From assembly GCA_023484305.1 (NCBI GenBank), contig JAMDAL010000001.1:1-32200 (forward strand): a DNA stretch of 32,200 bases. Reading direction: 5' to 3'. The position numbers were made by a program, and so were the translations under genes. Position 1 is the stretch's first letter; every line of letters begins with the position of its first letter. Source of the DNA: Patescibacteria group bacterium. GTDB lineage: Bacteria; Patescibacteriota; Microgenomatia; JACPZF01. This document shows positions 1 to 32,200 of the stretch, piece after piece. The notes under the pieces were generated by a model. That model did no database searches and was not told the DNA's origin. It was given only the letters and a program-made list of their open reading frames with translations.

Positions 1-171
1 GTTTTCTTGATTTCCTTTTTGTTCGGTCTGTTCTCCTAAAACGCGGGTAGAATGTTGGTTTTGAACAACCGTGACTGCCCCTAAGAGAAGAATAGACAAC
101 ATGATTAAAGGAAGTAGATATTTCAACTTTATACTGGTGTCTTTTTTAGTTTTTTTTGAGTCGTCTTTCAT
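1..171 (-). CDS. Partial membrane-anchored/secreted protein, truncated by left window edge
   Basis: Minus-strand frame open from ATG at 171 to the window edge: MKDDSKKTKKDTSIKLKYLLPLIMLSILLLGAVTVVQNQHSTRVLGEQTEQKGNQEN; one N-terminal hydrophobic segment. Confidence 0.6.
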   Translation of the reverse strand, partial: MKDDSKKTKKDTSIKLKYLLPLIMLSILLLGAVTVVQNQHSTRVLGEQTEQKGNQEN

Positions 172-508
172 TAAAGTGGTTTTATAATTGTCCTCTATCT
201 TCAGACTATAAAAGTTTTTACTAAAAGTCAATAGTTTTGATAAGAAGTTCGAGTTTGTTGTAAAGTTGCACGCTTTGAGTATATCCTTAGAAACACTATC
301 CAAACAGCTCTTTACTTAAAAGAGCCAACAATCTTTACGGTCAACAACCTGCTTACGGATCCGGACTTTCAAAAAGAGGCCATGACGTTTACGATGAAAA
401 TCTTAAAAATTTCCGGTCCATTGTTTTCAATAATATACTCATTTATTTTTCACCGTCATTCCATGGTTGGTTATATATAGTGAGACTACGAAAGGAGGTG
501 AAAAAAAT

Positions 509-799
509 ATGAACAAACAAAAACTCATTCCGTTTATGGCAGCTGCTTTTGTCCTTCTGGGTGGAGCGGTCACAGGTATGCGTGCACTTGGCCCGTCCAT
601 GGTCCATGCACAAGCGCCGTCAGCTCAAATTAAACAGGCTGCTCCTGAAAAAGGGGAGGTCGTTGAAGTGCAAGGAAAAGAAAGCGCGAAAACCAGTGAA
701 CCGGCCAACGAACAGGCGCAGGAGAAAAACCTAGCAGGAAGCGGTCACCAGGATGCCAACGGCACAAACGTCGACCATCAGTTTGAAGGCGTCGAATAA
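509..799 (+). CDS. Small secreted protein (signal peptide, charged low-complexity body)
   Basis: AAAGGAGGTGA Shine-Dalgarno at about 491-501 favours ATG at 509 over the ORF-track start at 467; N-terminal signal-like MNKQKLIPFMAAAFVLLGGAV; followed by a terminator hairpin. Confidence 0.7.
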   Translation: MNKQKLIPFMAAAFVLLGGAVTGMRALGPSMVHAQAPSAQIKQAAPEKGEVVEVQGKESAKTSEPANEQAQEKNLAGSGHQDANGTNVDHQFEGVE

Positions 800-821
800 G
801 CCTACAGCAGTGGTAATGCTG

Positions 822-858
822 GCAAAACAAGAGGGTAACACCTCTTGTTTTGTTATTA
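822..858 (+). terminator. Rho-independent terminator-like hairpin
   Basis: CAAAACAAGAGG-gtaaca-CCTCTTGTTTTG perfect stem followed by TTATTATA. Confidence 0.75.
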
Positions 859-906
859 TACACCGGTTTTCATCGTATTTTCACGCAACATGACGATAAT
901 TAAAAA

Positions 907-1986
907 ATGAGAGGAAATTCATATAAACATAGACAAAAATCAATTGTTATCTTTACGGCTTTTTTAATATTCAGTTTTTGCATCCTTTCTTTGGTTTTTA
1001 GCGACCAAGCAAAAGCTCTTATCGCCGATAATATGCTGCGCCCGTTTATTGGCAACACAAAAACAGTCACCATAGAAGCCGCATATTTGAATGCGGTTGA
1101 CAAAACCAAGACGTTAAAAAACGGTTTACTTAACACCAAGGCAGAAAGTGCAAGGATTATAAATCCTGCTCAAACATATGGTTCGTCACATTTTGGGTTG
1201 GATAACATCCGCCCACTTTTAACAGATTACCCTGTACAAGGAGAGGGCGTATGGGATACGGTAAAAACGCATGCGGGCACAATATTATTAGCAAAAACAT
1301 TTCTGCGGGTAGATCCCCATAGGCCAACAAGCGAAGTTACCATAGTCAAGATGAATATGAATGAACTTTACCTTCATCTGGCCCCCGAAAAAGGAAAAAT
1401 TCCATCCACGATAATTAGAAACGGCAAGCTTATTGCGGCATTTAATGGCGGCTTTCAACAAAAAGACGGCCATTACGGATTTGTCATCGACAATCGAACA
1501 TATCTTCCTCTCAAAAACAATCTGGCGACCCTAGTTATTCCTTACCACGGCCAGCCCAGGATAATACAGTTTAACGGGCAACGTTTAAATCCAAACGAAA
1601 TCGAAGCCATACGGCAGAACTGTCCTATGCTTATTGAAAATGCCGTTATAACAACCAATCTTCCCGCCTGGAATACGGAGTCGTGGGGATTAACCATAAC
1701 CAACTCGATGTTTACCTGGCGTTCGGGATTAGGAGTAACCAGGAATGGAAATCTTATCTATGCGGCAGGACCGTCCCTTACCCCCAAAACCCTGGCAATA
1801 GCGCTTCAAAAAGCCGGGGCAATCAATGCCATGCAATTAGATATCAATTTCCCCTGGACCAGATATTCTGTCTTTACGTACAGAAAAGGCGTTATACATG
1901 GTAAACCGGTAAATTGGCAAATGGAGCCGAACCAACGGTATTTTACCGGATACAACAAAGATTTTTTCTATGTAACGAGAAAGTAA
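907..1986 (+). CDS. Phosphodiester glycosidase (NAGPA/DUF2233-like) family protein, membrane-anchored
   Basis: 359 aa; N-terminal TM; motifs IIRNGKLIAAFNGGFQQKDGHYGFVIDN and ALQKAGAINAMQLDINFPWTRY typical of this fold. Confidence 0.7.
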   Translation: MRGNSYKHRQKSIVIFTAFLIFSFCILSLVFSDQAKALIADNMLRPFIGNTKTVTIEAAYLNAVDKTKTLKNGLLNTKAESARIINPAQTYGSSHFGLDNIRPLLTDYPVQGEGVWDTVKTHAGTILLAKTFLRVDPHRPTSEVTIVKMNMNELYLHLAPEKGKIPSTIIRNGKLIAAFNGGFQQKDGHYGFVIDNRTYLPLKNNLATLVIPYHGQPRIIQFNGQRLNPNEIEAIRQNCPMLIENAVITTNLPAWNTESWGLTITNSMFTWRSGLGVTRNGNLIYAAGPSLTPKTLAIALQKAGAINAMQLDINFPWTRYSVFTYRKGVIHGKPVNWQMEPNQRYFTGYNKDFFYVTRK

Positions 1987-2051
1987 ACCTGTATATGAGC
2001 CTTATTCTCATTATATTCCCATGTCCATAGCACTACACTATTCACAATGAT

Positions 2052-3281
2052 ATGCACACCATAATGCAAAAGAAATCAATCCTATTTATCGGTATCACAG
2101 TGTTGATTGGAATAATCATCTATTTGCTTTGGTTAACCTTTCAGCCAGCTAATTCAGCCGTTTCTTTTCAAACAGCATCTGTAAAAAAAGGGAATCTGCT
2201 TGTTACCGTTTCTGCTTCCGGTTCCGTTGTTTCCGGCGGGAACACGAATGCAATAACACAAGCCAGTGGCACAGTAATACATATATATGTTACAGAAGGG
2301 CAGAATGTGCATACAGGAGATAAGGTAGCCGAGATACAGCTTGATTCACAAGGGATACAGAATAGGGATAAATTATGGAGTACCTATTTAACGGCAAAAG
2401 CGGCGGTGGACAGCGCAAAAGCAAAACAATACGCGCTGCAGGCGCAAATGTTTTTGGACAACCAGACATTCATGAACGGGGCGGTAGCAAGCCACTTTCC
2501 TTCGTACAACCCCACCTATGCGCAGCAAAATGCCCAGTGGTTATCCAGCGAAGCGCAGTATAAAAACCAAGAGACCGTTATTCAACAGACAGAAGCAGAT
2601 CTTGCCACCGCGTGGCGTGATTATCAAAATGTAACCGGAATAATCACCGCTCCTATAAGTGGAACTGTTGTTGGTCTAAAAGCGGTTGCCGGTATGCCGA
2701 TTACCGGCAGTATCGGAGCAAATTCAGCTCCTGTGGTTATTGCTACAATCCAATCCGAAAAGCAGGTATTCGGGCAGTTTCAGGTATCAGAGATGGATAT
2801 GTCAAAGGTCAAAGTCGGACAAAAGGCACAGCTATCGATCCCCGCTATCCCCGGAAAAACATTTACCGGGACCGTTGTTGCAATTGATACAACAGGCTTA
2901 GCAAAATCAGGAGTTATCCATTTTCCGGTTACCGTTACCATAGATAATCCGACGCCCGAGCTTTTGACCAATATGTCTGCTGACGTAAAGATTATTCTTT
3001 CGGAAAAAGATCATGTACTTCTTTTGCCTTCCAGCGCCATACAAGATACCAATGGGACTTCTGTCGTTCAGGTTATTAAAAATGGGAAAGTCTTCCCGGT
3101 TCCGGTACAGGTTGGCCTTTCAAACGATACACAAACAGAAATTCTTTCCGGTCTTTCACAAAACGATATGGTGGTGACAGGAACGCAAGCAAATCAAATA
3201 CCACAAAATGGGATAACGTCGCCTTTTGGCGGACTATCCAGCCCGGGAAACCTGGCTGCCCCGGGAGGCGGGAATAATTAA
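2052..3281 (+). CDS. HlyD/MacA-like periplasmic adaptor (efflux membrane fusion protein)
   Basis: N-terminal TM, biotinyl-lipoyl-like ASGTVIHIYVTEGQNVHTGDKVAEI, ITAPISGTVVGLKAVAG; followed by MacB-like ATPase and permease. Confidence 0.85.
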   Translation: MHTIMQKKSILFIGITVLIGIIIYLLWLTFQPANSAVSFQTASVKKGNLLVTVSASGSVVSGGNTNAITQASGTVIHIYVTEGQNVHTGDKVAEIQLDSQGIQNRDKLWSTYLTAKAAVDSAKAKQYALQAQMFLDNQTFMNGAVASHFPSYNPTYAQQNAQWLSSEAQYKNQETVIQQTEADLATAWRDYQNVTGIITAPISGTVVGLKAVAGMPITGSIGANSAPVVIATIQSEKQVFGQFQVSEMDMSKVKVGQKAQLSIPAIPGKTFTGTVVAIDTTGLAKSGVIHFPVTVTIDNPTPELLTNMSADVKIILSEKDHVLLLPSSAIQDTNGTSVVQVIKNGKVFPVPVQVGLSNDTQTEILSGLSQNDMVVTGTQANQIPQNGITSPFGGLSSPGNLAAPGGGNN

Positions 3282-3289
3282 TAATATCT

Positions 3290-3976
3290 ATGATTCAAAT
3301 AAAAAATATTACAAAAGTTTATAAAACCGGCACAACTGATACAGTCGTTTTAAATAACGTTTCTTTCCATGTAGAGTCCGGTGACTATGTGGCGGTCATG
3401 GGGCCATCAGGAAGCGGAAAGTCAACACTTATGCATATTTTAGGACTATTGGATAGTCCTACGTCCGGGACATATGAGCTGGATAAGAAAAATGTGGCAG
3501 CATTTTCAAAGTATGAGCTGGCAAAACTAAGAAACAGAAAGATCGGTTTTGTTTTTCAGGCTTTTAATCTTCTTCCGAGGGCAAGTGCCTTGAAAAACGT
3601 GATGCTTCCCATGCTTTATGGAGGAGTAGAAGAGAAAGAACGGCAAAAACAGGCGGCGGCACTTCTAACCCGCATCGGTCTGGAAAACCGCTTGCTTAAT
3701 ACCAGTAACGAACTCTCAGGTGGAGAAATGCAGCGGGTGGCCATTGCGCGGGCGCTGGCTATGAATCCGGATATTCTTCTGGCCGATGAACCAACTGGCA
3801 ACATTTCCACGCAACAGGGAAAAGAAATTATGGAAATATTCAATACGCTTAATGGTCAAGGTCACACCATCATTATCATTACCCATGACGCGCTTATTGC
3901 CCATTATGCAAAAAGGATTATTAAACTTCAGGACGGGAAAATTATCTATGACGGGAAACGAAGAGGAATTCTATGA
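3290..3976 (+). CDS. ABC transporter ATP-binding protein (MacB/LolD-like)
   Basis: Walker A GPSGSGKST, signature LSGGEMQRVAIARAL, Walker B ILLADEPTGN. Confidence 0.93.
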   Translation: MIQIKNITKVYKTGTTDTVVLNNVSFHVESGDYVAVMGPSGSGKSTLMHILGLLDSPTSGTYELDKKNVAAFSKYELAKLRNRKIGFVFQAFNLLPRASALKNVMLPMLYGGVEEKERQKQAAALLTRIGLENRLLNTSNELSGGEMQRVAIARALAMNPDILLADEPTGNISTQQGKEIMEIFNTLNGQGHTIIIITHDALIAHYAKRIIKLQDGKIIYDGKRRGIL

Positions 3977-5181
3977 ACATATCTGACCTTATTGCTATCG
4001 CTTCAGAGGCTTTAACCCTTAATAAACTGCGGTCGTTTTTGGCGACGCTCGGGATCATTATCGGCATTGCTTCGGTCATTGCTCTACTCTCTTTGGGAGA
4101 AGGCAGTAAGCAGGCTATAAAATTGGAGGTAAACTCTCTGGGAGCAAATTTACTGACGATCATTCCGGGCGGCACGCTGCAACTGCCAGGGAGCAGCACA
4201 AGCCTTACTCTTTCCGATGCAAAGGCAATACAAAATGATTCTTCCATACGACGTTTTGTCTCCAACGTTTCTCCTGAGTTTTCTCAAGATACGAATGTGG
4301 CAAGCTCCCGGACATATATTGGCACGACCGTATTGGGGGTAATGCCCGATTACCAATTTGTGCATATGGTCGGCATGCAACAAGGCGCGTTTTTGACTCA
4401 AAGTGACGAAAAACAGCTGGGAAAGGTGGCGGTTATTGGTCCACAGGTTGCCTCATCTCTTTTTGCAAACGCTAATCCCATAGGTCAGACAGTTCATATT
4501 AACGACACACCGTTTACCGTAATCGGCGTTACCCAGTCAAAAGGCGGTAATATAGCACAGTACCAGGATAATTTAGTATATATCCCTCTTTCAGTTGCAG
4601 AATATGAGGTTTTTGGCATCCATTACTTAAACGCAATTTCCGTATCGGTGAAAAACGCTAAAGTTATGACGGAAGCTCAAAACGCCCTCGGATATTTCTT
4701 GCTGGCGCGCCACCATATCATAAATCTGACTTTCGCGGATTTTTCAATTATTTCGCAAAAAGACGTTTTGCACGTAGCCTCACAAACATCGCAAACCCTG
4801 ACGTCTCTTTTAGGCGGCATAGCTGGAATTTCTTTAGTGGTTGGGGGAATTGGCATTATGAATATCATGCTTATGGCGGTGATTGAACGGACACGGGAAA
4901 TCGGGCTTCGAAAAGCGTTGGGGGCAACAGAGAGTGAAATCATCTTTCAATTTTTGTCGGAGACCGTAATTTTGACATTTTTAGGAGGAATATCGGGTAT
5001 GGTCATTGGCGTTTTAACCACAACAGCAATTTCGTTTTTCCTTCAGACCTTATTGGTTATTTCTCTATCTGGAATTATTCTTTCGCTTGGAGTTTCATGT
5101 TTCATGGGCATTGTTTTTGGATTATACCCGGCATATAAGGCGGCGGCACTTTCGCCAATTGAGGCGTTGCGGTATGAATAG
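3973..5181 (+). CDS. ABC transporter permease (MacB/FtsX family)
   Basis: MacB-PCD-like N-terminus LNKLRSFLATLGIIIGIASVIALLSLGEGSK; C-terminal GGIGIMNIMLMAVIERTREIGLRKALGA; 4-nt overlap with ATPase gene. Confidence 0.93.
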   Translation: MNISDLIAIASEALTLNKLRSFLATLGIIIGIASVIALLSLGEGSKQAIKLEVNSLGANLLTIIPGGTLQLPGSSTSLTLSDAKAIQNDSSIRRFVSNVSPEFSQDTNVASSRTYIGTTVLGVMPDYQFVHMVGMQQGAFLTQSDEKQLGKVAVIGPQVASSLFANANPIGQTVHINDTPFTVIGVTQSKGGNIAQYQDNLVYIPLSVAEYEVFGIHYLNAISVSVKNAKVMTEAQNALGYFLLARHHIINLTFADFSIISQKDVLHVASQTSQTLTSLLGGIAGISLVVGGIGIMNIMLMAVIERTREIGLRKALGATESEIIFQFLSETVILTFLGGISGMVIGVLTTTAISFFLQTLLVISLSGIILSLGVSCFMGIVFGLYPAYKAAALSPIEALRYE

Positions 5182-5213
5182 TTACAATTTTTATTTGAAT
5201 GGAGGTGACGGAA

Positions 5214-5438
5214 ATGAAAAATAAAACAATCTTTATTATTTTTGTTGGTGCTTTACTTCTTATCATAGTTATATTAGGAGGCCGGCTTTTTTTAAAAAGG
5301 CAAAATCAAACAGTGGCTCAACCAGTTAAAGCAACCCAACAGCAAACAAACGATAATAGTCAACAAGGAGGTCCTGATGTTCCTGGACAAGGGGGAGCAG
5401 GCGAAGGGGCAGGCGCGGGTGCGGGAGGAAATAACTAA
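5214..5438 (+). CDS. Small single-TM protein with Gly-rich C-terminus
   Basis: GGAGGTGA SD upstream of ATG 5214; TM plus GGPDVPGQGGAGEGAGAGAGGNN tail. Confidence 0.65.
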   Translation: MKNKTIFIIFVGALLLIIVILGGRLFLKRQNQTVAQPVKATQQQTNDNSQQGGPDVPGQGGAGEGAGAGAGGNN

Positions 5439-5622
5439 GTGATTTTTGATGTATTCCGGCCAAAACCCGGGAGAATCCAACTATAAACGAAATAACTGCA
5501 AAAAGTATTCCAAATTTGCGGTTATACACGAACACCACTGAAGCGATGACCATAGTGAGCCAGGTATGGTCAAAAGGGAATCCATTATCTGCAACGTGAT
5601 ATAACAAGCAAGGAAATCATAT

Positions 5623-6627
5623 ATGAAAGCATTGTTGTCACTATTTCTTTTGTTTTTCAGTACGTTATTTGGTCCACACCACACTGTTGTACCAACTCCA
5701 TCTCCTGCGCCTCGCATGACTCAAACCTGTCCAACCGGATACATTCTTGTTCCTGGGAATACGTATTTCCATACCGCTGACTTTTGTGTGATGAAATACG
5801 ATGCAAAATGTACCAACGCTGATCCGAAATGTGTTACTTATGAAGGAGTTTACCGGAATGATGCTCCCGGATGTCGTTGTGACGGAAATTATCGTGTGGT
5901 ATCCACACCAAATGGAGCACCAATCACCTATATTCCGGAAGCCAATGGTACTAATATTTCAGCCAAAAAGTATTGCGAGCGTTCTGGGGGACATTTGATC
6001 ACAAATCCCGAATGGATGACGATAGGCAGAAATGTGGAACAGGTAGCTAATAACTGGTGTAATAAGGACGGAACCGGGTGTGAAAATTCTCCTGGAGCTC
6101 CCGGCAAAATTTTAGCGAATGGTCACAATGACAGTATTCCTTACCGAGCCCTTCAGGCGGGAAACGATAGTCAACCCTGTTTTGGGACGACCGCCGATGG
6201 AAGTAACATCTGTGGTGGAGTCTCTTCACAAAAAAGAACGTTACAGATATCCAACGGAAATATCATCTGGGATTTTGCCGGAAATGTGTGGCAGTGGATT
6301 GACGTTACTATTCCTCTAAAAGATGAACCACTCTCACTGAATGCTAAAAACAAGTTTGCACAATGGGTTTGGGAGGAATTCCAATCAGTGCCATACGATC
6401 CAAATAATATGCCCTCAAATCCCAACTGGAATTCAGCCCAGGGTGTCGGAAGAGTTTTCCATTATAGTTATTATGGAAATATAGATCCAACTCTCTATAC
6501 TTTTATTCGTGCTGGAAACTGGAGACACGGTTACGACAGCGGTGCCTTTACTTATCACGAACAACCTGTTCCCAGTAAAACCGGAATAGATGATGTGGGG
6601 TTTAGGTGTATCATGTCTCCTTCCTAA
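5623..6627 (+). CDS. Secreted formylglycine-generating-enzyme-like (SUMF1/C-type-lectin fold) protein
   Basis: Signal peptide; IWDFAGNVWQWID and RAGNWRHGYDSGAFTYHEQPVPSKTGIDDVGFRC motifs; many Cys. Confidence 0.65.
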   Translation: MKALLSLFLLFFSTLFGPHHTVVPTPSPAPRMTQTCPTGYILVPGNTYFHTADFCVMKYDAKCTNADPKCVTYEGVYRNDAPGCRCDGNYRVVSTPNGAPITYIPEANGTNISAKKYCERSGGHLITNPEWMTIGRNVEQVANNWCNKDGTGCENSPGAPGKILANGHNDSIPYRALQAGNDSQPCFGTTADGSNICGGVSSQKRTLQISNGNIIWDFAGNVWQWIDVTIPLKDEPLSLNAKNKFAQWVWEEFQSVPYDPNNMPSNPNWNSAQGVGRVFHYSYYGNIDPTLYTFIRAGNWRHGYDSGAFTYHEQPVPSKTGIDDVGFRCIMSPS

Positions 6628-6657
6628 TTCTTATCGTATGAAGTTTATTATCAGTAT

Positions 6658-7272
6658 TTAATCTTTTGTTTCCGCACCGCCTGCGGCTTTGGTTACTTGT
6701 GCCGTCTGTATGGCGTAATCAGGAGTACTGACTATAACAGTAAACTGTAGCTTGTTACTTGAAGTAAAGTAGAGACTGTGGGTATTGACCGTAAAGTGAT
6801 CGGCGCCGGATTTATTGTCAAAATGGATGGTCTGCGTTTTTCCAGCGGGTAATACAAAGTCGCTTAATTTCTTGTAATATCCTTCTTTTTTGTTGGTGAC
6901 CGTATCAGTAAGCGTGTAATATACTTCAAATGACGTCAGGTCTTTTGAGGTAAGATTTTGCAAGGTTAATTGTAAATGATCATTCACCGGATTTCCTGCT
7001 GCGTCCGTGTTATTTTCTACCACAAGCGAGGTGATTTTAAATCCCGGTGCTGTTGCGGTATTTTTAATAGGATTTGGGTAGAGCCCAGGGACGACATCCT
7101 GCGGATCTTGGGATGCTGTTTGAATACTGGGTATTTGAGAAGGTGTAGTTTGAGTAGTAGGCGTTGTCGAAAGTGGCGCTACGGTTTTTTTGGGAGATGG
7201 GGTTCCTGACACAAGATATATCGTTACAATAAACGCTAACGCGACGCCCCCAAGAATAATAAATTTATTCAT
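6658..7272 (-). CDS. Membrane-anchored hypothetical protein with Thr/Pro-rich linker and beta-rich domain
   Basis: 204 aa; N-terminal TM, TPTTQTTPSQIPS linker, FKITSLVVENNT...LQLTLQNLTSKDLTSFEVYYTLTD FxLYD-like pattern. Confidence 0.55.
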   Translation of the reverse strand: MNKFIILGGVALAFIVTIYLVSGTPSPKKTVAPLSTTPTTQTTPSQIPSIQTASQDPQDVVPGLYPNPIKNTATAPGFKITSLVVENNTDAAGNPVNDHLQLTLQNLTSKDLTSFEVYYTLTDTVTNKKEGYYKKLSDFVLPAGKTQTIHFDNKSGADHFTVNTHSLYFTSSNKLQFTVIVSTPDYAIQTAQVTKAAGGAETKD

Positions 7273-7321
7273 ATGCTTACTTTACTATAAAATATCCGTC
7301 ATGGGAATAACATGAAAATGA

Positions 7322-8302
7322 CTATGTCGTCCTTTCTAGAATTCGTTTATTACTAAATACCGCAAAGGACAATAAAATACCCCCGGTGTAGTAACCAATT
7401 ATCCATACGAGATCGCCCCATTTGTCCTGAAAGATTACGGATAGATTTTTGTCATTGTACATGGTCTTAATTCCTAATGTTGCAAATGCAAGTCGCTCAT
7501 AATGTTTCTCAACCGAACTTTCCTCCAAGGCATTTCGAAGTGTTTCATAGGTTTTAAATTTTGTGATAACCCCTTGTTGCTGGGTTTTGGTCATATGCAT
7601 GCTATTAAAAAATCCTCCGGGAATTTGGTTATCAGGATCCATAGTATCGCCGATTTGCGGGATAACAAGAACGATCAGTAACCATATAACAAATCCAACA
7701 ATAAGCGCATTCGGAAGATTTTTGAAAAGAAGCGACAATAACGCCGAAAGACTATAGAAAAACATGAGATAGATATAGGAAAAGATAAATGCCAGAAAAA
7801 GTTTTACGAGTTCTAGAGGTAAAAACACCACGTGTCCGACGCCGGTAATGGCAATCATTATAAAAAGGACAATCAATCCAAGTAGTGAGGCGAGTAATAA
7901 GCTGTTTCCCAGGATTTTGCCAAAGATGAATGATAACTTGCTCACCGGCCGACTCAATAAAAGTTGCAGAGTATTATTCCCTTTTTCCTTGGCAATACTA
8001 ATGTAACCCAGGATAATACCAATAATGGCACCGATGATTTCAAGGTACTCAATGGTGCCACGAAGCATCTGGAGGGGAAAATATTGTGGTTTTTCCAAAA
8101 CCGCCCCTGTTTGACCTAAAGCATGGAGCTGCGCGATAGCCGCATTATATTGCGCCACCTGTGACTGAAAATTAAATCCGGCTACCAGAAGCGAAACCGC
8201 AGTCAAAAACAGGAGAAAAACGACGAGCGTTACAAACAATACGTTTTTTATGGCATCGCTATATTCTTTTTTGGCGATAATCCAAACCGCTCTGTTATTC
8301 AT
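7322..8302 (-). CDS. ABC-2 type permease subunit
   Basis: Six-TM-like pattern; KEKGNNTLQLLLSRPVSKLSFIFGKILGN; start at 8302 gives ATGAATAA overlap with the stop of the upstream permease. Confidence 0.8.
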   Translation of the reverse strand: MNNRAVWIIAKKEYSDAIKNVLFVTLVVFLLFLTAVSLLVAGFNFQSQVAQYNAAIAQLHALGQTGAVLEKPQYFPLQMLRGTIEYLEIIGAIIGIILGYISIAKEKGNNTLQLLLSRPVSKLSFIFGKILGNSLLLASLLGLIVLFIMIAITGVGHVVFLPLELVKLFLAFIFSYIYLMFFYSLSALLSLLFKNLPNALIVGFVIWLLIVLVIPQIGDTMDPDNQIPGGFFNSMHMTKTQQQGVITKFKTYETLRNALEESSVEKHYERLAFATLGIKTMYNDKNLSVIFQDKWGDLVWIIGYYTGGILLSFAVFSNKRILERTT

Positions 8303-9251
8303 AGATTTTGTCATTGGTGACGGCATACCGTACGAATGCATAAAAACTTAGTACCATAACTAGGAGATAATACAAAAGGAGCAAAAGAACCGACGAAGCA
8401 TTTTTAATAATCGTGGTAGAAAGAGGAAGAGATTGAAACTGTTTTTGCGTTTCCAAAAGAGACTGTGCAAGTGCGGTATATTGCTGTTCGATAGAAATAG
8501 GTGCAAGAGCCGTGTGCATGAGCGTAAAAAAGGGACCCGTAGGAGTGACAACCGCAATATTGGTTGGGTTTAACAAAGCAACTGGATTTTGGCCCGTAGT
8601 AAGTTCAGGGAAAATGAAGGTAACTGCAATCCAAACAATAACCGGCACCAGTAATGCGAGCGACTCCGTATCAAAAACAATTGCCGCCCAGAGGCCGATC
8701 ATGGCAAAGATGAGCATATAAAAAAACGAAACAAAATAAAACAAAGCTAACTTCTCTGTTTCCAGAAGTGACAATTGTTGATGAGGGATAAAATATGAAG
8801 AAATAACGCTGATGAGAAACGTGATGAGGACAATTGAAAAAAGGGCGATAGTAATCCCTATGATTTTCCCGAGGATGAAAGTTTTTTTTTCGACTGGTTT
8901 GGAAAAAATTAACTGGATGACTCTTGATTTTCGTTCCCTGATGAATGCTCGATGTCCCATGACAATTGCCATGAGCGAACCGATCAGAAAAATATAGATA
9001 ATCATATTACGGAAAATGGCAAGAGCCGGAATCCCGATAAACGGATTAGGAGGAATCTGGGTTACCCCCGCATGTTGTAAACTCAGAACGGATGCTTTAT
9101 AGATGGCCAGAATGGTAGTTTTTGTGGTCCAGCCAATATAGCTTGAAAATAAGGTCATTAAAAGGAATACTCCCAAAAGAAGAATAAAGGTGCGTTCGCG
9201 GATCAAGACGCGAAGTTCGTTTGCGACAATAGCTGAAAGTTGTTTTGCCAT
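8295..9251 (-). CDS. ABC-2 type permease subunit
   Basis: RERKSRVIQLIFSKPVEKKTFILGKIIG motif, multiple TMs, paralogous to neighbour. Confidence 0.8.
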   Translation of the reverse strand: MAKQLSAIVANELRVLIRERTFILLLGVFLLMTLFSSYIGWTTKTTILAIYKASVLSLQHAGVTQIPPNPFIGIPALAIFRNMIIYIFLIGSLMAIVMGHRAFIRERKSRVIQLIFSKPVEKKTFILGKIIGITIALFSIVLITFLISVISSYFIPHQQLSLLETEKLALFYFVSFFYMLIFAMIGLWAAIVFDTESLALLVPVIVWIAVTFIFPELTTGQNPVALLNPTNIAVVTPTGPFFTLMHTALAPISIEQQYTALAQSLLETQKQFQSLPLSTTIIKNASSVLLLLLYYLLVMVLSFYAFVRYAVTNDKIYE

Positions 9252-9267
9252 AGCATATATTTTGTGA

Positions 9268-10011
9268 TTACCATGCGCTTTTTATTTCCATCTGCACGTA
9301 TATTTCTTCTAATGAAACCTCGCTGGGAAATCGGCGGAGCGTATTATCTAAGGTATCTTTATAAATAAGTTTTCCATGATTTAAAACGCCAATTGAAGTG
9401 CATGTTTTTGCAACTTCAGATAACAAGTGAGTATTCATGAAGATGGTTAAATGCTTTTCTTTATTGAGCCGGATAATAATCTCGCGTAGATTTTTAATAC
9501 CAAGGGGATCAAGTCCTGAGGTTGGTTCATCAAGAAACAGGATTTTGGGTTCGTGAATAATTGCCTGCGCAATGCCAATCCGTTGACGCATTCCTTTGGA
9601 AAACTCACCGAGTTTTTTATTCTCAATACCGTGAAAGTCTAAAAAATCAAGAACCTCTTCAATATGTTTCCTGACATCATGCACACCCGATAGTCTTGCA
9701 AAGAAGCTTAGATTTTCAAATGCAGTTAAATTATTGTAAAACGTCACGTTCTCTGGCAGATACCCAATTTGTTGTCGAACCTGCATACTTTGCTTGACCG
9801 TGTCATATCCCGCAACCGTTGCTGTACCAGAAGATGGTTGCATCAGGGTGGTAAGAATATTGATCGTTGTCGTTTTCCCCGCGCCGTTATGCCCTAAAAA
9901 TCCAAAAATCTCTCCTTCATACACCTCTAGATCTAAATTGTCTAAGGCATTGTGGGAATTATAGGAATGACTTAAAGACTTCGTCTCAATTACGGGATTG
10001 TTGGTATTCAT
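9268..10011 (-). CDS. ABC transporter ATP-binding protein (CcmA/NosF-like)
   Basis: Walker A GHNGAGKTT, FSKGMRQRIGIAQAI signature, Walker B ILFLDEPTSGLD. Confidence 0.92.
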   Translation of the reverse strand: MNTNNPVIETKSLSHSYNSHNALDNLDLEVYEGEIFGFLGHNGAGKTTTINILTTLMQPSSGTATVAGYDTVKQSMQVRQQIGYLPENVTFYNNLTAFENLSFFARLSGVHDVRKHIEEVLDFLDFHGIENKKLGEFSKGMRQRIGIAQAIIHEPKILFLDEPTSGLDPLGIKNLREIIIRLNKEKHLTIFMNTHLLSEVAKTCTSIGVLNHGKLIYKDTLDNTLRRFPSEVSLEEIYVQMEIKSAW

Positions 10012-10178
10012 GCTTTTATTTTATTTATAGAAGATGGGAATAAAATGAAAAAACATTTAGTTCGTTTTTGTCCTGTCCTGCTTTTTCATTATATGGGGTT
10101 CAAAACATCTATCAAAAAGTGGGTGTTTAAGCCTGTCGAAAAATGCAACGTGGAGAAGAAGGTCTTTTTAGTTTTATA

Positions 10179-10853
10179 TTATAAGTCTTTCCTTCGTTCG
10201 CTAAATTCTTTTTTATCAATTTCCCCACGAGCATAACGCTCTTTGAGAATATCAAGAGGGGTTTTATCGTCTTTGCTTTGTCCGGATCGGGATAAATACC
10301 GAATTAAAACAACCACTACGAGAATGAGAAGAATCCAGAAAATAATCATAGATATCCATCCGAAAAGACCAAAACCTCCCCATCCACCCATCATATTATT
10401 CCAACCACTATAACCCATCATAGGATTTCCACCTCCTCCCATCATCTGCATCATGCCCATCATCGGCATAAAGCCAGTGCCCTGTGAGGAAGTATCGCAA
10501 CCACTACCACGTTTACCCCAAGCAATATGCATTTGTTCCTCGCCTTGTTCTCCCATCATTCCCTTCATCATTTCATTCATGGCAATATGTCTTGAGGTAT
10601 CTCCAATGGCTTGACCCATAAAGTATTCGCCAATTTTTTCAAAATCTACGTCTTTAAGCTGTGAACAAGTAGTTTTTTTGTTGTTTAAGTCATCTAGAAA
10701 CCTTTTGCCCTCCTGTTCTTCTTGCTGCTGGCTTTGGATTGTGGCATTATCGGGAGATGAACTTGAAAAACCCATCATCCCTTGAGCAAAAACAGAGGAT
10801 GGTAAAATTGTCAAACTAGTAAACAGAACTAAAAACAAAACCATTTTTTTCAT
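10179..10853 (-). CDS. Met-rich secreted/membrane protein with C-terminal SHOCT domain
   Basis: Signal peptide; Met/Gly-rich MPMMGMMQMMGGGGNPMMGYSGWNNMMGG; TM; C-terminal TPLDILKERYARGEIDKKEFSERRKDL. Confidence 0.75.
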   Translation of the reverse strand: MKKMVLFLVLFTSLTILPSSVFAQGMMGFSSSSPDNATIQSQQQEEQEGKRFLDDLNNKKTTCSQLKDVDFEKIGEYFMGQAIGDTSRHIAMNEMMKGMMGEQGEEQMHIAWGKRGSGCDTSSQGTGFMPMMGMMQMMGGGGNPMMGYSGWNNMMGGWGGFGLFGWISMIIFWILLILVVVVLIRYLSRSGQSKDDKTPLDILKERYARGEIDKKEFSERRKDL

Positions 10854-10863
10854 AGGTTTTAAA

Positions 10864-11256
10864 CTATAAATCTTTAAACACTTTTGCTAACGATGGACCA
10901 AGCACTTGAATTGAAAACTCATAAAACTGGCCAAAAGGCACAATGTGCACAGTTAAATTCATTTTTAGCTTTTCGCCCATTTTCTGTATCAGATCATTTG
11001 CGGTTTCCGGATCGGATTTACTATTTGAAAGGTGAGCAAAAGAATGGAGAATTACTGTACTCGTATTATTTTTATTTGCTAGCCATTTAATGTTCCCGAC
11101 AGCTTTATCGACCACATCGTTCTTATCTTTGTCGGTTTCTTCTACATGGATAAATATAACTAGAGAGTTATCAAAACTCACCTTTTCTGTTTCAGGAGAG
11201 TCTGAACTATATGGCTTATACCAAAAACTTTTTGTGTGAAACATTAACAGCTTCAT
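10864..11256 (-). CDS. Stand-alone archaeal-ThrRS-type editing domain (tRNA-Thr_ED-like) protein
   Basis: 130 aa; MKLLMFHTKSFWYKP...VIFIHVEETDKDKNDVVDKAVGNI...VILHSFAHLSNSKSDPETANDLIQKM...VPFGQFYEFSIQVLGPSLA follows the archaeal ThrRS N-terminal editing domain throughout. Confidence 0.75.
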   Translation of the reverse strand: MKLLMFHTKSFWYKPYSSDSPETEKVSFDNSLVIFIHVEETDKDKNDVVDKAVGNIKWLANKNNTSTVILHSFAHLSNSKSDPETANDLIQKMGEKLKMNLTVHIVPFGQFYEFSIQVLGPSLAKVFKDL

Positions 11257-11639
11257 ATTTTACTTCTATCTATAATTCCTCTAATAATTTCATCAACTTC
11301 TCTAGGTAAAGAACCTAAGTTTGCCTTAGGGAAAAATTGAGGCAATATGATAGGTCGCATACCGGAAATATAAGTTTTACCGCCCTTTTGATAGACATTT
11401 ATCTTGCAAGGAAGACAAAGACCTATCTTTAGATCAGCCTGTAAAGCATTGTAGGCATTTTTAGCGTTGCATATCTCAATAATTTTGAATGGCTCAATCG
11501 TAAAACCTTTTTCAGCCAAAGTTTTCGTAACATCATGGGTATAAAGCACCCGAAATCCAGCCTTTTTTGTTTCCTGCTCCACTATGGCAACCGCATCTTC
11601 AAATGATTTTTCCGTAGTTACTGTATAATCAAAATCCAT
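11253..11639 (-). CDS. DUF302 domain protein
   Basis: MDFDYTVTTEKSFEDAVAIVEQETKKAGFRVLYTHDV...KIIEICNAKNAYNALQADLKIGLCLPCKINVYQ; AAGGAG SD favours ATG 11639; ATGA overlap with the next gene. Confidence 0.85.
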   Translation of the reverse strand: MDFDYTVTTEKSFEDAVAIVEQETKKAGFRVLYTHDVTKTLAEKGFTIEPFKIIEICNAKNAYNALQADLKIGLCLPCKINVYQKGGKTYISGMRPIILPQFFPKANLGSLPREVDEIIRGIIDRSKI

Positions 11640-11655
11640 AAATTCTCCTTTCAAA

Positions 11656-11979
11656 CTAAAATGTTAATACTTTATCGCTTGTTGCAACCAGAGAATATAA
11701 ATCTGCAATCCCACCTTTGGGACAACTTTTACTGTCTTGCTGGTGGCGCATATTCATGCATGTACCACATGCGATGAGTTCAGCTTTTTCTGCCTGTAAA
11801 AACTTATCAACCTGTTCGTTTAGATTAAATTGTTCCTGATTTACTTTGTCATACTCCACCGCTTCACCTAAAAGAAACATTCTGACTTCATCGCCTTTTG
11901 TTAAGGCTAGATTTGCTAACCTAAAAGCATTCCAGTTGGTTTCTAAATTTTTGGTAGAAAGAATTATTGATAATTTCAT
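11656..11979 (-). CDS. DsrE/DsrF-like sulfur-relay family protein
   Basis: AELIACGTCMNMRHQQDSKSCPKGGIADLYSLVATSDKVLTF; ATGA overlap with padR-like gene. Confidence 0.85.
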   Translation of the reverse strand: MKLSIILSTKNLETNWNAFRLANLALTKGDEVRMFLLGEAVEYDKVNQEQFNLNEQVDKFLQAEKAELIACGTCMNMRHQQDSKSCPKGGIADLYSLVATSDKVLTF

Positions 11980-12344
11980 ACCGGTTGACTCTTTTTGTAA
12001 CCCTCTAAAAACCTATGGATAAGTTTATCTGTTCGGGTAAGGGAGCTTGCTGCTGACTTTAAGAAGTCTTTTCCTTCCTGAGTAATGGTATAAGTCCTTC
12101 TGTCTGGACCTGAATCATTTTTCTCCCAATCGGATGTTACCCAATCATCTCTTTCCATTCTTCGTAAAGTCCTGTATAAATCGCCAATATCCACTTTTTC
12201 ACCGCAATGTTTTTCTAAATCCTCCATAAGTCCATATCCATGAGAGGAACCTTTTGAAAGGAGAAGTAAAATACACGGCTCAATAAACCGTTCAATATTG
12301 CCAAAATCCCTTGACCGAAAAGAACAGCCACAAGTTCTGCACAT
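11976..12344 (-). CDS. PadR-family transcriptional regulator with N-terminal Cys cluster
   Basis: MCRTCGCSFRSRDFGNIERFIEPCILLLLSKGSSHGYGLMEDL...DIGDLYRTLRRMERDDWVTSDWE; start at 12344 from promoter spacing and family N-terminus. Confidence 0.88.
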   Translation of the reverse strand: MCRTCGCSFRSRDFGNIERFIEPCILLLLSKGSSHGYGLMEDLEKHCGEKVDIGDLYRTLRRMERDDWVTSDWEKNDSGPDRRTYTITQEGKDFLKSAASSLTRTDKLIHRFLEGYKKSQPV

Positions 12345-12383
12345 ATATGTTAATATCATATAGCATGACAAATTAAATGTCAA
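12345..12383 (-). promoter_or_regulatory. Sigma70-type promoter upstream of padR-like operon
   Basis: TTGACA (12378-12383), exactly 17-bp spacer, TATGAT (12355-12360), ATG 10 nt after the -10; ATATG-N7-CATAT dyad overlaps the -10/start region. Confidence 0.7.
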
Positions 12384-13441
12384 GTCCTTGTACTGGTCCA
12401 GTACTTCTTGGACTCTAAGTCCTCCTTTAACATAAAAGCCATGGGTGTTAAGTAACCCAAGGCTTGGTGTGGTCTGACTGTATTGTAGTATAACAGATAA
12501 TTAATGAGTTTCTGGTTAAAACTGTGGATATCTTCAAGTTCTTCTGTGTGAGAGTCAACAAATTCCTCTTGAATGGTTCTGTTAAACCTTTCAATAAAAG
12601 CATTGGACTTAGGAGTATGAGGATAGGAAAAATAGTGGGTGATGTTCTTTCTTTTCAGGTAAGAATCAAGTTCTTTTTGAAATTCCAATCCGTTGTCAGT
12701 TTTAACTGCCTTGACTTTAAAAGGAGCTACTAGCTCCAGTTTTTGATAAAAGTCTAAGGCTATGGCACTACTGAGCCCTTTGTAGGAAAAGGCAAAAGAA
12801 AACTTGGAATAGACATCTAAACAAGTCAGAATATATCTTTTTAAACCCAAATCAAATCTGACGATGGTATCAATCTGAAGAAGCTCTCCTGGGCTTTTGG
12901 ACTTAAAGTTTTTGCTTACTCTGTCCTTGTGCCTTCTAATTCTTGTTTTTGCCCATTGAGAGCTGGCATCATGATAAACCCTGCCCAGTTTTAAATAACA
13001 CCAATGGTTTCTGTTAATGATCCTGCCTACTTTAGAAGCAGAAACTAAAGGTAAACCTTCTTTTTCACAGTAAGCATCCAGAAGTATTTTAATCTTTTGT
13101 TTACCAAACCTGCCATTGTGTAGTCTGAGGTTATGAATAAACTCTAGTATCTTTGAGTCTACCAACATCTTTCTAGTAGTTTTAGGTTTGGTTGATAAGG
13201 GGACTAAAGACATTAGGCTACCACCAGACTTTTTTAACTGTCTCTTCCACAAAAAGAGAGTACTTCTGCCTACTTGATAGGCCTCCTTAGTAGCAGTAAA
13301 ACCAAACTGATCATAGAAGGACAAAACTTTCATTCTGAACTTGGCCACATCACTAACAGAATATTGTTGAGAAGAAGAAAAATATTTCATGAGGGTAGCA
13401 TAGCCTACTACCCCTTTAAAAAGAAACCTGGTTTTGTCCAA
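12380..13441 (-). CDS. IS3/IS481-like DDE transposase (integrase core)
   Basis: 353 aa; N-terminal HTH; rve core LLQIDTIVRFD, VKTDNGLEFQKELDSYL, ITHYFSYPHTPKSNAFIERFNRTIQEEF, YNTVRPHQALGYLTP. Confidence 0.93.
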   Translation of the reverse strand: MDKTRFLFKGVVGYATLMKYFSSSQQYSVSDVAKFRMKVLSFYDQFGFTATKEAYQVGRSTLFLWKRQLKKSGGSLMSLVPLSTKPKTTRKMLVDSKILEFIHNLRLHNGRFGKQKIKILLDAYCEKEGLPLVSASKVGRIINRNHWCYLKLGRVYHDASSQWAKTRIRRHKDRVSKNFKSKSPGELLQIDTIVRFDLGLKRYILTCLDVYSKFSFAFSYKGLSSAIALDFYQKLELVAPFKVKAVKTDNGLEFQKELDSYLKRKNITHYFSYPHTPKSNAFIERFNRTIQEEFVDSHTEELEDIHSFNQKLINYLLYYNTVRPHQALGYLTPMAFMLKEDLESKKYWTSTRT

Positions 13442-13484
13442 TGCGTTTACTTAGAATAGTCCAATATGTATCTGAACTTTTGCA
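12389..13484. mobile_element. Insertion sequence; ends tentative
   Basis: Imperfect terminal inverted repeats: tgtactggtccagtacttcttggactctaagt at the left and RC of acttagaatagtccaatatgtatctgaacttttgca at the right; no clear target-site duplication. Confidence 0.5.
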
Positions 13485-13490
13485 ATTTTT

Positions 13491-13571
13491 GACCTCATCC
13501 CAACCTTCTCCTAAAAGGAGAAGGTATCTTTATTTTATACCCTCTCCTATCAGGAGAGGGTAGGGTGAGGT
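13491..13571. repeat. Palindromic CCTCAtCCC...GGGTGAGG element (copy 1)
   Basis: gacctcatcccaaccttctcctaaaaggagaaggtatctttattttataccctctcctatcaggagagggtagggtgaggt; inverted relative copy at 31681-31760. Confidence 0.9.
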
Positions 13572-13582
13572 ATAATTTAGTT

Positions 13583-14230
13583 ATGCCAGCCAAAGACCAC
13601 ATCCCGGAAATTCTTAAAATTCTTCACCAAAAATATCCCCATGCCAAAATTGTTTTAAATTATTCCAACCATTGGGAACTTTTGGTGGCAGTGGTTTTGT
13701 CCGCACAATGCACGGATAAAAAAGTCAACGAAGTAACTGCTAAACTTTTTCAAAAATATCCCAAATTTGAGGATTATGTCAGGGCAGATTTAAAGGTTTT
13801 TGAAAGCGACATTCGCTCTACTGGTTTTTATCATAATAAAGCAAAAAATATTTTGGCAGCTGCAAAAATTGTCAAAGAAAAATTTGGCGGAAAAGTTCCC
13901 GACAAAATGGCAGACTTAATCAGTCTTCCCGGAGTCGCCAGAAAAACCGCCAATATTATTTTGGGAAATGCTTTTAACATTGTGGAAGGGATTGCGGTTG
14001 ACACTCATGTGGGGAGAGTTTCCCAAAGACTGGGATTAACCAAAAACAGCGATCCGGTGAAAATCGAAAATGATTTAATGCAGCTTTTGCCAAAAACGGA
14101 ATGGTTTAAATGGAATTATATGGTGATTGATTTTGGAAGAGAAATTTGCGACGCCAAAAAACCGTTATGCGGCCAATGTCCTCTTAACAAACTTTGCCCC
14201 CTTGCTTTTAATATCAAGGTCCGCAGATAG
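13583..14230 (+). CDS. nth: Endonuclease III
   Basis: VVLSAQCTDKKVNEVT, LPGVARKTANIILGNAF, AVDTHVGRVSQRLGL, 4Fe-4S C-x6-C-x2-C-x5-C at the C-terminus; start at ATG 13583. Confidence 0.93.
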   Translation: MPAKDHIPEILKILHQKYPHAKIVLNYSNHWELLVAVVLSAQCTDKKVNEVTAKLFQKYPKFEDYVRADLKVFESDIRSTGFYHNKAKNILAAAKIVKEKFGGKVPDKMADLISLPGVARKTANIILGNAFNIVEGIAVDTHVGRVSQRLGLTKNSDPVKIENDLMQLLPKTEWFKWNYMVIDFGREICDAKKPLCGQCPLNKLCPLAFNIKVRR

Positions 14231-14259
14231 CCAAAAACTTTTAGGTCTTTTGGAAATTT

Positions 14260-15465
14260 TTAAACAATTGTTAACCCCGGGTTGGCAGATATTTTCTTCC
14301 AGGAAACAGGGTGATAATTAAAAAATGCGCAGGAAGCAATATAAAAGGCATTGTCATTGCAAAGTTTAGGAGGCGGAATATACAGATAAATTTTAAATTT
14401 TAAATTTTTAATTTTTAATGAATTTTCAATTTCAAATTTTAATTTTTCTCTTAGTCTTTGATTGGCTGCCACTCCGCCACCCAGCAAAATAGTTTTTGGT
14501 TGATAAATTTCTGCAGCCTTAATAACTTTGGCCGTTAAAACATCAGTAATGGCTTCCTGAAGTTCATAGGAAACGGCATTAATTGTTTCATTGTTAAATT
14601 GTTTTATTGCTTTTAATTTTTCTACTTCCCGCATGACGGCCGTTTTTAAACCACTAAATGAAAAGTCTAAATTATCTTCGTTTATCAATGGCCTGGGCAA
14701 TCTAATTGTTGTCTGTTTTCTGTTATCTGTTATCTGTTGTGCCGCTGCGGCAATGGCCGGTCCCCCAAAATAACCATTTAATCCTAAAAGCCTGGCAGAT
14801 TTGTCAAAACATTCTCCGGCCGCATCGTCTCTGGTGCCGCCTAAATATTTTAATTGACCGTGGTTTTTCATTAACACCAAATCTGTGTGTCCGCCGGAAA
14901 CAACCAGACAGAGAGCTGGAAACTGGGGCAGGTTATTATTAATTTTTTCCTCTTTGTCATTCCCGCGAAAGCGGGAATCTATATGATAATTATTTTTATG
15001 GATTCCTGCCTGCGCAGGAACGACATTGGTATTAATCCAGTTGGCATAAATATGGCCGACCAGATGGTTAACCGGGACGATTGGTTTTTTCCAAACCAAG
15101 GCCAGCGTTTTGGCAGTTTCAACCCCGACCAAAAGAGAACCGATTAGGCCGGGACCAACAGTAACAGCAAGAGCGTCAATAGAATTATCGATATTACGAT
15201 ATTTCGATATTGCGATATTAGGCGCTTTTTCCTTATTTTTCCTAATATCATAATATCCTAGTATCCCGGCATTTTTTAAGGCTTCTTCAATCACCGGAAT
15301 AACGCATTTTACCTGTTCTCTGGCTGCTATCTCCGGAATTACCCCGCCGGTTTTTTGATGCAAATCTAGGGAAGAGGCAATAGTCTGAGAAATAATTTTG
15401 GTGCCGTTTTCCACTACGGCCGCAGCTGTTTCGTCACAGGAAGTTTCAAGAGCCAGAATACGCAT
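14260..15465 (-). CDS. tsaD: tRNA t6A threonylcarbamoyltransferase TsaD with several in-frame repeat-derived insertions
   Basis: MRILALETSCDETAAAVV, VGPGLIGSLLVGVETAKTLA, VNHLVGHIYA, VSGGHTDLVL, DDAAGECFDKSARLLGL, FSFSGLKTAV, LGGGVAANQRLREKL, CNDNAFYIA. Confidence 0.95.
   Translation of the reverse strand: MRILALETSCDETAAAVVENGTKIISQTIASSLDLHQKTGGVIPEIAAREQVKCVIPVIEEALKNAGILGYYDIRKNKEKAPNIAISKYRNIDNSIDALAVTVGPGLIGSLLVGVETAKTLALVWKKPIVPVNHLVGHIYANWINTNVVPAQAGIHKNNYHIDSRFRGNDKEEKINNNLPQFPALCLVVSGGHTDLVLMKNHGQLKYLGGTRDDAAGECFDKSARLLGLNGYFGGPAIAAAAQQITDNRKQTTIRLPRPLINEDNLDFSFSGLKTAVMREVEKLKAIKQFNNETINAVSYELQEAITDVLTAKVIKAAEIYQPKTILLGGGVAANQRLREKLKFEIENSLKIKNLKFKIYLYIPPPKLCNDNAFYIASCAFFNYHPVSWKKISANPGLTIV
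14385..14450. repeat. AT-rich AAATTTTAAATTTTT-type repeat inside tsaD
   Basis: ataaattttaaattttaaatttttaatttttaatgaattttcaatttcaaattttaattttt; same style at 16066-16200. Confidence 0.6.
14707..14740. repeat. CTGTTTTCTGTTATCTGTT repeat inside tsaD
   Basis: Shares 19 bp ctgttttctgttatctgtt with 18170-18205. Confidence 0.7.
14956..15024. repeat. Palindromic GTCATTCCCGCG...CGGGAATCTAT...GGATTCC...GGAACGAC element inside tsaD
   Basis: 69 bp with two internal hairpins; encodes VVPAQAGIHKNNYHIDSRFRGND on the minus strand; related shells at 18022 and 22342. Confidence 0.9.
15190..15264. repeat. 75-bp in-frame peptide-coding palindromic element (copy A, in tsaD)
   Basis: Encodes ILGYYDIRKNKEKAPNIAISKYRNI; 62/75 nt match to 21105-21179 by hand alignment. 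Confidence 0.9.
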
Positions 15466-15589
15466 AAATTTCTAATTGCCCTAATTTTTAATTAACCTAA
15501 ATAATTATTCAATAATAAAATTCCTAAAATTGCTTATTAAGAAAATAGAAATTATTTAGAAATTAGAATAATTAGGTTAATTAGTAATT

Positions 15590-16057
15590 TTAATCTATTC
15601 CCAACAATTTAGTTAGTTCTGTTGTTGACGGCGTTTTAATTCTGGGAATAACTACTAGTTTTGCGCCCACCATTTTTGCCTGTTGTTGTTTTTTTTCTTT
15701 AATAGGATCGTCTTGAGTGGCAGTAATAACATCCGGTTTAACAGTTTTAATTAGGGCAGTGTAGTCGCTATCGCTATTTAGACCGGGTAGTAGCAAAACA
15801 AAATCCACCACGTCCAACCCCGCCAGCATTTCTGCCCGCTCGTTTTGATTGTGTATGGGCCTGTTTATTCCTTTTAAAGTTTTGGTTCTACTGTCAGATT
15901 CCAGGGCCACCAATAAAATATCTCCGGTTTTTTTGGCCTCTTTTAAAAACCGCAAATGGCCAATATGAAGAATATCAAAACAACCACCGCACAACACTAA
16001 CTTACGACCACTCTTTTTAATAAAGTCTAATTGATTTAAAGAAATTATTTTTGACAT
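15590..16057 (-). CDS. Nucleotidyltransferase of the cytidylyltransferase/RfaE2-like family
   Basis: LCGGCFDILHIGHLRFLKEAKK (HxGH), KTPSTTELTKLLG C-terminal motif. Confidence 0.85.
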   Translation of the reverse strand: MSKIISLNQLDFIKKSGRKLVLCGGCFDILHIGHLRFLKEAKKTGDILLVALESDSRTKTLKGINRPIHNQNERAEMLAGLDVVDFVLLLPGLNSDSDYTALIKTVKPDVITATQDDPIKEKKQQQAKMVGAKLVVIPRIKTPSTTELTKLLGID

Positions 16058-16065
16058 AAGCGTTT

Positions 16066-16200
16066 AATTTTTAATTTACAATTTTAAATTTTAAATGAAT
16101 TTCAAATGTCTGTTTTGCTACGCAAAATTCGCTTGCGAACAATTTTAAAAATTAAATCATTTAGATTTGATTTAAAATTAAAAATTTATAATTTAAAATT
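16066..16200. repeat. AT-rich TTTAATTTTTAATTT... intergenic repeat region
   Basis: Stretches of tttaattttt/aaattttaaattttaaat on both sides of a GC-richer centre. Confidence 0.55.
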
Positions 16201-17689
16201 ACTCTTTTATTCCCCTAAGATATACTGCCTGCCATGGTTGATAGTTGGAATAAAAAGTTTTCTGAAAAATAACCTGGCCGTTTCTTTCCACCTTATAATC
16301 AAAAGAAGCCTTGGCTCCCCAGGCGCTAAAATCAACCTGTTTGATTTCGCCTTTGGGCAAAGCCGGGTCGTCCTGATACAGGTCGGGCGGCGCAGGCGTT
16401 TGGTCCCAGACCACAGGCTTGGTTAAGGTTACATGGCGGTTGTCCTTTTGTCCATAAAGATCAAAGGTGAGCCGGTAGTTGGCGGTGTCGGTTATCGCCT
16501 GAACTAAAATATAATGTCCGGTGTCGTTTTTAATTTTCAAATCGTTGGTCGGGCTGTAAACTGTGGCATCAATTCCGGGCGGGCTGTCCTGTTCGTAGTA
16601 GCCGACGCGGTAAGCATGGGCCCAGCGTTCCACAATCGGCAGGCCGGCGTTAAGGGCAGAGCGAAAAAGGGTGGTGGAAACCTGGCAGACTCCGCCGCCG
16701 TCTCCCAAAATAGTTTTGCCGTCTTTAATAATATACGCCTGTTTATAGCCGGTAAAAGCAGAAATATCTCCAAGCGCCCGGTTAAACGAAAAAGTTTCTC
16801 CGGGAGCAATTAAAACGCCGTTTAAACGCGAAGCGGCCAGAGATATATTGTAAACCCGGTTTTCTATGGAATGATAAAAAGTGGAAGTTCCTGAACCGAT
16901 TAGTTCTTTGATGCCGTAATCGTTGGCGCGATCCGTGGTAATTTCCGGTTTAACCAAATTAACGGTTAAAGGGATATCAATTTCAGTTGGCGTTAAAGAC
17001 AGGGCTGTTAAGCCGTCGGCCTTTTTTCGGAAGGAATTTTCGCTTTCACTTTGATTTAATCTGCGGCCGTTTTTTGAGATTTGGAAGCTGACCACGCGGT
17101 TGTTTTCAAATCGGAATAAAGCGTTTTGCGGGGCGATATTAATTTGTCCGGCCAATAGTGTTAATATTTTTTGCAGTTGGTTTTGGTCATAGGAAACGGA
17201 CAAGGACAGTTGCAAGGGGTTTTTATTGGCAAATAATTTTAAGTATAAATCGGAAAAAAAATTGCCGCTTCTGCCCAACAGATAAGCCTGGTCGGAAAGC
17301 AGTTTTGCGTTATAACCCAAATTTAACTCTGCGGCGCTGGCAGTGGCGGCAAAATTTTCATAGCTGAAAGTAAGACGCAGATTTTTAAATTTATTGTTTT
17401 GGTCTATAAAATATTTTTGAACCTCCTGTGGGCTTTTTCCGCCCAAATCAACTCCGGCAATGGTTATGCCGGGATATACTTTGCCCTGGTATGTTTTTTC
17501 AAACGACAAATAGTAAAACAAAAAAAGAATAAAAAGGCCCAATATACAGCCGGCTAGAAAGAAGAAAACCAAAACACTCAAAGAGGTTTTTGTCTTTTGG
17601 GTTTTATCCTCATATATCAATCCTTCTTTTTCCCGGATAAGGGTTGAGCGCTGATATTTTTTTCGTCGGGGTTTTTTGCTTTTGGCCAT
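16199..17689 (-). CDS. VanW family protein, membrane-anchored
   Basis: N-terminal basic stretch plus TM; GVLIAPGETFSFNRALG, DGGGVCQVSTTLFRSALNAGLPIVERWAHAYRVGYY. Confidence 0.9.
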   Translation of the reverse strand: MAKSKKPRRKKYQRSTLIREKEGLIYEDKTQKTKTSLSVLVFFFLAGCILGLFILFLFYYLSFEKTYQGKVYPGITIAGVDLGGKSPQEVQKYFIDQNNKFKNLRLTFSYENFAATASAAELNLGYNAKLLSDQAYLLGRSGNFFSDLYLKLFANKNPLQLSLSVSYDQNQLQKILTLLAGQINIAPQNALFRFENNRVVSFQISKNGRRLNQSESENSFRKKADGLTALSLTPTEIDIPLTVNLVKPEITTDRANDYGIKELIGSGTSTFYHSIENRVYNISLAASRLNGVLIAPGETFSFNRALGDISAFTGYKQAYIIKDGKTILGDGGGVCQVSTTLFRSALNAGLPIVERWAHAYRVGYYEQDSPPGIDATVYSPTNDLKIKNDTGHYILVQAITDTANYRLTFDLYGQKDNRHVTLTKPVVWDQTPAPPDLYQDDPALPKGEIKQVDFSAWGAKASFDYKVERNGQVIFQKTFYSNYQPWQAVYLRGIKE

Positions 17690-18021
17690 AGCTTAATTTT
17701 AACAGATAGAAGACCGGCGGCAAAATAATTTAAGCGGCACAAAATTTCGCGTACGCTACAGCTTGTGTCAGTTGTGTCTGGAAGATATTGATAAGAAGAA
17801 GTAAGCTGTGGGCAGAAAAATACAGGCATATACTTAGGGCTTGATGGCGCTATATAAAGATAAATAAAACTTTTTAATGCGTGAAGTTTTGTAAAAAATG
17901 CCACAGCAAAAAATTATAAATATTAAAATTATAAATATTATGTATTTTATACCACAAAAAAACTATTTTGACTGACCCCTTGCACTTCTTGCTAATTTTT
18001 TCTAGACTGGAAATACCACTT

Positions 18022-18150
18022 GTCATTCCCGCGCAGGCGGGAATCTATATGAGTATTGTTCGAACAGCGAGAACTTCTCACTTTCTGCCTGTCCGGCAGG
18101 CAGGCGTTCGAAGAATATATTTATGGATTCCCGATTAGACCGGAAATGAC
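18022..18150. repeat. Composite palindromic repeat: GTCATTCCCG shell with TATTGTTCGAA...GAGAACTTCTC...TTCGAAGAATA core
   Basis: Same architecture as 22342-22458; shell alone at 14956-15024. Confidence 0.85.
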
Positions 18151-18160
18151 AAATGTAAAA

Positions 18161-19489
18161 ATGAAAAAACTGTTTTCTGTTATCTGTTTACTGTTTTCTG
18201 TTTTTCTTCTTTCCGGATGTAATTTGCCGCTGGTGGGGCAGTTGGGCAGTCCGCAAAAAGTTACCCTGCAATATTGGGGCTTGTGGGAACAGCCGCAGGT
18301 TATACAGTCTCTTATTAACGATTATCAAAAGCTTCATCCCAACGTTACCGTAATTTATAAAAAAATGTCGCCGCAAAGCTACAGGGAAACCATTACCGCG
18401 CGTTTGGCCGAAGGCACCGGTCCGGATATTTTCCGCTTTCATAATACCTGGCTGGCGATGTTAAAAAACAATTTGAGTCCGGTGCCAAGTTCGGTAATGA
18501 GCGCGGCCCAAATGGACAGCAGTTTTTATCCCGTGGTGAAAAAAGATTTAAAAATCGGCAGCCAGTATTACGGCCTGCCTTTGGAAATTGATACTTTGGG
18601 GCTTTACATTAATACGGACATCTTAAATGCCGCCGGGGAAAAACCGCCGGCAACCTGGGAGGATTTTAAAAATTTGGCGCAAAAACTGACAGTCAAGGAC
18701 GCCGGCGGAAAAATTCTGACCGCCGGCGCGGCAATAGGTACAACCAATAATGTGGAACACTGGAGCGATATTTTAGGATTAATGATGCTGCAAAACGGTA
18801 CGGATATGAATAAAGTCGGCGCCACAGTTTTATCCGACGGCAGCAATGCCGGAGTTGACGCCTTAAATTATTATGTTTCCTTTGCCAAGGGCGACAGCCG
18901 GGTTTGGGACGATACGCTGGATAACTCCATGAATGCTTTTGCTTCCGGGAAAACCGCGATGTTTTTCGGTCCTTCCTGGGAAGCCTTTGATATTAAAACG
19001 CTTAATCCTTCCGTTAATTTTGAAGTGGTGCCGGTGCCGCAGCTTTCCGGAACCAATATCACCTGGGCCACATACTGGGTGGAAGGCGTTGCCCGGCGCA
19101 GCAAAAACCAGCAGGCTGCCTGGGATTTTCTTAAATTTTTATCCTCACAGGAAGAACTGAAAAAGTTTTACAGTCTGTCTTCAAATCTGCGGCTGTTTGG
19201 AGAACCCTATCCTTATATCAGCATGGCGTCTTTAATAAACAGCGATCCTATTGCCGGAGCTTTTGTCAAACAAGCCCCAAATGCCACATCCTGGTATTTG
19301 GCCTCGCGCACTTTTGATAACGGTTTAAACGACAAAATGATTGCCTATTTTGCCGATGCGGTTAACGGAGTTTATAAAGAGACAACTACGGCCAAAAGCG
19401 CCCTGGAAACCGCGGAAAAAGGGGTTAATGCTCTCTTGGTTCAGTATGGTCTAAGCTCCGGTAATGCCGGACAAGCTCCGAGCCAATAA
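18161..19489 (+). CDS. Extracellular sugar-binding lipoprotein (ABC SBP family 1)
   Basis: Lipobox LLSGC; VTLQYWGLWEQPQVIQSLINDYQKLHPNVTV, ARLAEGTGPDIFRFHNTW, FASGKTAMFFGPSW. Confidence 0.88.
   Translation: MKKLFSVICLLFSVFLLSGCNLPLVGQLGSPQKVTLQYWGLWEQPQVIQSLINDYQKLHPNVTVIYKKMSPQSYRETITARLAEGTGPDIFRFHNTWLAMLKNNLSPVPSSVMSAAQMDSSFYPVVKKDLKIGSQYYGLPLEIDTLGLYINTDILNAAGEKPPATWEDFKNLAQKLTVKDAGGKILTAGAAIGTTNNVEHWSDILGLMMLQNGTDMNKVGATVLSDGSNAGVDALNYYVSFAKGDSRVWDDTLDNSMNAFASGKTAMFFGPSWEAFDIKTLNPSVNFEVVPVPQLSGTNITWATYWVEGVARRSKNQQAAWDFLKFLSSQEELKKFYSLSSNLRLFGEPYPYISMASLINSDPIAGAFVKQAPNATSWYLASRTFDNGLNDKMIAYFADAVNGVYKETTTAKSALETAEKGVNALLVQYGLSSGNAGQAPSQ
18166..18205. repeat. CTGTTTTCTGTTATCTGTTTACTGTTTTCTG repeat within SBP signal peptide
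   Basis: aaactgttttctgttatctgtttactgttttctgttttt; shared segments with 14707-14740 and 30744-30775. Confidence 0.65.
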
Positions 19490-20441
19490 TAACAAGAATA
19501 GATGCCAGAGGTACGGCAAAAATCGATCCCCAGACTCCGGCGACTTTTAAGCCGACCAAAAAAGACAAAAGGACCACCACAGGATGAATGCGCATAGCCC
19601 TGCCCCAAAGCTTGGTAGCCAAAATATTAAGTTCCACCTGCTGAATAATAAAAATAACAAAAGTCAGCCATAAGGCCGAAGGCAGCCCGAGCGTTAAACC
19701 GGCGATAAAAGGCGGCAAAAGGCCCAAAAGAGGGCCAATTATCGGGATAACTGTCAGTACCGCAGAAAGAAAGCCGGCCACCAGGGCAAAGGAGGGCACA
19801 AAAATCTGCAAAAATATAAAAACAATCAGCCCGAAAATAATTCCCAAAACCACCTGAACCCTGATAAATCCGGCAAAAGTGTTGTCAATAACGCCCCGGA
19901 AATACTCAACCTCTTTATGGTAATTGTTTGGTACAAGAAGCAAAAACCACTGCCAGATTTTTTGTTTGTCCAAAAGAAGATAAAAAGATAAAAATAAAAT
20001 AAAGAAAAAATAAAAAAGGAAAGATGCCACCCTGCCGGCAATGGTCACAGAATTTTCCAGAACCGAAAAACTGACGTCCAGAATTCTGTTGGCCCAGCCC
20101 GGAATGTAGCGGTTAAAAGTGGGAGCCAGCGTAAGCAAATTGTTGATCTGGGCCACAATAATTGGCACGGCTAAAATAAACAGCCCAACAATAAAAACCG
20201 TAAAAACACCGTATATAACAAAAGCAGCGCCAAGACGGGAAACCCCCATTTTGATTAAACGCTCCAAAAGCGGTTCAAACAAAAAAGAAATAAGCCAGGA
20301 TAAAAGCAGGACCAGAATAATGTCAGAAAAAAGATAAAGAAACTTTAAAACATAACTGGCCAAAAACAGGGCCGCAACAACAGAAAGCATAATAGAGAGA
20401 AGACGCAGAGAACCGATTTGGTCAGATAAATTTTTAAACAT
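19425..20441 (-). CDS. AI-2E family transporter (PerM/TqsA-like)
   Basis: Multi-TM; LLLSWLISFLFEPLLERLIKMGVSRLGAAFVIY, IPIIGPLLGLLPPFIAGL, RIHPVVVLLSFLVGLKVAGVWGSIFAVPLASIL. Confidence 0.9.
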   Translation of the reverse strand: MFKNLSDQIGSLRLLSIMLSVVAALFLASYVLKFLYLFSDIILVLLLSWLISFLFEPLLERLIKMGVSRLGAAFVIYGVFTVFIVGLFILAVPIIVAQINNLLTLAPTFNRYIPGWANRILDVSFSVLENSVTIAGRVASFLFYFFFILFLSFYLLLDKQKIWQWFLLLVPNNYHKEVEYFRGVIDNTFAGFIRVQVVLGIIFGLIVFIFLQIFVPSFALVAGFLSAVLTVIPIIGPLLGLLPPFIAGLTLGLPSALWLTFVIFIIQQVELNILATKLWGRAMRIHPVVVLLSFLVGLKVAGVWGSIFAVPLASILVIIGSELVRHYRSLDHTEPREH

Positions 20442-20465
20442 ACAACTTATGCTATCATACGGATA

Positions 20466-21347
20466 ATGAAAATAACAAGCTCGCAAATTCTGGCAATTTT
20501 ATACGCGGATATTTTTGATTATCCGTTAAAAAAGGATGAGTTAGAAAGGTGGCAGATAAAAGATAGGTATAAAAATTATAATGATTATAACAATTATAAA
20601 GTTTATACTTATAAGAACGGTTATTTCTGCCCTTACGGCCGAGAAAAAATCATTAATCTTCGTCAGCAAAGAAAAAAATATTCACAGCAGAAAATTCATC
20701 TGGCAAAAAAAACTGTCCAACTCTTACAAAAAATTCCTTTTATAAAACTGGTTGCCATTACCGGTGCCTTATCTATGTATAACAGTCCGCAGGAGGACGA
20801 CATAGATTTATTAATTGTGACGGAAAAAAACCGTTTATGGATTTCCCGATTTTTAGTTTCCATTTTCTTAGATGTGTTAGGAAAAAGAAGAAGGCCAAAA
20901 GATACAAACTTTCAGGACAAAATTTGTCTAAATATGTTTTTAGAAGAATCAAAGCTGCAAATTCCCCGGAGAGAACAAAATTTATACACAGCCCACGAGG
21001 TTTGCCAGATTATGCCAATTTACAACAAACTGCAGACGTATGAAAAGTTTCTGTCGGCAAATAAATGGACGAAGAAGTATTTACCAAACGGAGTCGACAA
21101 TAGGATATTAGGATATTATGATACCAGGCGAAATAAAGATAAATCACGTATTATCGTAATATCGAAATATCATAATATCATCTTAGATTTTCTTGAATAC
21201 ACAGCCTATAAACTGCAGTATATTTATATGAAATCCAGAATGACCAGGGAAACAGTGGAAAGAAAAAGGGCATTCTTCCATCCTCTGGACAGAACCAATT
21301 GGGTTTTAAAAGAATTCAATAAGCGATTAAAAGAGATTAATTGGTAA
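20466..21347 (+). CDS. Nucleotidyltransferase-fold protein
   Basis: VAITGALSMYNSPQEDDIDLLIVTEKNRLW (G-S/x10-D-D like); 293 aa, contains the 75-bp element. Confidence 0.65.
   Translation: MKITSSQILAILYADIFDYPLKKDELERWQIKDRYKNYNDYNNYKVYTYKNGYFCPYGREKIINLRQQRKKYSQQKIHLAKKTVQLLQKIPFIKLVAITGALSMYNSPQEDDIDLLIVTEKNRLWISRFLVSIFLDVLGKRRRPKDTNFQDKICLNMFLEESKLQIPRREQNLYTAHEVCQIMPIYNKLQTYEKFLSANKWTKKYLPNGVDNRILGYYDTRRNKDKSRIIVISKYHNIILDFLEYTAYKLQYIYMKSRMTRETVERKRAFFHPLDRTNWVLKEFNKRLKEINW
21105..21179. repeat. 75-bp in-frame peptide-coding palindromic element (copy B)
   Basis: Encodes ILGYYDTRRNKDKSRIIVISKYHNI; internal dyad GATATTATGATA ... TATCATAATATC. Confidence 0.9.
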
Positions 21348-22323
21348 ACTCCTGGGCAAACATTTCGCCGTAGATGCCGCCATTAATAACTCCAATTCCC
21401 ACCTTGCCAAACTCCGGATTTAAAATGTTGGCGCGGTGCCCGGGGCTGTTCATCAGTCCGGTATCGGCAATATCCACGCCGGGCGCATAGGCCAGATTTT
21501 CCCCGGCCGCCTCAAAACTGATACCGGCATTTTTCATCCGGTCAAAAGGAGACAGGCCTTCGGGCGTATAGTGGGAAAAATAACCGCGATTAAACATATC
21601 TTTGTCGTGCGCCCGGGCCAGATTTTGCAATTTAGCGTCTAAAACCAGGGGTTTTATGCCGCGGCTAACCCTTTGTTGGTTAACATAGTTAAACATCGTT
21701 TGTTCCGCGGCCGAATCAGGACTGTAATTGGCGGTGGTAAAATGCAGGTTGATGTTTTCGCTGCCCTGCGGGTTAACCGTTAAAAAGTTCAGAGTGTCGT
21801 TTACCGCGCCGCCAAAAATATTATTTAAGGTCTGTTCCAGCCTTTGCGTTTTATCAACCAGGGGTTTTCCCAGCCTTGAAGATTCAATGCCGGCTTTAAC
21901 AACAGGAGAAATAGGCAGGGAAATTAAAAGGGTTAAGAAAAATGCCAAAACGATAAGTCCGTTTAAAAAAGAGGGGATAAAACCCAGGAGCCTGTTGCCC
22001 GGATAAAGCAGGATGTTTTTGGGCAGTTTTTCCAAAAGCAGCTGGCTTAAAAAGGCCAGGATAACTTCGGATAGAAAGCCGGCCAGCAAAAATCCCAGGG
22101 CGTCGGCAATGCCCTTGGTCAGTGAGAAATTTCCCACCAGCAGATAGGAAAGCAGGCCGTAGGACTTAAGGGCCAGAAAAAACGAGCCGCCAAACACCAG
22201 AAGTTCCAGAAATCCAGACAGAAAACCGCGCCCGATTCCGTCCACGACAAACCACAAGAGAACCAGTATTATAATAAGGTCCACCCAGTTGCCGTGAAGA
22301 AGAGGAAGGTTAGGTGGTAACAT
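21337..22323 (-). CDS. CvpA-like membrane domain fused to CAP/SCP domain
   Basis: N-terminal DLIIILVLLWFVVDGIGRGFLSGFLELL (CvpA-like), C-terminal MFNYVNQQRVSRGIKPLVLDAKLQNLARAHDKDMFNRGYFSHYTPEG...MNSPGHRANILNPEFGKVGIG (CAP). Confidence 0.85.
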   Translation of the reverse strand: MLPPNLPLLHGNWVDLIIILVLLWFVVDGIGRGFLSGFLELLVFGGSFFLALKSYGLLSYLLVGNFSLTKGIADALGFLLAGFLSEVILAFLSQLLLEKLPKNILLYPGNRLLGFIPSFLNGLIVLAFFLTLLISLPISPVVKAGIESSRLGKPLVDKTQRLEQTLNNIFGGAVNDTLNFLTVNPQGSENINLHFTTANYSPDSAAEQTMFNYVNQQRVSRGIKPLVLDAKLQNLARAHDKDMFNRGYFSHYTPEGLSPFDRMKNAGISFEAAGENLAYAPGVDIADTGLMNSPGHRANILNPEFGKVGIGVINGGIYGEMFAQEFTN

Positions 22324-22341
22324 AAATTATATTTTTACCTT

Positions 22342-22458
22342 GTCATTCCCGGCCAGGAGGGAATCTATGTTATTGTTCGAACCGCCAACTGGCGGTGAGA
22401 ACTTCTCGCCTTGGGCTCGAAGAATATTGGTATAGATTCCTGCCTTCGCAGGAATGAC
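22342..22458. repeat. Composite palindromic repeat (shell plus core)
   Basis: gtcattcccggccaggagggaatctatgttattgttcgaa...gagaacttctc...ctcgaagaat...gattcctgccttcgcaggaatgac. Confidence 0.85.
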
Positions 22459-22524
22459 AGGATGTGTCTTGTTAAACAGTATACCATACTATAACAGTTT
22501 AAGTTTAATTCTGCTGGTGGTAAA

Positions 22525-24843
22525 ATGGCGGATAATATGGAAAATCAAAAATCAAAAATCAAAAATCAAAATAGAAATTATTCTTCGAACGAAGCGAGAA
22601 GTTCTCGGCCCTTGGCCTCGAACAATAATTTATCGTTTTTACGCAAGTTAAACTCGTTTTTCCTTTTTGCCAGTAACAAACAAATTAGCGTTACTGTTGG
22701 CGTAATATTTTTGTTTTTAGTGGCCAGCTTTTACTGGTTTATCTTAAAAGATTTGCCCTTTCCCACCCAGCTTACCAGCCAAACCCCTTCCCAGACCACC
22801 AAAATTTTTGACAGGCACGGGGCACTTCTTTATGAAATTTATGTCAACCAGAACCGGACCATTGTTCCCCTGTCGCAAATCCCTCTTTATTTAAGAGAAG
22901 CCACAATTTCCATTGAAGATAAGGATTTTTACCGTCACGGCGGCATTAACGTGGTTAACGGCATGCTTCGGGCCGTTAAGGCGATGGTGATTAACCGGCA
23001 GGGCTTGCAGGGGGGATCAACGATTACGCAGCAACTGGTTAAAACTTCGCTTTTAACCCCGGAGCGGACAATTATCCGGAAAATAAAAGAAGTCGTTCTG
23101 GCAGTTATCACCGATAAAATTTATAGTAAAGACCAGATTTTGGCTATGTATTTAAACAGAGTGCCATACGGCGGTACGGCCTGGGGGGTAGAAGCCGCCA
23201 GCGAAAAATATTTTAATAAAAAAGTCAGCCAGCTGGGTTTGGCAGAGAGTAGTATGCTGGCCGGACTTCCGGCCGCGCCGACACTTTATTCGCCTCTGGG
23301 CAGCCACCCGGAATTGGCCAAAAAACGCCAGGCGGAAGTTTTGGGGCGCATGAGGGAAGACGGTTATATTACCCGCCAGCAGGAAGAAGAGGCAGAAAAA
23401 GAAATTCTGCACTACAACTTAAACAGCCAGCAAATTAAGGCGCCTCATTTTGTGATGTATGTCAAAGATTTGCTGGAGAAAAAATACGGAGAAAATTTGG
23501 TGGAGCGGGGCGGACTTCAGGTGACCACCACCTTGGATTTGCCCATTCAAAATTTTGCCCAGCAAACCGTGGCCAGCGAAGTGGCAAAGTTAAAAACCCT
23601 GGACGTTGGTAACGGCGCGGCCCTGGTGACAGAACCGGCAACCGGAGAAATTTTAGCCATGGTGGGCTCAAGGAATTATTTTGACACCACTCACGACGGC
23701 AATGTTAATGTCACTTTGGCCTTAAGACAACCGGGCTCTTCTATTAAACCGGTTAATTATGCGCTGGGGCTTCTCAAAGGAGCCACGCCGGCGACCCTTT
23801 TTATTGATGAACCAACCTGTTTTGCCAATATTGCCGGACAAAAACCCTATTGTCCTGTTAATTATGACGGCAAATTTCATGGCCCGGTGCAGCTGCGGTT
23901 TGCCCTGGGCAACTCCATTAATATTCCGGCTGTCAAAATGCTGGCCGAAAACGGAGTACACAGCATGGTGGCAACGGCTTCGGCTATGGGGATTAGTACC
24001 TGGACTGATGAAAGCCGTTTTGGTTTATCACTAACTTTGGGAGGGGCAGAAGTGCGTATGACCGATATGGCTACAGTTTACGGCGTTTTTGCCAACGCCG
24101 GGGCCAGGGTTGACCTTAACCCGGTCTTAAAAGTGGTGGACAGTTCGGGCAGGGTTTTGGAAGAAAATAAACAGGCTTACAGCTGGGACAAGAAACAAAC
24201 CCATTCGCTTTTGGATATTAACGGCAAAAGAGTTTTACCCTGGGATGTCACCTATTTAATTTCCCACATTCTTTTGGATAATAACGCCCGGTCGATGGAG
24301 TTTGGAGACAACAGCCCCCTGCGCGTTTCAGGGCACAGCGCTGTTTCTGTCAAAACCGGCACCACTGACGATAAGCGGGATAACTGGACCATCGGGTACA
24401 CCCCTTCCTATGTCGTGGCAGTTTGGGTTGGCAACAATGACAATACGCCGATGAATCCGTATTTGTCATCCGGTATTACCGGGGCAGCGCCTATTTGGAA
24501 TAAGATTATGACCTATTTGCTAAAAGATTCCAAAGACCAGTGGCCCTTAATGCCGTCTGATATTGTTGGTATGCAGATTTGCAGCCTGTCGGGGAAGTTG
24601 CCCGGAGACACCGGGTGTCCCGCGCGTTTTGAATATTTTATCAAAGGCACAGAACCAACCCAGGTTGACGATAGCAGAAAGAATGTTTTAGTTGATAAAA
24701 CCACAGGAGGATTGGCCAAACCCGGACAGACGGATAACGTGGAAGAGCAAATGCACACCGTGGTCAAAGACGCTTTTACCGGCTTTTGTGTGGACTGTAG
24801 CTCCACCAGTTCTTCAACTTTGGTGACAACGTGGAAGTTCTAG
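22525..24843 (+). CDS. Class A penicillin-binding protein (GT51 transglycosylase + transpeptidase)
   Basis: ISIEDKDFYRHGGINVVNGMLRA, GGSTITQQLVK, RQPGSSIKP, SVKTGTTDDKRDNWTIGYTP (KTG), WVGNND. Confidence 0.95.
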   Translation: MADNMENQKSKIKNQNRNYSSNEARSSRPLASNNNLSFLRKLNSFFLFASNKQISVTVGVIFLFLVASFYWFILKDLPFPTQLTSQTPSQTTKIFDRHGALLYEIYVNQNRTIVPLSQIPLYLREATISIEDKDFYRHGGINVVNGMLRAVKAMVINRQGLQGGSTITQQLVKTSLLTPERTIIRKIKEVVLAVITDKIYSKDQILAMYLNRVPYGGTAWGVEAASEKYFNKKVSQLGLAESSMLAGLPAAPTLYSPLGSHPELAKKRQAEVLGRMREDGYITRQQEEEAEKEILHYNLNSQQIKAPHFVMYVKDLLEKKYGENLVERGGLQVTTTLDLPIQNFAQQTVASEVAKLKTLDVGNGAALVTEPATGEILAMVGSRNYFDTTHDGNVNVTLALRQPGSSIKPVNYALGLLKGATPATLFIDEPTCFANIAGQKPYCPVNYDGKFHGPVQLRFALGNSINIPAVKMLAENGVHSMVATASAMGISTWTDESRFGLSLTLGGAEVRMTDMATVYGVFANAGARVDLNPVLKVVDSSGRVLEENKQAYSWDKKQTHSLLDINGKRVLPWDVTYLISHILLDNNARSMEFGDNSPLRVSGHSAVSVKTGTTDDKRDNWTIGYTPSYVVAVWVGNNDNTPMNPYLSSGITGAAPIWNKIMTYLLKDSKDQWPLMPSDIVGMQICSLSGKLPGDTGCPARFEYFIKGTEPTQVDDSRKNVLVDKTTGGLAKPGQTDNVEEQMHTVVKDAFTGFCVDCSSTSSSTLVTTWKF
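22575..22631. repeat. Stand-alone core element inside PBP N-terminus
   Basis: aaattattcttcgaacgaagcgagaagttctcggcccttggcctcgaacaataattt; AAATTATT/AATAATTT termini; RC matches the core in 18022-18150 and 22342-22458. Confidence 0.8.
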
Positions 24844-24882
24844 CCGTCTATTGACATTACATATCTTTTGTCATATCATTAG

Positions 24883-25170
24883 ATGATGAAATATTTCGAT
24901 TGGGACGAGGTGAAAAACGGAAAACTTAAGGCTGAAAGGGATATTTCTTTTGAGGAAGCAATTATTGCCATAGAGGCAGAAGGCATTTTAGATATAGTTG
25001 ATCATCCTAATCAAAAACGCTATCCCGGACAAAAAATTTTCGTGGTCAATATTAACATTTACGCGTATTTAATTCCTTTTGTGGAAGATACGGAAAAAAT
25101 ATTTTTAAAAACCATTATATCAAGCAGAAGAGCAACAAAGAAATATTTAATAGAGAGGAGAAAAGTATGA
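24883..25170 (+). CDS. BrnT-like toxin
   Basis: FDWDEVKNGKLKAERDISFEEAIIAIEAEGI...TIISSRRATKKYL; 4-nt overlap with downstream RHH-like gene. Confidence 0.6.
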   Translation: MMKYFDWDEVKNGKLKAERDISFEEAIIAIEAEGILDIVDHPNQKRYPGQKIFVVNINIYAYLIPFVEDTEKIFLKTIISSRRATKKYLIERRKV

Positions 25171-25445
25171 AATATTTTGACTTAGACCAGGAAGAAAAAG
25201 AAATTTTACAGGCCTTGGAAAAAGGCAAATTAAAAAGCGCGGGAAATATTGCGAAGGTGAAAAAGCAATACGAACAATACGCTCGGGAAACTCTAGCCAA
25301 GACCAAAAATATTAATATCAGGTTGTCACAAAAAGACCTTTTAAAACTTAAGGCCAAGGCGGTTGAGCTTGGTTTGCCCTATCAGACACTGATAGCCTCG
25401 GCCCTGCATCAGTATGCGGGCAGGCCAGAGTCTGTTTTTGCATAA
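25167..25445 (+). CDS. Antitoxin with CopG/BrnA-like ribbon-helix-helix C-terminal segment
   Basis: INIRLSQKDLLKLKAKAVELGLPYQTLIASALHQYA. Confidence 0.65.
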   Translation: MKYFDLDQEEKEILQALEKGKLKSAGNIAKVKKQYEQYARETLAKTKNINIRLSQKDLLKLKAKAVELGLPYQTLIASALHQYAGRPESVFA

Positions 25446-25500
25446 ACCGTTAGAGAAAAGATGTTTATGAGGTTCTTAGACAAATGCAAAAGTAAAATAA

Positions 25501-25785
25501 TTAAGTACCTTTTAACTTAATATCTTCATCCCCAATCTCCATTTTTTGTCCCGGTTTCAAGTCAAAAAAAACCGAACCGTGACCTTGAATGGAAATGTCA
25601 GGCGTTTTGTCTTTAGGCGAAAGTTTAACATCTGTGGCAAAGCGCTCATTAGTTATTAGTACAGTTCCACCTTTTGCCCAACCGTGTATGTTTGCTGTTG
25701 CGCCTCCTGCTAGGGGTATTTTTTTGTTTTCGCCGCTTCCTACAATAATTCTTTCTCCTTTAACAATTCCTAAAATTGGTGCCAT
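25501..25785 (-). CDS. Small beta-rich hypothetical protein
   Basis: 94 aa; strong SD AAAGGAGGAAAATATG; no recognised family. Confidence 0.5.
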   Translation of the reverse strand: MAPILGIVKGERIIVGSGENKKIPLAGGATANIHGWAKGGTVLITNERFATDVKLSPKDKTPDISIQGHGSVFFDLKPGQKMEIGDEDIKLKGT

Positions 25786-25870
25786 ATTTTCCTCCTTTAT
25801 AATTTAGCCCATAGTCTACCAATCTCTCTTAATAAAGTCAATGGCTCGTAACAAAGCCACAAAGTCGTTG

Positions 25871-25970
25871 TCATTTTGAGCACATTCGACAAGCTCAGTG
25901 TAAACTGTGCGAGGAATCTTATTCCATAGACCTGATTTGTATGAGATCCTTCACTTCGTTCAGGATGACA
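25871..25970. repeat. GTCATTYTGAGC...GAATCT...GAGATCCTTC...AGGATGAC repeat (copy 1)
   Basis: gtcattttgagcacattcgacaagctcag...gaggaatctt...gagatccttcacttcgttcaggatgac. Confidence 0.75.
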
Positions 25971-26052
25971 CGGTACTGTTTGGTAGCTACGTTCCCAATG
26001 TGTATTGGGATCTTCGCAATGATAAATAAAGGAAAGTGGTATACTTTAGGAT

Positions 26053-26604
26053 ATGGCAAATTATGAAAAAGATCAAAAACTGGTAGCAGAGATTTTAAAA
26101 GGAAACGAAAAAGCCCTGCGGGAATTTTATCAAACCCATTCTCCCAGGCTTTTTAGCTATATTTTAAGAAAAGTTGCCAAAGAAGAAGACAGCCAGGAAC
26201 TTTTGCAGGACACCCTCTTTGCCGGTCTGGAAGCCATGCGCGACTATGAGGGTAAAAGCAGTCTCTTTACATTTCTCTGTGCCATCGCCAACCATAAGGT
26301 GGTTGATTTTTACCGCAAAAAAAAGCTTAGACAAATGCTGTTTTCCCAAATGCCGAATTTGGGAAATTTAATCAGCGAACTGTTAAGCCCCGAAGAGCGA
26401 TACAATAAAACGGAGCTTAAAGAAAAAATAAAACTCTGCTGGGCCAGTTTGCCGCAAAGATACCAGACTATTTTGCGGCTAAAATACGTGGAGGGTTTAA
26501 CGGTTGTGCAGATTGCCGGCGATTTAAAAGAAACCGTCAAAAGCATAGAGTCAGCGCTTTTTCGCGCCAGAAAGGCCTTTATCAAAGTCTATACACAAAT
26601 ATAG
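26053..26604 (+). CDS. ECF-like sigma-70 family RNA polymerase sigma factor
   Basis: GNEKALREFYQTHSPRLFSYILRKVAKEEDSQELLQDTLFAGLEAM; region 4 LPQRYQTILRLKYVEGLTVVQIAGDLKETVKSIESALFRARKAF. Confidence 0.9.
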   Translation: MANYEKDQKLVAEILKGNEKALREFYQTHSPRLFSYILRKVAKEEDSQELLQDTLFAGLEAMRDYEGKSSLFTFLCAIANHKVVDFYRKKKLRQMLFSQMPNLGNLISELLSPEERYNKTELKEKIKLCWASLPQRYQTILRLKYVEGLTVVQIAGDLKETVKSIESALFRARKAFIKVYTQI

Positions 26605-26607
26605 TTA

Positions 26608-26694
26608 TGTCATTCTGAGCAAAGCGAAGAATCTCTCGCGAATGCGAGTAGCTCAAACAAGTTGAGAGATCCTTCGGCGAAGCCCCAGGATGAC
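26608..26694. repeat. GTCATTCTGAGC...GAATCT...GAGATCCTTCG...AGGATGAC repeat (copy 2)
   Basis: gtcattctgagcaaagcgaagaatctctcgcg...gagagatccttcggcgaagccccaggatgac. Confidence 0.75.
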
Positions 26695-26699
26695 AAAAA

Positions 26700-26957
26700 A
26701 TGAAAAAGAAAAAACTTTCCCAAAAATTTTCTCAAAATCTTCTTAGGCAACTTTCTTTTAAACAAGACGAAGTGTCCCAACTTCCCCCTCAGACCATGGG
26801 GCCGTTAACTCCAATTTACAAAAAAGCCGCCAGCCGTTTAAAAGTTAATCCCTGGAAAATTCTTATACCGATTTCTTTAATCTTGGCCCTTTTGGTTTTA
26901 AAGATGACCGGACTGTTTTCTGTTAAACTGGTTTCGGTTCTACAGCAGGCTTTTTAG
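26700..26957 (+). CDS. Small single-TM protein downstream of sigma factor
   Basis: 85 aa basic N-terminus and one TM (WKILIPISLILALLVLKMTGLF). Confidence 0.6.
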   Translation: MKKKKLSQKFSQNLLRQLSFKQDEVSQLPPQTMGPLTPIYKKAASRLKVNPWKILIPISLILALLVLKMTGLFSVKLVSVLQQAF

Positions 26958-26997
26958 TAAAGGAAAAACTCTTCTGGTCGCGACTAAAGATTTTGCC

Positions 26998-27630
26998 ATG
27001 TTAATTAGTCTTTCGCTGTCTTTGCTAAGGCTTTTTGCCAGATTTTCTGTCAATACCTACGGCGTTTTTCATAAACCCTATGAAACCTGGCGCCGGCTGG
27101 TACAGGAAAGCGACCTGGGACAAATTGCTATTTGGGGTTTTTTGCTTTGGGCATATCTGTCTGTGGCTGTGGTGGTAAAAAACGGCCTGGCCACAGGAGC
27201 CTTGTTTTTAACTTTTAATTTAAACCGCTTATTTAACATCACCGTTGTTTCTTTTATGGCGGTGACCCTGCTTTTTTGGCTGGCAGGGACCTGGTGCCAT
27301 GGCAGGGGCAGTCTTAAAGAAGTTGCCGCCAGCTGGGTTTTTTCCTATTTGCCGACTTTAATCTGGTTTTTTTCTACCACGATTTTATATTTGATTTTGC
27401 CTCCTCCCCGAACCCAAAGTTTTTTGGGCCAAATTTTTACTTTGGTTTTTCTGGCCTTTTCTTTAAGTTTGTTATTCTGGAAAATAATTCTGTACTATCT
27501 GACCATGCGTTTTGCCCTGCGAATGAACTTATGGCAAATACTAAGAGCCAGTTTGGTGATTGTACCGGCCTTAACGTGTTATTTTTTACTGTTAAACAGA
27601 CTGGGGTTTTATAAAATACCATTGGCGTGA
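26998..27630 (+). CDS. Multi-TM membrane protein (Yip1-like topology)
   Basis: 210 aa, about five hydrophobic segments; no firm family assignment. Confidence 0.6.
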   Translation: MLISLSLSLLRLFARFSVNTYGVFHKPYETWRRLVQESDLGQIAIWGFLLWAYLSVAVVVKNGLATGALFLTFNLNRLFNITVVSFMAVTLLFWLAGTWCHGRGSLKEVAASWVFSYLPTLIWFFSTTILYLILPPPRTQSFLGQIFTLVFLAFSLSLLFWKIILYYLTMRFALRMNLWQILRASLVIVPALTCYFLLLNRLGFYKIPLA

Positions 27631-27631
27631 A

Positions 27632-27714
27632 ACACAGATTTAAACGGATGCAAAACTGATTTAAGCAGATATTTTTCTGTTTACATCTGCTTTTAATCCG
27701 CTTATATCTGTGTG
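27632..27714. repeat. 83-bp inverted repeat, left copy flanking HMG-CoA reductase
   Basis: RC matches 28888-28970 at 78/83 positions by hand alignment, ungapped. Confidence 0.95.
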
Positions 27715-27720
27715 AAAAAT

Positions 27721-28929
27721 ATGTTAAAAGGAACTAAATTAAAAGATTATCCTCATGCCCAAAAAAGACGGTTGTTTCTAGAGAAAACTTTGGGTATCAA
27801 CTTGTCTGGTTTGGGAGAATTTTCCTTTGCCGAGGATGCTGTTCGTAACAAAAATATTGAAAATTTAGTGGGAGCCACACAAATACCCATGGGTGTGGCA
27901 GGACCAATTCTTGTTAACGGTCAGTTTGCCAGAGGGGAGTTTTATTTACCTTTAGCCACAACAGAAGGGGCCTTGGTGGCTTCGGTTTCCCGCGGGTGCA
28001 AGGCAATTAGTCGGTCTGGCGGAGTAACAGTGTTAGTAGAAAATGTTGGTACTACCCGCGCCCCGGTTTTTCAGACCAAGGGAATTTCAGAAAGCAAAAA
28101 ATTAATTAAGTGGGTAGAAAATAATTTTTCCGCATTACAAAAGGTGGCAGAAAATTCTTCGTCACACCTTAAACTTTTAAACTTTAAACCATATTTTATG
28201 GGAAGAAACGTGTGGTTAAGACTTAACTTTGACACCGCTGATGCGATGGGTATGAATATGGCGACAACAGCTGCCACTCTAATAATACGTATTATCGAAG
28301 TAAAAACAGGATGCAAATGCGTTTCCGTATCCGGCAACTTAGATGTTGATAAAAAACCCAGCTGGATAAATTTTTTGGAAGGAAGAGGCAAAAAAGTTTG
28401 GGCAGAAGCTGTGATTTCTAGAGAAATAGCGCAGGAGGTTTTAAAAACCACTCCGGACAAGATGGTTGAAACAAGCAGGGCCAAAGTTTTATATGGTTCA
28501 ATTTTGTCCGGCTCTTTAGGTTTTAACAGTCACTTTGCCAACATTATTGCCGCCTTATTTGCCGCCACCGGTCAGGATTTGGCCCATATTACTGAAGGAA
28601 GTTTAGGCGTGACTACGACTGAAATTTCAGACAAAGATTTATATATCAGCATTTACTTGCCGGACTTAATGATAGGTACGGTGGGCGGGGGTACCGGCCT
28701 TCCTGCGCAAAAAGAAGCCCTGTCTTTGTTAAAAATACCAGATCCTTCTTTAAAAAGCGGTCAACAGGTTTTAAAACTGGCGGAAATTATTGGCTCTGCG
28801 GTTTTAGCAGGAGAGTTGTCCTTATTGGGTGCGCTTGCAGCAGGCCAGTTAGCCAGTGCACATGAAAAACTTGGTAGAGGCAGGATGCACACAGATATAA
28901 GCGGATTAAAAGCAGATGTAAACAGATAA
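27721..28929 (+). CDS. hmgA: Hydroxymethylglutaryl-CoA reductase
   Basis: ENLVGATQIPMGVAGPILVNG, LATTEGALVASVSRGCKAI, SGNLDVDKKPSWINFLEGRGKKVWAEAVI, GTVGGGTGLPAQKEAL, ASAHEKLGRG; ATG 27721 preferred to GTG 27712 inside the repeat. Confidence 0.95.
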   Translation: MLKGTKLKDYPHAQKRRLFLEKTLGINLSGLGEFSFAEDAVRNKNIENLVGATQIPMGVAGPILVNGQFARGEFYLPLATTEGALVASVSRGCKAISRSGGVTVLVENVGTTRAPVFQTKGISESKKLIKWVENNFSALQKVAENSSSHLKLLNFKPYFMGRNVWLRLNFDTADAMGMNMATTAATLIIRIIEVKTGCKCVSVSGNLDVDKKPSWINFLEGRGKKVWAEAVISREIAQEVLKTTPDKMVETSRAKVLYGSILSGSLGFNSHFANIIAALFAATGQDLAHITEGSLGVTTTEISDKDLYISIYLPDLMIGTVGGGTGLPAQKEALSLLKIPDPSLKSGQQVLKLAEIIGSAVLAGELSLLGALAAGQLASAHEKLGRGRMHTDISGLKADVNR

Positions 28930-28970
28930 ATACCTGCTTAAATCAGTTTGTCATCTGTTTAAATCTGTGT
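28888..28970. repeat. 83-bp inverted repeat, right copy overlapping 3' end of HMG-CoA reductase
   Basis: Codons CAC ACA GAT ATA AGC GGA TTA AAA GCA GAT GTA AAC AGA TAA are all within the repeat. Confidence 0.95.
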
Positions 28971-28978
28971 AAAAAATT

Positions 28979-30013
28979 ATGCTAACAGGTATCGTAGGTT
29001 ACGGCGTTTATATTCCAAAAGGAAGAATTAAAACTTCCGAAATTGCCCGCGTCTGGAAAAAAGAAGCCTCTGATTTAGAACATTCTTTGGGCGTTTTGGA
29101 AAAGGCAGTGGCTGCAATTGACGAAGACGCGGTCACTTTGGCCACCCAGGCGGGAAAGGATGCCATTTTTATGTCCGGGGTTAATCCGCAAGAAATTGAA
29201 GCCATGCTGGTTGGTTCCGAGTCTCATCCGTATGCGGTTAATCCTTCCAGTACTATTGTGGCTGAAGCCCTGGGATTTTCCAATTCCTACTTGGCAGCGG
29301 ATTTAGAGTTTGCCTGCAAGGCCGGAACCGCCGGGTTAATTTTTGTGGCCGGGTTGGTGGAAGCAGGAAAAATAAGTTTAGGCATGGCCATTGGTTCTGA
29401 CACGGCACAGGCCAAACCTCATGATGTTTTGGAATACACTGCAGGGGCAGGGGCAGGAGCATATCTTTTGGGCACGAAAAACATTTTGGCAAACATTCTG
29501 GATTACACTTCTTTTTCTTCCGACACTCCGGATTTTTGGCGCCGGGAAGGCATGCGCTATCCTTCTCATGGCGGCCGCTTTACCGGAGAACCGGCCTATT
29601 ACACTCATATTTTGGGGGCAGCAGAGGCGCTTTTGACCAAAACCAAAACCAAACCGAGCGATTATGATTATTGCGTTTTTCACAGCCCCAACGGCAAATT
29701 TCCCCAGGCAATTTATTCCAGATTAGGCTTTACACCGGAGCAATTTAAACCCGGATTTATTGTTGATAAAATCGGCAACCCTTATTCTGCTTCTTCGCTT
29801 TTATCTTTAGCGTCGGTTTTAGAAATTGCCAAACCCAAACAAAAAATCTTTCTGGTTTCTTATGGTTCCGGGGCAGGTTCAGACGCTTTTGCCTTAGAAA
29901 CGACAAATTTATTGCCAAAAGCCAGAACTAAAACCAAGCAGATTTCCTGGTTTATAAACAACAAAAATTATCTGGACTACATTCAATTATTAAAAAATGA
30001 AAAGAAAATTTAA
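28979..30013 (+). CDS. Archaeal-type hydroxymethylglutaryl-CoA synthase
   Basis: GIVGYGVYIPKGRIKTSEIARVW, VGSESHPYAVNPSSTIVAEALG, LEFACKAGTAGL, DYCVFHSPNGKFPQ, LVSYGSGAGSDAF. Confidence 0.93.
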   Translation: MLTGIVGYGVYIPKGRIKTSEIARVWKKEASDLEHSLGVLEKAVAAIDEDAVTLATQAGKDAIFMSGVNPQEIEAMLVGSESHPYAVNPSSTIVAEALGFSNSYLAADLEFACKAGTAGLIFVAGLVEAGKISLGMAIGSDTAQAKPHDVLEYTAGAGAGAYLLGTKNILANILDYTSFSSDTPDFWRREGMRYPSHGGRFTGEPAYYTHILGAAEALLTKTKTKPSDYDYCVFHSPNGKFPQAIYSRLGFTPEQFKPGFIVDKIGNPYSASSLLSLASVLEIAKPKQKIFLVSYGSGAGSDAFALETTNLLPKARTKTKQISWFINNKNYLDYIQLLKNEKKI

Positions 30014-30038
30014 AAGATAACGATTAAATATTAACGAG

Positions 30039-30073
30039 TTAACGGGTTAACGCGTTAATAAATAACCCGTTAA
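30039..30073. repeat. TTAACGGGTTA-N13-TAACCCGTTAA hairpin upstream of thiolase
   Basis: 11-bp perfect inverted repeat; additional TTAACG units at 30031-30036 and in the loop. Confidence 0.85.
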
Positions 30074-30088
30074 TAATTAATAAAAAAT

Positions 30089-31240
30089 ATGGCGATTACT
30101 GTTTTAGGCGCTTCTACCACTAATTTTGGTGAACTCTGGAATCAGAGTTTGCGCGATTTAATTAGAGAAGCCAGCCTCTTAGCCCTAAAAGATGCCAATT
30201 TAAGCCCCAAGGATGTGGAAGCGGTTTTTGTTGGCAATATGCTGTCAGGAATTTTAGGCAGTCAGGAACAATTAGGGCCGGTGGTAACAGAAGAGTTGGG
30301 CATAAATGTTTCTGCCACAAGGGTGGAGGCGGCTTGCGCCTCAGGGGGGCTGGCAATTTATGAAGCAGTTAACAGTTTATTGTCCCAAAGATTTACAACA
30401 GTTTTGGTCGTAGGCGCGGAAAAAATGACGGATAAACCAGCGGAAAAAATCACCAGCAGTTTAATGGCAGCCGGTTCTGATGCCGAAAGACAGGCCGGAG
30501 CGACTTTTCCCAGTTTGTATGCGCTTTTGGCCAAAGCGCATATGGAAAAATACGGGACCAGCGAAGAAGAAATGGCAGCCGTGGCAGTTAAAAATCACTA
30601 CCATGCTTCCTTAAACGGCCAGGCGCAGTTTCGCTTTTCCATTACCATAGAACAAGTTTTAAAAAGCACAAAAATTTGTGACCCCTTAAAACTTCTGGAC
30701 TGTTCGCCGATTACCGATGGGGCAGCAGCAGTGGTACTTACGTCAGAAAACAGTAAACAAAAAACAGTAAACAGGCATGTTTACATTAATGCTTGTGAGA
30801 CTGCAACCGATACTCTGGGTCTGGCGCAAAGAGAAAGTTTGACAGAGTTAAAAGCGACCAAACTGGCAGCAGAAAAGGCTTATAAAAAGGCCGGTGTCAC
30901 ACCCAAGGATATTGATGTGGCAGAACTTCATGACTGTTTTACTATTGCCGAGATTATGGCAGTTGAGGATTTAGGATTTTTTAAAAAAGGCGAAGCCGGA
31001 AAAAAATTTTTACAAGGAGAAACCAAATTGGGAAGCAAAGGCTTAATCACTAACACATCAGGGGGGCTCAAGGCCTGCGGGCATCCGGTGGGAGCAACCG
31101 GCATTAAACAAATTGCCGAGATTACCAAGCAGCTTAGGGGCAAAGCAGAGAAAAAACAAGTGGAAAATGCCAAGGTTGGGCTGTGTCAAAATGTAGGAGG
31201 GTCCGGCGCGACAGCAGTAGTTACTATTTTAACAAATTAA
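30089..31240 (+). CDS. Thiolase / acetyl-CoA C-acetyltransferase
   Basis: VEAACASGGLAIYEAVNSL, ELHDCFTIAEIMAVEDLG, NTSGGLKACGHPVGATGIKQIAEI, CQNVGGSGATAVVTIL. Confidence 0.94.
   Translation: MAITVLGASTTNFGELWNQSLRDLIREASLLALKDANLSPKDVEAVFVGNMLSGILGSQEQLGPVVTEELGINVSATRVEAACASGGLAIYEAVNSLLSQRFTTVLVVGAEKMTDKPAEKITSSLMAAGSDAERQAGATFPSLYALLAKAHMEKYGTSEEEMAAVAVKNHYHASLNGQAQFRFSITIEQVLKSTKICDPLKLLDCSPITDGAAAVVLTSENSKQKTVNRHVYINACETATDTLGLAQRESLTELKATKLAAEKAYKKAGVTPKDIDVAELHDCFTIAEIMAVEDLGFFKKGEAGKKFLQGETKLGSKGLITNTSGGLKACGHPVGATGIKQIAEITKQLRGKAEKKQVENAKVGLCQNVGGSGATAVVTILTN
30744..30775. repeat. CTGTTTACTGTTTTCTG-type repeat inside thiolase
   Basis: cagaaaacagtaaacaaaaaacagtaaacagg; RC shares 17 bp ctgtttactgttttctg with 18166-18205. 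Confidence 0.6.
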
Positions 31241-31241
31241 C

Positions 31242-31341
31242 AGCTTGCTAAGGTCGCTTAGCAATTTTTTCCGGCGTCAAAAGTCCTTCGACAAGCTCAG
31301 GACCGCGACTCCTCAAAAATTGTCTAAGCTCCCCGCAAGCT
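31242..31341. repeat. Long imperfect palindrome between thiolase and DUF35 gene
   Basis: agcttgc...gcttagcaattttt pairs with aaaaattgtctaagc...gcaagct; inner gtcct/aggac stem; shares ttcgacaagctcag with 25871-25970. Confidence 0.75.
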
Positions 31342-31366
31342 TTAGAGATAAAAATAAGGAAAATTT

Positions 31367-31693
31367 ATGACTAGTCCAATAAAAATCTGGAGAGAACAGA
31401 AAAAAATTAAAAACTTTTTAGGTTTAAAAGGAAAAGTCGTCAGTGCGACTTTGGTGCGCGTGCCTCCTTTGGGATTTTCTAATCAGGCGCCGTATTTTGT
31501 GGCGATTGTGGATATGGAAAACCCAGCCAAAGGCGGGCAAGGCAAGCAACGGCTAATTGGCCAAATGGTGGATGTGTTTGAAACCGAAATAAAAACCGGG
31601 CAAAAAGTGGAAGTAGTTTACCGCAAATTGGCAGAGACAGACAAAGAAGACGTCATTCATTACGGTATAAAATTCAGACCAACCTCACCCTAA
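31367..31693 (+). CDS. DUF35 OB-fold protein (thiolase/HMGCS partner), lacking Zn-ribbon cysteines
   Basis: IKIWREQKKIKNFLGLKGKVVSATLVRVPPLGFSNQAPYFVAIVDME...GQMVDVFETEIKTGQKVEVVYRKL; located after thiolase as in archaeal clusters. Confidence 0.82.
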   Translation: MTSPIKIWREQKKIKNFLGLKGKVVSATLVRVPPLGFSNQAPYFVAIVDMENPAKGGQGKQRLIGQMVDVFETEIKTGQKVEVVYRKLAETDKEDVIHYGIKFRPTSP

Positions 31694-31760
31694 CCACACA
31701 CCTCTCGGAGAGGGAATTATTTTTTTACCTTCTCCTTTTAGGAGAAGGCAGGATGAGGTC
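31681..31760. repeat. Palindromic CCTCACCC...GGATGAGG element (copy 2, inverted)
   Basis: aacctcaccctaacc...ctctcggagaggg...ccttctccttttaggagaaggcaggatgaggt; RC of copy at 13491-13571. Confidence 0.9.
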
Positions 31761-31765
31761 TTTAT

Positions 31766-32200
31766 ATGAAAGAAATTACAGTTTCCGCCCCGGGAAAAGT
31801 GCATTTAACCTCTGCCCATATTGTGGTTTATGGCAAACCCGCCCTTCTTTGTGCCATAAATTTGCGCGTGACAGTCTCAATAAAAAACGAAAACCATCAG
31901 GGAAAAATTATCATCTCCAGCAATATCTTTAAAGATGCTTTAACTTTAGAGAACAAAAAGATTAAAACTTTTACAGCCCAGGCCAAAAAGAGCTGGGAAG
32001 AGTATGGAAAAACTAACAACATTGAATTAATAAAACCCCTTACCGAGCCTGCCGGTTTTGTCAAAATCATTATAGGAGAAACGCTGGCATATCTTAAGAA
32101 AGATTTAAAAGACGTGGAAATCAATATTAATTCCCAGGTTCCCTTGGGTGCCAACTTTGGCGGTTCGGCCTCAGTTTCCGCGGCTCTTTTTGGCCTGGGC
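31766..32200 (+). CDS. Mevalonate kinase-like GHMP kinase, truncated by right window edge
   Basis: MKEITVSAPGKVHLTSAHIVVYGKPALLCAINLRVTV...INSQVPLGANFGGSASVSAALFGLG; frame open to window end. Confidence 0.85.
   Translation, partial: MKEITVSAPGKVHLTSAHIVVYGKPALLCAINLRVTVSIKNENHQGKIIISSNIFKDALTLENKKIKTFTAQAKKSWEEYGKTNNIELIKPLTEPAGFVKIIIGETLAYLKKDLKDVEININSQVPLGANFGGSASVSAALFGLG

Follow-up and report, generated by a model that had tools for sequence, protein, structure and literature searches.

The closest described relatives of the protein at the centre of this analysis are the archaeal ThrRS editing domain and the trans-editing ThrRS-2 (PF08915), with which it shares its fold and the FAH and PFG motifs. 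In archaeal editing domains the K121M substitution severely compromises activity, the side chains of Y120 and E134 are dispensable, and DTD itself has Met at the K121 position (PMC4491819). Animal ATD is a DTD-fold deacylase for tRNA(Thr) that backs up ThrRS under oxidative stress (PMC7302879), and the editing-site Cys of E. coli ThrRS is sensitive to oxidants (PMC4041444). Stand-alone tRNA-Thr-ED genes have also been described in archaea beside sulfur metabolism genes, in association with SepCysS clade VII (Mukai et al. 2017, PMC5424206), and in SepRS-fused bacterial editing domains the serine-recognition motif is reported to be fully conserved (PMC8762117).

A homologue of these domains is encoded in the 723-kb genome of a Patescibacteria group bacterium (GCA_023484305.1; 83% complete, 54 contigs including the one analysed), on contig JAMDAL010000001.1, whose positions 1-32,200 are referred to here as the window. 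It belongs to a five-gene operon on the minus strand with the gene order PadR-DsrE-DUF302-tRNA-Thr_ED-SHOCT. All five domain assignments of the original prediction score above the curated Pfam cut-offs: PadR (11976-12344) with 69 bits against 27, DsrE (11656-11979) with 38.5 against 22.7, DUF302 (11253-11639) with 66.6 against 23, the tRNA-Thr_ED protein (ED; 10864-11256) with 131.1 bits against 30.2 for PF08915, and the SHOCT protein (10179-10853) with 33.7 against 27. The spacing is likewise as predicted, with ATGA overlaps at PadR/DsrE (11976-11979) and DUF302/ED (11253-11256), a 16-nt, SD-bearing gap between DsrE and DUF302 that contains AAAGGAG, and 10 nt between ED and SHOCT. The predicted Cys motifs are all present (MCRTCGC in PadR, CGTC...SC in DsrE, CLPC in DUF302), and the SHOCT protein is Met-rich as claimed (10.3% Met, compared with a 2% median for the window's long ORFs; 20 Met within a stretch of 141 residues). 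In an Rfam scan of the window no RNA family reached its gathering threshold. In this arrangement a single, probably self-regulated promoter would drive a protein of tRNA-proofreading fold together with metal-handling proteins of sulfur and copper type, a hint that translation quality control has become wired into a metal/thiol stress response. Our preferred reading, held tentatively and at slightly below an even chance, is that the operon is a mobile stress cassette that deals with soft (thiophilic) metal, copper being the likeliest, with reactive sulfur or with both, and into which a tRNA-deacylase-fold protein has been recruited.

The operon is real, conserved and mobile. Scanning genomes with ED as query yielded 17 loci, whose neighbouring genes were typed with local HMMs. 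The complete order is found in L020 and, with a broken DUF302, in a WWE3 genome (L023, equal to L015); a Woesebacteria copy (L021) reads DUF302-ED-SHOCT and is cut by the contig end, and L022 reads PadR-DsrE-ED-SHOCT, without DUF302. The order thus occurs in five Patescibacteria genomes, the window's included, between unrelated flanking genes; the original prediction, which had been exposed to the loss of either its neighbourhood or its domains, survived on both counts through the four other genomes and the Pfam scores. A Chloroflexi genome (L024) carries ArsR-DsrE-small ferredoxin-like Cys protein-ED, in which the DsrE-ED pairing persists though all other genes differ. In the ED tree the five Patescibacteria proteins form one clade (95/95), sister to three Chloroflexi/Dehalococcoidia EDs in a joint group supported at 99/98. 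This relationship and the patchy distribution, with high-identity ED copies in 2 of 384 Patescibacteria, together indicate horizontal spread. No ED relatives were found in viral contigs or plasmids. A tyrosine recombinase beside a DsrE-SHOCT pair (L067:4735-5580) is a further hint of mobility, and just upstream of PadR in L015 lies a C-terminal fragment similar to a thioredoxin/DsbA-like protein (GTPTVFINNTALIGLKPY; 2092-2274, minus strand).

Every gene of the operon is under purifying selection, with dN/dS of about 0.08-0.20 where dS is measurable and about 0.10-0.12 for ED, whose dS is unsaturated. At codons for the same amino acid, ED differs in 0.16-0.41 of cases and PadR, DsrE, SHOCT and DUF302 in 0.39-0.59, and ED is the lower in nearly all pairs among the window, L015, L020, L021 and L022; this fits either a most recent arrival of ED or an extra constraint on it at the nucleotide level. 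The same data bear on the possibility that unrelated small genes were merely brought together by chance or by transposons and have no joint function. An rve-type transposase (Pfam rve_3/rve; 12380-13441, minus strand), a neighbour outside the system, does abut the window promoter, a different rve transposase (rve_3) adjoins the L015 copy, and two of the five copies lack an intact DUF302. Such a juxtaposition would require very recent clones, whereas the copies share 52-82% amino-acid identity and four of the genes approach saturation at synonymous sites. Order and overlaps are moreover kept between different flanks, the operator is conserved along with the selected coding regions, and the DsrE-SHOCT pair is conserved far beyond the five operons, so that this explanation is largely refuted and must be considered highly improbable. 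Carriage of the cassette as passenger of a neighbouring IS was also considered and rejected, as no convincing inverted-repeat ends surround it in window 9900-13700.

In the promoter/operator region (12344-12386, minus strand), a TTGACA-N17-TATGAT promoter overlaps a perfect inverted repeat, TATATG-ATATTAA-CATATA (12344-12362), that reaches into the PadR ATG. Promoter and repeat are kept wherever the 5' end of a PadR operon could be read, in four cases (window, L015, L020 and L022), with the repeat consensus TATATG-ATATTWA-CATATA, a -35 element of TTGAC(A)/TTTAC, a 17-nt spacer and TATGAT, while DNA further upstream is unrelated among the four; the 723-kb host genome has a single such site. PadR most plausibly begins at the ATG at 12344; ORF starts further out would read through the promoter, where the conserved DNA yields a spurious "CYMI(L/F)TYM" peptide in several genomes. 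Because operator and promoter are conserved right up to the ATG, we infer that PadR represses its own operon through the predicted operator and that the 5' leader is very short or absent. With its wHTH domain and an operator-like inverted repeat in the promoter of its own gene, PadR has the sequence features of an autoregulated repressor with a putative binding site. Across the four operons PadR is 70-77% identical and its Cys residues are conserved, both in the N-terminal MC[RK]TCGC cluster and at extra positions in EPC and KHCGE; its relatives in the PDB include TM0937 and other PadR-family regulators. In the proposed mechanism, PadR with its Cys cluster would occupy the inverted repeat and hold the operon off until metal, or oxidised or persulfidated thiols, released it; the site is a conserved sequence and the effector a proposed one. 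PadR is not, to our knowledge, among the usual copper regulators.

The ED protein has the fold of an editing domain. It scores over the PF08915 cut-off, and its AlphaFold model (pLDDT 86.5) matches archaeal ThrRS editing domains in Foldseek with TM 0.80-0.87 (1y2q, 4rrh, 3pd4) and DTD/ATD next. The claim that a tRNA-editing fold had been recruited stands as a statement of fold and by phylogeny, while the function of ED is a prediction. ED differs from the archaeal domains in standing alone, without an anticodon-binding domain, and in key residues: aligned to the archaeal enzyme, Y112 takes the place of K121, F111 that of Y120 and K125 that of E134, and the pocket His (H75) is kept. The K121 equivalent is lost in all 18 aligned members of the subfamily (Y/L/C/N/F), the E134 equivalent is now K/R, the KGHP motif is lost and the G109 motif is kept. 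The subfamily has its own signature, KxxxNxxWxxxK ... AKVFK, with invariant K51, N55, W58, K62, V126, F127 and K128. Since the equivalent of K121 is lost, while K121M cripples archaeal enzymes (PMC4491819), deacylase activity of the predicted protein is doubtful. The main rival to a role in back-up quality control is that ED is no longer a tRNA deacylase and that its pocket, repurposed for another ligand (a nucleotide, a thiol adduct or a partner protein), now serves the metal/thiol module, perhaps with ED as a carrier or DsrE partner. The universal loss of the lysine, the altered E134 position, the missing KGHP, the new invariants of KxxxNxxWxxxK and VFK and the persistence of the DsrE-ED pair in L024 speak for such a change. 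Retention of H75 and of the G109 motif, the dispensability of the Y120 and E134 side chains and the Met of DTD at the lysine position speak against it, and we regard repurposing as possible but rather unlikely.

Other stand-alone EDs put the subfamily into relief. Two in the same phylum (L016 and L018) retain the lysine and lie outside any operon of this kind. Of 21 genome matches to stand-alone EDs in the wider Chloroflexota, 19 belong to different subfamilies with N or another residue at K121. A Chloroflexota stand-alone subfamily other than the operon's (L099-L117; FGWFN..KGHPLSRVAR) has Asn or another residue at this position. In a Njordarchaeota genome (L032:5481-6414), a DJ-1/PfpI gene is followed after 16 nt by an ED of the operon's own subfamily, a further case of a partner of stress type. 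In contrast to SepRS-fused bacterial EDs, the serine-recognition motif is unconserved in the operon ED.

Unlike the setting of archaeal ThrRS-2, the host of ED has a bacterial ThrRS with an editing domain of its own (L009:937-2886; tRNA_SAD 69.5 bits and a DLCSGPH Cys/His motif), and ED sits in a PadR-DsrE-SHOCT operon. The tRNA_SAD domain rules out ED as a necessary trans-editor for an editing-less ThrRS. In the preferred reading ED was probably a later addition to the operon, from a Chloroflexi/archaeal-type family, and has kept the deacylase fold without the archaeal lysine. Back-up quality control is the preferred role because of the ATD precedent (PMC7302879): ED would most likely act as a stress-induced, cysteine-independent tRNA quality control factor in trans, backing up a host editing site whose Cys type is poisoned by oxidants. 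The likeness to ATD lies in this proposed logic, a Cys-independent DTD-fold protein that keeps Thr codons safe once the ThrRS editing site has been oxidised; ED differs from it in subfamily, and its activity is putative. Besides the loss of the lysine, the occurrence of many ED-subfamily members without DsrE counts against the preferred reading of the operon. If the back-up role is correct, the operon would correspond in bacteria to the animal strategy, with a cysteine-free deacylase-fold protein co-expressed with metal/thiol proteins; otherwise it would point to a novel use of the DTD fold. More broadly, the ED/DTD-fold family with the KxxxNxxWxxxK...AKVFK signature may have left proofreading, or made it conditional, and in Patescibacteria and Chloroflexi may act under PadR or ArsR control as an effector of a stress module for soft metal and thiols, whether as a direct regulatory bridge from metal/thiol stress to tRNA quality control or as a new function of the fold; we put this forward as a genuine possibility that falls short of probable.

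An alternative reading of the whole operon is that it handles sulfur (persulfide or sulfane sulfur) rather than metal: DsrE and DUF302 would carry or detoxify persulfide, PadR would sense it, and ED would police mis-acylated tRNA(Cys). DUF302 is found in sulfur-oxidation clusters (PMC5037610, PMC6305408), and the archaeal EDs coupled to SepCysS (PMC5424206) resemble the operon ED as stand-alone homologues beside sulfur-related genes, differing in that the partners here are DsrE, DUF302, PadR and SHOCT. The Chloroflexi ArsR-DsrE-ferredoxin-like-ED locus also agrees with this reading, and SepCysS is present in two of the three Chloroflexi genomes with related EDs (G387, G389). SepCysS (TIGR02539) is, however, absent over cut-off from all five Patescibacteria hosts, the window's genome being 83% complete, which rules it out as partner of ED there. 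Where the neighbours of Patescibacteria copies were typed, they included no recognisable gene for a rhodanese, Tus, Dsr, Sox or persulfide dioxygenase, and the exported Met-rich partner and the copper genes described below suit metal better. We regard a sulfur role in place of a metal role as unlikely. Because SepCysS is missing in the Patescibacteria hosts and present in Chloroflexi relatives, the link to sulfur and tRNA(Cys) may fit the ancestry of ED more than its present job. The original prediction knew of no described system of this composition, and this holds as far as can be searched, with nothing relevant found in the literature on DsrE, DUF302, PadR and SHOCT together or on SHOCT and copper; yet the association of ED with sulfur-type genes is not wholly unprecedented, because the SepCysS-linked archaeal EDs had already been described.

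For the metal reading, which we prefer, the remaining proteins are central. DsrE is of the YchN type (E. coli YchN, 1jx7, is the closest among solved structures; profile match E 8.7e-5) and scores below the TusD/DsrE equivalog TIGR03012 (18.5 bits, cut-off 89). It resembles YchN and DsrE-DsrF-like sulfur carriers in sequence family and in the CxTC segment; it differs in having no TusB/TusC-type partner (no second DsrE-family gene is found among the operon genes), in a near-invariant third Cys near the C-terminus in addition to the conserved CGTC, and in pairing with an exported Met-rich SHOCT protein. In the latter, a signal peptide precedes the exported helical domain, a single TM helix and the cytosolic SHOCT tail. 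Its exported domain has many Met pairs and, in the alignment, invariant C63, C119, H89, H109, M79 and M92; the helical region 36-117 is modelled with high confidence, and a PDB fold search with the model gave no significant match. The L020 protein is a short form without the exported domain. The DsrE subfamily is present in 23 of 384 Patescibacteria genomes, many with a Met-rich SHOCT gene adjacent or nearly adjacent (L063, L065, L067, L068, L073-L077, L080, L120 and others) and most of these pairs without PadR or ED. On this gene-neighbourhood evidence, DsrE and Met-rich SHOCT are a wider Patescibacteria core, and PadR, DUF302 and ED are additions to it. The DsrE proteins of ED operons are not supported as a strict clade, although such a clade is not rejected either (p-AU 0.118). 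A cytosolic three-Cys YchN/DsrE carrier and an exported, membrane-anchored Met/His/Cys-rich protein would then form the conserved core, the latter presumably binding metal outside the membrane; its conservation is observed, and metal binding by both is deduced. DUF302 (CLPC; PDB 1q9u, E 4.9e-17) would be an optional cytosolic thiol/metal accessory. It is dispensable, being absent from L022 and broken by an internal deletion and a frameshift in the WWE3 copy (L015:1177-1380, minus strand), where either true decay or faulty MAG assembly could account for the break. Candidate functions are thereby proposed for DUF302, YchN-type DsrE and Met-rich SHOCT in uncultured bacteria with little-known metal biology.

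The original prediction of a Cu- or thiol-responsive system is upheld in part and indirectly, by the copper genes near the DsrE-SHOCT cores of relatives. Clusters of the copper resistance type, known for CopA, CusA, multicopper oxidase and Met-rich periplasmic proteins, contain or adjoin relatives of DsrE, DUF302 and SHOCT: a Cu-ATPase and GDCCVxC lie beside the ED operon in L020, CopA near DsrE in L075, CopA, HMA-DsbD-cupredoxin, multicopper oxidase and DUF302 near DsrE in L076, and a CusA/CzcA-type RND, ArsR, DsrE, DUF302 and multicopper oxidase together in L082. DsrE copies without ED lie near CopA, CusA-type RND and multicopper oxidase genes above chance. For CopA within 10 kb of DsrE, 5 genomes were observed and 0.57 expected (P 3e-4), a window size picked after the data were seen (P 0.035 at 5 kb and 0.002 at 15 kb) and a count in which one genome (G294) rests on a DsrE fragment. 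CopA is found in 20 of the 23 DsrE-bearing genomes and in 215 of 361 others (Fisher p 0.006). Against the metal reading, the majority of DsrE loci are more than 10 kb from CopA, and the window operon, in contrast to the copper clusters, has neither transporter nor copper enzyme such as an oxidase. In the host genome, 83% complete, no copper P-type ATPase scores above the cut-off of its family, and a copper exporter is therefore no fixed partner of the operon.

Several further observations concern the surroundings of these loci. A T6SS Hcp-type protein (72 bits; L075:7672-8190) is encoded beside the Patescibacteria DsrE-SHOCT-DUF302-CopA locus. In the window, a TsaD-like ORF (14260-15465) contains an in-frame "VPAQAGIHKNN...SRFRGNDKE", typical of a dispersed repeat, and its C-terminus looks degenerate. 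Finally, window 27712-31693 looks by eye like a run of mevalonate-pathway genes, for HMG-CoA reductase, HMG-CoA synthase, thiolase and an OB-fold partner, in this small Patescibacteria genome.
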